Source: Candidatus Tectimicrobiota bacterium
Lineage (GTDB): Bacteria; JACPUC01
Reading direction: 5' to 3'
Assembly: GCA_016192455.1 (NCBI GenBank)
Contig: JACPUC010000003.1
Span: 301,082 to 365,081 of the forward strand
Length of the DNA: 64,000 bases
Positions 1 through 64,000 of the stretch are shown here, in pieces. Both the position numbers and the translations under genes were made by a program. Below the pieces are notes generated by a model. The model did not search any database. It was not told the DNA's origin and worked only from the letters and a program-made list of their open reading frames with translations. Every line of letters begins with the position of its first letter. The first letter of the stretch is position 1.

Positions 1-2
1 CG

Positions 3-440
3 ACCGACCCTGACGGCAACCGTTATCCTGTGCTCGACCTTGTATTGTGCCACGGGAGCTTTCTGAACGCCGACAATACGTATGTTCACAGGAACAAGAG
101 CTTTCGGGGGTTCGGCACCTACGGCGACATCCTCGTTCGCGACCGAAAGATGTACGTTGCCCCGACCCCGTTTGCCCTTGCCGAGGAAACCGCCCATCGA
201 CGCACGCTCATCGTGCCGAGCGATACTCCGGACGATGACGAACTTGTTGAGGTCGGCACGCTGACTCGCCGCGAGGTCGATCACATGGTTGTCGCCTACA
301 GCTTCGACCTTCGCACCAACGAGATTTCGACCACACAGGTCCCGAATCCCAATGCAGGGCGAGAGCACATCTTCAAGGCTTACCGCGTCCAGGGAGACCC
401 GCTTGCCCCGGTTTCTCTTCGTGAAGGGGAGGCCGGATAA
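3..440 (+). CDS. Hypothetical protein, 5' end outside window
   Basis: The frame is open at the left edge and closes with TAA at 438-440, so about 145 C-terminal codons are visible and the true start is outside the window. The visible part begins TDPDGNRYPVLDL. It is a soluble, mixed-charge protein with no membrane segment, no cysteine-rich motif and no signature that I recognise. It lies 63 bases upstream of an alpha/beta hydrolase on the same strand, and nothing shows a functional link. A GTG at 30 could act as an internal start, but codons upstream of it continue without interruption, so a truncated longer gene is the simpler reading. Confidence 0.7.
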   Translation, partial: TDPDGNRYPVLDLVLCHGSFLNADNTYVHRNKSFRGFGTYGDILVRDRKMYVAPTPFALAEETAHRRTLIVPSDTPDDDELVEVGTLTRREVDHMVVAYSFDLRTNEISTTQVPNPNAGREHIFKAYRVQGDPLAPVSLREGEAG

Positions 441-503
441 TGCTCAAGGCGGTGCGTTTTCGTGTTCAGATCTCGCAATAACGACGTTAGCGCCTGGGCT
501 GCC

Positions 504-1229
504 ATGGCTGAGTCGAAACCCTTCCTCTTCGTGCACGGCGCCTGTCACGGCGCCTGGTGCTGGGAGCGCGTCCTTGACCTGCTGCGGGTCGCCGGTCGCG
601 ACGCCTACGCCATCGACCTGCCGGGACACGGCGCCCGCGCCGCCGAGGCCGCCGGCGCGCGCCTGCCGGACTACACCCGCGCCGTCGTCGGCTTCATCGA
701 GGAGCTCGACCTGCGCGGCGTGGTCCTCGTCGGCCACAGCATGGGCGGCATCGTCCTCCAGACGGCGGCGGAGCAGGCCGCGGAGCGCCTGGCGCACCTG
801 GTCTTCCTGGCGGCCTACGTGCTCCAGGACGGCGAGAGCCTGATGGGCCTGAGCCGGCCCGAAACGCAGCGGCAGTGGGCCGAACTGGCGGCCGCCAGCG
901 CCAATCAGACGGTGACCCTGCCCACGGAGCTGCCGATCGTGCGTTGGATGAACCGCTGCGAACGGGCCGACCTCGCCTGGGCGCTGCCGCGGCTCACCCC
1001 GCAGCCTTGGCTGCCCGTGAGCGAGCCGGTGACGCTGCGGCGCTTCCCGGACGTCGGCCTGCCGATGACCTACCTCGTCTGCTCCGACGACCGGGGCCTC
1101 ACCCCGGAGCGCTGCCGGCGCTATGCCGCCCGCCTGCCGCACGCGCGCCTCCGCACCCTCGACGGCGACCACGACATCATGATCTCCAACCCCCAGGCCC
1201 TGGCGGCGGCGCTCCTTGAATTGGGATGA
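504..1229 (+). CDS. Alpha/beta hydrolase, plant-methylesterase-like
   Basis: A 241-residue serine hydrolase of the alpha/beta fold, cytoplasmic, with no signal peptide. The N-terminus reads FLFVHGACHGAWCW, the oxyanion-hole region typical of salicylate/jasmonate methylesterase-like enzymes. The nucleophile elbow is GHSMGG with Ser79, an acid candidate lies in VCSDDRG near residue 195, and the catalytic His is in DGDHD at 223. I chose ATG 504 because the fold begins there; an upstream in-frame ATG at 462 would add 14 unconserved residues. The substrate cannot be read from sequence; a small ester or amide is likely. A modular intergenic repeat follows directly. Confidence 0.85.
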   Translation: MAESKPFLFVHGACHGAWCWERVLDLLRVAGRDAYAIDLPGHGARAAEAAGARLPDYTRAVVGFIEELDLRGVVLVGHSMGGIVLQTAAEQAAERLAHLVFLAAYVLQDGESLMGLSRPETQRQWAELAAASANQTVTLPTELPIVRWMNRCERADLAWALPRLTPQPWLPVSEPVTLRRFPDVGLPMTYLVCSDDRGLTPERCRRYAARLPHARLRTLDGDHDIMISNPQALAAALLELG

Positions 1230-1380
1230 GGAGGCGTTCTTGATGGGTTGGGTTGTTTCTTTGTGGGGGAACCTTGTTCCCCCACGCCCCCTTTTCGCGC
1301 GAGCTGCTGCGCAGCTCGCGTAGTCGGGGTGCGCGCGGAACATTGTTCCGGGGGCGAGGCTCCCGCGCGGAAATAAGGGA
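1230..1380. repeat. Modular intergenic repeat, reversed orientation
   Basis: One copy of the window-wide modular repeat. The hairpin module is a perfect palindromic stem at 1263-1285 (GTGGGGGAA ... TTCCCCCAC). The middle module is the palindrome around GAGCTGCTGCGCAGCTC at 1296-1322. The GC-rich terminal module follows at 1326-1375. It fills the gap between the hydrolase and ispG. No protein-coding content is credible here. Confidence 0.65.
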
Positions 1381-1492
1381 TGAAACCTCGGGGAGACACT
1401 CCGCCGCGCCACGCTCCCCTTGCAATCGCCCCGCGCCGAACCTAGCGTTGAGGTGCAAACCTGTCTCAACTGTCTTGACGAGGAGCTCACGG

Positions 1493-2638
1493 GTGGAGCT
1501 GCCGCGCAACCCAACCCGCGCCGTGCGCATCGGCAGACTGACCATCGGCGCCGGTCATCCCATCGCCGTGCAGAGCATGTGCGCCACAAAGACGCAGGAC
1601 GTCGAGGCCACCGCCGCCCAGGCGAACGACCTGGCGGCGGCAGGGGCGGAGGTTGTGCGTCTGGCCGTGGACAGCCAGCGCGACGCCGACGCCGTGGCGC
1701 GCATCCGCGAGCGCACCCGCGCCAACCTCTGCGTCGATCTGCAGGAGCACTACCGGCTGGCGGCGGCCGTCGCGCCGCATGTCGATAAAGTCCGCTACAA
1801 CCCCGGCCACCTCTATCACCACGAGCGCCGCAAGGGCTGGCGGCAGAAGGTGGCCTTCCTGGCGGAGACGGCGGCGAAGCACGACTGCGCCCTGCGCGTG
1901 GGGGTCAACTGCGGCTCGGTGGACCCGGCGAAGAAGGATGCCTTCGACCCGCGGGACTCTGTTTCGCCGATGGTCGCCAGCGCCCTGGAGCACTGCGCCT
2001 GCCTCGACGACCTGGGGTTTACCCGCTACTGCGTGTCGCTGAAGGACTCCGACCCGGCCAAGGTGATCGAGGCGAACCGCCGCTTCGCCGCCGCGCGTCC
2101 CGACGTGCCGCTGCACCTCGGCGTCACCGAGGCCGGCCTGCCGCCCGACGGCGTCATCAAGACGCGCATCGCCTTCGAGCAGCTCATCAGCCGCGGCATC
2201 GGCGACACCATCCGCGTCTCGTTGACGGTGCCGAACGCGCACAAGGGGGAGGAGATCGCGGCGGGAAAGGAGATTCTCGACGACATCGCGGCGGGTCGGG
2301 TGCGCAGTGTTGTGGACTACGGTCTACGGAGCCTCAATATCATAAGCTGTCCGAGCTGCTCGCGGGTGGAGAACGAGGCCTTCGTCGAGCTGGCGGAGCA
2401 GGTGCGCGAGCTGACGAGCTACGCCCAGGACCACGCCCTCACCATTGCCGTCATGGGCTGCCGCGTCAACGGCCCCGGCGAGACCGATGACGCCGACCTC
2501 GGCCTCTGGTGCGGCCCCCACTTCGTCAACCTGAAGCGCGGCGGCGAATCCCTCGGCGCCTACCCGTACAGCGAAATCCTCCCCCGCCTGAAGGAGGAGC
2601 TGGATGCGCTGATCGGGGCAAAGGCGGGGCGGAGGTGA
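1493..2638 (+). CDS. ispG: 4-hydroxy-3-methylbut-2-en-1-yl diphosphate synthase IspG
   Basis: A 381-residue IspG (GcpE), the 4Fe-4S enzyme that reductively converts MEcPP to HMBPP in the methylerythritol phosphate route to isoprenoids. The N-terminal TIM barrel begins [21 protein letters not shown]. The C-terminal cluster-binding domain shows CPSCSR and [10 protein letters not shown], which supply the three cluster cysteines and the conserved Glu. I chose the GTG at 1493 because GAGGAG at 1480-1485 sits seven bases upstream and the first residues match the family; the frame is open further upstream only through repeat sequence. It is monocistronic as far as can be seen. Length is normal for the bacterial type. 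Confidence 0.97.
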
Positions 2639-2660
2639 GGCCGCAGGACAATAACCGCCC

Positions 2661-2689
2661 TTGACAGGGTGGGCACAAACCGGCATTGT
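2661..2689 (+). promoter_or_regulatory. Possible promoter of the PIN cassette
   Basis: A perfect TTGACA at 2661-2666 is followed after 17 bases by CATTGT at 2684-2689, a weak -10. It lies 75 bases upstream of the first cassette gene, just after the ispG stop. Confidence 0.35.
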
Positions 2690-2764
2690 GTGGCCGGAAA
2701 AGAAGGAAAAGAACCAGTCTATTCCTTGTCCCGCGCTCGTCTGAGATGCGGTCGAGAAAGAGCC

Positions 2765-3427
2765 ATGACCATCCAAGCGCCAACCTTTTTTGAGATGTCC
2801 ATCGTGATCTTGGCGCGGATGCATAATCCGTCCATTCTCAACCCTGATTTCCTCCGCCTCCATGGCATCGTCCCCCAGGAATGGGAATTGGTGGAAGCGC
2901 CATTGTGCACTGAGCCGTTTGCGAAAGTCGCGTACAAATGCGGCGTCACGGTGCTTGCGCAGTTCGACCGGCTGATCTTCTCCGAGCAGACGGATGGTGA
3001 CCGGCTTGAGCATTGCCGCATCCCCGATATAGCCGCCAAGTATGTAGAAACACTGCCCCATGTGGATTACAGAGCGGTGGGAATCAATCCCAAGGCACGC
3101 ATTATGCTAGAGGGGGAGCCAGAGGTCCGCGCCTTCCTGCTAGGGAAGTTTCTGGCTCGCGGACCATGGGATGAGCTTGACCACGGCAAGCCGCTCGTGT
3201 CCCTTTCCTTCGCGTATGCAAGGAAGGGTGGCGCAATGAATATTACAATACAGGGGGAAACGCCAAGCGGCGCCCCCCCTCGGCAATCGTTGCTGGTCGC
3301 CTCCAATTTTCATCATGAAGTTGAGCCGGGGCAAGATCGAGCCATGCAAATAAAGCAAATATGCAGGGCATGGGCAGAGGATGTGACCTGCTTCTCCCAG
3401 TGGATAGCCGCAGTGTTTTCAGCATAA
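2765..3427 (+). CDS. Uncharacterised first protein of PIN cassette
   Basis: A 220-residue soluble protein, not recognised with certainty. It starts MTIQAPTFFEMSIVILARM, continues with NPSILNPDFL and the segment AAKYVETLPHVDYRAVGINPKA, and has a mixed beta/alpha look without cysteine motifs or membrane spans. The overall pattern (an early strand, a Y-x-x-L helix, then a strand ending in xAVGIN) resembles loosely the sporadically distributed TIGR04255 type of protein; this is a visual impression only. ATG 2765 follows GAGAAAG and is better placed than the GTG-type start 96 bases upstream. The next gene begins 10 bases after its stop, and the set of three ends with a PIN toxin-like protein, so it probably belongs to that unit. 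Confidence 0.75.
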   Translation: MTIQAPTFFEMSIVILARMHNPSILNPDFLRLHGIVPQEWELVEAPLCTEPFAKVAYKCGVTVLAQFDRLIFSEQTDGDRLEHCRIPDIAAKYVETLPHVDYRAVGINPKARIMLEGEPEVRAFLLGKFLARGPWDELDHGKPLVSLSFAYARKGGAMNITIQGETPSGAPPRQSLLVASNFHHEVEPGQDRAMQIKQICRAWAEDVTCFSQWIAAVFSA

Positions 3428-3437
3428 GGGGCCCGTC

Positions 3438-4064
3438 GTGTCCACCTCCACACACGAAAGATGGTTCTTGCGGGAAGCGGCGTGGGCCTCTTTTTTCACA
3501 AGACGTTCGTTGGCCGAGATTCTGATCAATCGGCATGCGGGCGCAAGGCGGGCGATGGTCCACAGTGTCACAGCAACCCCCTTGGGAGCGTTCTTCGCAA
3601 AGCCGTTGGCCGAGGAACAAGGAGGGATTTTCTCTGTCACCGAGGCAGTCGGGCTCGAGCAGGACGCGCAAATCCTGCACGTGGTTCGCGATATTCTTCC
3701 TGCCCTGGAACTACGAAGTCAATCCGACGACACCCTTGATACTCTCCCCGAAGGCGAGTCGCTAGACGCTCTGACGGCTCAGATCATAGACGCAAGGCGC
3801 CAGTCGCTTGCGTGGTTCATGGTACCGATAGAAGCTGAGGCGGGCACGCCGGAAGGGAGAACCAGCGAGACAGCGGAAGCGATCTCTTGCACGACATTGC
3901 CGGAATCAGAAGGAGACACCGAGGTCGCTCAGGCAAACCGCAAGGCAATAGAGCTTCTCCGATCATGGCGTGAAGGGGACGAGCAAGAGCAAAGAGAGAC
4001 GCTTGAACACCTCAAGGCCGCCATTGATGCGCAGCCCCTCTCGAACAGAAGGCGGTTCGCATGA
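3438..4064 (+). CDS. Uncharacterised protein with antitoxin-like C-terminal tail
   Basis: A 208-residue protein starting at GTG 3438. The first 150 or so residues are not recognised. The final stretch, roughly residues 164-208, reads NRKAIELLRSWREGDEQEQ and ends LSNRRRFA. It strongly recalls the short cyanobacterial-type small proteins (A-I-x-L-L-x-x-W ... EQRETLEYLxxALDExRLSxRxLF) that are commonly found directly upstream of PIN toxins as presumed antitoxins. Here that tail is fused behind a larger domain. The last codons overlap the PIN gene by four bases (ATGA), as in translationally coupled toxin-antitoxin pairs. My inference is an antitoxin or regulator of the PIN protein; the family match rests on memory of the motif. 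Confidence 0.75.
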   Translation: MSTSTHERWFLREAAWASFFTRRSLAEILINRHAGARRAMVHSVTATPLGAFFAKPLAEEQGGIFSVTEAVGLEQDAQILHVVRDILPALELRSQSDDTLDTLPEGESLDALTAQIIDARRQSLAWFMVPIEAEAGTPEGRTSETAEAISCTTLPESEGDTEVAQANRKAIELLRSWREGDEQEQRETLEHLKAAIDAQPLSNRRRFA

Positions 4065-4519
4065 GCGACGTGGTTCTCCTCGATACCGGCATCCTCGGCC
4101 TGGTGACGAATCCTCGGGGAGGCGAGCGCTCCAGAGCTTGCAATCAATGGCTGGAGACCGTGCTCCAACGGGGAGCAAGAGTCGTCGTCCCTGAAATTGC
4201 TGATTACGAGTTGCGCAGGGAGTTATTGCGCGCTCGCATGGAAAAGGGGCTGGAGCGGCTCAACGAGTTGGTGGGGACCCTTTCCTACCAGCCGCTCACG
4301 ACCAACATCATGCGGCAAGCCGCGGCGAATTGGGCCACGGTGCGCAACAGGGGACAGCCCACGGCGGATGCCAGCGCCCTCGATGGAGATGCGATTCTCG
4401 CAGCACAGGCCATGGCGTGCGGTGATGCCGCAACGGTGGTCATTGCCACCGACAATGTTGGTCACCTGTCGCGGTTCGACGGCATCAACGCCCGCGGCTG
4501 GGACGAAGTGACTGCCTAA
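4061..4519 (+). CDS. PIN-domain ribonuclease, probable toxin
   Basis: A 152-residue PIN-fold protein. The acidic residues expected to hold the catalytic metal are visible: Asp8 in LLDTGIL, Glu50 in ADYELRREL, Asp110 in LDGDAILAAQA and Asp131 in IATDNVGH. PIN proteins of this size are usually VapC-type RNases that are silenced by a neighbouring protein. The start ATG overlaps the upstream stop by four bases, tying it to the preceding gene. Codon use is slightly less GC-rich than in ispG upstream and the hydrolase downstream, suggesting acquisition. The RNA target cannot be predicted. Confidence 0.85.
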   Translation: MSDVVLLDTGILGLVTNPRGGERSRACNQWLETVLQRGARVVVPEIADYELRRELLRARMEKGLERLNELVGTLSYQPLTTNIMRQAAANWATVRNRGQPTADASALDGDAILAAQAMACGDAATVVIATDNVGHLSRFDGINARGWDEVTA

Positions 4520-4564
4520 CCCCCTTCCCAGCCCCAGCTAATCCCCGCCGTCTACCCACCATCC

Positions 4565-5194
4565 TCACGCCCTCACCCCCGCCGGCGTCAGCCGCAGGCG
4601 GTCGCTCGTTGTCAGGGTGACGTTGTAGTTGTACGCCGGGCCGCCGAGTTGTTCCAGGATGAAGGCTTCGGCGCCTTCCGGGCCGGTGGTGCAGTCGAGC
4701 GGCAGGACGCTGCGGAAGTGGCGCACGTGGAAGCCGAGGACGGCGTGGTAGACGCAGACGGTGGAGACGACGCCGGTGACGATGATGGCGTGCGTCTCCG
4801 GGGTGATCCCCATGCTGGCGAGGAGGGCGTCCATGCGGGTGTTGTAGAAGCAGTCGTGGGTGTGCTTGTCCACCACCGGCTCGCCCGGCAGCGGCGCCAC
4901 CTCGGGCACGATCACCGGCCCGGAGGTCCCCTCGATGAGGTAGTGGTCGCGCCCGAAGCGCGTGAACACCGGGTTGTCCGGCAGGCGCACGGAGCGCACG
5001 TAGATGACCGGCGCGCCGGCGTCGCGGCAGCGCCGCAGCAGGGCCGCCGTGCCGCGGATCGCCCCCTCCGCCTGCGGCCCGATGTACTTCTTGCCGCTCG
5101 GCTTGCAGAACTCGTTCTCCATGTCCACGATGACGAGCGCCGTGCTCTCGGGCGCCAGCTCGATATCCTGAAGCTTTCCGCCTCTACCGTCCAT
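4565..5194 (-). CDS. Isochorismatase-family cysteine hydrolase
   Basis: A 209-residue cysteine hydrolase of the isochorismatase/nicotinamidase superfamily, cytoplasmic. The Asp-Lys-Cys triad is visible: Asp24 in LVIVDMENEFC, Lys110 in VVDKHTHDCF and Cys147 in GVVSTVCVYHA, the last preceded by the usual cis-peptide segment. The family hydrolyses amides, N-carbamoyl groups or isochorismate, and the substrate here is unknown. The ATG at 5194 is preceded by a strong GAGGAGG; the frame extends further upstream but only through non-conserved Arg/Gly-rich sequence. It is downstream of, and probably co-transcribed with, the MBL-fold gene that ends 95 bases before it. Confidence 0.9.
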   Translation of the reverse strand: MDGRGGKLQDIELAPESTALVIVDMENEFCKPSGKKYIGPQAEGAIRGTAALLRRCRDAGAPVIYVRSVRLPDNPVFTRFGRDHYLIEGTSGPVIVPEVAPLPGEPVVDKHTHDCFYNTRMDALLASMGITPETHAIIVTGVVSTVCVYHAVLGFHVRHFRSVLPLDCTTGPEGAEAFILEQLGGPAYNYNVTLTTSDRLRLTPAGVRA

Positions 5195-5288
5195 GACATC
5201 CTCCTCGAAAGGCCGCCACGGCCCCTGGTTGCGATGCCGTCTGATCCCCAGCGCCGGGCAGGCCGCGCCGCCCTGCCCTTTCACCAAG

Positions 5289-6272
5289 CTACCCCACCCC
5301 CGCCGCGACGGCTTCAACGACGAGGCGGCTGCCGACGCTGCTCGGCGCGTAGGCCTCCGGCAGCTCCTGCGCCAGCCGGTGAATCGCCTTCCAGCCGGTG
5401 CAGTGGCCCGGCATGATGATCGCGGGCGCGATGCGCCGCAGCTCCGCCACCGTTGGCCCGATGATCGGCTCGAAGATCGGCCCGGTAAGGTGCAGGCCGC
5501 CGAGCAGGGCGTGGATGCGCTCGACCCCCGTCAGCTCGCGCGCGTAACGCAGCGTGTTGATCGCCCCGGCGTGCCCGCAGCCGGTCAGCACCACCAGCCC
5601 CTTGCCGCGCACGTTCACCACCAGCGCCTGGTCGTCATGGATGAGCGGATCGGGCCGCCAGGCGCCGTCGATCTCGGCGTAGTGGATCGGGAAGCCGCGC
5701 TCGAAGTCGGTGCTGCGGTGAATTTGCCCGGTGACGAGCACCATCCCCTCGATGAGGTAGGAGGGGCCGCGCGCCTCGACGAACTCCACCCCCTCCTGCT
5801 CGAGCAGGCGGCGGTCGGGGGCGGGGGTGTTGATCTCGTGCCCGTCGGGAAAGATCACCTTGCGCTTCAGGAAGGCGTCCGGGTGCAGCAGCACCGGCAT
5901 GCCCCGCCGCCCCAGCCGCCGCAGCATGCCGACGAGCCCCTGCGTGTGGTCGATGTGCCCATGGCTCAGGATGATGCTCTGCAGATCGGCGGGTTTCACC
6001 TCCAGGACGTCCATGTTGTGGATGAGGCCGTGGGTGCTGATGCCGGCGTCGAAGAGGAGCATGGCCGAGCGCTCCCCCGCGGCAACCCGCACCAGCGCCG
6101 CGTAGCCGTGCTCCGCCAGCAGGGATTTGCGCTCCCCCCAGGTCACGGTGTCCGCAAGCTGCGGACGCTTCACCTCCTCGGTGCTGGGCAGGAAGATGTC
6201 GATGCTGTTGTCCAGCAGGATGGTGATGTCGACACGGTCCACAGCTTTGAGATTCGTCGCCGCTGCGTCCAT
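5289..6272 (-). CDS. MBL-fold hydrolase, COG1237 type
   Basis: A 327-residue metallo-beta-lactamase-fold protein. It carries the binuclear-metal motif SHGHIDHTQGL, a second metal His in GLHLTG and a third in IIMPGHCTG, plus ILLDNSID near the N-terminus. This arrangement matches the COG1237 group (dihydropterin/ribofuranosyl-aminobenzene phosphate synthase-like), whose bacterial members mostly have unknown substrates. There is no signal peptide. I chose ATG 6272 with GGGGAGGAGG just upstream; upstream sequence in the same frame is low-complexity Arg-rich. It follows the LVIVD-repeat gene by 88 bases on the same strand, so the two may form an operon. Confidence 0.88.
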   Translation of the reverse strand: MDAAATNLKAVDRVDITILLDNSIDIFLPSTEEVKRPQLADTVTWGERKSLLAEHGYAALVRVAAGERSAMLLFDAGISTHGLIHNMDVLEVKPADLQSIILSHGHIDHTQGLVGMLRRLGRRGMPVLLHPDAFLKRKVIFPDGHEINTPAPDRRLLEQEGVEFVEARGPSYLIEGMVLVTGQIHRSTDFERGFPIHYAEIDGAWRPDPLIHDDQALVVNVRGKGLVVLTGCGHAGAINTLRYARELTGVERIHALLGGLHLTGPIFEPIIGPTVAELRRIAPAIIMPGHCTGWKAIHRLAQELPEAYAPSSVGSRLVVEAVAAGVG

Positions 6273-6360
6273 GCCCCCCTCCTCCCCAATACCCCATAAG
6301 GGCCGGCGCCCTGGCGATCGTGCCGCCCGGCGGAGGGGCCCCACCCCCCACAGTCGCCGC

Positions 6361-7482
6361 CTACACGTACTCCAGTATCTCAAGTCCGCCCAGGCGGTCA
6401 AGGAGATAGAGGCGGCCGTCCGGCGTGACGTAGACGTCGTTGCTCTGGGGATAGGCATGGCCGGGGGCGGGCTGGGGCAGGTGGCGGGCGATCTCGGCGA
6501 GGCGGTAAGGGTTGCCGAAGTCGAGGACGCGCAGGCCGCCGGCGAACCAGGTGACGGCGACGCGGTTGTCGTAGAGACGCTCCTGCGGCTGGTGGGCGCC
6601 GAAGGTGACGTGCGGCGGCAGATCGGCGGGACGCGGCAAAAGGTAGGTCGAGACCGGCACCGGGCGCGTCTCCTCCGTCGCGTCCACCATCCAGACGAAG
6701 GCCGGGGTGCGGTCGTGGAGGCGCTCGGAGATGACCTCTTCGTCGGCCACGAAGAGCCAGTCGCCGCCGTGCAGGGGCCAGGGGATGCGCAGCACCGTGT
6801 GCGTCGGGCTGGGGTAGGGCGGGCTCCAGTCGAGGTGGGCGAGCAGCTTGGGCCGGGAGAGGTCGCCGATGTCGAGGATGACGAAGCCGCCGTGCCAGTA
6901 GCTCACGTAGAGGCGGTCGCCGTGGCGCAGCGGATGGTGGGTGCGGTGCGCCCGCCCCTGCCAGGTCGGCTCCTCGCGGCCCGCCGTCCATTGCCCCGGC
7001 AGCCACCAGCGGCCCACCTCGCGCGGCCGCGTCGGCTCGGCGAGGTCGAGGATCATGACGATGTTGCCGACGTAGCCGTCGACCTCCGGGGAAAGGTAGG
7101 CGTAGCGGCCGTCGAAGTCGAAGCGATGCACCCCCTTGCCGGCGCAGCGCCAGAAGGCCAGCTCGCGGGGGGCATGCCGCGTGCTGATGTCGAACACCTT
7201 CAGGCCGCCGTCGCCCTGGCGGCCCGGGCCGAGGTGCTCATGGTTCACCAGCATCAGGTCCCCATGCACGCGCACCTTATGGGAGTGCATCCCCTGCGGC
7301 ATGCCGAGCGTGGCGACGAGGCGGGGCGAACGCGGTTCGCGCACATCGAGGATGGAGGTGCCGCGCGGTGGCGCCATGTGGCCGACGTAGGCGTAGCCAT
7401 CCTCCACCACCACCTGGCCGCCGCCGGGGATGTCGATGCGTCCCAGCAAACGCAACCCCTGCGTGGGCGGCTCCGTCGCCAC
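6361..7482 (-). CDS. LVIVD-repeat beta-propeller-like protein
   Basis: A 373-residue protein made of repeated blocks that end in VDVREP / LKVFDIST / MILDLAEP / FVILDIGD / LRVLDFGN, the LVIVD repeat that folds as a propeller-like sheet. His clusters (MHSHKV, NHEHLGP, HRTHHP, SPTHTVL) recur between the blocks and could bind metal, as in the distantly similar selenium-binding/methanethiol-oxidase propellers; that link is speculative. There is no clear signal peptide, so cytoplasmic location is likely. The start is GTG at 7482 with GAGGAGG six bases upstream. It is first in a leftward set with the MBL-fold enzyme and the cysteine hydrolase. Confidence 0.85.
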   Translation of the reverse strand: MATEPPTQGLRLLGRIDIPGGGQVVVEDGYAYVGHMAPPRGTSILDVREPRSPRLVATLGMPQGMHSHKVRVHGDLMLVNHEHLGPGRQGDGGLKVFDISTRHAPRELAFWRCAGKGVHRFDFDGRYAYLSPEVDGYVGNIVMILDLAEPTRPREVGRWWLPGQWTAGREEPTWQGRAHRTHHPLRHGDRLYVSYWHGGFVILDIGDLSRPKLLAHLDWSPPYPSPTHTVLRIPWPLHGGDWLFVADEEVISERLHDRTPAFVWMVDATEETRPVPVSTYLLPRPADLPPHVTFGAHQPQERLYDNRVAVTWFAGGLRVLDFGNPYRLAEIARHLPQPAPGHAYPQSNDVYVTPDGRLYLLDRLGGLEILEYV

Positions 7483-7550
7483 GGAAGGCCTCCTCGCCGC
7501 GGGCGTGGCGCAGGTGAAGAAAGCTCCGGTGGTTCACGGGTTCGCGGTCG

Positions 7551-7665
7551 CGAGGGAGCCTTGCCCCCTCGCGCGCCCCTCACCCCTGGCCCCTCTCCCA
7601 ATGGGAGAGGGAACGGGTGAGGGAGGGTGTGGGGGAGGAGGGTCCCCCGGAAGATAACCACCCCC
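7551..7665. repeat. Modular intergenic repeat
   Basis: A copy of the modular repeat with terminal module CGAGGGAGCCTTGCCCCCTC, then the middle palindrome based on CTCTCCCAATGGGAGAG (about 7579-7622), then the GTGTGGGGGA hairpin module. It separates the M23 peptidase 3' end from the LVIVD gene 5' side. Confidence 0.65.
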
Positions 7666-7721
7666 GCCCCCTCCGCTTCAACACCGAGGGCGTGTACGGC
7701 TGCCTGGGGGAGGAGTTGCCC

Positions 7722-9254
7722 TTAATTCACCTCCGCCCCCTCGGCATGGCTCGCCGGCGACCCGGCCAGTTGCATGGCGGCGTCGTCGAGCTGCTTCAAG
7801 CGGGCCGCGGCGATGCGGCGAAACGCCGCCTGGTCCTGCCGCGCCACCGGCGCGGCGCGTTTGGCGCGCAGGGCGAGCGGGTTGATGAATCGCCCGTCGC
7901 GGGCGATGCGGAAATCGAGGTGCGGGCCGGTGGAGAGACCGGTGGAGCCGACGTAGCCGATCACCTGCCCCTGAACGACGCGCGCCCCCGGCCTGACGCC
8001 TGGGGCAAAGCGAGCCAGGTGCAGGTAGTAGGTCGTGTAGAGGTCGGCATGGCGCAGGCGCACCAGGTTGCCGTTTCCCCCCTTGCGCCTGGCGATCTCG
8101 ACCTGGCCGGCTCCAAGGGCGACGACGGGCGTGCCGTAGGGGGCGGCGTAATCAACGCCGGAATGCGGCCGGTAGACCTTCAGGATGGGATGGAAACGGC
8201 GCGCCGCGAAGTGCGAGGAGATGCGCGTAAAGCTGAGCGGCGACTTCAGGAACACCTTGCGCAGCGACGTGCCGTCCGGTGTGTAGTAGCCGCGTTGCGT
8301 CTTGCTGCCTTCGAAGAGGAGGGCGCGGTACACCTCCCCGGCGTTGACGAACTCCGCCGCCAGGATGTCCCCATAGCGGGAGAACTCCGGCCCCCGGCGC
8401 TGCTTCTCGACGAGGAGGCGAAACGAGTCGCCGCTGCGCACGTCGGTGGAGAAGTCGATGTCCCAGGCGAAGATGTCGGCCACGCGCAGCGCCAGCTCCG
8501 CTTGCTCGCCGAGCGCCAGGATCGTCTCGAAGAGGGAGGAGGAGATGCTGCCGTGGATCATGGTCTGCTGGGTCTGGTAGCGGATCGGGCTCAGCTCGGC
8601 GTGCGTCTGCTCCCCGGCATGGACCACGAGCACCGAGTCATCGTCGACGAAGTACTCGAAGCCGCGGAAGCCGCCGTCCCTGTCCAGGTAGACCCGGTAG
8701 GCCTGGTTCTGACGCACGCGGTTCAGGTTGTAGGTCGGTTTCACGGCGGCGATGAGGGCATAGGCGCGGCGGGCGTCCAGGCCGTTCTTCGTCAGCAGCT
8801 CGAAGAAGGTTTCCTGCGCCTTGATTTTGCCCTCGCGCGTCTGGTCGGCAAGAATGCGCGGCTGGCGATCGACTTCGGGCTCCGAGGCGGGGCCGGCCGG
8901 CGCCGGCGCGGGGCGATCCACCTCGGGGGGCTGGGCCGGGTTGCCGGCAGGGGGTGGCGGGGAGGCGAGTGACGGCCGCGCGGCGGAGTCCGTCGCCGCG
9001 CCGCTCGGAGCGGAGGCCGTGGCAACGTTCGGCGCCGCAGACGGCGAGAGCAAGCGCAGCACTGCCGCAACGCCGCCGCCCGACACGCTCGACACGACGG
9101 CGTTGGCCCCAAACCCTCCCCCGAGGACCAGGACCGCCCCGGCGACGAGGAGATGACGCCGGCGTGGACGTCGCCGCCCGAGGCGCGCCTCGCGGCCCGC
9201 CGCCGCTCCGCCGATCCTCCCTCCACCCGGCCACTGAAATCTAAAAGAATTCAT
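7722..9254 (-). CDS. M23-family LytM peptidase, inner-membrane anchored
   Basis: A 510-residue peptidoglycan DD-endopeptidase-like protein. There is one N-terminal membrane segment (about residues 35-60, LLVAGAVLVLGGGFGANAVV), a Pro/Ala-rich linker, a mid-region of the kind found before LytM in MepM-like proteins, and the M23 domain at roughly 350-460. Metal ligands are seen in RPHSGVDYAAPYGTPV and the catalytic region in TTYYLHL and STGPHLDFRI. The usual HxH is HxD here, a variant I have seen in family members from delta-type bacteria. The start is ATG 9254 after GGGGAC; a GTG lies directly before it. A good promoter stands upstream. Role: cleaving or remodelling peptide cross-links in the cell wall. 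Confidence 0.92.
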   Translation of the reverse strand: MNSFRFQWPGGGRIGGAAAGREARLGRRRPRRRHLLVAGAVLVLGGGFGANAVVSSVSGGGVAAVLRLLSPSAAPNVATASAPSGAATDSAARPSLASPPPPAGNPAQPPEVDRPAPAPAGPASEPEVDRQPRILADQTREGKIKAQETFFELLTKNGLDARRAYALIAAVKPTYNLNRVRQNQAYRVYLDRDGGFRGFEYFVDDDSVLVVHAGEQTHAELSPIRYQTQQTMIHGSISSSLFETILALGEQAELALRVADIFAWDIDFSTDVRSGDSFRLLVEKQRRGPEFSRYGDILAAEFVNAGEVYRALLFEGSKTQRGYYTPDGTSLRKVFLKSPLSFTRISSHFAARRFHPILKVYRPHSGVDYAAPYGTPVVALGAGQVEIARRKGGNGNLVRLRHADLYTTYYLHLARFAPGVRPGARVVQGQVIGYVGSTGLSTGPHLDFRIARDGRFINPLALRAKRAAPVARQDQAAFRRIAAARLKQLDDAAMQLAGSPASHAEGAEVN

Positions 9255-9319
9255 CACAAGTCCCCATGCAGAGTCAATATTCTAGCGAGTTTTCCCTTAT
9301 GTTTTCGCATGTTTTCACC

Positions 9320-9349
9320 ATTATGCTCAGATGATTTCTAGCTTGTCAA
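9320..9349 (-). promoter_or_regulatory. Promoter of the M23 peptidase gene
   Basis: Reading leftward, a perfect TTGACA (9344-9349) and CATAAT (9320-9325) are separated by 18 bases, 65 bases upstream of the peptidase start. The 9350-9599 remainder of the gap holds nothing I recognise. Confidence 0.6.
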
Positions 9350-9599
9350 GGAGGTAATTCCAAAAATTTCTTTATTGTTGAGAGCCTGCGTCCTGATCCT
9401 AATCTGTGATGCTCTCTCCAGGGGGTGGCTGAAATGTTCGTATAATCAAGGAGTTCCGATGCGTCCCCGGAACGCGGCGAACCAGCGCCGAGGGTTTTGC
9501 CGTCTCGACTCTCAGCCTGCGTCAAGGGCGTGCCGGAGTGGCTTGTTGCGGTTGGGCGTGGCGTTGGAGCAGGGGCCGGGGCGGCAGGCGCGGCGCTTA

Positions 9600-10433
9600 T
9601 CAACGCCGAAGCTGCGGGTCCAGGAGGTCGCGCAGGCCGTCCCCCAGGAGGTTCAAGCCGAGCACGGTGAGCATGATCGCCAGGCCCGGGAAGATCGTCA
9701 CCCAGGGGTGCGTCGTCAGCTCGCTGCGGCCCTGGGCCAGCATCAGTCCCCAGCTTGGCGTCGGCGGCGAGACGCCGATGCCGAGGAAGCTCAGGCCGGC
9801 TTCGGCGAGGATGTTGCCGGCGATGCCGATGGTGGCGGCCACCATGAGGGGGGCCAGGCAGTTCGGCAGCACATAGCGCAGGAGGATGCGCAGCGTCCCG
9901 GCGCCGGCGGCCTGGGCGCTCTGGACGAAGTCGCGCCCCATCACCACGAGCGTCTGGGCGCGCATGACGCGGGCGATGCCGGTCCAGCCCAGGAGGCTGA
10001 GCACCACGACGACATTGAGCAGGCCGGGCTGCTGGAACGCCGCCATCATGGCGATTGCCAGTACCAGGCTGGGGAAGGCGAGGAAGGTGTCGGTGAGGCG
10101 CATGAGGAGGGCGTCGGTCCAGCCGCCGGCGTAGCCGGCGAGCATGCCGACGGCCACCCCCAGGACGACGGCCACGAGCTCGGCGCCGAAGCCGACGAGG
10201 AGGGAGATGCGGGCGCCGTAGATGACCCGGCTGAGCACGTCGCGCCCGAGGAGATCGGTGCCGAGGGGATGGCGCGGCGAGGGGGGCTGCAGGCTGGCGC
10301 GCACGAGGTCGCGCGGCACCGCCTCGGGCGCGTGGGGCGCCAGCAGGGGGGCCGCGGCGGCGCTCACGAACAGGAGCGCGGTGAGGACGAGGCCCACGGT
10401 CGCCGTTTTGCTGCGTCGCCACAAGCGCCGCAT
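9600..10433 (-). CDS. ABC transporter permease, DppC/OppC type
   Basis: A 277-residue inner-membrane permease of a peptide/nickel-type ABC importer. The N-terminal segment TVGLVLTALLFVSAAAAPLL and the short HPLGTDLLGRDVLSR motif before the core are typical of DppC. The core holds five further membrane spans and the EAA loop (AGAGTLRILLRYVLPN), where the ATPase would dock. It starts two bases after the stop of the DppB-like gene, so the two are co-translated as a heterodimer. No ATPase or solute-binding gene lies adjacent, so the rest of the transporter must be elsewhere. Substrates in this class are peptides, metals or opines and cannot be told from permeases alone. Confidence 0.92.
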   Translation of the reverse strand: MRRLWRRSKTATVGLVLTALLFVSAAAAPLLAPHAPEAVPRDLVRASLQPPSPRHPLGTDLLGRDVLSRVIYGARISLLVGFGAELVAVVLGVAVGMLAGYAGGWTDALLMRLTDTFLAFPSLVLAIAMMAAFQQPGLLNVVVVLSLLGWTGIARVMRAQTLVVMGRDFVQSAQAAGAGTLRILLRYVLPNCLAPLMVAATIGIAGNILAEAGLSFLGIGVSPPTPSWGLMLAQGRSELTTHPWVTIFPGLAIMLTVLGLNLLGDGLRDLLDPQLRR

Positions 10434-10435
10434 CC

Positions 10436-11377
10436 CTACTCCTTCTGCCCGGCCTGGCGGATGCGCGGGTCGAGAAAGGCGTAGCTCAGGTCCACGAGCA
10501 GGTTGAGGCCGGCGTAGACGAGCGCGAAGAAGAGCGTGATGCCCATCACCACGGGCAGGTCGCGCATGAAGACAGCCGTCACCAGCGCCCGCCCGATGCC
10601 CGGCCAGGCAAAGACGGTTTCGGTGAGCGGCGCCCCGGCAAGGAGGTTGGCCAGGCTGAGCCCGGTCACCGTGACGACCGGCACGAGGGCGTTCTTCAGC
10701 ACGTGCCGGCCGATGACGACGCGTTCCGCCAGCCCCTTGGCGCGGGCCATGCGCACGAAGTCCTGGCGGATCACCTCCAGCACGGCGGCGCGCGTCATGC
10801 GGGCGATGTAGCCCATCTGCAGGGCGCCCAGCGTCACGGCCGGCAGCAGGAGGTGGCTGAGCCGCCCGCCGCCGTAGCCGGAGATCGGCAGCCAGCCGAG
10901 CTGGGCGCCGAAGAGGAGGATGAGCATCATGCCCAGCCAGAAGACCGGCGTGGAGATGCCGAGCAAGGCGCCGACCATCACCAGGTGGTCGAGCCAGGTT
11001 GCCTGGCGCACCGCCGCCAGCAGGCCGGCGAGGAGACCTCCGAGCAGCGCCAGGAGCATCGCCGCGACCGCCAGCCGCGCCGTCGGCTCGAGGCGCTCGG
11101 CGATGACCGCGAGGACGGGCCGCCGCTGCTGGTAGGAGCGGCCCAGGTCGCCGCGCAGCAGGCGGCCGAGGTAGCGCCCGTACTGCACGTAGAGGGGGTC
11201 ATCCAGGCCCAGCTCGGCGCGCAGGCGCGCCGCCACCTCGGGGTCGATGCGCGGCATGCCGGTGGTCGCCTTCACCGGGTCTCCGGGGGCCATGACGTTG
11301 AGCAGGAACATCATCAGGCTGATGCCGAGCAGCACCGGGATGAAAGCGAGAAGTCGGCGCAGGCTGAAGGTCACCAT
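10436..11377 (-). CDS. ABC transporter permease, DppB/OppB type
   Basis: A 313-residue partner permease. The start MVTFSLRRLLAFIPVLLG is the family N-terminus and follows GGGAGG with eight-base spacing; I therefore start at ATG 11377 rather than at the upstream in-frame ATG. It has six predicted membrane spans, the periplasmic loop characteristic of DppB (MAPGDPVKATTG ... LGLDDPLYVQYGRYL), and an EAA-type loop near RMARAKGLAERVVIGRHVLKN. It is followed after two bases by the DppC-like gene. Confidence 0.92.
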   Translation of the reverse strand: MVTFSLRRLLAFIPVLLGISLMMFLLNVMAPGDPVKATTGMPRIDPEVAARLRAELGLDDPLYVQYGRYLGRLLRGDLGRSYQQRRPVLAVIAERLEPTARLAVAAMLLALLGGLLAGLLAAVRQATWLDHLVMVGALLGISTPVFWLGMMLILLFGAQLGWLPISGYGGGRLSHLLLPAVTLGALQMGYIARMTRAAVLEVIRQDFVRMARAKGLAERVVIGRHVLKNALVPVVTVTGLSLANLLAGAPLTETVFAWPGIGRALVTAVFMRDLPVVMGITLFFALVYAGLNLLVDLSYAFLDPRIRQAGQKE

Positions 11378-11461
11378 CAGGCGCGCCTCCCAAGGGCGGA
11401 GGAGAACGAGCGGCGCGGCCGGCGTCCCAGGCATGCGCCGCCGCAATCCGCCATGGGTCTT

Positions 11462-11839
11462 CTACGTGATTCGTGTACGCGGACGCGCGGGTCTGCGGGG
11501 AACATCCTCGGAAACGGCCTGAAAGTCATTTTCCGTGAAATTGCTGAGACTCACAGGCGGCCGATCCGGGAACTCAGCAACAATGCGTAACTGCCCACCC
11601 ATGGCCTCGAGGTAACCGCGCAAGGTTGAGAGCAACAGATCGCTGCGCTTCTCCAGGCGCGAAATGCCCTCCTGGCCGACACCAAGCAGCTCGGCCAGGC
11701 GTTGCTGCGTGAGGTGATGGGCGCGCCGCAAATCACGCAAGGACATCTCCTCCGCCATCAGCTCGGCTGCTCGCGCCTCGATCTTGTCCCGGCGCGCTGC
11801 ATCCATTTTCTTCATCTTATCTCTCAGGCGCGTTGCCAT
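11462..11839 (-). CDS. XRE-family antitoxin, HigA-like
   Basis: A 125-residue helix-turn-helix protein. Residues 28-75 (LMAEEMSLRDLRRAHHLTQQ ... GVGQEGISRLEKRSD) form the XRE HTH, followed by the characteristic LLLSTLRGYLEAMGGQLRIV and AEFPDRPPV of antitoxins paired with RelE/HigB-type toxins. The C-terminal 25 residues beyond that are Arg/Pro rich and may be a read-through extension. ATG 11839 lies two bases after the stop of the toxin remnant, with GAGGAGG inside the remnant's last codons, the usual toxin-first arrangement. With the toxin truncated, it may now be an orphan autoregulator. Confidence 0.9.
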   Translation of the reverse strand: MATRLRDKMKKMDAARRDKIEARAAELMAEEMSLRDLRRAHHLTQQRLAELLGVGQEGISRLEKRSDLLLSTLRGYLEAMGGQLRIVAEFPDRPPVSLSNFTENDFQAVSEDVPRRPARPRTRIT

Positions 11840-11841
11840 GG

Positions 11842-11985
11842 CTACCTCCTCTTCCGCTTCGCAAGCCTCGCAAGATGTTCGTCGAACCGGGCATCTGCCT
11901 TGCTGATGAGTTGCCGGTAAAAACGCCTTCCGCCCCCACCCGATTTATCCCCGCAGAGCAGAAGGATCGCTTCGCGCCGCCGGGG
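11842..11985 (-). pseudogene. 3' remnant of RelE/HigB-type toxin
   Basis: Reading leftward to the TAG at 11842-11844, the frame encodes EAILLLCGDKSGGGGRRFY followed by RQLISKADARFDEHLARL and AKRKRR. This is the C-terminal third of the RelE/ParE-type toxins that precede XRE antitoxins (ILLxxGDKSG ... FYxxLIxxADxxFxxHL). Upstream, the frame meets TAA at 12016-12018 without any ATG, GTG or TTG, and the conserved N-terminal strands are missing. The toxin is therefore truncated, with only about 45 recognisable residues left. The spacing to the antitoxin is intact. Confidence 0.75.
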
Positions 11986-12188
11986 AAGTGCGCTAGCGCG
12001 GCGGTTACGGTTGCGTTACGGGGGCGGGCGCAGCATAGTGGCGCGGCATGGGCGATCCCCAGGCGGCGTGGCGGCTGCCTGGCTGACTGGCGCGGCCGAC
12101 GGCCGGCGGGTCGTCCCGCCACGGCGCGTTCCCCGGCGCCCTTCCCCACCCCGCGGGGCCGAGGCGGCGGGGCGGACGAAGGACCAGC

Positions 12189-13055
12189 ATGGGCGTCGAA
12201 CTCCTCGCGCTGTTTGCCGCCGTCGCCTTCGGCGCCTCGAGCGTGCTGCACAAGAAGGGCCTGGAGACCTCCTCGCCGATGGCCGCGGCGGTGGTCAGCA
12301 CGGTCTTCACGGCGCTGGTGCTGCTGGTCGACATCCTGGCCACGCTGCCGTTGCGGCGCTTCGCCTCGCCCGGCCTGCCCTACTTCATCCTGGCGGGGCT
12401 CTTCGCGCCGGGCACCGCCCGCCTCGTGTCGTTCCATGGCTTCCAGCGGCTCGGCGTGTCGATCAGCGTCATGGTCATGGCGGGGGCGCCGCTGTGGGCC
12501 AGCCTGGTCTCCGTGCTCCTCTTCGCGGAGCGCCTCACCCCCGCCATCGGCGCCGGCACCCTCGCCATCGTCTCGGGCACGATCATCATCTCCGGGACGC
12601 GCGGCGGGCCGCGCGCCTGGCGCCGCCTCAGCCTCCTCTTCCCGCTGGCGGCGGGGTTCTTCTATGGCATGCGCGATGTGGCGGCGCGCCAGGGGTTGCC
12701 GATCGATCAGGCGCCGCTGATCGCCGGCTTCGTCACCGCCGTGGTGTCGCTCGTCGTCATGGCGGCCTGGACCCTCTGGCGCCGCGCCCCGGGCATGCTG
12801 CGCTGCACGGGGCGGGGGTTCCTCTACTATACCGTGGCGGGCATCACGGGGGGTATCTCGTACCTCGGCATGTTCCGCGCCTTCGCCGGCGGCGAGGTGG
12901 TGATCGTCTCGCCGCTCGTCAGCACCCATCCGGTGTTCGCGGTGGTGCTGGCGCGGCTCGTGCTCGGCCGCAGCGAGCAGCTTGGGCCGCGCAGCCTGCT
13001 GGGCGGGCTGGCGATCCTTCTCGGCGCGGTCCTGATCGCGGCGCTGCGCGGCTAG
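12189..13055 (+). CDS. EamA/DMT-superfamily transporter
   Basis: A 288-residue integral membrane protein with ten predicted spans arranged as two EamA repeats (about 1-135 and 150-288). Each repeat ends with the typical last-helix motif (VLLFAERLTPAIGAGTLAIV; LVLGRSEQLGPRSLLGGLAI). The drug/metabolite transporter superfamily exports amino acids, metabolites or drugs; the substrate is unknown. It is a stand-alone gene whose start ATG 12189 lacks a strong Shine-Dalgarno sequence. It is divergent from the antitoxin gene and followed by a modular repeat. Confidence 0.9.
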   Translation: MGVELLALFAAVAFGASSVLHKKGLETSSPMAAAVVSTVFTALVLLVDILATLPLRRFASPGLPYFILAGLFAPGTARLVSFHGFQRLGVSISVMVMAGAPLWASLVSVLLFAERLTPAIGAGTLAIVSGTIIISGTRGGPRAWRRLSLLFPLAAGFFYGMRDVAARQGLPIDQAPLIAGFVTAVVSLVVMAAWTLWRRAPGMLRCTGRGFLYYTVAGITGGISYLGMFRAFAGGEVVIVSPLVSTHPVFAVVLARLVLGRSEQLGPRSLLGGLAILLGAVLIAALRG

Positions 13056-13059
13056 GGTG

Positions 13060-13340
13060 CGGTTTCTCAACTTCGCTTGCAGAGATGCGCGAGGGAGCCG
13101 CGCCCCCTCGCGCAGCCGCGGGGGCTGATCGTAGGGGGCGGGGCTTGCCCCGCCCGAAACCTACGTCTGCGAGGGAACCTTGTCCCCTCGCGCACCCCGC
13201 CTTGTAGGGGCGGTTCGCGAACCGCCCCTACGGGATGGAGGTGTGGGGGAGCAAGGGTCCCCCACAAGAACCTTCCCCCCCTCCATGGCACGAAGAAGGC
13301 GTCGAATTCAGGATGGAGCTTGTGCGACGTAATCCTGGCA
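13060..13340. repeat. Modular intergenic repeat, long composite copy
   Basis: A long copy with two terminal-module units and two different middle palindromes: GGGCGGGGCTTGCCCCGCCC at about 13131-13163 and GGCGGTTCGCGAACCGCC at 13204-13231. These are followed by the GTGGGGGAGCAAGGGTCCCC hairpin and the constant right end (CATGGCACGAAGAAGGCGTC ... GCGACGTAATC). It abuts the stop of the EamA gene. Confidence 0.75.
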
Positions 13341-13364
13341 GGCGCGCCTTCGGTTTGCGGCGCC

Positions 13365-14819
13365 TTACGCGGCGGCGGGCGGTTCGGGGCGCACCCTGGC
13401 GAGGACCATGGCGATGAGGCAGAGGAGCACCGTGAGCTTGAAGACATCGCTGAAGCTCGCCATGAACGGCACCACCTCCGCCACCTGCGCGCCGAGCCGG
13501 GCGCGGTGGACGTCGAAGCGGAAACTGAAGAGCGTGGCCGCCGCGGCGATTCCCCAGGTCATGCCCACGGTCCGCGTCAGCGCCAGGAGCGCGCCGGCGA
13601 TGCCCATCTTGTCCGGGGGCGACGCGCCCATGATGACGGTGTCGTTGGGCGTGATGAAGAGGGCCACCCCGAAGGCCACCAGGGCCATCGCCAGGCCCGC
13701 CATCGGGTAGCCGCTGGCGGGGGTGAGGAAGATCAGCACCGCCGCGCCGCCGGCGGCCACCAGCATGCCGAGGGGCGAGATGAGCGAGGTTCCAAGGCGG
13801 TCGGCAAGCGGGCCGCTGATGAGCGATCCCAGGATGTGCGCCAGGGGGAACGGCAGCATGGCGACGCCGACTCCCGCCGGCGGCAAGCCCAGGATGTCCT
13901 GCAGGTAGAACGGCATGAGGAAGGTGACCGTGAAGAGCGCCATGTAGGTGAACGTCTTGGCGCTGTTGGCGGCGGTGAAGGCGCGGTTGCGGAAGAGCGA
14001 GAAGGCGATCATCGGGTGCGAGGCGCGCTGCTCCGCCGCCACGAAAAGGGCGAGGAAGAGGCCGCCGGCCGCCAGGAGAGCGAGGACCGGCGCGGAGGTC
14101 CATCCCCAGGCCCTGCTCTGCGTGATGCCGAGCAGCAGGGTGCTGAGGCCGAGCGCGAAGCCGGCCGCTCCCGCGATGTCGAAGGGCCGCCCGCGGGCGG
14201 GGGACGGCAGCCGCGGGAGAACGCGCAGGCCGGAGACGAAGCAGGCGAAGCCGACGGGGATGCTGAGGAAAAAGATCGCCCGCCAGTGCACGTAGTCGAC
14301 GAGCAGGCCGCCGATGAGCGGCCCCACCGTGAGGCCGACGCCGACGGAGGCCTCGAAGAGGGCGATCCCCGTGCCCCGGCGGTGGGCGGGAACCGCCGCG
14401 TTGATGAGGGGGATGCTTGTGGCCATGACGAGGGTCGAGCCGGCGGCCTGCACGGCGCGCAGGAGGATGAGCTGCAGGACGCTGCCGCTCAGCCCCACCG
14501 CCAGCGATCCCGCCATGTGGACCAGGAACCCCAACAGGTAGATGCGCCGCGGCCCCACCATGTCCACCAGGCTGCCGAAGACCGCCACCAGGCTTGCCGC
14601 CGTGAGCAGGTTGACGAGCGACACCCAACTGATCGTCGTCATCGGCGCCTGGAACGCGCGGCTTAGGGTGGGGAACGCGACGTTCACCATCGTGCCGTCA
14701 AGCACGCTGAGGAAGACGCCGAGACAGACCGGAATGAGCGCGCTCCAGTGCGTGGCCTTCTGGGAGGTCTCGGTCGGCGTGGCGGCTGGGGAGCTTGGCG
14801 CGGCGGCATCGAGCGGCAT
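13365..14819 (-). CDS. MFS multidrug exporter, DHA2 (EmrB/QacA) type
   Basis: A 484-residue, fourteen-span proton-coupled exporter. The DHA2 first-helix motif is SVLDGTMVNVAFPTL. Motif A follows helix 2 (VDMVGPRRIYLLGF), and the antiporter motif C is GIALFEASVGVGLTVGPLIG. The extra two central helices of the fourteen-span class are present. No EmrA-type adaptor or regulator is adjacent, so it probably acts alone in the inner membrane. It is convergent with the EamA gene across a repeat. The drug range is not predictable. Confidence 0.93.
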   Translation of the reverse strand: MPLDAAAPSSPAATPTETSQKATHWSALIPVCLGVFLSVLDGTMVNVAFPTLSRAFQAPMTTISWVSLVNLLTAASLVAVFGSLVDMVGPRRIYLLGFLVHMAGSLAVGLSGSVLQLILLRAVQAAGSTLVMATSIPLINAAVPAHRRGTGIALFEASVGVGLTVGPLIGGLLVDYVHWRAIFFLSIPVGFACFVSGLRVLPRLPSPARGRPFDIAGAAGFALGLSTLLLGITQSRAWGWTSAPVLALLAAGGLFLALFVAAEQRASHPMIAFSLFRNRAFTAANSAKTFTYMALFTVTFLMPFYLQDILGLPPAGVGVAMLPFPLAHILGSLISGPLADRLGTSLISPLGMLVAAGGAAVLIFLTPASGYPMAGLAMALVAFGVALFITPNDTVIMGASPPDKMGIAGALLALTRTVGMTWGIAAAATLFSFRFDVHRARLGAQVAEVVPFMASFSDVFKLTVLLCLIAMVLARVRPEPPAAA

Positions 14820-14924
14820 GAGAGAGGGCTCGGGGCGTGATCCTGGGGGCGCGGCGGGAGGTGGAGCGTCGCGTGCCGCCGGGATAGGGCCGCGGCAGAG
14901 TCGGCCTGGGCTCCCAGGAAGTCA

Positions 14925-14954
14925 TTGACAGGCTCGGAAGAGGCTCTTTAGAAT
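14925..14954 (+). promoter_or_regulatory. Promoter of alpha/beta hydrolase gene
   Basis: A perfect TTGACA (14925-14930), an 18-base spacer and TAGAAT (14949-14954, five of six) lie 54 bases upstream of the hydrolase start. Confidence 0.6.
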
Positions 14955-15007
14955 ACCCCCCACACCCCTTCTCACCTTGCCTGGAGTGTACAGCAAGAGA
15001 GCGAGCC

Positions 15008-15889
15008 ATGCACGACGAATTTCTGAAGATCAACGAGCTCCTCCTCCACGCCACGATCTGGGGGGAGGATGCCGCCTCGCCGGTGCTCCTTCTCCACGGC
15101 ATGACGGGCCAGGCCGCCGACTGGGCGCCAACCGCAACCCTCCTGAGCCGCGACTACCGCGTCATCGCGCTCGATCAACGCGGCTTCGGCGACAGCGTCT
15201 GGTCCGCCAAGGGCGCCTACAGCCTGGTTGACTACTCCGCCGACGTGGTCGGCCTCTGCAATGCCCTGTCTCTCTCCTCGCTGCGGCTCGTGGGCCATTC
15301 CTTCGGCGCCCGCGTCGCCATGCTCACCGCCGCTCAGCATCCCGACTTGATCACGCAGCTCGCCCTCATTGATTCAGGCCCCGAGCTGTCGCCGGAAGGC
15401 GTGCAGGAGACGCGCGAGTTCCTGGGCGGCATGCCGGAATACTTCGGCAGCCTCGACGAGGCCGTCACCTACTTCCAGCCGTACTACCGCGCCCTCGACA
15501 CCGCCAGCCTGGTGCGCCGCCTCGAGGGCTACCTGAAATCGACCGGCTGCGGCTGGACCCCGAAGTTCGACAAGGCGCTGCGCGACCGCATCCGCAAGCG
15601 CCCGCGCCAGGAGGAAGGGCCGGACCTCTGGGAGGCGCTGCGGCAGGTGCGCTGCCCGGCGCTGCTGGTGCGCGGCGGCAACTCGCGCACCCTCAGCGAG
15701 CAGATGGCCGGGCGGATGCGGGCGGCGAACGAGCGCCTGCAGTACGCAGTCGTCGCCGACAGCGGCCATAACGTCCCGGGGGAGCGACCGGAGGTCCTTG
15801 CCGAGGTCCTCTGCCGCTTCTTCCAGACCGCCGCCGCGCCCCAAGCCGATCCCGGCCCGGCCTCTGACCATCGCTCACGGCCCAGCTAG
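15008..15889 (+). CDS. Alpha/beta hydrolase
   Basis: A 293-residue soluble hydrolase. The oxyanion segment is LLLHGMTGQAADW, a strand-turn marker is IALDQRGFGDS, the nucleophile elbow is LVGHSFGAR with Ser98, and the catalytic His lies in ADSGHNVPGERP. The family includes esterases, epoxide and haloalkane hydrolases and C-C bond hydrolases of aromatic meta-cleavage. The following UbiD-family gene on the same strand hints at a catabolic role but does not prove it. The last 25 residues (after CRFFQT) are low-complexity and probably disordered. It has its own promoter. Confidence 0.9.
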   Translation: MHDEFLKINELLLHATIWGEDAASPVLLLHGMTGQAADWAPTATLLSRDYRVIALDQRGFGDSVWSAKGAYSLVDYSADVVGLCNALSLSSLRLVGHSFGARVAMLTAAQHPDLITQLALIDSGPELSPEGVQETREFLGGMPEYFGSLDEAVTYFQPYYRALDTASLVRRLEGYLKSTGCGWTPKFDKALRDRIRKRPRQEEGPDLWEALRQVRCPALLVRGGNSRTLSEQMAGRMRAANERLQYAVVADSGHNVPGERPEVLAEVLCRFFQTAAAPQADPGPASDHRSRPS

Positions 15890-16073
15890 AAAGCCTTCCG
15901 TGGCCGCCTCCGGCACGCGGCGGGAGAACCGCGCGGCGCGCCTCTTCTCCCGCCGCGCGCGCCAGCCTCCCCGGCCCCCGCAGAGCACCCCCCGCGTGCG
16001 CTCCCCAGGTCCCCTGCGCCGGGAACCGCCGCCACACCCCCGCGCCGCCGCCGAGGCGAGGAGAAACTCCGCC

Positions 16074-17699
16074 ATGACGTCGCGCCCCTACCCCGACCTG
16101 CACGATCACCTCGCGGCGCTCGATCGCCACGGCCTGCTGGTGCGCGTGCGGCGGCCCATCAACAAGGAGACCGAGCTCCATCCCCTGGTGCGCTGGCAGT
16201 TCCGCGGCGGCATTCCGGAGGCGCAGCGGCGGGCGTTCCTCTTCGAGCAGGTGGTGGGGGCGCGCGGCGAAGCCTACGCCATGCCGGTGCTGGTCGGCGC
16301 GCTGGCGGCCAGCCGGCGCATCTACAGCCTCGGCATGGGCTGCCCGCTCGAGGAGATCGGCCCGCGCTGGTGCCAGGCCGCGCGGAACCCGCTGCCGCCG
16401 CGCCGCGTGGATTCGGCGCCGGCGCAGGAGGTCCTGCACCTGGGGGACGAGAACGAGGAGCCCGGCCGCGGCATTGACATGCTGCCGGTGCCGATCTCGA
16501 CTCCCGGCTTCGACATCGCCCCCTTCCTCACCGCCGGCCATTGGGTGACGCGCGACCCGGACAGCGGCATCCAGAACGTCGGCACCTACCGCGCCCAGGT
16601 GAAGGGGCGGATGCGCCTCGGCCTGAACGCCTCGATCGAGATGGGGCAGGGCATCCACGAGCACTGGTGCAAGTACCGCGCACGCGGCCGCCCCATGCCG
16701 GCGGCCATCGTTGTGGGGGCGCCGCCGGTGTTCAGCTACGCCGCCGCGCAGAAGCTGCCGCGCGATGTGGATGAGTTCGCCGTTGCCGGGGCGCTCGCCG
16801 GGGCGCCGCTGAACGCCGTGCGCACCATGACCGTCGACCTCCTGGTGCCGGCCGAGGCGGAGATCATCATCGAGGGCTTCGTGGACACCCAGGCGCTGGA
16901 GCCGGAAGGGCCGTTCGGCGAGTCGCACGGCTACGTCAACCTGCAGGAGCTGAACCCCTTCTTCGATGTTACCGCCATCAGCCACCGGCGCGACGCCATC
17001 TTCCTCTCCATCATCAGCCAGGTGACGCCGAGCGAGAGCAGCCTCATCAAGCAGGTGGCGTACGAGCCGCTCTTCCTCGCCTACCTGCGGGACGAGCACG
17101 GCCTGGCAAGCGTCGCGCAGGTGGCCCTGCATGAGCCGCTCACCAACCTGCGCAAGCTCGTCGTCGTGCAGATGCGCGAGCCCGGCGAGGCGGAGGCGTG
17201 GAAAGCCCTCGAGGCCGCCGCCGCGTACCATCCCTCCATCGGCAAGCTCATCATCGCCGTTGATGAGGACATCGATCCGCGCAACCCCGACGCCCTCTTC
17301 TGGGCCCTCTCCTACCGCATGAACCCGGAGCGCGACCTGCGGCTGCTCCCCGGACGCTCCGCCGGCCATGGGCCCCTCGGCATGCAGGCCGAAGGCGCCG
17401 ACGCGGCGCTCCTCTTCAATGCCGTGCGCAAGCGCGCCTACCCGCCGGTCTCCCTGCCGCGGCGTGAGTACATGGAGCGGGCCCGGGCAATCTGGGAGGA
17501 GCTGGCTCTGCCGCCGCTGCGGCCCGAGGCGCCCTGGCACGGCTACCCCTTGGGTCTCTGGAGCGAGAGTTTCGAGGAGGCCGCCGAGCGCGCCGTGCGG
17601 GGCGACTACTGGCGGACCGGCGAGGAGCTGATCGAGCGCCGCGTGCCGGGCGGCGAACCGAACACCAGCACGTTTCGGCCTGATGCGAAGCAGCAGTGA
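16074..17699 (+). CDS. UbiD-family decarboxylase (1 of 3)
   Basis: A 541-residue prenyl-FMN-dependent (de)carboxylase of the UbiD family, acting on aromatic or alpha,beta-unsaturated acids. Family landmarks: YPDLHDHLAALDRHGLLVRV at the N-terminus, NVGTYRAQVKG in the cofactor domain, DEFAVAGALAG, the EGPFGESHGY segment carrying catalytic Glu, SQVTPSESSLIK, and DEDIDPRNPDALFWALSYR near the C-terminal helix. I chose ATG 16074, which follows GAGGAG; the frame is open upstream but the sequence there is Arg/Pro-rich and unlike the family. It starts 185 bases after the hydrolase. The family needs a UbiX-type prenyltransferase, not present in the window. Confidence 0.93.
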   Translation: MTSRPYPDLHDHLAALDRHGLLVRVRRPINKETELHPLVRWQFRGGIPEAQRRAFLFEQVVGARGEAYAMPVLVGALAASRRIYSLGMGCPLEEIGPRWCQAARNPLPPRRVDSAPAQEVLHLGDENEEPGRGIDMLPVPISTPGFDIAPFLTAGHWVTRDPDSGIQNVGTYRAQVKGRMRLGLNASIEMGQGIHEHWCKYRARGRPMPAAIVVGAPPVFSYAAAQKLPRDVDEFAVAGALAGAPLNAVRTMTVDLLVPAEAEIIIEGFVDTQALEPEGPFGESHGYVNLQELNPFFDVTAISHRRDAIFLSIISQVTPSESSLIKQVAYEPLFLAYLRDEHGLASVAQVALHEPLTNLRKLVVVQMREPGEAEAWKALEAAAAYHPSIGKLIIAVDEDIDPRNPDALFWALSYRMNPERDLRLLPGRSAGHGPLGMQAEGADAALLFNAVRKRAYPPVSLPRREYMERARAIWEELALPPLRPEAPWHGYPLGLWSESFEEAAERAVRGDYWRTGEELIERRVPGGEPNTSTFRPDAKQQ

Positions 17700-17741
17700 G
17701 GAGAGGATGGGGCGGGCGTCCCGCCGGTTTGGCGCATCGAC

Positions 17742-17960
17742 AGGCTGGACGCCTGTCCAGCACGCTGCGCGCTCTCTGCGCCTCCGCGGTTCAATCAAAT
17801 GCACCGCGGAGACGGGAGGAGGAGGAACCACTGATGGACACGGATGCACACCGATATCCGTTTCCCTCCACGGTTCCCTGCATGCCGATGGTAGGGGCGG
17901 TTCGCGAACCGCCCCTGCGGTCGATGAACAGGACGCCTGCCTGCCTCGATAAGAAGCGTC
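17742..17960. repeat. Second-family intergenic repeat plus palindrome module
   Basis: A family-two repeat: flank GGCTGGACGCCTGTCCAGC, hairpin with arms CGCCTCCGCGGTT and ACCGCGGAGACG, then a hairpin built on GAACCACTGATGGACACGG and its reverse. The GGCGGTTCGCGAACCGCC palindrome is inserted at 17891-17917. Part of the convergent gap between UbiD-1 and the dienelactone hydrolase. Confidence 0.65.
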
Positions 17961-18014
17961 GAAGCGGTTGATTTGACGTGACGGTGAGGCTGACGTTCAT
18001 GCGGCCAGCGTCCT

Positions 18015-18180
18015 TCACCTCCGCGCTCTCCGCGCCTCGGCGGTTCAATCAAATGCACCGCGGAGACGCGGAGGACGCGGAGAAGGGAGGGGAAGGAACC
18101 ACCGGTGGACACGGGTTCACCCAGCTATCAGTGTCCATCCGTGTTCATCAGTGGTTCCATGTTCATCAGTGGTTCGTTTT
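18015..18180. repeat. Second-family intergenic repeat
   Basis: A second copy of the same hairpin pair (CGCGCCTCGGCGGTTCAATC, ACCGCGGAGACGCGGAGG, then ATCAGTGTCCATCCGTGTTC), with a short direct duplication of GTTCATCAGTGGTT at the end. Confidence 0.65.
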
Positions 18181-18239
18181 TCGACAGAATGCCTACGGGA
18201 TAGGCTGGAGAAGGGCCGGCGAGGCTTGTGCCGTCGGCC

Positions 18240-18977
18240 TCAGCCCAGGTGGCGGTGCAGGAAGGCCAGGGTGCGCTGGAAAGCCGCCTCGGCGGCGCGC
18301 GGGTCGTAGTGTGTCGGCAAGGTGTCGTTGTGGAAGGCGTGCCGCGCCCCTGGTTGGATGACCAGCTCGAACGGCTTGTGGTACTTCCGCATCAGGCGCT
18401 CGATACGCCGTCCGGTGACCGCCGGCACGCAGGCGTCCTCGCCGCCGTAGAAGCTCAGCACCGGGCAGGTGATGGCGCGCAGGAGGGTGATGGGCGCGGG
18501 CGCGTTGCCGTAGAAGGAGACGGCGGCGCGCAGGCGCGGGTCGCTGGCGGCGAAGCGGTAGACTTGCTCGCCGCCCCAGCAGAAGCCGAGGGCCGCCAGC
18601 CCCGTCACCGACGGCTTGGCTTGCCGCAGGTACTCCGCGAAGGAGCGAGCCAGCCGCAGCATCTGCCGGGGGGGGACGCGGAGCGCCGTTGAGCAGGCTT
18701 CGTCCACGCGCTCGACCACCACGTGCCCGCCGAGGGCCAGGAGGAAAAAATCCGGCGCCATGGCGAGGTAGCCGGCGCGCGCCAGGCGCCGCGCCACGCC
18801 GCGCAGGTAGGGGGTGAGGCCGTACTTCTCGTGGAAGAGCAGGATGGCCGGGCGCGGGCGGTCGTCGTCGGGGCGCGCCTCGTAGGCGTAGGAGGTCTGG
18901 TCGTTGACGCGGAGCTGCACGAGGCCGCAGAGGAGCCCTTCCTCGCTCGCCGTGCTGCTGGGGGGAAGCTCTGCCAT
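18240..18977 (-). CDS. Dienelactone hydrolase family protein
   Basis: A 245-residue carboxymethylenebutenolidase-like hydrolase. The Cys nucleophile is in LGFCWGGEQVYRF, the acid in SFYGGEDACVPA and the His in ARHAFHND; the conserved Glu is in LLFHEKYGLTPYLR. The founding members open dienelactones in chlorocatechol and protoanemonin degradation, while many homologues have unknown esters as substrates. ATG 18977 marks the start of conservation; the long upstream open frame runs only through repeat sequence. It fits the aromatic-acid theme of the UbiD genes but is transcribed toward UbiD-1 across a repeat-filled gap. Confidence 0.92.
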   Translation of the reverse strand: MAELPPSSTASEEGLLCGLVQLRVNDQTSYAYEARPDDDRPRPAILLFHEKYGLTPYLRGVARRLARAGYLAMAPDFFLLALGGHVVVERVDEACSTALRVPPRQMLRLARSFAEYLRQAKPSVTGLAALGFCWGGEQVYRFAASDPRLRAAVSFYGNAPAPITLLRAITCPVLSFYGGEDACVPAVTGRRIERLMRKYHKPFELVIQPGARHAFHNDTLPTHYDPRAAEAAFQRTLAFLHRHLG

Positions 18978-18991
18978 GTGGTCATCTCGTC

Positions 18992-19367
18992 CTAGTGTTA
19001 CGGCAGACACATTCCATCCTTCATCGGACGCCTTCTTCGGGCCATGTGGTGGGGGAGTTTTTGCGGAAGACCCTCCGCCGCCGACGTGGCCGGAGACGAG
19101 CCGCTCCTCGGGAGATCCCGCCGCCGCGGCTAGGGGAATCGTCCGCAGATTACACGGATGACGCAGATTGAATCTGCGCAATCTGCGCAATCTGCGGATC
19201 ACTCGGGAGAGATCGTGAACCTGCGCGAATGCCTCGCCACGCGCCTCCTTTGTTTCCCCACACCCCCTGTTCCGTAGGGGCGGTTCGCGAACCGCCCCTA
19301 CCAGTCGGGGTGCGCGAGGGGGCGAGGCTCCCTCGCAAATTGTTGCGATAGAATTTGTGAAACAGCA
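18992..19367. repeat. Long modular repeat, reversed copy
   Basis: About 375 bases. From left: CTAGTGTTACGG terminus, the GGACGCCTTCTTCGGGCCAT segment, a TCCGCAGATTACACGGATGA module with an inner hairpin (CGCAGATTGAATCTGCG), the GGCGGTTCGCGAACCGCC palindrome at 19274-19301, and the CGAGGGGGCGAGGCTCCCTC end. It is the inverted counterpart of the copy at 24774-25152 and begins 15 bases upstream of the dienelactone hydrolase start. Confidence 0.75.
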
Positions 19368-19705
19368 CACGAGGCGCGGAGCGCCTCGCCCGTGGTTCGC
19401 GCCCGCCCCTCCTGCACTCCTCCAGCCAGCGTAAACTTTGGCGCGCGTCGCTGCAAGGGCTGAGGGCATGGCCGCGTCCGTTTGGAGGGGCGGAGGCGTC
19501 GGTTGTGAACAGGGGCGAGCGGGGAATGAATCTTGCTGTCGTTCCTGTTCGAGATGCTGTGTTCGCGCTGGCACGGGACCATGCGCGTGGCTATCTTGTA
19601 GAGTAAAGGGAGCGGCACGGGAGGCGTGGCGGCCGCGGCGTCTCGGCCGCCGGGGCGCCGGACACGGCCCGCGGGGTGACGCGCTCCACGGCAGAGGACC
19701 AGCGC

Positions 19706-21325
19706 ATGCTGGACGTCTACATCGCAGGAGCCGGCATGACGCGCTTCGGGAAGCGCCCGGAGCCGCTCAGCGTCCTGGTGCGCGAGGCCGCCGAGATGGC
19801 CCTGCGCGCCGCCGGCCAGGGGGCGGTGGAGGCCCTCTACGTCGGCGTCATGAATGCCGAGCAGTTCACCGGCGACAGCAACGTCGCCAGCGAGCTGGTG
19901 GACGCGCTCGATCTCACCGGCATCCCGGCGGTGCGCCTGGAGACCGCTTCGGCGACCGGGGCGGCGGTCTTCCACGCCGCGGCCCAGGCGGTGGCGGCGC
20001 GGGTGTACCAGAGCGTGCTGGTGGTGGCGGGCGAGAAGATGACCGATCGGCCGGCGCCGCTGGTCACCGGCATCCTCGCCGAGGTGCTCGATCGCGACGA
20101 ACGCCTCTGCGGCCTCAGCATGCCCGCCGCGGCGGCGCTGATCACCCTGCGCTACGCCAGCGAGCAGCGCCTGACGCCCGAGCAGCTCAGCAAGGTGCTG
20201 GCGCGCATCGCCGTGAAGAACCACGCGAACGGCGCCCTCAACCCCTATGCGCAGTTCCGCCAGGGCCTCAGCGAGGAGCACTACCTGAGAAGCGCCTTCG
20301 TGGCGGACCCCCTGCGCCTCTACGATTGCGCCCCGATCTCGGACGGCGCGGCGGCGCTGGTCCTCACCTCGACGCCGCGCCCCGTGCGCGTGCTGGGGCT
20401 GGGGAACGGCACCGACTACGTGGCGCTGCGGCTGCGGCGCAGCCTCACCTCCTTCGAGGCCACCAGGCGGGCGGCGGAGCTGGCCTTCCGCATGGCGCGC
20501 CTCACCCCGGCGGCGATTGACCTGGCCGAGGTGCACGACGCCTTCACCTCGTTCGAGCTGATCGGCTGCGAGGACCTGGGTCTCTTCGCCCCCGGCGAGG
20601 CCCTGAAGGAAATGGAACGGGGCGCCACCGAGCTGCGCGGGCGACTCCCCGTCAATCCCTCCGGCGGCCTCAAGGCGCGCGGCCATCCGGTGGGGGCGTC
20701 CGGCCTGGCGCAGATCGTCGAGCTCACCTGGCAGCTCGAGCAGTCCCTCCCCGCCGAGCGCCGCGTGCCGCGCGCCGAGTGCGCCCTCGCCCAGAGCATC
20801 GGCGGGCTGGCGAGCAACAACTTCGTCACCATCCTGGGCAAATCGCGCGCCGGGCCGCTCGCCGCGGCGGGGCGGTGGAGCAGCGCCGCGCCGCGGGCCG
20901 TTGCCGACTCCGCCAAGGGTGGTGCCGGTGCCAATGGGGCGCGGCGGTCGAGCGGGGCCCCGAGCCAGGGGGGCGAGCGGCCGAAGGCGCGCCCGCGGCA
21001 GGAAGGCATCGACGCCGTGGGCGAGGTGGAGACCTTCACCATCTCGCGCCGACCGCCGGCGGGGTTCCCCGCGCCGCTCGTGCTGGCGATCGTGCGCGAC
21101 CGCTTCGGACGGCGAGCCGTGGCGCGGACGCGGAACAATTTGCCGGTGCGCATCGGCCAGCAGGTCTACATCACCACGAAGGGGGGCGTCCACGAGCTGG
21201 CGCCGAAGAGCAGGCTGCGCCGCCTCGGCGTCCTGGCGCGGCGGCAGTATCGACGCCTCAGGCAGCGTCTGCCGGGTGGCGTGCGCCGCGCCGCGAGCGA
21301 TGACGCGGCGGGACGCGCCGCCTGA
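19706..21325 (+). CDS. Thiolase-like protein fused to DUF35-type OB domain
   Basis: A 539-residue fusion. Residues 1 to about 385 are an SCP-x/thiolase-like domain (start LDVYIAGAGMTRFGK, EVHDAFTSFE, NPSGGLKARGHPVGASG, AQSIGGLASNNFVTILG). After a low-complexity linker, about residues 435-510 are an OB fold like the C-terminal part of DUF35/ChsH2 proteins (VGEVETFTISRRPPAGFPAP, then PVRIGQQVYI). At the nucleophile position, the family's E-x-A-C-A-S-G reads ETASATGAA, so Ser82 replaces Cys. Thiolase-DUF35 pairs form acetoacetyl-CoA thiolase complexes and steroid side-chain aldolases (Ltp2/ChsH2); the missing Cys favours an aldolase-like or other non-thiolytic role. The start at ATG 19706 follows GAGGACC. 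Confidence 0.85.
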   Translation: MLDVYIAGAGMTRFGKRPEPLSVLVREAAEMALRAAGQGAVEALYVGVMNAEQFTGDSNVASELVDALDLTGIPAVRLETASATGAAVFHAAAQAVAARVYQSVLVVAGEKMTDRPAPLVTGILAEVLDRDERLCGLSMPAAAALITLRYASEQRLTPEQLSKVLARIAVKNHANGALNPYAQFRQGLSEEHYLRSAFVADPLRLYDCAPISDGAAALVLTSTPRPVRVLGLGNGTDYVALRLRRSLTSFEATRRAAELAFRMARLTPAAIDLAEVHDAFTSFELIGCEDLGLFAPGEALKEMERGATELRGRLPVNPSGGLKARGHPVGASGLAQIVELTWQLEQSLPAERRVPRAECALAQSIGGLASNNFVTILGKSRAGPLAAAGRWSSAAPRAVADSAKGGAGANGARRSSGAPSQGGERPKARPRQEGIDAVGEVETFTISRRPPAGFPAPLVLAIVRDRFGRRAVARTRNNLPVRIGQQVYITTKGGVHELAPKSRLRRLGVLARRQYRRLRQRLPGGVRRAASDDAAGRAA

Positions 21326-21388
21326 GTCGCCGCGCCGTCCTCATCTCCTCGCACTCACGCCGGGCCGGCAGGGAAACGCCGCGCCTCC

Positions 21389-21850
21389 TCACTCCTCCTC
21401 GATGGCGCCGCTGAAGGAGAGGGCGATGCCGCGCTTCACGCTGTTGGCGGCCGGGCAGCCCGCCTCATGCACGGCGAGGGCGCGCTCGGCCTCCCGCCGT
21501 TTCCCTTTCGGCACCTTCACGTGGTAGGTGATGCGGATGTCGGTGATGAGGGGCCGGCCGTCAACCTTCTCGATGACGCCCTCGACCTCGGACCAGAGCT
21601 TGTTCGGTGAGCTGGGTATGCCGCGCGCCTCCAGCGCGCCCCCGAGGGTGCCGGTCATTCAGCCGGCGACGGCGGCGATGAGATGGTCGAGGGTGGTGGG
21701 GCGGTCCTCCACCGCGTCGAGGCCGTACAGGTGCTTGATGCCGCCGTGCACGCCGTAGGTGATGGGCTCGAAACCCTCGATGTAGGCGCGGCGGATGGGG
21801 GTCGCGTCCTTGTAGATTTTTACCCTCGTGGTGTGCAGAATCTCTCCCAT
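21389..21850 (-). CDS. OsmC-family protein, probable selenoprotein (in-frame UGA)
   Basis: Reading leftward from ATG 21850 (strong GGAGGAG before it), 63 codons end in LDHLIAAVAG, then TGA (21659-21661), then the same frame continues MTGTLGGALEARGI through to the real stop at 21389: 153 residues in all. In OsmC/Ohr peroxidases the motif is A-A-x-A-G-C-x-T, so the UGA falls exactly on the peroxidatic Cys (position 64). The second, resolving Cys is intact at 132 in HEAGCPAANSVKRG. A 6-bp stem with a UGGAG loop lies 19 bases after the UGA. Selenocysteine insertion is the best reading; a nonsense mutation is the alternative. Role: reduction of organic or fatty-acid hydroperoxides in the cytoplasm. 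Confidence 0.85.
21623..21639 (-). promoter_or_regulatory. Candidate bacterial SECIS hairpin
   Basis: In the RNA, GCGCGC-UGGAG-GCGCGC starts 19 nucleotides after the UGA. Bacterial SECIS elements need a short hairpin about 16-37 nucleotides downstream, with G among the first two loop bases; both hold (loop U-G-G-A-G). The stem is also compatible with alternative GC pairings because the region is GC-rich. Confidence 0.6.
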
Positions 21851-22087
21851 GGGCTCCTCCTGAACTGTGGCGCGGGCGTCGGCGGGGCGCGCGTTGCTGG
21901 GGGCGCGCCGCGGTTGGTCGTACTGTAGCAACTCCGCGCCCCGACGCGCAAAGGTCCTGTGCGGCCGGGAGCGCGCTGCGGCGGCGCCTCGGCGCCGGGG
22001 GCTTGTTCCGCTGCCGCAGGGTTCACTACAATAGGAGGGCCGGCAGAAGAGTTTCCCGCAGGACGCTTGCGCTGACGAGGTTCCGCC

Positions 22088-23110
22088 ATGCCTGCCAACC
22101 TCACCCCGCAGTACCACGCCGCCGAGCAGGTCTTCCGCGAGGCGAAGACGACGGAGGAGAAGATTGCCGGGCTCGAGGAGATGCTGCGGCTCATCCCGAA
22201 GCATAAGGGGAGCGAGAAGCTGCAGGCCGATCTGAAGAGGCGGCTCTCGAAGCTGCGGCATGAGGAGCAGAAGACAGCGGGGGGCAAGCGCGCCGGGCAC
22301 CGCATTCCGCGGCAGGGAGCGGGGCAGGTGCCCCTCGTCGGCGCGCCGAACGTCGGCAAATCGGCGCTGCTGTGCGCTCTCACCCAGGCCAGGTCCGAGG
22401 TGGCCCCCTACCCGATGACCACCTTCACGCCGACGCCGGGGATGATGCCGTTCGAGGATGTCCAGATTCAGCTCATCGACCTGCCGCCGTTGCTGGCGGA
22501 CCACGTGGAGTCCTGGGTCTTCGAGCTCATTCGGCCGGCGGACCTTCTCCTCCTCCTGGTCGATCTCACCGCGGTCGATCCGCTCCAGCAGGTGGACGGC
22601 GTGTGCGAGCAGCTCGCCGGCAAGCGCATCGCCGTGTATGGGGCGCCTGCCTGCGGGGGGACCGGCAACGGGCCGGAGGGGATAGGGGAGGCGCCGCCGG
22701 GCGGCGTGGCGAAGCCGACGCTCCTCGTCGGCACGAAGCTCGATGGCGCCAAGGCGGACGACAACGCAGACTTCCTGCGGGAGTACTACGCCGGGCGCTT
22801 CCCGTTCGTCGCCGTCACGATCGCGGATGCCCCGACCCTCGAAAGCTTCCGCAGGACCGTCTTCACGGCGCTCAGGGTGTTGCGCGTCTACACCAAGGCG
22901 CCGGGCAGGAAAGAGGAGCGCGGCGTCCCCTACGTGCTGCCGCAGGGCTCGACGGTGTGGGAGGTGGCGAATCTCGTGCACAAGGAGGTGGCGGCGAGCC
23001 TGAAGTATGCCCGCATCTGGGGGGCGCGCGCCTATGATGGGCAGCGGGTGACGCGCGACTACGTCGTGCAGGATGGGGACCTCATCGAGCTGCATGTCGG
23101 CGGCGCCTGA
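22088..23110 (+). CDS. DRG-like GTPase with TGS domain
   Basis: A 340-residue translational-type GTPase resembling archaeal/eukaryotic DRG proteins. A helical N-terminus (KIAGLEEMLRLIPKHKGSEK) is followed by the G domain: G1 LVGAPNVGKSALL, a switch region TPTPGMMPFEDVQIQLIDLPP as G3, and G4 VGTKLDG. A C-terminal TGS domain (LPQGSTVWEVANLVHKEV ... YVVQDGDLIELHVGG) closes it. The G3 Gly is replaced (DLPP instead of DLPG). DRG proteins bind ribosomes with a partner; the bacterial relatives are barely studied. ATG 22088 follows GAGGTTCC. It is divergent from the OsmC gene, 237 bases away. Confidence 0.85.
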   Translation: MPANLTPQYHAAEQVFREAKTTEEKIAGLEEMLRLIPKHKGSEKLQADLKRRLSKLRHEEQKTAGGKRAGHRIPRQGAGQVPLVGAPNVGKSALLCALTQARSEVAPYPMTTFTPTPGMMPFEDVQIQLIDLPPLLADHVESWVFELIRPADLLLLLVDLTAVDPLQQVDGVCEQLAGKRIAVYGAPACGGTGNGPEGIGEAPPGGVAKPTLLVGTKLDGAKADDNADFLREYYAGRFPFVAVTIADAPTLESFRRTVFTALRVLRVYTKAPGRKEERGVPYVLPQGSTVWEVANLVHKEVAASLKYARIWGARAYDGQRVTRDYVVQDGDLIELHVGGA

Positions 23111-23190
23111 GGCCGGCCGCGCCGAGTCTGCGACAGCGCGGGCCGCCCGCTGAGGCGCAACGGCTGCTGACTCCGGCGCGCGGCGAGTCT

Positions 23191-23380
23191 CCTCCGCCTC
23201 CGCGCTCTCCGCGCCTCCGCGGTTACATGGATTGCACCGCGGAGACGCAGAGGACGCGGAGAAGGGAGAGGAAGAAACAACCGGTGGACGCGGGTTCACA
23301 CAAATATCAGTGTCCATCCGTGTTCATCAGTGGTTCTTTGCATCCCGCTGGTAGGGGCGGTTCGCGAACCGCCCCTACGG
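23191..23380. repeat. Second-family intergenic repeat plus palindrome module
   Basis: The family-two hairpin pair (CTCCGCGCCTCCGCGG ... CCGCGGAGACGCAGAGGACG; GTGGACGCGGGTTCAC ... CAGTGTCCATCCGTGTTCAT), with GGCGGTTCGCGAACCGCC appended at 23351-23378. Directly downstream of the DRG-like GTPase. Confidence 0.65.
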
Positions 23381-23498
23381 TCACCGGGCGGCGCGCCTGC
23401 TGCTTACAAAACAGGCTCGGAGGCGATTGAGGTCACGTGGCGGTGAGGCGGACGGTCCTACCCAATGTGCGCCAGGCTGGACGCCTGTCCGGCACGCT

Positions 23499-23676
23499 CA
23501 GCGCTCTCCGCGCCTCCGCGGTTCAATCGAATGCACCGCGGAGACGCAGAGGACGCGGAGAAGGCAAGGGAAAGAACCACGGATAGACACGGATGTACAC
23601 AGATATCAGTGTCCATCCGTGTTCATCAGTGGTTCTTGGCATCTCGCTGGTAGGGGCGGGGCTTGCCCCGCCCTCC
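23499..23676. repeat. Second-family intergenic repeat, adjacent copy
   Basis: A near-identical copy of the preceding repeat, but with the GGGCGGGGCTTGCCCCGCCC palindrome in place of the GGTTCGCGAACC one, showing that the middle palindromes are interchangeable parts. The 23677-23875 remainder shows nothing else. Confidence 0.65.
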
Positions 23677-23875
23677 GAGCCGCCTCCTCCGAGCCGCCAC
23701 GCCGGGGCGCGGCAAGCGGCGCGCCCACACCCAGGATGCCGAACCCTTTGACATGAGAGACGGTCGCTCCCGGTAAGCCCCAAGTTCATCGCTTCGCGGG
23801 CGGGCCGGAGGCCCATCGGGAACTGCTTCTCCTCCCCCCCGGTCCTCTTTCTCTATCCCGACGCCCGAGCCCAGC

Positions 23876-24757
23876 ATGCCGACCATCTCCGCCGAAGTCT
23901 TTGCCCTCCTGAACGCCCTCTTCTATTCCGTCGCCGATGTCTCCCTGCGCGGCGCGCTGCGCTTCGCCTCGCCGGCCACCTGCATGGCGGGGATGCGCCT
24001 GAGCCAGTTCCTCTTCTACGCCGTGCTAGTGCTCGTCATCCAGGGCGTGCCGTCGCCGCCCGCCGCGGGAGTGGCCTGGTTCGTCGTCGCCGGCCTGGTC
24101 AGCCCGGCCCTCTTCAACATGCTCTATATCATCGGCATGAACCGCATCGGGATTGCCCGCGCCTCGCCGATCAAGGGCGCCTCTCCCCTCTTCGGCACCG
24201 CCGCCGCGGTGCTCATGTTGGGGGAGCGCCCCCTGCCGATCCACCTCCTGGGGATTCTCTTCGTGGCGGCCGGCATCGCCGCCATCTCGTTGGAGCCGCC
24301 GACGACGGCGGAGCGGAGCTGGAGACGGCGCGACGCCCTCTTCCCGATCGCCGCGGCCTGCTGCTCCGGGGTGGGGGCGGTCCTCTTCAAGTTCGGCCTG
24401 GCGGTCTACCCGGCGCCGCTGGCGGGGGCCACGCTGGCCTCGCTGTCGGCCGCCGTGGCGACCTGGGCGGCGATCCTCGCCGTCGGCCGTTTCCAGCCGC
24501 GCCAACTGCGCACGAAGGCCGGCCCCCTGGTGCTGCTGGCCGGCAGCATCGGCGGCACGGGGATGTTCTTCCACCTTGCGGCGCTGCAGGTCGGCGCCGT
24601 CTCGGTGGTGCTGCCGCTGGTGCAGATTTCGCCGCTCCTGACGGTGGGGATCGCGTTCTTCTTTCTGCATGGACTGGAAAGGGTGACGCTGCGCATTGTC
24701 CTGGGCGCCCTGCTGACTGTCGCCGGTGGCGTGCTGGTAACCGCCTTCCATGGGTAG
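23876..24757 (+). CDS. EamA/DMT-superfamily transporter
   Basis: A 293-residue ten-span inner-membrane transporter with two EamA repeats (about 1-140 and 152-293). The repeat-end motifs are VLMLGERPLPIHLLGILFV and FFFLHGLERVTLRIVLGALL. It belongs to the drug/metabolite exporter superfamily with unknown substrate. It differs clearly from the paralogue at 12189. The start ATG 23876 has no strong ribosome-binding site. Flanked on both sides by repeats. Confidence 0.9.
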   Translation: MPTISAEVFALLNALFYSVADVSLRGALRFASPATCMAGMRLSQFLFYAVLVLVIQGVPSPPAAGVAWFVVAGLVSPALFNMLYIIGMNRIGIARASPIKGASPLFGTAAAVLMLGERPLPIHLLGILFVAAGIAAISLEPPTTAERSWRRRDALFPIAAACCSGVGAVLFKFGLAVYPAPLAGATLASLSAAVATWAAILAVGRFQPRQLRTKAGPLVLLAGSIGGTGMFFHLAALQVGAVSVVLPLVQISPLLTVGIAFFFLHGLERVTLRIVLGALLTVAGGVLVTAFHG

Positions 24758-24773
24758 GCGGAGGCGGGGCCAG

Positions 24774-25152
24774 TGTGCTGTTTCACACAATCTATCGCAA
24801 GAATTTGCGAGGGAGCCTCGCCCTCTCGCGCACCCCTCACCCCTGGCCCCTCTCCCAATGGGAGAGGGAACGGGTGAGGGAGGGGTGTGGGGAAGCAAAG
24901 GAGGCGCGTGGCGAGGCGTTCGCGCAGGTTCACGATCTCTCCCGAGTGATCCGCAGATTTCGCAGATTGCGCAAATTCAATCTGCGTCATCCGTGTAATC
25001 TGCGGACGATTCCCCTAGCCGCGGCGGCGGCGGGAGCTCCAGAGGAGCGGCTCGTCTCCGGCCACGTCGGCGGCGGAGGGTCTGCCGCAAAAACTCCGCC
25101 ACCACATGGCCCGAAGAAGGCGTCCGATGAAGGATGGAATTGGTGTGACGCA
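24774..25152. repeat. Long modular repeat, forward copy
   Basis: It begins AGTGTGCTGTTTCACACAAT, continues with CGAGGGAGCCTCGCCCTCTC, the CTCTCCCAATGGGAGAG palindrome, the TCCGCAGATT/AATCTGCG module, and the GGCCCGAAGAAGGCGTCCGA right end, finishing near GTGTGACGCAACTC. Inverted relative to 18992-19367. Confidence 0.75.
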
Positions 25153-25629
25153 ACTCTCGACGGCGGCGGCGACAAGGGAGGCCCCGGCGGACAGCGCGCC
25201 CGCCGCGGCTGGACGCGAAAAATTGCCCAAATCCCGAAGTTTTGGTTCAACAAGATGCGACATTGTGTCGATATGTCTTAGAGCACGGAGGGCCGGGGGC
25301 TGACCTGACGCTGGAGGGCGACCGGGGGTGTGATCCGTCTCGCCTTCTGCCGGCCTTGCGATCCCTCGTGGCAAGCAGGGCTGGGGCGGGCCGCCGGTTC
25401 GCGCCCCCGCACGGAGGTGGAGGGCGACTTCGAAGGGCACGACCAGGGCTGCCGGGGCGCGCGGCCGGCGCGGAGCCGGGCTTCACGCCCCTGGCTGGCG
25501 CGGCAGGAAGGCTTGCCCAGAGCCGCGAGTTGATGGTGTGCCTGATGCTGCGGGGCGGTGGCTGTGAGAAAGTATGCGCCGAGACGACGTGATGACGCCG
25601 GAGTAGAGCTGCAACGCGGCGAAGCATGG
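25153..25629. other. Intergenic region, nothing recognised
   Basis: About 480 bases between the repeat and the response regulator. Open frames here have no recognisable protein content. The response-regulator gene may start as early as GTG 25558. Confidence 0.4.
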
Positions 25630-26751
25630 ATGAGGGCGCCCGGGCTGGAGGGCTTGCTTGCCCCGGCTCCGGCGGCGCTGGGGAACGGCGCCGCCGATGA
25701 GAGCCACGCGGCAGCTTCCCCGATCCCGCCCCAGTCCTCCTCTCCCCTCGCGGCGGAGAGCCTCTCGGGCGCGGCGACGGGTTCACCCGGCCGCGTCGAG
25801 CAGCGCGGCCGGCTGCCCGCCGCGCCGGGCTCCGGGTCGCTGGTTGATTTCCTCGCCGACGCGAACGACGAGCACATCAGCATCCTCGTCGTTGACGATG
25901 AGCCGGCCATCACCATGCTCATGGCGCAGGTCTGCAAGCGCCTGCGCTACAAGTTCGACTGCGCGGGAAACGCCGAGGAGGCCTTGCAGAAGTTCCGCGC
26001 CGGCGACTTCCACATCATTGTGGCGGATATCGGCCTGCCCGGCATCGACGGGCTGGAGCTGATGCGCCTCATGAAGCGTGAGCAGCCCAGCGTCGATGTC
26101 ATCATCGTGACGGGCTACGTGAGCACCCACAGCTATGCCGCGGTGGTGCGCCACGGCGCCAGCGACTTCCTCGCCAAGCCCTTTGCGATCGACGAGTTCC
26201 AGGCCAAGGTGCAGCGGGTCATCCGGGAGCGGCGGCTGATCGCGGAGCTGGAGCGCAAGAGCGCGCTTCTCAAGGAGCTCTCCATCACCGACGACCTGAC
26301 GAGCTTGTATAACTACCGCTGCTTCAATCGGGAGCTGCGCCAGGAGATGACGCGGGCGCGCCGGCAGGGAACCGATCTCTCCCTCCTCCTCCTCGATCTC
26401 GACCGCTTCAAGGACTACAACGATCAGCACGGACATCGCGCCGGCGATGAGCTGCTGCGCTCGATCGGCGCTCACCTCCCCGGCCTCGTCCGCCACGAGG
26501 TTGACAAAGTCTTCCGCTATGGAGGCGACGAGTTCGCCGTCCTCCTGGTGCAGACGACGCTGGCGCAGGCCACGGAGATTGCCGAAGAGATCTTCGCTTC
26601 CTGCGCCGTGGAGTTCCCGCTGACGCTGTTCAGCATCGGGGTGGCGCAGCTCGGCGGGGAGATGTCGCTGGAGGAGTTCTTCGAGGCGGCGGATCGGGCG
26701 ATGTATCAAGCAAAACTAAGCGGCGGCAAGCGCGTCTGCGTGGCCGCCTGA
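25630..26751 (+). CDS. Response regulator with GGDEF domain (diguanylate cyclase)
   Basis: A 373-residue REC-GGDEF protein that makes cyclic di-GMP on phosphorylation. A 75-residue Ala/Pro-rich lead is followed by the receiver (ILVVDDEPAITML; phospho-Asp in IIVADIGLPGIDG; VTGY; LAKPF), a short coiled linker (RRLIAELERKSALLKELS) and the cyclase domain with intact signature FRYGGDEFAVLL. The inhibitory I-site, normally RxxD just before the signature, reads HEVD, so product inhibition by that site is probably absent. The exact start is uncertain; I use ATG 25630, with GTG 25558 possible. No histidine kinase is adjacent. Confidence 0.9.
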   Translation: MRAPGLEGLLAPAPAALGNGAADESHAAASPIPPQSSSPLAAESLSGAATGSPGRVEQRGRLPAAPGSGSLVDFLADANDEHISILVVDDEPAITMLMAQVCKRLRYKFDCAGNAEEALQKFRAGDFHIIVADIGLPGIDGLELMRLMKREQPSVDVIIVTGYVSTHSYAAVVRHGASDFLAKPFAIDEFQAKVQRVIRERRLIAELERKSALLKELSITDDLTSLYNYRCFNRELRQEMTRARRQGTDLSLLLLDLDRFKDYNDQHGHRAGDELLRSIGAHLPGLVRHEVDKVFRYGGDEFAVLLVQTTLAQATEIAEEIFASCAVEFPLTLFSIGVAQLGGEMSLEEFFEAADRAMYQAKLSGGKRVCVAA

Positions 26752-26800
26752 GGCCGGGCCGGGCGGACCTCGGCCGCGGCCGCCGCGCGCGCCGCGGTTG

Positions 26801-26832
26801 GTGGGGCCCAGGCGTTCCAGAGCGGGCCCCAC
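26801..26832. terminator. Hairpin between convergent genes
   Basis: GTGGGGCCC (26801-26809) and GGGCCCCAC (26824-26832) form a perfect 9-bp stem around a 14-base loop, midway between the stops of two convergent genes. There is no T-tract, so its strength as an intrinsic terminator is uncertain. Confidence 0.5.
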
Positions 26833-26848
26833 GTTCGCCGCCGCGGCC

Positions 26849-27880
26849 TCAGTTCATCTCCAGCACCAGCTTCCCGAAGGCGCTGCGCGTCTCCATGGCG
26901 CGCTGCGCCTCGTGCGCCCCATCCAGCGGGAACACCTGGTGGATGATGGTGCGCAGCTTGCCTTGGCTGATGAGCTTGAGCACCTCGACGAGCTCGCGTT
27001 TCGTGCCGTAGTAGGAGCCGAGGAGGGAGACCTGCTTCGAGAAGAGACGCCAGATGTCGATGGTCCCCATATGCCCCGTATGCGCGCCGCAGGTCACCAG
27101 CCGCCCATTGCGGGCCAGGCTGGCGATGCTTTTCTCCCAGGTGGCCGTGCCGACGTGCTCGAAGACCACATCAACGCCGCGCTTGTTGGTGATGCGGCGC
27201 ACCTCCTCGTAGATGTCCTGCTCGCGGTGGTTGATCACCACGTCGGCGCCAAGGGTCTTGGCCTTCGTGAGCTTCACGTCCGATCCCGCCGTGGCGATGA
27301 CGCGCGCCCCGGAAAACTTGGCGATCTGCACGGCGATGCTGCCGATGCCGCTGCCGGCGGCGAGGATCAGGACATCCTCGCCCGCCTTCACCTGTGCCCG
27401 CGTCACCAGCATGTGCCAGGCCGTCAGGCCGGAGAGCGGCGCCCCCGCCGCATCGAGGAAGGAGACGCCGTTGGGCAGCGGCACGATGTTCTTCACCGGA
27501 ATGCACGTGTACTCCGCGTAGCCGCCGTCCAGGTTCAGCCCCAGGGACTGGTTGTTGATGCAGATGTTCTCCTCGGCGGTGAGGCAATACTCGCAGCGCC
27601 CGCAGCCGACGCGGCTCAAGGCCACCACGGCCTGCCCGACGTCGATGCTGTCGACCATGTCGCCGCGCTCCACCACCTCCCCGGTGATCTCCACCCCCGG
27701 GATGCGCGGCAGGGCGATCTTCACCGGCAGCTTCCCATCGCGCGCCAAAATATCAACGTAGTTCACGCCGCAGGTCTTCACCTTCACGAGCACGTCGTTC
27801 GGTCCGATCTGCGGCGTCTCCACCTCTTCATACCTCAAGACATCAGACGTACCATGCTTGTGGTAACGAATCGCCTTCAT
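26849..27880 (-). CDS. Zinc-type alcohol dehydrogenase / quinone oxidoreductase
   Basis: A 343-residue medium-chain dehydrogenase/reductase. The N-terminal catalytic domain (MKAIRYHKHGTSDVLRYEEV, PGVEITGEVV) has the four structural-zinc cysteines in VGCGRCEYCLTAEENIC. The NAD(P)-binding Rossmann segment is VLILAAGSGIGSIAVQIAK. The catalytic-zinc position Cys is in VKTCGVNYVDIL, so it is a genuine zinc enzyme of the general alcohol dehydrogenase group and not a zinc-free quinone reductase. Substrate unknown. The start at ATG 27880 agrees with the family; upstream frame sequence is not conserved. It is divergent from the GAF-GGDEF gene. Confidence 0.92.
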   Translation of the reverse strand: MKAIRYHKHGTSDVLRYEEVETPQIGPNDVLVKVKTCGVNYVDILARDGKLPVKIALPRIPGVEITGEVVERGDMVDSIDVGQAVVALSRVGCGRCEYCLTAEENICINNQSLGLNLDGGYAEYTCIPVKNIVPLPNGVSFLDAAGAPLSGLTAWHMLVTRAQVKAGEDVLILAAGSGIGSIAVQIAKFSGARVIATAGSDVKLTKAKTLGADVVINHREQDIYEEVRRITNKRGVDVVFEHVGTATWEKSIASLARNGRLVTCGAHTGHMGTIDIWRLFSKQVSLLGSYYGTKRELVEVLKLISQGKLRTIIHQVFPLDGAHEAQRAMETRSAFGKLVLEMN

Positions 27881-28141
27881 GAAAAGTGCTCCGTCCAAAT
27901 TCCCTGCCGGTCCGCCGGCGGGACCTGCCATGAGCCTAGCCTGGCGTGTTGCGTAAGCCGATTTCGGCTCGTCCCCGGCGCCCGAGCGCCTGCGCCCGCC
28001 ACGGCGCGCCTGGGGCGCCGGGCCGAACCAGGCGTATAAGGTAGCATTGGCGCGCCCACCTCGCAAGCCGTGGATTCGCGGTTCCCGGCGGCAGCGAAAC
28101 CCTCGCGCACAGCTTTAAGATGAAAAAAAGTGAGAAGATGC

Positions 28142-28170
28142 TTGTCAAGTCTTCCATATGATGGTATCCT
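28142..28170 (+). promoter_or_regulatory. Promoter of the GAF-GGDEF gene
   Basis: TTGTCA (28142-28147), a 17-base spacer and TATCCT (28165-28170) sit 46 bases upstream of the start, in a locally AT-rich stretch. The rest of the 27881-28216 gap shows nothing. Confidence 0.5.
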
Positions 28171-28216
28171 TGTTTCTAACGATTGATATGTAACATCCTG
28201 TTTTTTGGAATGATTC

Positions 28217-29695
28217 ATGAACTTCCAGCAGGAGCTCGAAAGCCTCATCGCCCTCGTCAGCAACGTGGCTGACTCCTTTACGACCACCCTGTTCCTGGCC
28301 GACCAACAAAAACAGGAGCTGAGGCTTGCCAGCTTCCATACGCTTGGGAACTCGGTGATCCAGGGCACGGTGATCCCCTATGGACACGGCCTGGTCGGCT
28401 GGGTGGCCAACCACTGCCAGGCAGTCAATGTCTCTGAGTTTAACCGCGACACGAAGACGCTGCAGTTCTACAGCCAGGACGAAGAGATCAAATCGTTCAT
28501 GGCCGTGCCGGTGGTTGAGCAGGAGCTCCTGGGCGTCCTCTGCATCGACAGCAAGAAGCAGTACGTCTTCACCCCGAAGCTGCAGAAGCTGTTGCAGGGC
28601 TTTGCCGACCAGGCGGCGCTGGTGCTGCGGCGCCAGCAGGTGTTCGAGCAGCAGCAGTCCCTGCGGGCCAGCATCGAGACGCTCTACGAGTACTGCCGCG
28701 GCCTGCACGAGCGCATCGGCGCCCAGGCGACGGACCGCCTGACGCTGGCGCGGCACCTCTGCCGACTGCCGCGGGTGTTGATCGAGCACGACGAGTGCGC
28801 CGTCTGCCTGCGCGCCGAGGATCATCCGGAGCAGCAGTTCGTCGCCTACCGGCTGGCGGCGTCTTCCCGCAGCGGCGTGCATGTCCTGCCGGTGGCGATG
28901 GAGCAGAGCCTCTCCGGAATCGTGCTGCGCAAGGGGGAGCCGCTGTACCTGCCGGACGTGCACGACGACGGCCGGCGCCCGATGCTGTTCGCGCCGGGAG
29001 AGGAGCGTCCGCCGGTCGGCTCCTTCCTGGGCGTGCCGATTCTCTATGGTGGCGGCGTCCACGGGGCGATGATCTTCACCTGCGCCGCGCCGTACCAGTT
29101 CTCCCGCAGCCACGCGCAGCTCACCCAGATCCTCGGCTTCCAGGTGGTGGCGGCGTTGTCGCACGACAGCAGCGCCAAACGCGAGCACGAGGCGCACCTC
29201 ATCGACGGCCTCACCGGCCTCCTGAACCGTCGCGCCTTTGAAGAGGCGCTGAGCAAACGGCTGGCGCGGATCGACACCCAGGGAGGCAGCCTGGCGCTGC
29301 TGGCCATTGATCCGGACGGCTTCTCGGCGGTCAACGAAACCGTGGGCTACGAGGCGGGGGATGCTTTTTTGCTGCGCCTGGCCCGCCTGCTCGGCAACTT
29401 CGCGCTGGGGAAGAACCTCCTGGGGCGGTTCGAGAGCGACTGCTTTCTGCTGGCCATCGAGGGCACGAGCTTCGGCGACTCCCTGGAGTTGGCCGAGAAG
29501 ATTCGCCGCACCGTCGAGGGGACACTCTTCCAATCCAGCACGGCCGACAAGATGCTGACCGTCACCATTGGGGCGGCCTTCTACCCCGCGGATGCGGAGA
29601 GCCAGGGAGAGCTGATGCGGGCGGTGCGTCGAGCCGTGGCCTCCGCCAAACGGCGCGGCAAGAACCGGGTGGAGGCCTTCGCTCCGGCGCGCTGA
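28217..29695 (+). CDS. GAF-GAF protein with degenerate GGDEF domain
   Basis: A 492-residue cytoplasmic sensor. GAF domain 1 spans about 5-138 (GHGLVGWVANHCQAVNVSEF, MAVPVVEQELLGVLCIDSKK), GAF domain 2 about 170-312 (MEQSLSGIVLRKGEPLYLPD, GVPILYGGGVHGAMIF), and the GGDEF-type domain about 325-490 (LIDGLTGLLNRRAFEEAL). The signature GGDEF is ESDCF at residues 406-410, and IDPDGFSAVN replaces the usual LDIDxFKxxND, so cyclase activity is very unlikely. It may bind GTP or c-di-GMP, or signal through protein contacts. It lies 195 bases before mreB on the same strand with its own promoter. Confidence 0.9.
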   Translation: MNFQQELESLIALVSNVADSFTTTLFLADQQKQELRLASFHTLGNSVIQGTVIPYGHGLVGWVANHCQAVNVSEFNRDTKTLQFYSQDEEIKSFMAVPVVEQELLGVLCIDSKKQYVFTPKLQKLLQGFADQAALVLRRQQVFEQQQSLRASIETLYEYCRGLHERIGAQATDRLTLARHLCRLPRVLIEHDECAVCLRAEDHPEQQFVAYRLAASSRSGVHVLPVAMEQSLSGIVLRKGEPLYLPDVHDDGRRPMLFAPGEERPPVGSFLGVPILYGGGVHGAMIFTCAAPYQFSRSHAQLTQILGFQVVAALSHDSSAKREHEAHLIDGLTGLLNRRAFEEALSKRLARIDTQGGSLALLAIDPDGFSAVNETVGYEAGDAFLLRLARLLGNFALGKNLLGRFESDCFLLAIEGTSFGDSLELAEKIRRTVEGTLFQSSTADKMLTVTIGAAFYPADAESQGELMRAVRRAVASAKRRGKNRVEAFAPAR

Positions 29696-29890
29696 GGAGC
29701 TTTTCGACCCGAGAGGCCATCAACCCCGGAGGTGAGTCCCCGCCGCCGTTGCGGAGCCGGCGGCCCAAGCGCCGCGAGAGGGGAGACGGGCCCGCATGCC
29801 GCGAGCGCCCGCCGTCGTCCTGTCTGGGAACGCCCCCGAAGCCCCGCAGCATGGCGGTCGCCCAGCGGGGCGCGGAAGGAGAACTGCTCC

Positions 29891-30916
29891 ATGTTCCTGA
29901 TTGACGCACTCATGCGACGTTTCTCGTTCGATTTGGCCATGGACCTGGGCACCGCCAACACCCTCATCTACCAGAAGGGGAAGGGCATCGTTCTCAATCA
30001 ACCGTCGGTGGTGGCGGTGCCGGAGACTGGCAGCGGCGTGTTGGCGGTGGGCGAGGAGGCCAAGCGGATGTATGGCCGCACGCCGGAGGGCGTCCGCACG
30101 GTGCGCCCGATGAAGGACGGCGTCATCGCCGACTTCGAGATCACCAACCGCATGGTGATGTACTTCATCCGGCAGGTGCACCGGCGCAACAGCTTCGTGC
30201 GGCCGAAGATGATCATCAGCGTGCCGTCCGGCATCACCCAGGTGGAGAAGCGCTCCGTGATCGAGGCGGCGCAGATGGCGGGGGCGAGCCGGGTCTTCCT
30301 CCTCGAGGAGCCGATGGCGGCGGCGATCGGCGCCAAGCTGCCGGTGGAGTCGAGCCAGGCGAACATGGTGGTGGACATCGGCGGCGGCACCACCGAGGTG
30401 GCGGTGATCAACCTCTTCGCCACGGCCTACTGTGAGTCCCTGCGGGTGGCCGGTGATGAGATGGACGAAGCGATCCAGCGGCACCTGCACCGCGAGCACC
30501 AGCTCGACATCGGCATCTTCGAGGCGCAGCGCCTGAAGCATCTGATCGGCTCGGCGATGCCGTTCGAGGAACCGTGCTATGGCACGGCGCGCGGTCGCAA
30601 GATGTCGGGCATCCCGGCCACGGTGCAGGTGGAGGACGCGGAACTCCGCGAGGCGCTCGAGGAGCCGGTGCGCGCCATCGTGCAATCCATCAAGGTGGCG
30701 TTGGAGCGCACCTCGCCCGAGCTGGCGGCGGATGTCACCTCGCGCGGGCTGGTGCTGGCCGGCGGCGGGGCGCTGCTCCATGGGCTGGGACCGCGGCTCC
30801 ACAAGGAGACGGGGCTGCCCATCTTCCGCGCCAAGGACCCGCTGACGACGATCGTGCGCGGCGCCGGCATCGTGCTGGAGAACTTCAAGACCCTGCGGCG
30901 GGTCTGCATCAACTAG
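29891..30916 (+). CDS. mreB: Rod-shape-determining actin homologue MreB
   Basis: A 341-residue bacterial actin that organises lateral cell-wall synthesis. Phosphate-1 loop AMDLGTANTLIY, phosphate-2 loop VVDIGGGTTEVAVI and the adenosine motif LAGGGALLHGLGPRL are all intact. The N-terminal LIDALMRRFSFD helix could attach to the membrane. Start ATG 29891 with GAAGGAG upstream. Unusually, mreC/mreD do not follow: the next gene is convergent, so this copy is not in the classical mre operon and may be one of several MreB paralogues. Confidence 0.95.
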   Translation: MFLIDALMRRFSFDLAMDLGTANTLIYQKGKGIVLNQPSVVAVPETGSGVLAVGEEAKRMYGRTPEGVRTVRPMKDGVIADFEITNRMVMYFIRQVHRRNSFVRPKMIISVPSGITQVEKRSVIEAAQMAGASRVFLLEEPMAAAIGAKLPVESSQANMVVDIGGGTTEVAVINLFATAYCESLRVAGDEMDEAIQRHLHREHQLDIGIFEAQRLKHLIGSAMPFEEPCYGTARGRKMSGIPATVQVEDAELREALEEPVRAIVQSIKVALERTSPELAADVTSRGLVLAGGGALLHGLGPRLHKETGLPIFRAKDPLTTIVRGAGIVLENFKTLRRVCIN

Positions 30917-30984
30917 GCTGCGTCTCAACCCTTCGCCGCGGGAATTGAGGCGTTGCCGGCGGCATCGTCCGGGGAGGCTTGGAA

Positions 30985-31006
30985 GGGGGGATCAAACGCT
31001 CCCCCC
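30985..31006. terminator. Hairpin after mreB (repeat-derived)
   Basis: GGGGGGA and TCCCCCC form a 7-bp stem around TCAAACGC, followed by TCTT. The same GGGGATCAAACGCTCCC core recurs inside the modular repeat near 38620, so the hairpin probably derives from that family and serves as a terminator between convergent genes. Confidence 0.45.
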
Positions 31007-31125
31007 TCTTCGAGCGAGCCGCGGGAAACCTCGCGCCCGCGAGGTGCGCCTGCCTCCTCTCGCCTCGCGTTCTCCCCCCTCGCCATCGATCACCGTCCCC
31101 TTCCCCCCATCCCCCTCGCGGCGCC

Positions 31126-31785
31126 TTAACATCCCGGACCGTGGTGCACGCCGCTCTTTTCCCGCAGCAGGCGCTGCAGCTCTGCGGCGATCGCCAGGGT
31201 TTTGCCGGCCGCGCGGCGGGCGCGATCTTGCGCCTCCGGCGTGGTGGCCAGACGCAGCAGGAGCTGCCGCCCGAGGAGGTGGTGGAACTCCTCGTCGGGC
31301 TGGATGGTGTCGCGGTAGAGCGCGGCGGTTGCGGCATCTCCCTTGGCCTCGCACAGCTCGATGAACTGCCGGTTCTTCACCGTGGCGATGGCCTCGCGGG
31401 TGAACTGCCCGGCGGCGACGCGCTCGACGGTGTCGGTGAGCGAGTCGAGGTACTGGAAAAGCGGCGTGTAGCCGGCGGCCACGGGGTCGAACTCCCGCAG
31501 GTCAACGTGCAGCTCCGCCAGGCGATCCTCGATCAGGCGGTAGTGCTTCGCCTCGTCCCCAACCTGACGCGCCAGCGCCAGCTTCACCTGCAGGTCCTTG
31601 GTGGTGGCCAGCCAGCGGGCCGCGATCTCCGTCGCTTCCAGCTCGCTCTTCAACGCCATCTTCAAGAGATGGGTGATGTCCAGCCTGCCGAGGGCGTCTT
31701 TCTCCAAGGTGTCGGTTGGCTCCAGGCGAGCCAACATCTCCTGATTCGCCGCATCGAGCTCCGCAACGAAGGCGCGCGCATCCAT
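31126..31785 (-). CDS. Ferritin-like domain protein
   Basis: A 219-residue all-helical protein of the ferritin-like superfamily. Candidate diiron ligands: Glu in LKSELEATEIAARW, the first ExxH in VGDEAKHYRLIEDRL, and the second ExxH in PDEEFHHLLGRQL. Spacing fits a four-helix bundle with an E..ExxH..ExxH centre. Such proteins include oxidases, hydroxylase-like and iron-handling enzymes; the exact reaction is unknown. ATG 31785 marks the family start; upstream in-frame sequence is low complexity. It is convergent with mreB, no partner is visible, and no signal peptide is seen. Confidence 0.8.
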   Translation of the reverse strand: MDARAFVAELDAANQEMLARLEPTDTLEKDALGRLDITHLLKMALKSELEATEIAARWLATTKDLQVKLALARQVGDEAKHYRLIEDRLAELHVDLREFDPVAAGYTPLFQYLDSLTDTVERVAAGQFTREAIATVKNRQFIELCEAKGDAATAALYRDTIQPDEEFHHLLGRQLLLRLATTPEAQDRARRAAGKTLAIAAELQRLLREKSGVHHGPGC

Positions 31786-32497
31786 TCCATCGTCCTTTCT
31801 CAGCGGCGGGGGGCTCGCGTCACCCTGAAGGGATGGCGCTCCCCTGCTCGCGCTGCATCTGCTGGCCTCGCTTTCTCCCTTGCCTGCCATGCCGGTCGCC
31901 GGGCCGCCTGGCAACGCCGGCCGCCCCGCCGCCTCTGCCACGCCTCCAGGCGGTCGGAACCCTGCGGCTGCCTGGGGCGCGGCATCACCTATCGCACGGC
32001 GCTGAGGCTGTTGACTGAGAAGTTAGGAAAAACATTCGCGCGCGCCAGGGGAGATAATGACGGCCTGCTTGGGGAGAGGCGCTCCTTCAGGGCGCGGTGG
32101 GTCTCGTCGCTGAAGAAGATGACGCCACGACCAGCCCGCCTCGAAGGTTCACCAGCGCCAGCCGACGACAGTTGCACGGGAGATCGCGCCGTTGCCGAGT
32201 CTCGTCTTTGCTCCAGCGCCCTCCTGGGCGCGGGCGGCAGCGCGGCGCTCCGCCACCTGCCCCGTACAAGAGTCAACCCAAGGAACGACCAGATTCATGG
32301 CTTTCTCTCGCGGGGGAATTTTCCTGTCAAGCAATCTGTTCTACCGGACAGCGGTGACTCTCATGCCTCAGGTACCGAGCAGGTATGAAGACGCACTCAC
32401 TTCGAAAAGGTGCAGTCTGGTCCGGTCGACGCGATCGCCAAGGAAAGCTCCGACCGAACCGTGATCAGAGTTCTTACCAAGAATGGAGGATACGTCG
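31786..32497. other. Intergenic region, nothing recognised
   Basis: About 710 bases between the divergent ferritin-like and exported CxxC genes. I see no conserved protein, tRNA or repeat module. The part near 32390-32490 is less GC-rich and presumably holds the promoter of the gene at 32498. Confidence 0.4.
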
Positions 32498-32902
32498 ATG
32501 TACCAACGTAGAGACTTGCGCGTCGCGGCGTTGCTCATCGTGCCGCTTCTCGTGCTGCTCATGACCGGCTACGCAGCGGCCCAGGGGGGCTTTCGGCTTC
32601 CTGGCACGCTCGAGCAAGAGGGCGACGTGCCGGCCTTGAAAGGCAAGGTCGTCTGCATTAGCTGTCAGCTTCCCGACGCCACCGCTGCCCTCATCGCCGA
32701 CCACCTTCGCAACGGCCATCAACCGGCGCTGCGCCTGACGAACGGCCGCGTCGTCACCATCCTGCCCCAGGGGGCGGCCTACGACGCGCTGCGCAAGGAC
32801 GCCATGCTGGGCAAGACCGTGCAAGTGAAGGGGAAGACCTACAAAGGGACCGACCTACTCGGCATTGAAGAGTTCAAGGAGCTGGTAGGCGCGAATCCGT
32901 AA
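32498..32902 (+). CDS. Exported small protein with CxxC motif
   Basis: A 134-residue secreted protein. Residues 1-29 form a Sec signal peptide (basic MYQRRDLR, hydrophobic ALLIVPLLVLLMTGY, cleavage after AAA). The mature part has GKVVCISCQLPDATAALIAD, with a thioredoxin-like or metal-binding CxxC, followed by a beta-rich tail ending FKELVGANP. I do not recognise the family. I chose ATG 32498 because GGAGG at 32486-32490 is ideally spaced. It stands alone, though a TlpA-type thiol-disulfide protein is encoded half a kilobase downstream on the other strand. Confidence 0.75.
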   Translation: MYQRRDLRVAALLIVPLLVLLMTGYAAAQGGFRLPGTLEQEGDVPALKGKVVCISCQLPDATAALIADHLRNGHQPALRLTNGRVVTILPQGAAYDALRKDAMLGKTVQVKGKTYKGTDLLGIEEFKELVGANP

Positions 32903-33059
32903 CTTCCACTATCCGATCCATTCGGGGATCGTGAAGAGGCATGCCACGGAGGGGCATGCCTCTTCTGCTGTCGCCACTCCGCCGGAGGCTGCGGGCCAAG
33001 GGCCGGGTTTCGGCGGCAGCCAGCGGGGCAGGGGGAGATGAACGCGAGACCTCGCCTTC

Positions 33060-33252
33060 CTCAGGTGCTGTTTCTCACATTCGATTGCATAGATTGGCGA
33101 GGGAGCCCCGCCCCTCGCGCACCCCGCCTTGTAAGGGCGGTTCGCGAACCCCCCTACGGGATGGGGGTGTGGGGGAGTACGGGTCCCCCACAAAAACTTT
33201 CGCCCCTCCCATGGCACAAAGAGGGCATCGAATTTAGGATGGACCTTGTGAG
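33060..33252. repeat. Modular intergenic repeat
   Basis: Full-length copy: TGCTGTTTCTCACATTCGAT terminus, CGAGGGAGCCCCGCCCCTCG, a slightly decayed GGCGGTTCGCGAACC palindrome (33130-33157), the GTGTGGGGGAGTACGGGTCC hairpin, and the CATGGCACAAAGAGGGCATC right end. Confidence 0.7.
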
Positions 33253-33356
33253 CCGCTGGGGGTCGAGGATGTCGTGCCGCCCCGGTCGCTGCGCGCCAGG
33301 AGGAGGTTGGAGCGCTAGCGGCTCCAGCTCTTGCGGAAGGAGGGGAAGGCGGCTGG

Positions 33357-34007
33357 TTACGGCGCCGCGGGGGATGGCCCTGGCGCCGCGTCAGGAGCGT
33401 CGGCATTGCTCCCCCCACCGCCGAGGAGACGATCGAAGAGGTGCAGGGAGTTCGCGCTTACCCAACTGCGGGGCCCCAGGACCCCTGCCAGGAGGTTCCC
33501 ATTGCGGGCGATGATGAAGGTGGTGGGCACGGAGCGAACCGCATAGAGGCGGCTGACCTCCTCCTGGGGGTCGAGCAGCAGCGGGAAACTGTAGCGGTAC
33601 TCCTCTTGGAACGGACCGACGACCTTCGCCCCTTGGGTGTCGATCGACACCCCCAGGACGACGAGGCCGCGCGCCTCGTAGGTCTTGAACAGCGTTTCGA
33701 GCTCCGGCATCTCGGCGCGGCAGGGCGGGCACCACGTGGCCCAGAAGTTCACCACCACGAGCTTGCCGCGGAGCTGCTCCAACGACACGACGCCACCGCC
33801 AAGCTTGGGGAGAGAGAACGCCGGCGCCGGCGCGGCGGCATCCCCGTAGGAGAACATGCCCAGGGAGCGAAAGAGGCGCTTGAGGGAAGGCTCGGCGCCG
33901 CCATCCGCGGCGGTCGCGAGGAGCAGCAGGCAGGCCAGGCCAATCACCGCTCCGGCCCGCCTTGCGCATCGTACCTCTTCGCTCTCCGCCGTCAGGCTGC
34001 GTTTCAT
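33357..34007 (-). CDS. TlpA-like periplasmic thioredoxin-fold protein
   Basis: A 216-residue thiol-disulfide protein with an N-terminal membrane/signal segment (GAVIGLACLLLLATAADGG) and a thioredoxin fold of the AhpC/TSA-TlpA type: FSLPKLGGGVVSLEQLRGK, active site WATWCPPCRAEMP, VLGVSIDTQG, cis-Pro in VRSVPTTFII. Acts in the periplasm, reducing disulfides for cytochrome maturation or a client. ATG 34007 follows GAGGGAG; an alternative ATG at 34025 overlaps the upstream stop by four bases. It is second in an operon with the Asp-box protein, which suggests a shared extracytoplasmic task. The C-terminus is a disordered Ser/Asp/Pro tail. Confidence 0.9.
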   Translation of the reverse strand: MKRSLTAESEEVRCARRAGAVIGLACLLLLATAADGGAEPSLKRLFRSLGMFSYGDAAAPAPAFSLPKLGGGVVSLEQLRGKLVVVNFWATWCPPCRAEMPELETLFKTYEARGLVVLGVSIDTQGAKVVGPFQEEYRYSFPLLLDPQEEVSRLYAVRSVPTTFIIARNGNLLAGVLGPRSWVSANSLHLFDRLLGGGGSNADAPDAAPGPSPAAP

Positions 34008-34021
34008 GCGTGATCGCTCCC

Positions 34022-35065
34022 TCATTCCGGTTCTTCCAGTACATAGAGACCCTTCAGCGTCGCGGCGTACAGCTTCCGGCCGCCGGGATGGAACTTCAAG
34101 CGCAGGACGCCGGCATCGTCGGGAAGGCCGGCGCTCAGCTCGCTCCACGAGTCACCCCGGTTGGCGCTGACGTAGACCCCCTCCCCGGTTCCCAGAAACA
34201 GTTCACGCGGGTCGCGCGGGTTCACCGCCAGCGAGATGACATCGACGGTCAGCACGCCGTCCTGGCGCAAGGACCAGGAGGCGCCGCCGTCCGTCGTCCG
34301 GTAGACTCCCACATCGAAAAGCGTCACGTAGAGGGTTTTGCTGTCACCGGGATCAACCGCGATATCGAAGATCGACACACTTGGGAGGGCTTTGGAGAGG
34401 GTCTGCCAGGCGCTGCCGGCGCGCTCGCTCCTGTGCAGGCCGGTGCTGTAGCTGCCTGCGTAGAGGGTCTCGGGATGACGCGGATCAAAGGCGAGGGTCC
34501 GAACGTTCTCCCCCGCGGCGTCGCTGCTGATCTTCCGCCAGCGCGCCTCTCCTTCGGCGCGCACGTAGACTCCTTGGTAGGTCCCGGCATACAGCCTCTT
34601 CCGTCCCTGGGGCGCGAAGGCGAGCGCATAGACGTGCGGATTCCCCAGCCCCTCGCTGACGGCCCGCCAGCTCAAGCCGGCATCACTGCTTCTGAAGACC
34701 CCTTCTTTCAGGACGCCAACGTACAGGGTGCTGCTGTCATCGGGATCGACCGCCAGGCTGCTCACGCGCTTGCCGGTAAGCTCCTTGCCCATTGACTGCC
34801 ACTGCTTGCCGTGGTCGCGGCTTACGAACAGGCCCGCGCTGTCGGAAGCGTACCAGATAGCCTCCTTGCCAGGCGGGCCGAAGGCGAGCGCCGTGACCGC
34901 CGCCTGCTCCTGGGAGAGACGCCACCAGTGGCGGGCCGCCGGCGCCTGGACCAACCCTTCGGCCACGGCTGCCGGCGGGGTCGCCGGCGCGCTCCCCGCC
35001 GCGAGAAGGGCCAGCAGCGCCAGCGCCGCGATCCACCGAGATCGAGGCGCGGATTTCTCCGCCAT
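34022..35065 (-). CDS. Exported Asp-box (BNR/sortilin-like) propeller protein
   Basis: A 347-residue secreted beta-propeller. A signal peptide (WIAALALLALLAAGSAPATP) is followed by seven or so repeats with Asp boxes such as SRDHGKQW, SSDAGLSW, TTDGGASW and SANRGDSW, alternating with DPxDSxTLYVG blocks. This is the VPS10/sortilin-BNR type, resembling YCF48-like assembly factors. It probably binds protein or carbohydrate outside the membrane. ATG 35065 is eight bases after GGGAGG; two upstream in-frame starts are too close to it. The downstream TlpA-like gene overlaps or nearly overlaps its stop, so they are one operon. Confidence 0.85.
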   Translation of the reverse strand: MAEKSAPRSRWIAALALLALLAAGSAPATPPAAVAEGLVQAPAARHWWRLSQEQAAVTALAFGPPGKEAIWYASDSAGLFVSRDHGKQWQSMGKELTGKRVSSLAVDPDDSSTLYVGVLKEGVFRSSDAGLSWRAVSEGLGNPHVYALAFAPQGRKRLYAGTYQGVYVRAEGEARWRKISSDAAGENVRTLAFDPRHPETLYAGSYSTGLHRSERAGSAWQTLSKALPSVSIFDIAVDPGDSKTLYVTLFDVGVYRTTDGGASWSLRQDGVLTVDVISLAVNPRDPRELFLGTGEGVYVSANRGDSWSELSAGLPDDAGVLRLKFHPGGRKLYAATLKGLYVLEEPE

Positions 35066-35318
35066 GGGCATCACCTCCCCGCGCTCCCCGCGCGCGCCTT
35101 CGGGTCTCTCCGAGAAGCCCGCGGCGTTTGCCGCCGCCTCGTGCTCGCGTGGCTTGCATCCGCCTGACGCCGAGGGCGCCGGAAGCGCCGCGGCCCCAGC
35201 GACAGATCGCCGCCCCAGCGACCACAGCCCGGCGGGCCGCTCGTCCTTATAACTACGTTTGAAGCAAAACTATTCGGCAGCTTCGATATTCTCTTCTCGC
35301 GCCCGCCGCCCACTGGTC

Positions 35319-35348
35319 TTGACACGTCTCGGCATTTGGCAAGAGAAT
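35319..35348 (+). promoter_or_regulatory. Promoter of solute-binding protein gene
   Basis: Perfect TTGACA (35319-35324), 18-base spacer, GAGAAT (35343-35348, four of six), 59 bases before the start codon. Confidence 0.5.
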
Positions 35349-35407
35349 AGGGGAGGACTTCGCCACCCACCGAGAAGCGTCCCTTTACGGCCATTGAGGG
35401 GGGAACC

Positions 35408-36406
35408 ATGGATACGCGAATCGCCCGCTGCTCCTTCAGGCTCGCCGCCTTCGTCCTTCTGCTTTGCCTGCTGGTTCTCAGCGCTCCACTTCAGCCGGCG
35501 CGCGCGGCAGATACGGTGAAGGTCGGCTACATCCCGATTATCTACTTCGCGCCGATGTTCATTGCCATTGAGAAAGGGTACTTCGCGGAGCAGCAGATCG
35601 CGCCGGAGCTGATCCGCTTCGCCTCCGGCGCCAAGATGAACGCGCCGCTGGCCACGGGGGAGATTCAGGTCTCGGCTTCCGCCGCCAGCGCGGGACTTTT
35701 CAATGCGATCCTGCAGGGAGAGCAGTTCCGCATCGTGGCCGACTCGGGGCAGGTCCGCCCGGGCTACGGCGCCTCCTCCGTGATCGTGCGGGCGGACCTC
35801 CTCGACTCCGGGCAGGTGAAGACCATTGCCGATCTGAAGGGCAAGCGCGTTTCGCGTTTCGCCAAGGGGAACATCGGGGACTTCTATCTGGGGCTGACGC
35901 TGCGCAGCGCCGGCCTGAAGCTCGATGACGTGACGCTCGTGGCGTTGGAGCCGGCCAAGATCATCGGCGCCATGGAGACGAAGGCCATCGACGCCAGCAC
36001 CATCGCCGAGCCCCTCGCCACCCTCGCCGAAGTGAAGAAGGTGGCGCGCAAGCTTGTCAGCTTGGACAAGATCGGCAGCGGGAACGTGCAGATCGGCGCC
36101 ATCATCTACTCGGGGAAGTTCCGCGCCGAGCGCGACCCGGCGCAGCGCTTCATGAACGCGCAGTTGAAGGGGGCGCGCTTCTTCAACGACCACGGCATGA
36201 AGAGCGACGAGGTGTCGTCGATCCTCACCAAGCACACCAAGGTGCCGCAGAATATCCTGAAGCTCGCCACGCCCTTCTACCTGTCGCCGGATGGCAAGCC
36301 GAACCTCGACAGCCTGAAGGAGTTCATCGATTGGGCGCAGGAGGTTGGCTACACGAAGAGCAAGTTGCCGATCGAGCAGCTCGTCGACCTGGGCTTCCTG
36401 AAGTAG
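35408..36406 (+). CDS. ABC solute-binding protein, NMT1/TauA-like
   Basis: A 332-residue periplasmic binding protein. A Sec signal peptide (FVLLLCLLVLSAPLQPARA) precedes the SsuA/TauA/THI5-like fold: VKVGYIPIIYFAPMFIAIEK, YFAEQQIAPELIRF, TIADLKGKRVSRF and STIAEPLATLAEVK. The family captures sulfonates, aromatic acids, pyrimidine precursors and similar small anions. No permease or ATPase adjoins it, so it must share a transporter encoded elsewhere. Its position just before UbiD-2, on the same strand and separated by a repeat, makes an aromatic or unsaturated acid a reasonable guess for the ligand. Confidence 0.9.
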   Translation: MDTRIARCSFRLAAFVLLLCLLVLSAPLQPARAADTVKVGYIPIIYFAPMFIAIEKGYFAEQQIAPELIRFASGAKMNAPLATGEIQVSASAASAGLFNAILQGEQFRIVADSGQVRPGYGASSVIVRADLLDSGQVKTIADLKGKRVSRFAKGNIGDFYLGLTLRSAGLKLDDVTLVALEPAKIIGAMETKAIDASTIAEPLATLAEVKKVARKLVSLDKIGSGNVQIGAIIYSGKFRAERDPAQRFMNAQLKGARFFNDHGMKSDEVSSILTKHTKVPQNILKLATPFYLSPDGKPNLDSLKEFIDWAQEVGYTKSKLPIEQLVDLGFLK

Positions 36407-36579
36407 GAGGGCGGCCTGGGTCGCCCCTCCGAGGCGGCTCGCAAGCGGCTGCTCCCGGTTGGCGGCGCGGCGCGGCGCGGGCCGCTCCGCCCGCCGAACC
36501 TCTCCCCTCCGGCCGGGCGCGGAGTCGATACGCCAGGGTGGGATGGCGGGATCGCAGACCCGGAATGCCGAGCACCGTA

Positions 36580-36860
36580 GTGTTGCGTCTCAGAAGTTCG
36601 CTTACCTATTTGCGGCGTTGCTCGCTGTATTGGCAAGGGGCTTGTAAGGGACCTATGCTCCCCCACACGCCCATCCCGTAGGGGCGGTTCGCGAACCGCC
36701 CCTCCAAGCCGGGGCGCGCGAGGAGACACGGTTCCTTCCCAGACTGAGGTTGCGGGCGGGGCAAGCCCCGCCCCTACGATCAGTCCCCGCGGGCGCGGTT
36801 GGGGAGAAGGTCCCCTCTCAGCTCTCAGAATTAGGTGATGGAACGTAGGGGACACGATAC
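36580..36860. repeat. Modular intergenic repeat, composite copy
   Basis: It contains the GGCGGTTCGCGAACCGCC palindrome (36678-36704) and the GGGCGGGGCAAGCCCCGCCC palindrome (about 36753-36778), with decayed terminal modules. The rest of the 36407-36934 gap has no gene. Confidence 0.6.
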
Positions 36861-36934
36861 TAGGGCTCCGTGTCTCCTGTGGGGGCAGGGAGAGGGGTTG
36901 CGTTTGAGCTGCTGATCCGCTGCGCTGTGGAGAG

Positions 36935-38539
36935 ATGATGGCCTACTACCGAGACCTGCGGCAGCATATCGCGGCGCTTGAGGCGGCCGGCAAACTCGCG
37001 CGCATCACGGCGCCGATCAACAAAGACACCGAGCTCATGGCGCTGGTGCGCTGGCAATTCCGCGGCCTGCCGGAGTCCGAGCGGCGCGCCTTCCTGTTCG
37101 AGAACGTCACCGACGCCAAGGGACGCCACTACGACATCCCCGTGCTGGTGGCCTCGCTGGCGGCATCCCGCGAGGTCTACGCCATCGGCATGCAGTGCCG
37201 CTCGGAGGAGATCGTGGCGCGCTGGCAGCAGGCGCAGATCAACCCCATCGAGGCGGTGCTGGTGGATGACGGGCCGGTGCACGAGGTCGTCTACCAGGGC
37301 CCCGATCTCGAGCGCCCCGGCGGCGGCTTCGACCTCTTCCCGATCCCCATCTCAACACCGGGCCTCGATAACGGGCCGTACCTCACCGCCGCCCACTGGA
37401 TCAGCAAGGACCCGGAGACCGGCATCCGCAACGTCGGCAACTACCGCGGCCTGATCAAGAGCCCCACGCGCGCCGGCTGCGGCTTTCCCCCCACGAAGCA
37501 CATCGGCGTGCATTGGTCGAAAGCGAAGAAGCGCGGTCAGCGCCTCGAGGTGGCGGTGGCCTTGGGCGTGGTGCCCAGCATCTCCTTCGCCGCCGTCACC
37601 AACATCCCCTACGGCACGGATGAGTTCGCGGTGGCGGGCGGCCTGGCGGGCGAGCCGCTCGAGCTGGTGAAGTGCAAGACCATCGACGTCGAGGTGCCGG
37701 CCACCACGGAGGTCGTCTTCGAGGGCTACCTGGCGCCGGACTACTTCGAGTACGAGGCGCCGTTCGGCGAGTACACCGGCTACCTCGGCGGCCGCAAGAT
37801 CGCCAAGGTGTTCGAGATCACCTGCATCACCCACCGCCGCAACCCCATCTTCACGCAGATGATCAGCCAGTTCCCGCCCAGCGAGAGCAGCAAGATCCGC
37901 CAGATCGGCTTCGAGAACGTCGTCTACACCTTCCTGCAGCACCACTGCCGCATCCCCGGCATCCTCGACGTGGCGCTGCACGAATCCGGCGGAAGCTGGC
38001 AGTACTGCGTCATCCGCATGAAGAAGCAGCACCCGGCGCACGCCTGGCAGGCCCTCAACGGCGTCATGGCCCTCGACACCATGGGCTACAAGATCGTCAT
38101 CGCGGTGGATGAGGACATTGACCCCCACGATCCCGACTCGGTGAACTGGGCCCTGAGCTTCGGCATGCAGCCGCACCGCGACGCGCGCATCGTCACCGGC
38201 CGCGCCACCAACGGCCAGGACAACTCCGCCTACCCCCCCGGCGAGGAGTCGCGCGAGAACACCTACCCGCAGCCCCACGGCGTCTCCAGCCTGCTCATCG
38301 ACGCCACCCGCAAGTGGGACTACCCGCCAGTCTCCCTGCCGCGCCAGGAGTTCATGGTGCGCGCCAAGGAGCTGTGGGATCAGCTCGGCCTGCCGCCCCT
38401 CGCGCCGAAGGCCCCCTGGCACGGCTACACCCTCGGCTACTGGACAGCGGAGCTCGAAGAGGAGGCCCAGCTCGCCCTCAAGGGCGACCACTACGTCACC
38501 GGCGAGAAGCACCGGCGGCAACGCAAAGCGGCGCCGTAG
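36935..38539 (+). CDS. UbiD-family decarboxylase (2 of 3)
   Basis: A 534-residue prenyl-FMN-dependent decarboxylase, closest in layout to the copy at 16074. Landmarks: YRDLRQHIAALEAAGKLARI, IPISTPGLDNGPYLTAAHWI, DEFAVAGGLAGEPLELV, YEAPFGEYTGYLGG with the catalytic Glu residues, SQFPPSESSKIRQ and VDEDIDPHDPDSVNWALSFG. Start at ATG 36935, or ATG 36938 directly after it, with GGAGAG upstream. Likely substrates are aromatic or enoic acids; direction (decarboxylation or carboxylation) is unknown. It follows the solute-binding protein gene and precedes a cupin and UbiD-3, all on one strand. Confidence 0.93.
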   Translation: MMAYYRDLRQHIAALEAAGKLARITAPINKDTELMALVRWQFRGLPESERRAFLFENVTDAKGRHYDIPVLVASLAASREVYAIGMQCRSEEIVARWQQAQINPIEAVLVDDGPVHEVVYQGPDLERPGGGFDLFPIPISTPGLDNGPYLTAAHWISKDPETGIRNVGNYRGLIKSPTRAGCGFPPTKHIGVHWSKAKKRGQRLEVAVALGVVPSISFAAVTNIPYGTDEFAVAGGLAGEPLELVKCKTIDVEVPATTEVVFEGYLAPDYFEYEAPFGEYTGYLGGRKIAKVFEITCITHRRNPIFTQMISQFPPSESSKIRQIGFENVVYTFLQHHCRIPGILDVALHESGGSWQYCVIRMKKQHPAHAWQALNGVMALDTMGYKIVIAVDEDIDPHDPDSVNWALSFGMQPHRDARIVTGRATNGQDNSAYPPGEESRENTYPQPHGVSSLLIDATRKWDYPPVSLPRQEFMVRAKELWDQLGLPPLAPKAPWHGYTLGYWTAELEEEAQLALKGDHYVTGEKHRRQRKAAP

Positions 38540-38609
38540 GGAGACGTGGGGCGTTCTGGCCCACGGTCGCGGTGCAAAGGTTCACTGGCCAAGTGGATGC
38601 GTTGGAGGC

Positions 38610-38705
38610 TATTTTTGTGGGGGATCAAACGCTCCCGCGCGCCCCCTCTCTCACCCGTTCCCTCTCCCATTGGGAGAGGGGCCAGGGGTGAGGGGTATCC
38701 CGCCC
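38610..38705. repeat. Modular intergenic repeat, short copy
   Basis: GTGGGGGATCAAACGCTCCC hairpin followed by the CTCTCCCATTGGGAGAG palindrome. The remaining 38706-38955 shows no gene I can support. Confidence 0.6.
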
Positions 38706-38955
38706 CCTAATATCGCCTCCTCATTGCTTGGACGCTGGATCGGCAGGAAGAAGAGGTGCAAGAGGAGGTGTCCATCATGCAGGGGGAGTCGGCAGTGAGA
38801 CGCCTGTCTGCGTGCTCTGCACAGGCAGGGTGAAGTGCTCCATGGAAGCGTACGGCGATCGCGGGGCGTCTGCCGCGTCACTCCGTGATAAAAGCAGCCG
38901 GCGGCGCGGGCTCCGTCCGGCTCAGTCTTCGCACCTCAACTGATGGACGCGACGA

Positions 38956-39612
38956 ATGGCCTACGCGCTGAATCTCTATCATGATCAGGTGGCGAGCGGC
39001 GCTGAGGCGGAGGTCGCTTTACCGGTCGCGCACCGCCTGCTCTACGTGCGGCACGGCTCGGTCAGCGCGAAGGGCCGGACCCTGGCGGCGGATGCGGCGG
39101 CCTATGTGGGCGAGGCTCTGACGCTGGCGGCCGCGGCCGAGTGGTCGCAGGTGTGGCGCTGGGAACTGGCGCGGCCCAACGCTGCGCCCAACCTCTTGCT
39201 CGGGGAAGGGACCTACTCGAGCCTGCGCATGTCGCGGGTGATCACGACGCTGGACCTGGCGGCGGGCAGCCGCTGGCTGTTCCGCCTCGACCGCATCACC
39301 AGCGCCGCCGGGCGCATCGCCGATCGGCATCAGCATCCGGGTCCCGGCATCCGCTGCCTGCTCGAAGGGACCTTCAACGTTGAACAGGCGGGAGAATCAG
39401 CGCGGGACCGGCTGCCCGGCGATACCTGGTGGGAAACCGGCGCGGATACCGTCGTCGCCTGGAGCTCTCCCCAGATGGCCGCCAAGTTCATGCGCGGCAT
39501 GGTTTTGCCCGTCGAGTGGGAGGGCAAGGTCACCGGCGCGTGGCTTGCCAGCGATGCGGCGCCGGTCCGGGGTAGCTGGAAACTTTACGTGGATCAGGTA
39601 ATTACGGTGTAA
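38956..39612 (+). CDS. Cupin-domain protein
   Basis: A 218-residue soluble beta-barrel protein. The second half has the clear cupin core: ADRHQHPGPGIRCLLEGTFN (metal-binding His pair, Gly turn), then PGDTWWETGADTVVAWSS. The first half (HRLLYVRHGSVSAKGRTLAADAAAYVGE) looks like a second, metal-free cupin, so a bicupin is likely. Function unknown; candidates are small-molecule dioxygenase, isomerase or sensor. It sits between two UbiD genes on the same strand, suggesting the same pathway. ATG 38956 has only a weak Shine-Dalgarno sequence. Confidence 0.8.
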   Translation: MAYALNLYHDQVASGAEAEVALPVAHRLLYVRHGSVSAKGRTLAADAAAYVGEALTLAAAAEWSQVWRWELARPNAAPNLLLGEGTYSSLRMSRVITTLDLAAGSRWLFRLDRITSAAGRIADRHQHPGPGIRCLLEGTFNVEQAGESARDRLPGDTWWETGADTVVAWSSPQMAAKFMRGMVLPVEWEGKVTGAWLASDAAPVRGSWKLYVDQVITV

Positions 39613-39662
39613 GGTGGGGACGGGGTGCGCGAGCGGGCGCGGCTCCCTCGCCGAACAACAGT
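39613..39662. repeat. Fragment of modular repeat terminal module
   Basis: GGGTGCGCGAGCGGGCGCGG followed by CTCCCTCGCC matches the terminal module of the modular repeat in reverse; no middle or right module follows. Confidence 0.45.
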
Positions 39663-39825
39663 TCAATTTCAATTATCGAAGCGATGCAAAGAAGAGGCGG
39701 GAAACGACCGAGGGCGGGAGATCAAGGAGGGTGAGGTTGCGGAGGGAATCGAGCTGAGCAAGCTCTGTGTCGTTGCGGCTGCGGGGGTGCGGCGCGGCGG
39801 AGATTGCCGCTCGGGTGACTGAGCC

Positions 39826-41238
39826 ATGCCCTACGTGAATCTGCGGCAGTACCTCGAGAGCCTCGAACGTGCCGGGCTGCTGCGGCGCATCGCGGTCGAG
39901 GTCGACAAGGACTGGGAGATCGCGGCGGTCGCCAAGCGGCTGTTTCAGCGCCTACCGGAGGCGCGCCGCCCCGGCCTCCTGTTCGAGCGCGTGCGGGGCT
40001 TCTCGATCCCCGTCGCGGCGGGCGTCTTCGGCGCCTCGCCGGAGGTCTACGCCACGGCCCTTGAATGCCGGCCGGAGGAGATCCATGCCCGCTGGCGGCA
40101 CGCCTTCAGTCATCCGCTGCCGCCGCGCGTCGTGGCCCATGGCGCCTGCAAGGAGCACATCCTGCGCGGCGAGGCGGCCGACCTCACCAGCCTGCCGGTG
40201 CCCACCTGGACCGTCGGCGAGGACCCCAGCCCCTACATCACCGCCGGCCAGGTGATCTCAACCCATCCGGACACCGGCCTGACGAACGTCGGGGTCTACC
40301 GCCTCCAGATCAAGGGGCCGCGGCGGGCCGGGCTGTTCGTCGCCCCCGGCCACGGCATGAGCCCCCACCTGGCGCGCAATGAAGCGCTCGGCAGACCGAC
40401 GCCCGTGGCCGTCGTCTTGGGGAGCGAGCCGACGTGCGTGCTGACCGCGGCCTCGCAGGTGCCGCCGGACATGGAGGAGTACGCCGTCGCCGGCGGCCTA
40501 CGGGGCGCGCCCGTCGACGTGGTGCGCTGCGAGACGAACGACCTTTTCGTGCCCGCGGAGGCCGAGATCGTGATCGAGGGGATCGTACCCGCGGGCGAGC
40601 GCGAGATGGAGGGGCCGTTCGGCGAGTACACCGGCTACATGGGCCCGGCGGGGGCAAGCCACGTCCTCGAGGTGACCTGCGTCACCCACCGCCGCGAGCC
40701 GATCTACCCCTGCTTCGTCAGCGAGATGCCCCCCTCGGAGAGCAGCCTCATCCGCGGCGTGGGACGCGCCGCGGCGCTTTATGAGCACCTCGCCGCCCGC
40801 GGCTTCCCGGTCACCGATGTCTACCTGCCCCCCGAAGGCGGCGCGGCGGCCTGGCTCCTCATCGTCCTGCGCCAGGGGTCGCCCTGCGACGTGGAGGCGC
40901 TGACCGAGCAGACCTGGAAGCTCGATCCCACCCTCGGCAAGTTCACGGTCCTGCTGGATGAGGACATCAATCCACGCAACTCCTTCGAGGTTCACTGGGC
41001 CCTGGCGTTTCGTCTGCAGCCACGGCGCGACAGCCGCCTGATCGCCGATGCCGCCGGCATCAACCTGGATCCATCGCTCGCCGATCCATCCTTGCCGCCG
41101 GCTGACCGGTTCAAGGTGCGCTCCTCGAAGCTCCTCCTCGACGCCCGCAAGAAGCACCCCTACCCGGCGCGCTCCGTGCCGCCGCCGCAACACTTCGCCG
41201 AGGTCGACCGCCGCTGGTCCAGCTACGGCCTGCCGTGA
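39826..41238 (+). CDS. UbiD-family decarboxylase (3 of 3)
   Basis: A 470-residue UbiD-family protein, shorter than the other two and closer to the classical UbiD length. Landmarks: VNLRQYLESLERAGLLRRI, VDKDWEIAAVAKRLF, NVGVYRLQIKGPRRAGLF, EEYAVAGGLRGAPVDVV, EMEGPFGEYTGYMG (catalytic Glu region), SEMPPSESSLIRG and LDEDINPRNSFEVHWALAFR. No UbiX is nearby. It is last in the SBP/UbiD/cupin/UbiD stretch and convergent with an exported MBL protein. Confidence 0.93.
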   Translation: MPYVNLRQYLESLERAGLLRRIAVEVDKDWEIAAVAKRLFQRLPEARRPGLLFERVRGFSIPVAAGVFGASPEVYATALECRPEEIHARWRHAFSHPLPPRVVAHGACKEHILRGEAADLTSLPVPTWTVGEDPSPYITAGQVISTHPDTGLTNVGVYRLQIKGPRRAGLFVAPGHGMSPHLARNEALGRPTPVAVVLGSEPTCVLTAASQVPPDMEEYAVAGGLRGAPVDVVRCETNDLFVPAEAEIVIEGIVPAGEREMEGPFGEYTGYMGPAGASHVLEVTCVTHRREPIYPCFVSEMPPSESSLIRGVGRAAALYEHLAARGFPVTDVYLPPEGGAAAWLLIVLRQGSPCDVEALTEQTWKLDPTLGKFTVLLDEDINPRNSFEVHWALAFRLQPRRDSRLIADAAGINLDPSLADPSLPPADRFKVRSSKLLLDARKKHPYPARSVPPPQHFAEVDRRWSSYGLP

Positions 41239-41268
41239 TCATACTCCTTCAACGAGCAAGGGGCGGGC

Positions 41269-41289
41269 GTGGGGGATCGGGGCCCCCAC
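41269..41289. terminator. Hairpin between convergent genes
   Basis: GTGGGGG (41269-41275) pairs with CCCCCAC (41283-41289) across a 7-base loop, in the 118-base gap between two convergent stops. The stem matches the hairpin module of the repeat family. Confidence 0.45.
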
Positions 41290-41356
41290 CCCACCCGCGC
41301 GCAGGCGATGCCGCTTCCCAGGGGCGGGTTCTTCTCGCCGCGCCAGAGACATGATC

Positions 41357-42259
41357 CTAGTAGCCAAGGCGGAGCCAAAAGTAGATGCGGTCAATCTGCA
41401 ACGGCAGCCATTCATAGCCCCGCCACTGAGCGTACTTCTCGAGCTTGATCTCCTGCTGCGCCTTTTCCAGAGGCACCTTGCGGTTATAGGCATCCGTCAC
41501 GGCGGCCATGAGGTCTTCCCAGTAGCCGAGGACGTCGTTGACCGCCGCCTTGGGCAGCGCCGGGGGGCCGTGGCCCGGCACGATGCGGTCAACGTCGAGG
41601 TCGCGCAACTTCTTCAGCGACGCAATGACGTGCTGCGGATAGGTATCATACAGGCCGCGGTACGGCAGGCTGCCAGGCGAGAAGAAGTCGACGGCAAAGG
41701 CCAGGCGCTCCTTGGGCAGGTGCAGGATGGTCATGCAGTTGGAATGGTTCGGACCGAAGTAGAGAAGCCGAACCGTCTTCCCGCCAAGACGGATGGTGTG
41801 GTTCGTCGTGTAGGTGCCGTCCGGTATGACCACCTCCGGGTTGGGGCGGTCCTTGAACCGCGGCAGGCAGTTGGCTTGACTGATGAAACGGGCGCCGGCC
41901 TCTTTGAAAATTTGTCCGCCGGTCGCATGGTCCCAATGCGAGTGGCTGTAGATGACGTATTTGATCGGCGCCTGCGTGATCTTGCGGATTTCCGCCATCA
42001 GCTCTTTCGCCGCCGCCGTGCTGATGGGATCGGTAACGATCACCCCCGCCGGCGTCACGATGAAGAGATTGCGATGGAAGAAAGCGCGAAAGCTGTAAAC
42101 TCCAGGCGCGATCTGGGTGACTTCATACGGTTTCATCCCCGCCGGGAGCTGTCCCCAGGCAGGGGTAAGGAACAGCCCGAGGACGGCTGCCAGGATTACC
42201 AGCAGAGCCGCCCCCCGTACGCGCGTCCCGCCTACTCTCCGCCCGCTGTAGTTTCGCAT
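41357..42259 (-). CDS. Exported MBL-fold metallohydrolase
   Basis: A 300-residue secreted metallo-beta-lactamase-fold protein: signal peptide (ALLVILAAVLGLFLTPAWG), then IAPGVYSFRAFFHRNLFIVT, the metal motif YSHSHWDHATGG, FGPNHSNCMTILHLP (third His region), FAVDFFSPG (bridging Asp) and RIVPGHGPPA. It is class-B-like in outline, but Asn-rich loops argue for a quinoprotein-relay or lactonase-like role rather than antibiotic hydrolysis. ATG 42259 with GAGGAGGG upstream. It acts in the periplasm. It is convergent with UbiD-3, with no operon partner. Confidence 0.9.
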   Translation of the reverse strand: MRNYSGRRVGGTRVRGAALLVILAAVLGLFLTPAWGQLPAGMKPYEVTQIAPGVYSFRAFFHRNLFIVTPAGVIVTDPISTAAAKELMAEIRKITQAPIKYVIYSHSHWDHATGGQIFKEAGARFISQANCLPRFKDRPNPEVVIPDGTYTTNHTIRLGGKTVRLLYFGPNHSNCMTILHLPKERLAFAVDFFSPGSLPYRGLYDTYPQHVIASLKKLRDLDVDRIVPGHGPPALPKAAVNDVLGYWEDLMAAVTDAYNRKVPLEKAQQEIKLEKYAQWRGYEWLPLQIDRIYFWLRLGY

Positions 42260-42314
42260 CGTTCCCCCCTCCTCATGATGGTGAGTAGCCCCAGTGAACA
42301 CCCCAACTCATAGG

Positions 42315-42423
42315 GTGACATCAGGGGTAAAGTCTACGTAGTTCATAGCAGTTTTTAGGGCGGGCGGGACGCCCGCGCTCCGGCTCGTGACATCGGGGGT
42401 GAAGTCTACATAGTTCACCGCAG
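42315..42423. repeat. Direct repeat pair of about 37 bases
   Basis: Two copies (42315-42351, 42387-42423) read GTGACATC-R-GGGGT-R-AAGTCTAC, then TAGTTCA and GCAG, with four or five differences. The 35 bases between them contain GGGCGGGCGGGACGCCCGC. This differs from the other repeat families in the window. GGGCGCGGCAAGCGGCGCCC, another swappable palindrome, follows near 42635. Confidence 0.55.
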
Positions 42424-42814
42424 GGTATGCCACAGTTACTTGAACTTGGAAGCGGTCTCCGGTTTCGGGCGCCGGTTCAGCGAGGAAGGAACCATGAACG
42501 GGAAGAGCCCAAAAGCTGAACCCGCACTGCCCCCGGGCGTGGCTGTGCAAAGCGAGGTACGGCGAGTTTTGGAACCCCTCGGCGTGCCCGAATCGTCTGG
42601 GCTGTAGAGGCAGGGCTGGCCCTGCCCAGAAGGGCGCGGCAAGCGGCGCCCCTACGACCTGACCGCAAGCCTCCGTGCGGCAAAGCCGGAATGCCCGCCG
42701 CCAGCTCTTTTCAGGGCTTTCGAGCTGAGCCGTGGCTCACGGAGTCACGGCCGCGCCAACCTCCCCGAACCCAAACTCGTTAAATAATGCCTTATGAGTC
42801 AAGATGATGTCTGG

Positions 42815-42890
42815 TGCCCCGGAGAGGACTCGAACCTCCGACCAACGGATTAGGAATCCGCTGCTCTATCCATTACTGAGCTACCGGGGC
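42815..42890 (-). tRNA. tRNA-Arg (anticodon CCU)
   Basis: Complete cloverleaf on the minus strand: acceptor GCCCCGG/CCGGGGC, D stem GCTC/GAGC, anticodon stem GCGGA/TCCGT with loop TTCCTAA (anticodon CCT), variable TGGTC, T arm GGAGG-TTCGAGT-CCTCT, discriminator A. CCA is encoded at 42812-42814. Decodes AGG. It borders the AT-rich SIR2 island, whose other edge carries a decayed copy of this tRNA's 5' half. Confidence 0.97.
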
Positions 42891-43020
42891 GCCTTTCACA
42901 GTCAATGACTTAGAGGAATTACCCCGCATCTCTGACCTCTACACTTGACTCTGATAGTGCATTCCTTAAGAGATTCACTCGCCACTTCGCGTCAAATGGC
43001 GAAGATCTTTTTCTTCCATA

Positions 43021-46000
43021 TCAAACCTGAATTATAGCCGCCACAACAGGCCCCCTCATTGAAAACCCAATCTCCAACTCAACGGAACTGCCTACGTGCA
43101 AGTCTCCCCATATCTCCTCCGAAGCTTGAGAGAAGTGACAAAACACATCTTTGGGAAATCCTTCTGGGGAGGCGAAAAGATATGCTTCCTCTTTCTTGCT
43201 AACAGTGGCCTTGAATCTTTTTACCCTTCCGTCCTCATCCCGAATAAGGCCCCTTATTCGATTACGAGCCGCTGGGCTAACCGACGCATGGCTTAGTTTT
43301 GAAAACAACTCGTTGGCCTTATCACAAGCACTCCGAAGAAAAAGCTCCCGTGCATACCAATATTGTGCGTCAAAATGGCTATCGCCGTCAGTAAAGCTAC
43401 GCCGCAGCAATTGCAAGACTTGGCCCTTCTCATCTCTGGTGCCATACCGCATATACAATTTCGCCAAAGCAAAATTGACCGCTTTACTTGACGGGTTTTC
43501 TTTCACACATCTCAAAAGGATACCCTTTGCGTCGTCATAGTCACCGTTCTCAGCGAAGCGCTGGCTCATACGAATAGCTACCCACTCTGACCTTGGGTTC
43601 TTATCGAACGCCTTGCGAAGGGCCTCGAACGCCCTGCCGTCTTGTTTCAAAAGCTCTCGGAATGCGGCTTCAGCCGTCAATAGCCGCTCGTCATCAGGAA
43701 ATCGCTGTTCCCCCTCGCGAATTCGGGATTCGATATCACGTATCAGCTCGACAACCGTCCTCTCTTCAAGCTGATCGAGTTTTTCTTCACCTTTGTTCGC
43801 TAGCAAATCACGCAGTTGATCCGATAAAAGAAGTATCAATGTGTGAAACCCGTGAGGGGTCCGCGCATCGCCCCGCGCGAGATCGCTGAGATATCCCCTC
43901 GAATCTCTGCGGAGTTTGTCCCTTAACAGGGGGTTATTAGTTTCATTAGCCTGCTGGCGTTTCAAGTTGCCGAGCGTGTGTTGGATGCCTTTATCATGAG
44001 GCGCGATACCTAACGCCGACAACAGACTATCCTCCGCCTTCTGTAAGCTGCCGCCCGGGTGGTTCATTTCGAATACGGCCCTTTGTTGGAGTAGGTGCTG
44101 GTCATCTCCAACAAGCTGCTCTGCACGCGCGTAAAATCTCCTGGCAAGTTCTTGCGAAGCAAAGATTTCCGCGATTGCCCGTCCTCTTATGAGAGCCCGA
44201 AATGCCTCGTTATCGGATGAATAATCGATGTTCATTCCGTCCAGAATTCTTATAATTTGATCAAATCGATCTTCGGGGTCTGGTAGAACAAGTTGAAATA
44301 CCAGATCGGCGATGTGTTGATGACGGGCCGAATACATCCTGTCTCCGACATATCGGTCAATATGGCTCGTCACCACGTGCTCCAGCGGACTCAAGAACCG
44401 TTCCTTAAAATCCTCAAACCTGATACCACTTACTCTAGCGATAAGCCCAGCTCTCACAGGAACGCCTAGTCTGTTGAGCGTGCAAACATCTAGGTAGAGG
44501 GTCTGGGCCTCGGCAGGGATTATTCGATCAAACTCATCCTTAACGATTTCTTCAAATGGCTTGCCGAGCGTAGCCTCATGTAGCGCAACCAACAGCTGTC
44601 GCTCTGCTCTTTCAACAAACTCGCGGACTCGTTCTTGATAAGAAAAATCAGAAAGGCGCCCTAAAGAGTCATGCTTCTCCAGTTTCGCAAGAAGAGCGTG
44701 TATCTCTTTCTCAGAGAGATTCCGAAGCGGATATTCCTGAGTCACGAATTCGTCTAGCGTTCCACACCTGACATTCCACTCATTGTCACGCTCAGCGGTT
44801 ACTATGGTTAGAGGTATTCCCGCTTCAGCTAAAGAGCCTATCACGGAAAGAATGTCATCAACACGAAGAGCAGCGCGATCGACAAAGAGGAAGATTCGTT
44901 CTTGTGTAAGGTCCCAAAGCTCCTTCAATTGATCTATGCGAATGGCACCCTCTTCCTTAACAAAAAGACATAACTTCGAAAAGGATACAGACGCCTCCCA
45001 TGCCACTCTGCGCAATGTTGTTGTTTTGCCGTGTCCAGCCGGACCTTTGATGACGTGTAGATCGACCAGCCGCTGACGGTCTTTTTCATCCGCCAGTATC
45101 GCATCAACAATAATGTTATCCGTTATTCTCCGTCGCACATCCAGGTCGGATTCAATCGGTCTCCATCCGGTATCAGCCCCGATATAAAAATGTTTTGGCT
45201 CCTTTCCGGATGTTGCCATGCCCGATCGAACGTGATCGACATCAGCCGAAAGGAACAATCTTAGCCCTTCACTCTCTGAAGCGCCGGAAATCTTTTGAAA
45301 AGTACGTACAGATTCCGTTCCACCGCCTAAAGAGACGGGAATAGCGCGCTTGTGCTCCGGGATCGCCTTTTCTAGCGCAACAAGGAAATCCTCAGATGTC
45401 GCGCGAAGACAGGTAATTCTGTGGGTAGCCCAATATCGTTGCTCAACATCGTCGAGGTCGGGACTTACGACATAATAGCGTGGTCGGTTGATACCACTGT
45501 CTGTAAGATCAAACAGGATCGTTTGAATGTGCTGATCATCAATAGAATAACCACAGAAAATAATTGGGAATTCGTATCCGTATTGCTGGAAGGTGCTAAA
45601 CAAGCGCTTTCTGTTTCCTGAATGCCGTACGTATTGTTCCTTGGATAAGATTAAAGGAATCTCGCTGTCATCAATCTTGTCAATAGACCCGTGCAGTTTT
45701 ATAAAAGGAACCGGTTTAATTGTTTTCTTTAATGTTGTATCAATTTTCTGGCCGTCTTTGATGAATGGTACAAGTGTTTGCTTAGGTGTTTTCTCTTTGG
45801 CGTACGCCCTCTCAAGTATCAGGTCATAGTTGGTAGTGACGATGGCATGCCAGTAAAAGCATGGAATAATTAGATGGTGGTCGGCAGGCTCAAAGGGCAG
45901 GAATTTATCACGAATGAATGATTGAACGGATAAGAGGTCCGTTTCACTTATGCACATCTCAGCCACATGGGAGAGGCTGCGGTTCTTCAGTTTGCCACCG

Positions 46001-46167
46001 AGGAACTTGTCGCATAGTTCATTCTTCAGCAGCTCCGCACTGGGGATTATTGCACCCGCGGGATGCTGTGCGCCGAAACTTGCACCTGCGCCGAGAAAGA
46101 GAACCGCAGATTGGTCAATAACAGCGGCTACCAAGGCGTCAGGAAGTTCCAGTGAAGGGAATGCCAT
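43021..46167 (-). CDS. SIR2-NTPase-TPR-cold-shock defence-like protein
   Basis: A 1048-residue multidomain protein in an AT-rich island. Residues 1 to about 265 are a SIR2 NADase-type domain (VLFLGAGASFGA, VTTNYDLILERAY, IKLHGSID with the catalytic His, IFCGYSIDDQHIQTIL). A P-loop NTPase of the STAND/AAA kind follows (Walker A VIKGPAGHGKTTTLRR near 375; Walker B-like RIFLFVDRA). Then come winged-helix-like and TPR-like helical repeats, from about 630 to 970. The last 70 residues read VKRFKATVSKKEEAYLFA ... DVFCHFSQ ... LHVGSSVELEIG, a cold-shock/OB domain. The layout is that of SIR2-STAND antiphage proteins that deplete NAD+ on sensing a trigger. ATG 46167 is preferred to TTG 46179. It stands alone, between a tRNA and a tRNA remnant. 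Confidence 0.9.
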   Translation of the reverse strand: MAFPSLELPDALVAAVIDQSAVLFLGAGASFGAQHPAGAIIPSAELLKNELCDKFLGGKLKNRSLSHVAEMCISETDLLSVQSFIRDKFLPFEPADHHLIIPCFYWHAIVTTNYDLILERAYAKEKTPKQTLVPFIKDGQKIDTTLKKTIKPVPFIKLHGSIDKIDDSEIPLILSKEQYVRHSGNRKRLFSTFQQYGYEFPIIFCGYSIDDQHIQTILFDLTDSGINRPRYYVVSPDLDDVEQRYWATHRITCLRATSEDFLVALEKAIPEHKRAIPVSLGGGTESVRTFQKISGASESEGLRLFLSADVDHVRSGMATSGKEPKHFYIGADTGWRPIESDLDVRRRITDNIIVDAILADEKDRQRLVDLHVIKGPAGHGKTTTLRRVAWEASVSFSKLCLFVKEEGAIRIDQLKELWDLTQERIFLFVDRAALRVDDILSVIGSLAEAGIPLTIVTAERDNEWNVRCGTLDEFVTQEYPLRNLSEKEIHALLAKLEKHDSLGRLSDFSYQERVREFVERAERQLLVALHEATLGKPFEEIVKDEFDRIIPAEAQTLYLDVCTLNRLGVPVRAGLIARVSGIRFEDFKERFLSPLEHVVTSHIDRYVGDRMYSARHQHIADLVFQLVLPDPEDRFDQIIRILDGMNIDYSSDNEAFRALIRGRAIAEIFASQELARRFYARAEQLVGDDQHLLQQRAVFEMNHPGGSLQKAEDSLLSALGIAPHDKGIQHTLGNLKRQQANETNNPLLRDKLRRDSRGYLSDLARGDARTPHGFHTLILLLSDQLRDLLANKGEEKLDQLEERTVVELIRDIESRIREGEQRFPDDERLLTAEAAFRELLKQDGRAFEALRKAFDKNPRSEWVAIRMSQRFAENGDYDDAKGILLRCVKENPSSKAVNFALAKLYMRYGTRDEKGQVLQLLRRSFTDGDSHFDAQYWYARELFLRSACDKANELFSKLSHASVSPAARNRIRGLIRDEDGRVKRFKATVSKKEEAYLFASPEGFPKDVFCHFSQASEEIWGDLHVGSSVELEIGFSMRGPVVAAIIQV

Positions 46168-46198
46168 TTCTCTAACCAACTGAAAAGTATTGAGTTAT

Positions 46199-46265
46199 AT
46201 GAACCTCAAAATCTCTAGGTTCGATTTATGAATTCGCTGCTCTTTCCATTCTGAGCTACCGGGGC
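46199..46265 (-). pseudogene. Decayed copy of tRNA-Arg 5' half
   Basis: Reading leftward from 46265: GCCCCGGTAGCTCAG, then AATGGAAAGAGCAGCGAATTC and ATAAATCG, matching the intact tRNA-Arg through the acceptor, D arm and anticodon loop with several substitutions. The anticodon position now reads CAT and the stem has mismatches. Beyond it, GAACCT/AGGTTC is the only T-arm-like hairpin and the 3' acceptor strand is missing. Not a functional tRNA. It marks the far edge of the SIR2 island. Confidence 0.7.
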
Positions 46266-46610
46266 GCGCCTCGTTCAAGGAGGGCTTTGCGCTCTCGCCG
46301 TCTCTCAGTTTACGCCGTGCCGTAACCTTTAGCAATTCCGCGACTTGCCTCATTCCTGCCAAGGCTGCGCGCGGACGAGGATGCCGGCACGGCGGAGGCG
46401 GGAGAGCGCCGGCGGGACCTGACCCGGAGAACGACGTGGCGGAACGGCCTGACTGGTGACTCCAAGGGGAACCTCCCCGCACCCGGAGGCCGTGCCGCGG
46501 CGTGCGGCGACGGGGCGTGGGGAAGCAATGATGCCCAACATCCCCCCGCCAATCCCTGCTCCAAGCGCGCGAACTCTTCTGGGAACCTGCGGCGATACTT
46601 CCCGATCGGC
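46266..46610. other. Intergenic region, nothing recognised
   Basis: High-GC sequence resumes here. The 345 bases between the tRNA remnant and the thiDN stop contain no gene or repeat that I can support. Confidence 0.4.
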
Positions 46611-47978
46611 TCACCCCAGCCTTTCGTTGATGCGCAGCACCAGCTCGGCGATGTGTGCTGGGCTGGGGCCGAGGAGGCGGATCATCGGCTCCTTGCCGCG
46701 CTCGCCGAGGTCGTAGATGACGTCGGGCACGCAGCCGCTGGCCAGGATCGCCTGGCGTGTCCCCCACTCCAGGGAGGAGCCTTCACGCTCTTTCACCTCT
46801 TTGGGCTCGTCGGCGCGGTCGAAGCTGCCGAGACGCAGCCCGAGCTGCTCGCAGGCGGCGAGGATGCGGGGCTCGTAGCGCAGGTTCATGACGGCGCGGA
46901 TGCGGCCGTCAAACTGCATCGCCTCAAGGACGATGCCGGCCACGTGCCGCGAGGCGCCGAAGCAGGGCGGCAGGGGGGTGGTGATGGTGTCGCCGAGGCG
47001 GGTGAGGCGTCCCGGGAAGGCGGCGACCTCCTCGCGGCCGCGGGCGCCAAGCAGACCGGCGGCGAGGTTCGACTGCACCTCGGGGATGAGCCGTCCGACG
47101 CGGGCGGCGCGCAAGCGCTCGAAGGCTTCCACCAGTTCGCCCAGCAGGAGGCGTCGCTCGCCGCTGCCGCCGAGCTGGAACATCTGGTTGGGACAGCCTG
47201 GGCCGCCGCCGATGGCCAGGCTGTGCGCCAGACCTTCGCTGAGGAACGCCTTCGCCGTGCGCACCGCTTCGAGGGGAGCGGCCCCTTTCCCCAGCTCGGC
47301 GGCGATGGCGGAGGAGAGCGTGCAGCCGGTGCCGTGGGTGTTCGGGGTGTCGATGCGGGCGGCGGAGATTTCCCGCGCGCCGCCGCCGTCGAAAAAGATG
47401 TCGATGGGAGCCCCCTTGAGGTGGCCGCCCTTCACCAACACCACCGGGGAAGCGCCGCGCGGCAGGGCGCGCCGCCTGAGCAGCAGGGCGTGGAGATCGC
47501 CCGCCGCCTGCCGCATCTCAGCCAGGGTGGCGACGGGACGCCCGAGAAGCTCCGCCGCTTCCGGCAGGTTGGGGGTGATGACGTCGGCCAGCGGCAGCAC
47601 CTCCTGCCGCAGGGTGGTGATGGCGTCCTCGCTCATCAGGCGGTGCCCGGTCTGCGACACCATGACGGGATCGAGGACGATGCGCGGCGGCGCGTACTGA
47701 CGCAGCTTCGCGGCGACCGCGCGCATGAGCGCGGCGGTGGAGAGCATGCCGAGCTTCACGGCGACGACGTGGAGATCGCTGAAGACGGAGTCGCACTGGG
47801 CGGCGACGATCTCCACCGGCAGGTTCTGGATGGCCTGCACGCCGCGGGTGTTCTGGGCCGTCACCGCCACGATCACCGCCGCGCCATGCAGGCCGCGGGC
47901 CGCGATGGTGCGCAGGTCGGCCTCGATGCCGGCGCCGCCGCAGCTATCGGAGCCGGCGATGGTGACCACGCTCTCCAT
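46611..47978 (-). CDS. thiD: Bifunctional HMP-P kinase / thiamin phosphate synthase ThiDN
   Basis: A 455-residue fusion. Residues 1 to about 265 are ThiD, the ribokinase-fold kinase that phosphorylates hydroxymethylpyrimidine phosphate (VVTIAGSDSCGGAGIEADLR, LDPVMVSQTGHRLM, VVLVKGGHLKG, DTPNTHGTGCTLSSAIA with the catalytic Asp-GTGC region). Residues from about 285 are ThiN-like (LIPEVQSNLAAGL, GRLTRLGDTI, MNLRYEPRILAA, IYDLGERGKEPMIRLLG), an alternative thiamin phosphate synthase best known from archaea and some bacteria that lack ThiE. ATG 47978 follows AAGGA. No TPP riboswitch is visible upstream. Confidence 0.93.
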   Translation of the reverse strand: MESVVTIAGSDSCGGAGIEADLRTIAARGLHGAAVIVAVTAQNTRGVQAIQNLPVEIVAAQCDSVFSDLHVVAVKLGMLSTAALMRAVAAKLRQYAPPRIVLDPVMVSQTGHRLMSEDAITTLRQEVLPLADVITPNLPEAAELLGRPVATLAEMRQAAGDLHALLLRRRALPRGASPVVLVKGGHLKGAPIDIFFDGGGAREISAARIDTPNTHGTGCTLSSAIAAELGKGAAPLEAVRTAKAFLSEGLAHSLAIGGGPGCPNQMFQLGGSGERRLLLGELVEAFERLRAARVGRLIPEVQSNLAAGLLGARGREEVAAFPGRLTRLGDTITTPLPPCFGASRHVAGIVLEAMQFDGRIRAVMNLRYEPRILAACEQLGLRLGSFDRADEPKEVKEREGSSLEWGTRQAILASGCVPDVIYDLGERGKEPMIRLLGPSPAHIAELVLRINERLG

Positions 47979-48094
47979 GGCTCGATCCTTCTGGCGCACT
48001 GATGAATGCATTCCTTCAAGTTTCCGTGCCGTCGTTCCAGTCACGAAGCGATCCTTGCGCGAGGCAGCATCCCTCCCAAGCGCACCCTTTTCCT

Positions 48095-48145
48095 GCGAGG
48101 TTCCATCCCGTAGGGGCGGTTCGCGAACCGCCCCTACAAGCCTCA
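48095..48145. repeat. Palindrome module between thiDN and pyrE
   Basis: The GGCGGTTCGCGAACCGCC palindrome with flanks occupies 48110-48137. The surrounding 47979-48339 region contains weaker, decayed terminal modules (such as TGCGGGAACGTGACGGTTCC near 48200). Confidence 0.6.
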
Positions 48146-48339
48146 TCCCCTGTCGCGCCCCTGCACTGCAAACTGCTGGGTAACCCCCCAGTAAGGTGAG
48201 GTGCGGGAACGTGACGGTTCCCCGCGACAACCTTTCCTCCCAGCGCCACGCGCAACGAATCAGGTGTGTCAACGGACTTTTGAGAAGCCGCAAGGGAGGG
48301 GAGAGGCATTGCTGACGGGGGGCAGGAATCGGCCTTCGC

Positions 48340-48951
48340 CTATCCCGCCGCGGATTGCGGCCGGCCTGCCTGAGGTTCGGCCAGGCGTTCGCTCTGTTCG
48401 ATGAGGTCCTGAAGGGTGAAGAGTGCTTGAAACGGCACGCCTTGGGCCTCGAGGTTCTCCCTCCCCGCCGCCTCCTGGCGATCCACCAGGGCGATCACCG
48501 TGGCGACCTGAAGACCGCTCTCGCGGCACCTGGCGATCGCCTCGATGGTGGAGCCGCCGGTGGTGACCACATCCTCGACGATCAGCGCCGTATCGCCTTG
48601 GCGCGCATCGCCTTCCAGGAGCTTCTTCATGCCGTGTCCCTTGGCGTCCTTGCGCACGACGAAGGCGCGCAGGGTGGCGCCGCGCCGTCGGTACGCGGCG
48701 TCGGAGACCGCCAGAGCCAGCGGATAGGCGCCCAGGGCCATGCCGCCCACGGCGTCGAGGCGCAGGGCCGCAATGCGCTCATCAACGAGGTCACCCACGA
48801 GCTGCCGGACGATGGGATAGGAGAGCGCGATCTTGCAATCGATGTAGTACTTGCTGAGCATCCCGGAGGCGAGCTTGTAGCGCGGCTCCACGCTGCGGTG
48901 GAAGGAGGTCTCCGCGAGGAGCCGCAAGAGCTGCCAACGGTCTTCCGGCAT
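48340..48951 (-). CDS. pyrE: Orotate phosphoribosyltransferase
   Basis: A 203-residue type I phosphoribosyltransferase that converts orotate and PRPP to OMP in pyrimidine synthesis. The PRPP loop TALIVEDVVTTGGSTIEAI is intact. Also typical are KLASGMLSKYYIDCKIAL at the N-terminus, VGGMALGAYPLALAVS, and the flexible-loop lysines in VRKDAKGHGMKKLLEG. ATG 48951 with CAGGA upstream; upstream in-frame sequence lies in the repeat. No other pyr genes are adjacent. Confidence 0.93.
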   Translation of the reverse strand: MPEDRWQLLRLLAETSFHRSVEPRYKLASGMLSKYYIDCKIALSYPIVRQLVGDLVDERIAALRLDAVGGMALGAYPLALAVSDAAYRRRGATLRAFVVRKDAKGHGMKKLLEGDARQGDTALIVEDVVTTGGSTIEAIARCRESGLQVATVIALVDRQEAAGRENLEAQGVPFQALFTLQDLIEQSERLAEPQAGRPQSAAG

Positions 48952-48959
48952 CGGACGGT

Positions 48960-49113
48960 TCCTGTCTTGTTGGAGGGGGGGATTTTTTGTGGGGGACCAT
49001 TGCTCCCCCACACCCCCATGCCGCGCGAGCTGCGCAGCAGCTCGCGTAAGGGGGGAGCGCGAGGGGGCGCGGCTCCCTCGCAAAATTTCCGAGCTGATTT
49101 GCGAAACAATGCG
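48960..49113. repeat. Modular intergenic repeat, reversed, abutting Rrf2 gene stop
   Basis: GTGGGGGACCATTGCTCCCC hairpin, GAGCTGCGCAGCAGCTC palindrome, GCGAGGGGGCGCGGCTCCCT terminal module, and a TTTGCGAAACAATGCGC end that stops exactly at the Rrf2 gene's TAG. Confidence 0.7.
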
Positions 49114-49581
49114 CTAAATCTGAAACACCACGCCGCGGCGCACCACGTTGTCGCGGCCGAGGCGGTTGTTCTCGTCACAGAGCGACGCCAGGCTCACCTT
49201 GCCGAGGAAGGCGCGGATGTTCGCCGACAGCTCCAGGAAGAGGCCGCGCACGGCGCAGTTGCTGACGCGGTGGCAGGAGTTGACCTCGTCGTAGGCCGCC
49301 TCGCCGCAGTCGGCAGGGATGAGGTTCTCATCCACCGCGACCAGGATATCCCAGACGGAAATCTCCTCCGGGCGCTTGGAGAGCAGGTAGCCGCCGCCGG
49401 GACCGCGCACGCTGCGCACCAGCTTGGCCCGCCGCAGCTTCATGAAGAGCTGCTCGAGGTAGTGCTGGGAGATATCCTGGCGGACCGCGATGTTCGCCAG
49501 TGTCACCGGGTAGTTTTGGGACTGCACCGCCAGGTCCACCATGGCTCTGACAGCGTAGACCCCCTTCATGGAGATTCTCAT
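49114..49581 (-). CDS. Rrf2-family Fe-S transcription regulator
   Basis: A 155-residue winged-helix regulator (MRISMKGVYAVRAMVDLAVQ, ISQHYLEQLFMKLRRAKLV, VRGPGGGYLLSKRPEEISV). Three cysteines, 92, 103 and 109 (DCGEAAYDEVNSCHRVSNC), have the spacing used to hold [2Fe-2S] in IscR/RsrR-like proteins. Other Rrf2 members (CymR) control cysteine synthesis with CysK. Its position downstream of two cysteine-synthase-type genes on the same strand makes a sulfur or Fe-S signal plausible. The 252-base upstream gap suggests its own promoter. Confidence 0.92.
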   Translation of the reverse strand: MRISMKGVYAVRAMVDLAVQSQNYPVTLANIAVRQDISQHYLEQLFMKLRRAKLVRSVRGPGGGYLLSKRPEEISVWDILVAVDENLIPADCGEAAYDEVNSCHRVSNCAVRGLFLELSANIRAFLGKVSLASLCDENNRLGRDNVVRRGVVFQI

Positions 49582-49833
49582 GCCGCACCTCTAGGCTCTA
49601 TTGCAAACCCGGTTGCCCCTCTTGTTCGCCGGGATTCGATGCCATTGACGCTGTGAGGATCGGTTCTCTCCCGCACATCGAGTATATGTAGATCATCGTC
49701 TACGTCCAGCGACATTGTAATTGAGAAGTGGTACAGCAAGCCACACTCTGATCGAACTCCTAGGAAGCATGATGGTTTCATGCAGCATTCGAGGACTTCA
49801 GCAGTTCTTTCTTGACAAAGAACGACTCGCTCC

Positions 49834-50769
49834 TCAGTAGTTCAGGCTGAGGTACTTGTCGCCGCCGTCCGGGAAGATGGTGACAATGACGCCCTCCTTC
49901 ACGCGGCGGGCGATCTCCAGCGCGCCAAGGAGGGCGGCCCCCGAGGAGTGCCCCACCAGCAGCCCCTCCTGACGCGCCAAGCGCTTGCACATGGCGTAGG
50001 CGGCCTCGGAGCTCACCGGCACCTTGCCGTCCAGGAACTCCTCGTGGTAGATGCCGGGCACGATGGAGCTTGCCATGTGCTTCAGCCCTTCAAGGCCGTG
50101 CAGCGACGAGTCCGGCTCCACGGCGATGATCTGGATGTTGGGGTTGAAGCGCTTCAGTCGGCAGCGGGCCCCCATGATCGTGCCGCCGGTGCCGATGCCG
50201 GCGACAAAGTGGGTGAGCCGGCCCTCGGTCTGCTCGATGATCTCGCACGCCGTGGTAAGGTTATGCGCCTTCCAATTGCTGGGGTTGTTGTACTGGTCGG
50301 CGTAGAAGTAGAGGTCCGGCTTTTCGGCAACCAGCTTGCGCGCCAGGCGGATGGCGCCATCGGAGCTTTCCAGGGAGCTTGAGTAGATGATCTTGGCGCC
50401 GTAGGTTTCGACCAGCTTCTTGCGCTCGGCGCTCACGTTCGCGGGCATGACGAGCTCGACGCGGAAGCCCTTCGCCGCGCCGATCATGGCGTAGGCGATG
50501 CCGGTGTTGCCGGAGGTGGCGTCGATGAGAATCTTCTCCGGCGTCAGGAGACCCTCGGCCTCGGCGTCCTCGACGATCTGCAACGCCGCCCGATCCTTCA
50601 CGGAGCCGCCGGGGTTGAAGCGCTCGATCTTGGCGTAGATCTCCACGTGGGGAACGTCGCGACCGATCTTCGTAAGCCGGATCAGGGGGGTGTTGCCGAT
50701 GAGGTTGAGGAGGTGCGGCCGCCGCAGACTGGGCTGCAACGCTGTCAGCGTGGTTTCGACGTAACTCAT
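49834..50769 (-). CDS. Cysteine synthase-like PLP enzyme (CysM type)
   Basis: A 311-residue fold-type II PLP enzyme. The PLP lysine is in ERFNPGGSVKDRAAL, the substrate loop is DATSGNTGIAYA and the phosphate cup is AGIGTGGTIMG. The C-terminus VTIFPDGGDKYLSLNY is typical of CysM. Mycobacterial CysM uses O-phosphoserine and takes sulfur from the thiocarboxylated carrier CysO. The CysO-like gene lies 182 bases upstream on the same strand, supporting that mode here. ATG 50769 is the family start; the upstream in-frame segment is unconserved. It is clearly distinct from the CysK-like protein at 52861. Confidence 0.9.
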   Translation of the reverse strand: MSYVETTLTALQPSLRRPHLLNLIGNTPLIRLTKIGRDVPHVEIYAKIERFNPGGSVKDRAALQIVEDAEAEGLLTPEKILIDATSGNTGIAYAMIGAAKGFRVELVMPANVSAERKKLVETYGAKIIYSSSLESSDGAIRLARKLVAEKPDLYFYADQYNNPSNWKAHNLTTACEIIEQTEGRLTHFVAGIGTGGTIMGARCRLKRFNPNIQIIAVEPDSSLHGLEGLKHMASSIVPGIYHEEFLDGKVPVSSEAAYAMCKRLARQEGLLVGHSSGAALLGALEIARRVKEGVIVTIFPDGGDKYLSLNY

Positions 50770-50951
50770 AGGTCTCACGCTCCCGCCAGCCAGGTCGTCG
50801 TCTCCAGGCGCCCCCTGCACACCCAGGAGCGGCCGCCTCGATTCTGTCCGGTTCATCTCGTAGCCGCGAAGCCCACGCCGCGGCGTCACCCCTCCGCGCC
50901 TGGTGCCCGGCCGCGGCCGAGCGCGCCCGCTCCGCCGCTCGCAGCGCCAGC

Positions 50952-51233
50952 TTACCGAGACCCGCCGGCGATGGCCGGCACGATGGAGACCTTGTCCCCA
51001 TCCTTCACGGTGGTCTGCTCGCCGTTGAGGAAGCGGATATCTTCCTCGTTCACGTAGATATTCACGAACCGCCGCAACTGGCCGTTCTCGTCGTAGAGCC
51101 GCTGGCGCAGGCCGGGGTAGTTCGACTCCATATCGGCCAGCACTTCCTTGATGCTTGTCCCGCTCGCCGGCACCTCGGCCTGGTTCTTGGTGATCTTCTG
51201 CAACGGGGTCGGGATGAGCACCTGCACCGTCAT
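50952..51233 (-). CDS. Small sulfur-carrier protein, CysO/MoaD/ThiS-like
   Basis: A 93-residue ubiquitin-fold carrier: VQVLIPTPLQKITKNQAEV, SIKEVLADMESNYPGLRQRL, FVNIYVNEEDIRFL and VKDGDKVSIVPAIAGGSR. The functional C-terminus of this family is Gly-Gly, activated to a thiocarboxylate. Here Gly90-Gly91 is followed by Ser-Arg, so a JAMM/Mec+-type protease would have to trim two residues. It lies between thrC (17 bases) and the CysM-like gene, consistent with carrier-dependent cysteine synthesis. No Mec+ protease or MoeB-type activating enzyme is in the window. Confidence 0.9.
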   Translation of the reverse strand: MTVQVLIPTPLQKITKNQAEVPASGTSIKEVLADMESNYPGLRQRLYDENGQLRRFVNIYVNEEDIRFLNGEQTTVKDGDKVSIVPAIAGGSR

Positions 51234-51249
51234 GGTCTTGCTCCTTACT

Positions 51250-52485
51250 TTACGCGTTCATCTGCGCGTAGGCTTCGCGGAACGAGGTCAGGGTCGTGTC
51301 AATGTCAATGCGATCCGGCAAGAGGCTCGCGACCGCCTCCTGGGTCTTCAGGCCGTTGCCGGTGATGGAGGCCACGGCGAGCTCGTCGCGGCCGATGCGT
51401 CCCTGCTCCACCAGCTTGCGCAGCACGCCGATGGTGACGCCCCCCGCCGTCTCCGTGAAGATGCCCTCGGTCTCCGCCAACAGACGCATGGAAGCGCGGA
51501 TGTCGTCATCGCAGACATCGTCGCCGTAGCCGCCGCTGTCGCGACAGACCTGGATGCCGTAGTAGCCGTCCGCCGGGTTGCCGATGGCGATGGACTTGGC
51601 GATGGTGTTCGGCTTCACGGGGCGGATGAAGTCCTCGCCGTTCTTGATCGCGGTGGTGACGGGGGCGCAGCCGCTGGCCTGGGCGGCGTAGATTTTCGTC
51701 TTGGCGTTCTCGATCAGGCCGAGCATCTCGAACTCTTTCAGTCCCTTGGCAACCTTGGTGATGAGCGAGCTGCCGGCGACCGGCACGACGATATGATCGG
51801 GCGCCCGCCAGCCGAGCTGCTCGATCACCTCGTAGATGAAGGTCTTCGAGCCGTCGCCATAGTACGGGCGGATGTTGATGTTCACGAAGGCCCAGTGGTA
51901 GTGATCGCTGATCTCGCTGCAGAGGCGGTTGACCTCGTCATAATTGCCGCGCACGCCGACGAGCTGGGCGCCGTACACGAGGGTGCTGACGACCTTGCCA
52001 CTCTCGATGTCCGCCGGGATGAAGATGTAGCTGCGCATCCTCGCCTCGGCGGCATGGGCCGCCAGCGAGTTGGCGAGGTTGCCGGTGGAGGCGCAGGCGA
52101 CGGTGTCAAACCCGAACTCCCGCGCCTTCGACACCGCCACGGCGACGACGCGATCCTTGAAGGAGAGGGTGGGGTTCGAGACGCTGTCGTTCTTCAACCA
52201 GAGGTTGGTCAAACCCAGGACCTCACCCAGGTTCTTGGCGTGCACGAGGGGCGTCATGCCGACGTGCAGCCCCACCGTCGGCTCGCCGTCGAGGGGCAGC
52301 AGGTCGCGGTAACGCCACATCGACGGCGGACCCGCTTCGATGCTGGCGCGGGAGACGCGGGCGCGAATGGCGTCGTAGTCGTAGAGGCACTCGAGCGGAC
52401 CGAAACAGAACTCACAGACATGCTGCGGCAATTTCTCGTAGGCGCGACCGCACTCCCGACAGCGCAACCCTTGCACGTACCCCAT
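51250..52485 (-). CDS. thrC: Threonine synthase
   Basis: A 411-residue PLP enzyme converting O-phosphohomoserine to threonine. The N-terminal zinc-ribbon (LRCRECGRAY ... HVCEFCFGPLE) is typical of one bacterial/plant-like branch. The PLP lysine is in NPTLSFKDRVVAVA, followed by ACASTGNLANSLAAHA and the phosphate-binding VVPVAGSSLITK. It is co-directional with the CysO-like and CysM-like genes and only 17 bases from the former. The same coupling of thrC to a MoaD-like gene occurs in several lineages, and its reason is not clear to me. The 376-base upstream gap (52486-52860) shows no gene. Confidence 0.93.
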   Translation of the reverse strand: MGYVQGLRCRECGRAYEKLPQHVCEFCFGPLECLYDYDAIRARVSRASIEAGPPSMWRYRDLLPLDGEPTVGLHVGMTPLVHAKNLGEVLGLTNLWLKNDSVSNPTLSFKDRVVAVAVSKAREFGFDTVACASTGNLANSLAAHAAEARMRSYIFIPADIESGKVVSTLVYGAQLVGVRGNYDEVNRLCSEISDHYHWAFVNINIRPYYGDGSKTFIYEVIEQLGWRAPDHIVVPVAGSSLITKVAKGLKEFEMLGLIENAKTKIYAAQASGCAPVTTAIKNGEDFIRPVKPNTIAKSIAIGNPADGYYGIQVCRDSGGYGDDVCDDDIRASMRLLAETEGIFTETAGGVTIGVLRKLVEQGRIGRDELAVASITGNGLKTQEAVASLLPDRIDIDTTLTSFREAYAQMNA

Positions 52486-52860
52486 GCTCGTTCCTCAACC
52501 TTCCTGAAGGCCGACGTCGCGCGCGCTTCGGCGGCGCCGTCCTGCTCACACGCCTGCTGACACGCCGCGCAGCCTGATGCTTGAGCCGCCGGCTGAACCG
52601 CGCCCCCCCATCTCTGCCGCTTGGCAAACCCCGTCGCTGGAGCCAGACGCCGGCGCCGAGACCACCAGGGAGGAGCGACGCCCCTCCCCCCGGCTCCGCG
52701 CGGAAAACGCGGTGGAGTGGCGTCGGCGACGCGCCGTTGCGGCCGCCCCGCTGCCTCGCCGCGCGCGTTGGCGTCCCCGACTTCCGGTCGCCTCCGTTCC
52801 CAATCGCTTCACGGCAGGTGAAACTAGGCGTGGAGAGGCCGCGGCGGCTTACGAGACAGC

Positions 52861-53793
52861 CTAGAAGTAACGATCGAAGCTGAAGTAGCGCTCGCCGGTG
52901 TCGGGGAAGACCACCACGACATTCTTCCCCCGCCCCAGGCGCTGGGCGACGCGCAAGGCGGCATGACAGGCAGCGCCGGAGGAGATTCCCACCATCAGCC
53001 CTTCGGTCCGCGCGAGGCGCTTCGACATGTGGTAAGCATCATCATCCGAGACGGTCAGCACTTCGTCTAAAATGCCGACGTTCAGGACTTTCGGGATGAA
53101 CCCCGCGCCGATCCCCTGAATCTTGTGATCGCCGGCGGGGCGACCGGAGAGGACGGCGGAGGTCTCCGGCTCGACGCCGATGATGCGCACCTCGGGGTAG
53201 CGTCCTTTCAGCACCTCGCCGACGCCCGTGATCGTGCCGCCGGTGCCGATCCCGGCGACGAAGGCGTCGATGCGCATCCCCCCCATGTCGCGAAGAATCT
53301 CCTTGGCGGTGGTGCGGCGGTGGATCTCGGGGTTGGCCGGGTTGTTGAACTGCATCGGCATGAAGTAGTTCTTGTGCAGGGCGCAGAGCTCCTCGGCGCG
53401 GTCGATGGAACCCTGCATCGCCGTGTCCGCCGGCGTCAATTCAACCTCGGCGCCGTAGGATGCGAGCAGGCTGCGGCGCTCGTAGCTCATGCTCTCGGAG
53501 AGCACGATAACGACGCGGTATCCCTTGCTGGCCCCCACCATGGCGAGGCCGATGCCGGTGTTGCCGCTCGTCGGCTCAATGATCGTATCCCCCGGCTGCA
53601 GGAGGCCCTTGCGCTCGGCGTCCTCGATCATGCTCAGGGCGATGCGATCCTTGACGCTGCCGCCCGGGTTGAAGAACTCAACCTTGGCGAAGATCGCGGC
53701 CATCTCGCTCTCGGGCAGACGCCGGAGCTGCACGAGCGGCGTTCGTCCAATGAGCTCAGAGACGCTTCCAACGGGCGCAACCATGGCGCGCAT
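52861..53793 (-). CDS. cysK: Cysteine synthase A (O-acetylserine sulfhydrylase)
   Basis: A 310-residue PLP enzyme: SELIGRTPLVQLRRL, PLP lysine in FFNPGGSVKDRIALSM, substrate loop EPTSGNTGIGLAMVG, phosphate cup GIGTGGTITGVGE, KIQGIGAGFIPKVL (the CysK signature near the serine-acetyltransferase-binding site), and GISSGAA. The C-terminus is DTGERYFSFDRYF rather than the usual TxLF. ATG 53793 has AGGAAGGG before it; ATG 53784 is an alternative. A strong promoter with an operator-like palindrome stands upstream. Confidence 0.93.
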   Translation of the reverse strand: MRAMVAPVGSVSELIGRTPLVQLRRLPESEMAAIFAKVEFFNPGGSVKDRIALSMIEDAERKGLLQPGDTIIEPTSGNTGIGLAMVGASKGYRVVIVLSESMSYERRSLLASYGAEVELTPADTAMQGSIDRAEELCALHKNYFMPMQFNNPANPEIHRRTTAKEILRDMGGMRIDAFVAGIGTGGTITGVGEVLKGRYPEVRIIGVEPETSAVLSGRPAGDHKIQGIGAGFIPKVLNVGILDEVLTVSDDDAYHMSKRLARTEGLMVGISSGAACHAALRVAQRLGRGKNVVVVFPDTGERYFSFDRYF

Positions 53794-53843
53794 CCCTTCC
53801 TGCCTGCTCGACGGTGAAGGAGCGGAGCTATCAGGTCGAAGCT

Positions 53844-53872
53844 AAGATAACAATCTCTACCGAAATTGTCAA
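53844..53872 (-). promoter_or_regulatory. cysK promoter with operator-like inverted repeat
   Basis: Leftward: TTGACA (53867-53872), 17-base spacer, TATCTT (53844-53849). GACAAT and ATTGTT, separated by 10 bases, form a near-perfect inverted repeat overlapping the -35 element, and AAGATAA occurs on both sides. The layout suits repression by a dimeric regulator such as the Rrf2 protein encoded downstream, but that is inference. The 53880-54311 region contains no further gene. Confidence 0.55.
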
Positions 53873-54311
53873 GATAAGCCCTCTTGAAGACAGCGATTGT
53901 ACTCGAATTTGTGCTCCGCCGATCTTCAGCGCGCGCCGGGAGCGCGGAACGCGGCGCCGCGGCGAGATGCCGAGCCTCTGCCGCCCCGCCTGGCCGCCCC
54001 TCTTGTTCCGAACGAAGCACCTGGAGTATGCTCCACAGCGCTGCGGTGGGAGACGCCTGAGCCTCCCTAGCAAGCCGTGCTCGATGAGCCCCCTGCCCTG
54101 TGGGGTCTCCTCAATTCCCCCCATCCCCGCGCGCTCCCGAGGCTTTGGCTCCTGGAGGGGCCAGAACCGAGCGGCGGCGGGCGAGGGATGCGGCTGCCTC
54201 GCAACCCATCCGTGCGCTGCATGGGAGCAGCGGCGCGACGACGGCGAAGAGTTTTCGGGAACGCCACGAGGAGCCCCAGACGGGCGGCGCGGCGACGCGC
54301 AAGGAGGGGGG

Positions 54312-54740
54312 GTGTCGGGCGTCACGCTTGCTTTCATCTCATCATTCTTCTGGGCCCTGAACGCCATCCTCATTCGCAAAGGGGTGCGCGACGTTGATCC
54401 CCTGGAAGCCGCCTATGTCTCGACCTATCCCGGCGCGGCGCTGCTGATTTTCGTCAGCCTTGCCGTGGTGGACTGGTCAGCCGTTCCCTCGTCCCCCTGG
54501 GCGGCTTTCGGCATGTTCACGCTCACCGGCATCTTTTCCCTCGCCTTTGCCCGTTTCTTCTATTTCATCAGCGTGCAGCGCATCGGGCCGTCGCGCAGCT
54601 CCATCGTCCTCGCCACGCGGGTGCTCCTGGCGCCGTTCATCGGCATGCTGCTGCTGAGCGAGCCCTTCACCCTGCGGGTTGCCATCGGGGGTTCCCTGAT
54701 GGTGCTTGGCCTGTCGCTCCTTTCCTCGGAGACGCCATGA
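54312..54740 (+). CDS. Half-size EamA-domain transporter, subunit 1
   Basis: A 142-residue, five-span membrane protein equal to one EamA repeat: SGVTLAFISSFFWALNAILI, VSTYPGAALLIFV, FARFFYFISVQRIGPSRSS and LLLSEPFTLRVAIGGSLMVL. Standard EamA proteins have two such repeats in one chain. The start is GTG 54312 with AAGGAGGGG upstream. The stop overlaps the start of a second half-size EamA gene by four bases (ATGA), so the two probably assemble as a heterodimer, as paired SMR proteins do. The long upstream open frame is not conserved. Confidence 0.85.
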   Translation: MSGVTLAFISSFFWALNAILIRKGVRDVDPLEAAYVSTYPGAALLIFVSLAVVDWSAVPSSPWAAFGMFTLTGIFSLAFARFFYFISVQRIGPSRSSIVLATRVLLAPFIGMLLLSEPFTLRVAIGGSLMVLGLSLLSSETP

Positions 54741-55162
54741 GCCGCTACACCTTCGCGCTGCTCTCCGCCGTCGGCTTCGGCGTGGCGCCCGTGCTGGCGC
54801 GGCAGGGGGCGCTGTGGGGCCTGCCGTCCATCCTCGGCACGACCTGGAGCACCCTCTGCGCCCTGCCGTTCCTCTACCTCTTCATGTGCGTCGGCCGCCG
54901 GCGCCTAACCTTCACGAAGTGGCCGCGTCGCACCCAGGCGTACGTTCTCGGCACCGGCCTTTGCAGCAGCATCGGCGTTCTCTTCTATTGGCTGGCGCTG
55001 AGCCGCGAGTCGGTGGCCGTGGTCGTTTCGATCAACTCCGCATTCCCGCTCCTCACCATTCTCCTCTCGGCGATCCTCCTGCGCCAGGACGAACGCATCA
55101 CCCTGCGCCTCGTTCTGGGGGCTCTGCTGGTTGTCGCCGGCGTGGTGATCGTCACCACCTGA
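54737..55162 (+). CDS. Half-size EamA-domain transporter, subunit 2
   Basis: A 141-residue, five-span protein, the second EamA repeat: YTFALLSAVGFGVAPVLARQ, LGTTWSTLCALPFLYLF, GVLFYWLALSRESVAVVVSI and ILLRQDERITLRLVLGALLV. Translationally coupled to the preceding gene. Together the two make up the ten spans of a normal DMT transporter. There is no sign of a frameshift: each has its own start, full five spans and proper end. Confidence 0.87.
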   Translation: MSRYTFALLSAVGFGVAPVLARQGALWGLPSILGTTWSTLCALPFLYLFMCVGRRRLTFTKWPRRTQAYVLGTGLCSSIGVLFYWLALSRESVAVVVSINSAFPLLTILLSAILLRQDERITLRLVLGALLVVAGVVIVTT

Positions 55163-55297
55163 GCGTCGCGCTGCCCCGCGGGCGTGGTGCACCCCTCGCG
55201 CCGGCGCCGCCGCGCCGCGGGGAAAAGAAGAGGCCGTCGCGGACGACGCGCAGGCAACCCGCCGCGCCTGCATTCCGCCATCCCAGGAGGGCATGAG

Positions 55298-57232
55298 ATG
55301 AGCTACCCCCACCTCTTCCAGCCGGGCGTGATCGGCTCCCTGGAGCTGAAAAACCGCCTCATCTGCCTGTCGATGTCGAAGAACTACGCCAACCGCGACG
55401 GCAGCGTCACGCAGCGCTACATCGACTATGCAGTGGAGCGGGCGCGCGGCGGGGTGGGCCTCATCTTCCTCGAGGCGGTCTACCTGCGGCCGCAGATGAA
55501 GGGACGCCACCTGCAGCTCGGCATCCATGACGACCGGCTGATCAGCGGCCTGCGCCGACTGACGGCGGCGGTGCGGGCAGAGGGAGCCAGGGTGGGCCTG
55601 CAGCTCAACGCCCGCGGCCGGCAGATGAGCGCGGCGATCAGTGGGTTCCAACCCGTGGCCCCGTCAGCCGTGCCCTGTCCGGCCACCGGCGGGGCGATTC
55701 CCCGCCCCCTGACGTTGGAGGAGATCGAGGCCTGGGTGGACGCCTTCGCCCAGCGGGCGCGGCGGGCTCGGGAGGCGGGGTTCGACCTGGTGGAGCTGCA
55801 TGGCGCCACCGGCTACCTCATCGGTCAGTTCCTCTCACCTTACAGCAATAAACGCACGGATGCCTACGGCGGCAGCCTGGAGAACCGCCTGCGTTTCCCC
55901 CTGCAGGTGATCGCCGGCGCGCGGCGCGTGCTGGGCGATGATTTTCCCCTCTCCTTCCGGTTCTGCGCCGACGAGTTCATGGACGGCGGCCTGACCCTTG
56001 ACGAGAGCCGGGTCATGGCGCCGCGTCTCGCGGCCGCCGGGCTCGACGCGCTGAACGTGACGGGAGGCATCTACGGCGCGCGCCTCAGCTCCACCCTCCC
56101 CATGGGAGCGGAGCCGGGGAAGCTTGCCTACCTGGCCGCCGAAATCAAGCGCGTGGTGCAGGTGCCGGTGGCGGCGGCGGGGAAGATCACCACGCCGGAC
56201 CTCGCCGAAAAGATCCTGAGCGAGGGGAAAGCCGATTTCATCGGCCTGGCGCGCGTCCTCCACGCCGATCCCGCTTTCGCCCGCAAGGCGCGGGAAGGGC
56301 GCGCCGAGCTCATCCGCCCCTGCATCACCTGCAACCACTGCCTGGAGGACCTCAGCCTCGGCATGCCGATCCGTTGTCAGGTCAATCCCACGGCGGGGCG
56401 CGAGCGCGAGCTGGCCCCGCGGCCGTGCCGCGGCGTCAAGAGGGTCGCGGTCATCGGCGGCGGGCCGGCCGGCCTCGAGGCGGCGCGCCTGGCGGCGGAG
56501 CGGGGATGCCGCGTCACCCTCTTCGAGCGGGAGCGCGAGCTTGGCGGGCACCTGCGCCTCTGGAGCCGCCTGCCGCGCCACGGCGAGTACGCCGACCTGC
56601 TGCGCTACTACCGCTCCAGCCTGGCAGCGCTCGGCGTCGAGGCGCGGCTTGGCTGCGAAGCCACCGTGGAGTCGGTTCACGACCTTGCGCCCGACGCTGT
56701 CATCGTGGCCACCGGCTCGGCGCCGTACATGCCGCCATTCCCCGGCATGGAGCGGATGCGCGTCGCCTCGGCGATGCGCGTCGTCGCCGATGATAAGCAC
56801 GCCGGGTCCCACGCGGTTGTCTTCGGCGGCGCGGCGCTCGGCTGCCTGGTGGCGGAGCACCTCGTCCAGCGGGGTGGCCGCGTCACCCTCTGCGAGCCGG
56901 GGCCGGAGCTGGCGGGCGATCTGGTCGCCGCGAAGCGGCTGGCGCTCCTGGCGCAGCTCCGGCAGTACCCCTCCCTCGAGCTGCGCCCGGCCACGACGAT
57001 CGAGGAGGTGCGTCCTGGCTCCATCTTCGTCCAGCAGGGCGGGGTGTTCAGTGAGATTGCCGCGGTGAGCGACCTCGTCATGGCCTGGACGGCCGCCCCC
57101 GAGCGCGGCCTTCTGGACCGCCTGCAGGTCGAGGCGGCGGCGCCCGTCGCGGCGGTCGGAGATTGCGTCTGGCCGCGCGGCACGCTGGAGGCCATCCATG
57201 AGGGAGCGGCAGCGGCCTACGCCTTGCCGTAA
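55298..57232 (+). CDS. 2,4-dienoyl-CoA reductase-type NADH:flavin oxidoreductase
   Basis: A 644-residue Old Yellow Enzyme fused to a pyridine-nucleotide module. The FMN TIM-barrel is residues 1 to about 335 (LFQPGVIGSLELKNRLICLS, ELHGATGYLIGQFLSPYSNK, NRLRFPLQVIAGAR, FIGLARVLHADPAFARKA). The 4Fe-4S ligands are in CITCNHCLEDLSLGMPIRC. The FAD and NAD(P) domains follow (VAVIGGGPAGLEAARLAAER; AVVFGGAALGCLVAEHLV). It reduces enoyl or dienoyl compounds; relatives include 2,4-dienoyl-CoA reductase, trimethylamine dehydrogenase and bile-acid reductases. ATG 55298 follows AGGAGG. The neighbouring solute-binding protein and remote UbiD genes suit unsaturated-acid metabolism. Confidence 0.93.
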   Translation: MSYPHLFQPGVIGSLELKNRLICLSMSKNYANRDGSVTQRYIDYAVERARGGVGLIFLEAVYLRPQMKGRHLQLGIHDDRLISGLRRLTAAVRAEGARVGLQLNARGRQMSAAISGFQPVAPSAVPCPATGGAIPRPLTLEEIEAWVDAFAQRARRAREAGFDLVELHGATGYLIGQFLSPYSNKRTDAYGGSLENRLRFPLQVIAGARRVLGDDFPLSFRFCADEFMDGGLTLDESRVMAPRLAAAGLDALNVTGGIYGARLSSTLPMGAEPGKLAYLAAEIKRVVQVPVAAAGKITTPDLAEKILSEGKADFIGLARVLHADPAFARKAREGRAELIRPCITCNHCLEDLSLGMPIRCQVNPTAGRERELAPRPCRGVKRVAVIGGGPAGLEAARLAAERGCRVTLFERERELGGHLRLWSRLPRHGEYADLLRYYRSSLAALGVEARLGCEATVESVHDLAPDAVIVATGSAPYMPPFPGMERMRVASAMRVVADDKHAGSHAVVFGGAALGCLVAEHLVQRGGRVTLCEPGPELAGDLVAAKRLALLAQLRQYPSLELRPATTIEEVRPGSIFVQQGGVFSEIAAVSDLVMAWTAAPERGLLDRLQVEAAAPVAAVGDCVWPRGTLEAIHEGAAAAYALP

Positions 57233-57468
57233 GGGACGGCCTTGTGGGAAGCGGACTGGCGCCGCTCGCGGCTCACGGCCTGCCGCCAAAGCCATGGAAC
57301 CTGCTGCATCGAACCTGCTATAGTCGCTGTGGACTCCTGTGCTTGTTTTGAAACCGGGGAGGGCTGACGCCTGCGGGCCGGCACCGGACGCGGCTGCCGG
57401 ACCCAGGGACCTGGCGGGCCCACCCAGCGTCGTTCCGCACCTTGCGCCTGCTTTGGGAGGAAGCCGCT

Positions 57469-58470
57469 ATGCTGAAGAGGCTGTGCCTTGGACTCTTCGC
57501 ACTGCTCGTTCTTGGAGGCGCGGCGGGCGCCTGGGCTCAGGGGAAACCCATGGAGCTGCGCGTCGCCGTGGCCGGCGGGACGACCACCTCGCATTTCATG
57601 GAGCACCTTCCAGAGGTCACCCGCCACATGGGCAAGAGCTACACCTTGACGCCGTTGAAGTTCAACTCGTCGGCGCACCAGCTCCAGCCCCTGGCGGCGC
57701 GGGAGCTCGACATCGGCTTCGCCTCCTTCCCGGATTTCACCAATGCCCTGGTGCGCGCCAAGCTGGACCTGGTGATCATTGCCGACATGCTGCAGGACAA
57801 GCAGCCGTACTGGTCGAACAGCTACCTGGTGCGCGCCGACTCGCCCATCAAGAAGGTGGCGGACCTGAGGGGGAAGTCCATCGGCGTGCCCGGTCACGGC
57901 ACCTCGGCGGAGCTGAAGCTGCTGGCGCTGCTGGAAAAGCATGGGCTGCGGCGCAACGACGTGACGCTCGTGGAGGTCCAGAACCCGAACGTCGAGGCGA
58001 TGGTGCGCAGCGGCCGCATTGATACGGGCTTCTTCCTGACGCCGTTCTGGCACCGCGCCATGCGCCAGGGGGGGATGCGTCACCTCTTCAAGCTCAACGA
58101 CGCGCAAGGGGACTACCAAGTCCTCAGCCAGGTGGCGCGGCGCGACTTTCTCGACAAGCACGGCGAGGTGGTGACGGACTACCTCGAGGACTACCTGCGC
58201 GTCACCCGCTGGTTCGATGATCCGAAGAACCACGCCGCGGCGGTGGGGTTGGCGGCGAAGGTTCTGAAGCTGCCGCCGATGGCGTTCGAGCCCTGGGCCT
58301 TCACCCGGCAGGACTCGTACAAGGACCCCAACGGCCTGCCGGACCTGCAATCCGTGCAGGCGGACATCGACTGGGCCGCCGCCCGCGGCTACCTGCCGGT
58401 ACGCATCGAGGTGGCGAAGCAGACCGACCTGAGCCTGGTGCGCAAGGCCGCCGCCCGCCTCAAGGACTGA
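57469..58470 (+). CDS. ABC solute-binding protein, NMT1/TauA-like
   Basis: A 333-residue periplasmic binding protein: signal peptide (LCLGLFALLVLGGAAGAWAQ), then ELRVAVAGGTTTSHFMEHLP, AARELDIGFASFPDFTNALV, VADLRGKSIGVPGHGTSAEL, LEKHGLRRNDVTLVEVQNPN and a C-terminal helix. It belongs to the same superfamily as the protein at 35408 but is clearly divergent. No permease or ATPase is next to it. ATG 57469 with GGGAGGAAG before it. It follows the dienoyl-CoA-reductase-like gene, and unsaturated or aromatic acids are possible ligands. Confidence 0.9.
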   Translation: MLKRLCLGLFALLVLGGAAGAWAQGKPMELRVAVAGGTTTSHFMEHLPEVTRHMGKSYTLTPLKFNSSAHQLQPLAARELDIGFASFPDFTNALVRAKLDLVIIADMLQDKQPYWSNSYLVRADSPIKKVADLRGKSIGVPGHGTSAELKLLALLEKHGLRRNDVTLVEVQNPNVEAMVRSGRIDTGFFLTPFWHRAMRQGGMRHLFKLNDAQGDYQVLSQVARRDFLDKHGEVVTDYLEDYLRVTRWFDDPKNHAAAVGLAAKVLKLPPMAFEPWAFTRQDSYKDPNGLPDLQSVQADIDWAAARGYLPVRIEVAKQTDLSLVRKAAARLKD

Positions 58471-58521
58471 GGGCGAGGCAAGACGCCGGAGGACTCGCAG
58501 GGCGCGCCGCGGCGCGGAAAG

Positions 58522-58632
58522 CTAGGTCTCGTCGCGTTGCATGTCATCCACGCTCCGGAGCAACTCCTGGCTGGTGCGAAAGCAGGTGAAGACCGAGATC
58601 ACCTGGGGCAGGAAGGCGCTGAGGACATCGAT
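58522..58632 (-). pseudogene. 3' gene fragment at the edge of the Fic island
   Basis: Reading leftward, a 36-codon frame begins directly after a TAA (58633-58635) and ends at TAG 58522. It reads IDVLSAFLPQVISVFTCF and RTSQELLRSVDDMQRDET, and almost every third base is G or C, as in the real genes here. It has no start codon near its 5' end and stops exactly where the AT-rich sequence begins, so it looks like the tail of a host gene cut by the island insertion. The protein is not recognised. Confidence 0.4.
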
Positions 58633-58672
58633 TTAGCGCTACCAGACATGGTACTGGCAGAGACTTTATGCC

Positions 58673-58702
58673 TTGACAAGCACATCGCATTATGCTTATT
58701 TA
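58673..58702 (+). promoter_or_regulatory. Possible promoter of the Fic cassette
   Basis: Perfect TTGACA (58673-58678) with TTATTT/TATTTA after 17 or 18 bases, in a strongly AT-rich stretch 70 bases before the first cassette start. Confidence 0.35.
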
Positions 58703-58772
58703 ACATTCAGAATCAGGGGTGGGGAATGGATGATGCTTTTCCTGCCCCGGGAAAGGATTGCTAGGACTCAAG

Positions 58773-59510
58773 ATGGAACAAGAACATTCTATAACTTATG
58801 CAGAATTTCATATCCTTCGTTGCCAGGCGACTTTGTTCACCCCTGACGAGGAAGTATCAGGCGCAAAAATTGCCAGGGGGTTACTCTCATCTTGGAGCAA
58901 ACGATTTGATGCCGATCCATTCATAATTCCACAACTAGACAGAATGCCCAGGGAAGTGCCGCGAATAGTATTAAAAAATCACACTGAAGATTGGAATTGT
59001 GAGATTTCATCGGAAAGAATTACTATTGCATGGCGTAGACCGAAAGTCGAAGTTGCCGTTCCGAGTCTTAATCAATTTTATAGCGAAGCAATTACGATGC
59101 TTGTAGAATATGTTGATTTTCTTAAAACCAGAGTCGGACGGATAGGCGCAGTCGTGATCCGTTATGCAGCGCACCCCGCTCCCGGAAAATTCCTATCGAA
59201 GCACTTTTGTAAGGAAGATTGGTTGGTCAAACCCTTGAATCGACCAGAAGGTTTCGAATTGCATGCCCATAAACGGTTCGAACTATCGAATGAATTTTTA
59301 GTAAACTCATGGGTCAGGAATAAATCTGGATTTGTTTTTACGGCAGACAATGGCGGCAAGCCCGCTGTATTAGTAGAGCAAGATTTGAATACACTCAGCG
59401 AAGAAGTTGATAAGTGTGATTATACCAGCACAAATCTAGAATCATTCTTCTTGGCAGCGGCAAGGGAATTTGACATAATTCTGGGGTTGTATTATCCAAC
59501 CGGAGATTAG
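58773..59510 (+). CDS. Uncharacterised first protein of Fic cassette
   Basis: A 245-residue soluble protein, TIGR04255-like in outline but not securely assigned. It has SITYAEFHILRCQATLF at the start, PRIVLKNHTEDWNCEISSER then ITIAWRRPKVEV (strand pair), a helix FYSEAITMLVEYVDFLKTRV, the strand GAVVIRYAAH, and LFLAAAREFDIILGLYY-like helix near the end. No catalytic motif is visible. AT-rich codon use contrasts sharply with all neighbours outside the island. I chose ATG 58773 after AGGACT; TTG 58758 is also in frame. The next gene starts two bases after its stop. Its order and size parallel the first protein of the PIN cassette at 2765. Confidence 0.78.
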   Translation: MEQEHSITYAEFHILRCQATLFTPDEEVSGAKIARGLLSSWSKRFDADPFIIPQLDRMPREVPRIVLKNHTEDWNCEISSERITIAWRRPKVEVAVPSLNQFYSEAITMLVEYVDFLKTRVGRIGAVVIRYAAHPAPGKFLSKHFCKEDWLVKPLNRPEGFELHAHKRFELSNEFLVNSWVRNKSGFVFTADNGGKPAVLVEQDLNTLSEEVDKCDYTSTNLESFFLAAAREFDIILGLYYPTGD

Positions 59511-59512
59511 GA

Positions 59513-60067
59513 ATGAATCCAGTTATTCATGCTGTTACTGATTCGGACACTACGTCTTCCGGTTTAGGGGAAATCCATCCATGCGGCATAGTGGTATACG
59601 AAGATCAGGCTTGGCTGATTCAACAGTCAGAGATTCAGACTCTCATACCAGAGTCGGTTTTGGTATCTGGACGTGTGATGTTGAGAACAAATCCGATTTT
59701 TGATGCTCACCCATATTCGATGGGGCCATTTAAACGTGTAACATTTGTTAGCATTGGGGCGTGGAAAGGAGTTTCTTTCTTTGGCACAGATAAAGAAGTG
59801 AAAGGGTTACATCAAGTTCTATATTTTCATCTTGGCGCCCCGCGGACAGATCGTACAACTGGGGCGACCGAATCAATTCTTGCGGGGCTTAAGAATCTTG
59901 AGAGTTTAATAGATGAATTAACTAAGGATGGTGAATACAAATTATCACCTAATGCTGCTCAATTAGCAAAACTTGTTATTAAAATGCTTGGTAAGCCCGA
60001 AGAAGAACAAGACGAAGAGTGGCCTTACAGATTAGCGAAGGATATCGTTGATGCGAAAGAACAGTAA
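59513..60067 (+). CDS. Uncharacterised second protein of Fic cassette
   Basis: A 184-residue protein, not recognised. The N-terminal two thirds appear beta-rich (IHPCGIVVYEDQAWLIQQSE, VSGRVMLRTNPIF, FKRVTFVSIGAWKGVSFFGT). The last 60 residues are helical and charged (LAGLKNLESLIDELTKDGEY, LAKLVIKMLGKPEEEQDEEW). Starts at ATG 59513, two bases after the previous stop, and ends two bases before the Fic start. The tight packing suggests a stoichiometric complex or regulation of the Fic protein. AT-rich like the other two. It could be an adaptor or antidote, but no known Fic-inhibitory S/TxxxE(G/N) helix is obvious. Confidence 0.75.
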   Translation: MNPVIHAVTDSDTTSSGLGEIHPCGIVVYEDQAWLIQQSEIQTLIPESVLVSGRVMLRTNPIFDAHPYSMGPFKRVTFVSIGAWKGVSFFGTDKEVKGLHQVLYFHLGAPRTDRTTGATESILAGLKNLESLIDELTKDGEYKLSPNAAQLAKLVIKMLGKPEEEQDEEWPYRLAKDIVDAKEQ

Positions 60068-60069
60068 TT

Positions 60070-60714
60070 ATGCATCCAGCAGATTGCCCATCTTGGGAGT
60101 ATACGAATAATCCTCTTAATAACCAGGTCCTCTATCAACGTACGGCTTTGATTATCCGTGATCTGCGCAGCGCCGTTGCTGATACACTTCGCCTGTCTGT
60201 CGACTCTCGTCCGTTTCATGGGTTTCTCTTTGAGCAATTAACCCCAGATGCATGTGATTACTATGCTGGACATTATCGAGGAGAACCATATCGATGTTTG
60301 CGCTTTTACCCGGTCGGCATAAGATCTGATCCTAGGGTCGGGGCTCACCCCAACAGCGTATTGGACCTCATGCAACAACTGGCGGATAATATTTCCCGAG
60401 GAATTATCCAACTGGATTATCTCGCTCTTAATTCTCCTTTCGAACTGTTAAAACGTGTCGTACGCTTCACATGTGCAGTTTTTGAACTTTTTCTACGAAT
60501 CCATCCATATGTTAATGGGAATGGACATATAGGAAGATTGATAGTACTAGGCATTTTAGGGAGATTTGGTTTCTGGCTAAAGAGATGGCAAATTCACCCA
60601 CGGCCAACGAATTTCCCGTATGTTGAGTTAATCCGAGAATACCGCGACGGGAATAAAGAACCGTTAGAAAGTTTTATCTTAAGAATGATCCTGGGTGACA
60701 CGGGGAATATTTAG
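60070..60714 (+). CDS. Fic-domain protein with variant active-site motif
   Basis: A 214-residue Fic/DOC-fold protein. The core motif is HPYVNGNGHIGR (residues 145-156), preceded by the helix FTCAVFELFLRI. Canonical Fic AMP-transferases have HxFx(D/E)GNGRxxR: the His, GNG and last Arg are kept, but the Mg-binding acid is Asn149 and the first Arg is His153. A beta-hairpin-like target-docking region (YRGEPYRCLRFYPVGI) lies before it. Changed residues suggest altered nucleotide chemistry (as in Doc phosphotransferases or NMP/phosphocholine transfer) or a regulated or inactive enzyme. It is the third gene of an AT-rich cassette, translated right after the second. Confidence 0.85.
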   Translation: MHPADCPSWEYTNNPLNNQVLYQRTALIIRDLRSAVADTLRLSVDSRPFHGFLFEQLTPDACDYYAGHYRGEPYRCLRFYPVGIRSDPRVGAHPNSVLDLMQQLADNISRGIIQLDYLALNSPFELLKRVVRFTCAVFELFLRIHPYVNGNGHIGRLIVLGILGRFGFWLKRWQIHPRPTNFPYVELIREYRDGNKEPLESFILRMILGDTGNI

Positions 60715-61083
60715 CTTTTTGGCTCCTCGGAAGAATTTGTGCGCGAGGAGGGGTTCGGGGGGCTTGCAGGAGAAGTGGTAAAGAGCGGTGATGCTTGCCT
60801 GTGCGTTGCACGCAAACAGGTCGGTGAGTTGGGTACAGAAGCCGTAACAGCGGCGACACTGTACCGTGGCCAACGCGTAGTTCAGCACCACGCAGCAGCA
60901 GCCCCCGGGGCATGTGCTGCCAGGTGTACCAGTCGAACCGATCGTGCGCCTGCCCCACTGCCCCCCCACCCGTACGCCTGCGAGCCGCAACACTATTCTG
61001 AGCCACGCCCCATCGCGGACGTGAGAGATTCGCTCGCAATGTGAGCGTTCCTTTTCTATACATGCAGAGGAGAGACCATCGCC
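60715..61083. other. Intergenic region, nothing recognised
   Basis: High-GC sequence resumes after the Fic gene. A leftward Cys-rich frame (VQCRRCYGFCTQLTDLFACN) crosses it but resembles nothing known to me and could be chance. The promoter of the Rid-family gene must lie near 61000. Confidence 0.35.
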
Positions 61084-61482
61084 ATGCAGTACGAAGTTCT
61101 GCAGCCGCCGCACCTGCCCCGCCCGATGGGGTACTCGCATGCCATCAAGGTGACAGAGGGGTCGCTCGTCTTCCTGGCGGGGCAGGTCGCCCTGGATGAG
61201 CGCAATCAGGTGCTCTACCCCGGCGATGTGGTGAAGCAGTTTGAAGCGGCGCTGCGCAACATGCGGGCGATCCTCGAGCAGGCGGGGGGATCGTTCCGCA
61301 ACGTCGTCAAGCTGAACATCTACCTTGGTAATCGGCGCGACTACTACAGCAAGAGCCGGCAGATCAGCGCGCTCTATCGGCGCTGCTTCGGACGCCACTA
61401 CCCGCCCATGACCCTCCTGCAGGTGGCCGATTTCGCCTACGACGGCCTGATGGTCGAGTTGGAGGCGGTGGCGGTGGTGTGA
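61084..61482 (+). CDS. Rid-family (YjgF/YER057c) protein
   Basis: A 132-residue trimeric-type Rid protein: YSHAIKVTEGSLVFLAGQVA, FEAALRNMRAILEQAGGSFR, NVVKLNIYLGNRRDYY, YPPMTLLQVADFAYDGLMVE. RidA itself deaminates reactive enamines/imines using a conserved Arg in the P-x-R-x-x-x-x-V segment; here that position is Met (PPMTLLQV), so it belongs to one of the Rid subfamilies without that Arg, whose roles are different or unknown. ATG 61084 after GGAGAG. A Rieske operon follows 142 bases on. Confidence 0.88.
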   Translation: MQYEVLQPPHLPRPMGYSHAIKVTEGSLVFLAGQVALDERNQVLYPGDVVKQFEAALRNMRAILEQAGGSFRNVVKLNIYLGNRRDYYSKSRQISALYRRCFGRHYPPMTLLQVADFAYDGLMVELEAVAVV

Positions 61483-61624
61483 CGGCCGGCGCGCGCCGCG
61501 CTGCATGACGATCGAGCCATGGGAGCTCAGCCAAAGACTGGGGAGGGGGAAGAGGGGATGAGGAGGTCCGCCCCTCTCGCCTCCGTTCCAGATCGCGGCT
61601 CAGGGGCGCGCTGAGGACGACGGC

Positions 61625-61987
61625 ATGGGGACCTTTCGCAAGGTGGCGGGCGTGGAGGAGATTCCGCCGGGTGAAGCCAAGGCGGTCTTCTTTGAAGGTG
61701 AAGATGTGGGCCTCTTCAACGTCAACGGCGCCTATTATGCCGTCGACAACCTCTGCCCCCATGCCGGCGGAGCGCTGAACCTCGGCACGGTCGAGGGGAC
61801 GCGGGTGACCTGTCCCTGGCACGCCTGGGTATTCGACCTGCGCGACGGGCGGTGCGTCGCAGCCGCCGGCATTGCGCCGGAGAAGATTTCACCGAGCTGG
61901 AGCCTTTGCTCCTACCAGGTGAGGGTGGAGGGTCGGGACATCCTCATGGCCCGCCGCGGCGAGCGCGAAGGAAAGCCTGTGCCATGA
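61625..61987 (+). CDS. Rieske [2Fe-2S] ferredoxin-like protein
   Basis: A 120-residue soluble Rieske protein. The cluster ligands are in LCPHAGGALNLG and TCPWHAWVFDLRDG (Cys-x-His ... Cys-x-x-His). There is no membrane anchor, so it is of the NirD/oxygenase-ferredoxin type, passing electrons to an oxygenase or reductase. ATG 61625 follows GAGGACG. The stop overlaps the next gene by four bases (ATGA), implying that the two proteins work together. Confidence 0.93.
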   Translation: MGTFRKVAGVEEIPPGEAKAVFFEGEDVGLFNVNGAYYAVDNLCPHAGGALNLGTVEGTRVTCPWHAWVFDLRDGRCVAAAGIAPEKISPSWSLCSYQVRVEGRDILMARRGEREGKPVP

Positions 61988-62382
61988 AGCAGGATGAGAT
62001 CCATGAACTCGGTGAACTCATCGCCGCGCTGAACGAGCAGAACACCTATTGGCTGAGCCTGCGCGAGAGGCTGAAGAGCCGATTGCCGGAAGAAGCCTCG
62101 CAGCTCAACTCCCATTACGACGTCATAATGGAGCGCTTTACGCTCCTGGAGGTACTGGCGACGCGGGCCAAGAACGCGCTCATCCAGGTGATGACGCCGG
62201 AGCTCGTCAGCCGCGACAAGCCGACCTATGACCAGCTCTACGCCCTGCAGATGAAGCTCTTCCACCTGCGCGACTCGCTCGTCGCCCTGCAGGATCACTG
62301 GAACGAGACGAACTGGAGCTGGTTCATGCGCTCGCTGGAGAGTCTGCAACAAGCGGAGGGGGAATCGAAGCCACGCGGTTAG
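61984..62382 (+). CDS. Helical protein coupled to Rieske gene
   Basis: A 132-residue, probably all-helical protein (IHELGELIAALNEQNTYWLS, MERFTLLEVLATRAKNALIQ, LYALQMKLFHLRDSLVALQD, HWNETNWSWFMRSLESL). Not recognised. The Trp/His-rich helix near the end could contact a cofactor. The start ATG lies within the stop of the Rieske gene, so it is translationally coupled and may dock or regulate that ferredoxin. Confidence 0.8.
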   Translation: MKQDEIHELGELIAALNEQNTYWLSLRERLKSRLPEEASQLNSHYDVIMERFTLLEVLATRAKNALIQVMTPELVSRDKPTYDQLYALQMKLFHLRDSLVALQDHWNETNWSWFMRSLESLQQAEGESKPRG

Positions 62383-62389
62383 TGTGATA

Positions 62390-62545
62390 GTTCTCAAACG
62401 AGATCGTAGGGATTTGCGAGGGAGCCGCACACCCTCGCGGACGTAGGTTTCGGGCGGGGCAAGCCCCGCCCCTACGAGGAGACCCCGCGGCGGCGGGAGG
62501 GGACAAGGTCCGCTCGCAGAATTAGGTCACGAAACTTAGGGGAGA
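62390..62545. repeat. Modular intergenic repeat
   Basis: TTCTCAAACGAGATCGTAGG-type terminus, CGAGGGAGCCGCACACCCTC, the GGGCGGGGCAAGCCCCGCCC palindrome (about 62449-62475), then decayed right end shared with the copy at 36580-36860 (CAGAATTAGGT ... AACTTAGGGGAGAC). Confidence 0.6.
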
Positions 62546-62633
62546 CGGTACGCGGAAAAGCAGCGGAAGGTCGGCTTGGGGAAGGGGGAAGAGCGCCGGC
62601 TGAGGACTGGACGCCGGCGCCGGTCGAGGCGCT

Positions 62634-62981
62634 TCATCGTCCCATCAGGTTTTTGGTCGGTTTGCGGCCGGCAAAGCCATCCTCATAGCGGTGGAAGTAC
62701 TCCACGGTCTCCTCGCCGAGCTGCCAGCACCAGTAGTAGCCGTCGCCGGAGTCCCAGTCGGCGACCCAGAGCCCTTTCACCTCGACGCCAAGCCGCATGA
62801 GGCGGCGCGCCCAATCCTGCACGGTGGCATTGAGGCGCTGCTCGAGCCGTCGTCGCACCACCGCATCCGTGGCGGCCTCCAGCTCCTCGCGCAGCACCTC
62901 GACCTGGGCGTGCGACTCCTCCGTGATCGCCTGCACCCGCGGCAGCATGGCGCGCGCTTCTTCAAGGGTGAACATGGCCAT
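62634..62981 (-). CDS. DUF2203 family protein
   Basis: A 115-residue protein matching the DUF2203 outline: FTLEEARAMLPRVQAITEES at the N-terminus, long helices, then GVEVKGLWVADWDSGDGYYW and LGEETVEYFHRYEDGFAGRK at the C-terminus. Function unknown. ATG 62981 with AGGA upstream. Same strand as atpC, 138 bases downstream of its stop, so possibly the tail of the ATP synthase transcript. Confidence 0.88.
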   Translation of the reverse strand: MAMFTLEEARAMLPRVQAITEESHAQVEVLREELEAATDAVVRRRLEQRLNATVQDWARRLMRLGVEVKGLWVADWDSGDGYYWCWQLGEETVEYFHRYEDGFAGRKPTKNLMGR

Positions 62982-63070
62982 CGCGGTCCTCGTGAGGTCG
63001 CCGCGGTCCTTTGAAGAAGGGCAGCCTCGCGACAGCGTCGCCCTTGCTGCGCGGCAATTCTTCCTGCTCA

Positions 63071-63090
63071 CCCCAGGGTTCGTCCTGGGG
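63071..63090 (-). terminator. Hairpin downstream of atpC
   Basis: CCCCAGG and CCTGGGG form a perfect 7-bp stem with a 6-base loop, 30 bases after the atpC stop. No T-tract follows, so read-through into the DUF2203 gene is possible. Confidence 0.35.
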
Positions 63091-63119
63091 GGCGCTTCCT
63101 TGCTCTTTCCCGGAGCGCC

Positions 63120-63536
63120 TCAGCGGCGGCTCGCCACGCGCAGCCGCAGCATCGCCCGCGCCAGGGCCGCCTGGGCGCGCTCGACGTCGATCTCGTGAGC
63201 CTCGGGGCCGCGCCGCGCCAGGCGTTCCTCGGCGCGGCGCTTGGCGGCCTCGGCGCGGGGCACGTCGATCGTCTCGGCGGCCTCCGCCAGCTCGGCCAGG
63301 ATGGTCACCGCCTCCGGCCCCACCTCGGCATAGCCCTGATGGACCGCCAGGTACTTCTTCTCGGCGCCGCGCCGGTACGCCAGCTCGCCGCGGCTCAGGA
63401 TGCACATGAAGGGGATGTGACCCGGCAGCACCCCAAACTCGCCGAGGGCGCCGGGCGCCGTCAGCTCTTCGACGCTCGTCTGCACCACCTCGCCTTCCGG
63501 GGTGACGATCACGAGGGAGAATGCGCCGCCGATCAT
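63120..63536 (-). CDS. atpC: ATP synthase F1 subunit epsilon
   Basis: A 138-residue epsilon subunit: beta-sandwich (FSLVIVTPEGEVVQTSVEEL, GEFGVLPGHIPFMCILSRGE, YLAVHQGYAEVGPEAVTILA), then the C-terminal helical pair (IDVPRAEAAKRRAEERLA ... VERAQAALARAMLRLRV) that can inhibit rotation. It is cytoplasmic, part of the central stalk. Normally it follows atpD within tens of bases; here a modular repeat of about 210 bases separates them. Confidence 0.97.
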   Translation of the reverse strand: MIGGAFSLVIVTPEGEVVQTSVEELTAPGALGEFGVLPGHIPFMCILSRGELAYRRGAEKKYLAVHQGYAEVGPEAVTILAELAEAAETIDVPRAEAAKRRAEERLARRGPEAHEIDVERAQAALARAMLRLRVASRR

Positions 63537-63619
63537 CTCAACTCCTCATGCGCCGCGCAGGTTCCGCCGGGACGTCCGGGTCGCCGCCGCGCCCTGCCCG
63601 CCGAGCTCACGCGAGCACC

Positions 63620-63832
63620 CGCCCAGTGTGCTGTTTCACACATTCTATCGCAAGAATTTGCGAGGGAGCCTCGCCCCCTCGCGCACCCCTCACCCCTGGC
63701 CCCTCTCCCAATGGGAGAGGGAACGGGTGAGGGAGGGGTGTGGGGAAGCAAAGGTCTTGCGCAAAACCTCCCCCACCACATGGCCCGAAGAAGGCGTCCG
63801 ATTAAGGATGGAATTTGGGTGACGTAACACTA
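63620..63832. repeat. Modular repeat inserted between atpD and atpC
   Basis: Full copy: AGTGTGCTGTTTCACACATT, CGAGGGAGCCTCGCCCCCTC, CTCTCCCAATGGGAGAG palindrome, GTGGGGAAGCAAAGG segment, GGCCCGAAGAAGGCGTCCGA, and GTGACGTAACACTAG at the right end, whose CTA is the (reversed) stop codon of atpD. Confidence 0.75.
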
Positions 63833-64000
63833 GACACTCACCCCCAGCTTCTTTGCCTTGTCGACGGCCTCGTCAAGGGTGCCGACCATGTAGAACGCCT
63901 GCTCCGGCAGGTCGTCCAACTTCCCTTCCAGGATCTCGTCGAACCCGCGGATGGGCTCGTCGAGCGCGACGTATTTTCCGGGCATGTTCGTGAACGCCTC
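63830..64000 (-). CDS. atpD: ATP synthase F1 subunit beta, C-terminal end
   Basis: The gene enters from the right edge; only the last 56 residues are in the window. [38 protein letters not shown] and [16 protein letters not shown] are the C-terminal domain of the catalytic beta subunit. The TAG stop at 63830-63832 coincides with the end of the modular repeat. The nucleotide-binding domain lies outside the window. Confidence 0.95.

Follow-up and report, generated by a model that had tools for sequence, protein, structure and literature searches.

Does an OsmC-type reading frame with TGA in place of the codon for the peroxidatic cysteine encode a selenoprotein, and does it belong to the kind of OsmC-like selenoprotein that is already catalogued? 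The question is raised by a locus in the window, the whole stretch of 64,000 nucleotides analyzed in this study. A preliminary description had placed there an uninterrupted OsmC frame with a single TGA, preceded by a strong ribosome-binding site. Its coordinates are correct, and both the frame, on the minus strand, and the AGGAGG element were recovered. The features of the gene, here called Sec-OsmC, are as follows.

21389..21850, minus strand: CDS of the predicted OsmC-family selenoprotein, 153 aa, ATG at 21850, ending with TGA at 21391..21389
21659..21661, minus strand: in-frame UGA, predicted Sec residue 64, at the peroxidatic-Cys position
21455..21457, minus strand: codon of Cys132, the putative resolving Cys, invariant in 60 aligned homologues
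21856..21861, minus strand: AGGAGG ribosome-binding site, 5 nt upstream of the ATG
21623..21639, minus strand: SECIS-type hairpin GCGCGC-UGGAG-GCGCGC, loop 21633..21629, 25 nt after the UGA

The TGA at codon 64 is the only internal one, and translation with this codon as Sec gives MGEILHTT...AAVAG-U-MTGTLGG...HEAGCPAAN...EEE, followed by a TGA stop. A genuine stop at codon 64 would leave a 63-residue fragment, or two separately translated ORFs, and the ATG directly after the UGA does permit an ORF of 89 aa. However, the OsmC domain match (PF02566, 47.7 bits with a cut-off of 27.5) covers residues 49-145 and runs across the UGA. Moreover, the codon after the UGA is often CTN or TTG in the relatives described below, so the second ATG start is not conserved, and the hairpin and the Cys replacements found among them are sensible only with Sec. 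A true stop is thus regarded as very unlikely.

The gene is flanked by a convergent thiolase gene (19676-21325) and a divergent gene for a TGS-domain GTPase (22088-23110), and therefore looks monocistronic. The surrounding region also contains repeats. Three copies of a 177-nt intergenic repeat family, 77-85% identical, are located at 18019-18195, 23198-23374 and 23497-23673. Two copies of a long inverted repeat, at 18971-19370 and 24773-25180, bracket about 5.5 kb including the Sec-OsmC gene; their arms comprise 149 nt at 97%, 160 nt at 86% and 64 nt at 94% complementarity, and the repeat is a dispersed one.

The machinery for selenocysteine incorporation, which the preliminary description had named as a check, was found complete in the source genome, a draft of 4.46 Mb in 31 contigs and 88% complete. 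A tRNA-Sec gene (selC) was detected at 75.5 bits, in agreement with ARAGORN (tRNA-SeC, anticodon tca), and selA (596 bits) adjoins selB (366 bits) on the same contig. The selD gene (389 bits; L022, G000:C3:190907-191827) carries an in-frame TGA of its own within AG-U-AAK. UxxK is a known Sec site of SelD (PMC13188914), and this selD probably encodes a selenoprotein in its own right. A reassigned genetic code was rejected, because the Sec-OsmC gene itself stops at TGA and UGA is thus not globally reassigned in this genome.

Relatives were sought in other phyla, because the source genome is the sole representative of its order, class and phylum in the genome collection; another genome, G032, is also the only one of its phylum there. 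No relative was found with the Sec-OsmC protein as a single query against the genome contigs, or in a search of the plasmid collection. A first search covered 386 genomes of other phyla. Its 15 top-scoring foreign matches, from 14 genomes and with 34-63% identity, contain exactly one TGA each, and matches free of TGA begin much lower, at E 3e-7. A second search of 387 genomes with a profile (A1) yielded 75 TGA loci scoring from 66 to 246 bits; the canonical OsmC matches, all without TGA, reach at most 42 bits. An in-frame TGA is carried by 75 of the 76 close relatives. The sole exception (L125, G467:C204) is intact as far as the codon preceding the Sec site, then continues into unrelated sequence, and was judged to be broken or misassembled, not a Cys form.

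Conservation of the UGA was established by aligning these loci. The TGA occupies the identical column in 62 of 62 loci examined, including the source locus, although two pairs in this set (L057/L099 and L059/L111) are the same place counted twice and 53 distinct 45-mers are represented. The motif of the Sec site across the set is [GSA]-U-[ML]-[TYVMF]-G-[TN], with U-x-x-G in every locus. Among 60 aligned proteins, T53, D55, G67, L73, G91 and Y109 are invariant together with Cys132 and the Sec/Cys position. One further locus (L133, G397:C79) has an extra TAG in its N-terminal part and is a probable pseudogene or error.

These relatives also bear on an alternative reading, in which the UGA arose by faulty sequencing or by nonsense mutation of a decaying gene; the single gene copy in a fragmented and incomplete draft could be cited in its favour. 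The preliminary description had proposed to look in relatives for decay after the UGA; their frame stays open, neither frameshifted nor degraded, the second Cys is kept, and the TGA is common to them. With so many TGA-bearing homologues, sequencing error and pseudogene were ruled out, and the probability left to such an accident is negligible.

The bacterial SECIS model specifies a loop of 3-9 nt, a stem of 4-16 bp, G as one of the first two loop nucleotides, a distance of 16-37 nt from the UGA and a minimum free energy of at most -7.5 kcal/mol (PMC13188914). The Sec-OsmC hairpin begins 19 nt after the UGA and lies within all of these limits, with the loop UGGAG, 6 bp, G as the second loop nucleotide, 25 nt and -10.3 kcal/mol. 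The position and the loop G are as described before, but stability above chance was not found in the source sequence alone: its 52 nt are not more stable than shuffled versions (z +1.1), their minimum-energy fold is a different one, and synonymous shuffling of this gene gave no significant signal (z -0.4 at +1). A search of Rfam gave no match. Since the folding signal is absent in the source sequence alone, the case for the hairpin rests on comparison.

The mean synonymous-shuffle folding z is lowest immediately after the UGA (-1.23). In the first hairpin register, represented by 30 distinct sequences, 98.3% of cells are paired, versus 12-67% when the register is slid. One pair of this hairpin alternates among G-C (18), C-G (9) and A-U (3); the change on its 5' side is silent (Ala codon +8) and the change on its 3' side replaces Ala by Gly or Val at +11. 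In the alignment this switching pair reads as true compensation, on two branches. Another clade has its hairpin one register earlier, with arms CGCUAGC/GCUAGCG and 93.8% of cells paired, without changes on both sides. Here CTA is used in 36 of 48 Leu codons at +5 and +9, versus 3 of 146 other Leu codons, and the two codons co-vary (CTA/CTA 17, CTG/CTG 4), all counts coming from related genomes and hence not independent. Such synonymous-codon usage supplies most of the evidence for the second hairpin. At least 5 of 6 or at least 6 of 7 pairs are formed in one of the two registers in 58 of the 62 loci; the remaining four (L062, L068, L096 and L129) have no good match to either. Comparison of the loci thus indicates that compensatory changes maintain the hairpin, or else that a second one, composed of otherwise avoided CTA codons, stands in its place.

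Exchange between Sec and Cys was established by scanning the genomes of 84,980 species for the Cys form of the motif, using a single pattern of nine to ten residues, so that Cys forms are possibly under-counted. Four true relatives were obtained, all with TGC at the Sec site: two Acidobacteriota MAGs (51% and 46%; Terriglobia, Bryobacterales) and two Streptosporangiaceae (40% and 39%; Spongiactinospora, Nonomuraea). These proteins possess the motif GC[LM]TGT as in the Sec forms, but have TGC for TGA, and neither hairpin register is fully retained. In a maximum-likelihood tree the Sec-OsmC subfamily is set apart from canonical OsmC with support of 100/100. The Cys rows are found in two places of this tree, and the Sec/Cys labels need three changes, which fits a single gain of Sec with two losses, without establishing the direction of change.

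A structure predicted by AlphaFold2 with the 60-row alignment (pLDDT 96.1) displays the OsmC fold. The OsmC/Ohr family fills the top 34 rows of the structure comparison (Z 14.9 to 7.9), led by 2onf_A (Z 14.9, rmsd 2.1, 138 residues), 1ml8 (Z 14.0) and T. thermophilus OsmC (Z 13.2). In an alignment with T. thermophilus OsmC (1ukk), residue 64 matches the peroxidatic Cys and residue 132 the second Cys, which agrees with the earlier placement of the UGA at the peroxidatic Cys and with an intact second Cys at 132. Compared with E. coli OsmC, T. thermophilus OsmC and X. fastidiosa Ohr, the protein shares the fold (Z about 12-13) and the peroxidatic and resolving Cys positions, but it has Sec for Cys, shows 12-18% structural sequence identity and falls into a separate clade. 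The catalytic Glu appears to be replaced by or shifted to Asp55, which is invariant near the catalytic-Glu position, and Arg is not clearly kept, with no fully invariant Arg in the 60 rows.

The peroxidatic Cys of Ohr acts together with an Arg and a Glu; its sulfenic acid is resolved by the second Cys, and a lipoylated protein serves as reductant (PMC5962072). By analogy with Ohr, Sec64 is assigned as the attacking selenolate and Cys132 as the resolving thiol. With the downstream hairpin as signal, SelB and Sec-tRNA(Sec) would decode codon 64 (UGA) and place selenocysteine at the peroxidatic-Cys position. The Sec64 selenolate would then probably attack a hydroperoxide, or an electrophilic oxidant related to it; Cys132 would resolve the resulting selenenic acid to a selenenylsulfide, which would in turn be reduced by a cellular dithiol. 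We infer the actual insertion of Sec at UGA64, as well as the peroxidase activity, its substrate and its reductant.

The name OsmC peroxidase, used in the preliminary description, is therefore to be divided: membership in the OsmC family is supported by the domain match and the fold, and peroxidase is inferred from that membership. Peroxidase action is likely by analogy, and it is uncertain because conservation of Ohr's Arg/Glu pair is not evident. An OsmC-fold selenoprotein might instead carry out a non-peroxide reaction, such as thiol transfer, dehalogenation, or the handling of sulfur or selenium. Besides the Arg/Glu pair, this is suggested by OsmC relatives such as YhfA, which are without known activity (PMC5962072), and by the gene neighbourhoods of the subfamily, where no neighbour is kept beyond close kin and no conserved neighbour points to peroxide stress. 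On the other hand, both redox positions of the peroxidases are kept, and the invariant Asp55 lies beside the catalytic-Glu position. A non-peroxide reaction is a serious but minority possibility. We hold with high confidence that the gene encodes an OsmC/Ohr-fold selenoprotein in which UGA64 is read as Sec by means of the hairpin, likely with peroxidase-type Sec64/Cys132 chemistry. The probable selenoprotein proposed at the outset is thus supported by the conservation of the UGA, the Sec machinery and the comparative evidence for the hairpin.

OsmC-like selenoproteins were predicted in 2005 from three Sargasso Sea sequences (PMC1088965), so that the earlier statement on such proteins in environmental data is correct, though they belong to a different subfamily. 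They were catalogued in 2008 with the motif UxxT. An inventory of 2026 comprises 119 families and subfamilies, in which a differing motif denotes a differing subfamily, and holds a single OsmC entry, UxxT (PMC13188914). The Sec-OsmC subfamily is missing from this inventory and from NCBIfam, as far as the open-licence literature is concerned. The NCBIfam model NF041052 (OsmC_like_Se, cut-off 95 bits), which from its name and motif presumably represents the published UxxT family, has no match to the Sec-OsmC protein at E<=0.01.

The same genome possesses a second OsmC-type gene (L003 1336-1845, plus strand; G000:C6, about 8.1-8.6 kb) with one in-frame TGA and the motif U-LLT, a UxxT motif. The Sec-OsmC gene could be a plain member of the catalogued family, since it belongs to the same Pfam family, has Sec at the same functional position, and 48 of the 60 subfamily members match NF041052 weakly (best E 2.3e-6). 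However, NF041052 matches the L003 protein (156.8 bits) and not the Sec-OsmC protein, the two proteins have no similarity in BLASTP, and the glycine of U-x-x-G is present throughout the aligned loci; such membership is accordingly improbable. The OsmC fold, the predicted Sec at the peroxidatic-Cys site and a bacterial SECIS after the UGA are common to the UxxT type (PMC1088965; NF041052) and to Sec-OsmC, which is set apart by its UxxG motif, the NF041052 model and comparison with L003. From the UxxG motif and the lack of both an NF041052 match and BLASTP similarity to L003, a second, unlisted subfamily of OsmC selenoproteins was recognized.

Judged from its sequence and those of its relatives, the gene is a real selenoprotein gene of a distinct and widespread OsmC subfamily, unlisted in the 2026 review and in NCBIfam. 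A broader proposal is held only tentatively, at slightly less than even confidence: the proteins may form a separate OsmC subfamily of many uncultured lineages, in which Sec is the rule and Cys a rare secondary state in at least two lineages, with a selenium-dependent reaction and two swappable hairpin registers.

Annotation regularly breaks selenoprotein genes into pieces. As a subfamily with about 75 members in the searched genomes is missing from both the inventory and NCBIfam, the selenoprotein sets of several little-studied lineages are under-counted. The two hairpin registers, preserved by compensations both synonymous and amino-acid-changing, constitute a natural data set for recognition by bacterial SelB, and the rare Cys sister proteins permit a direct comparison of Sec with Cys within one enzyme.
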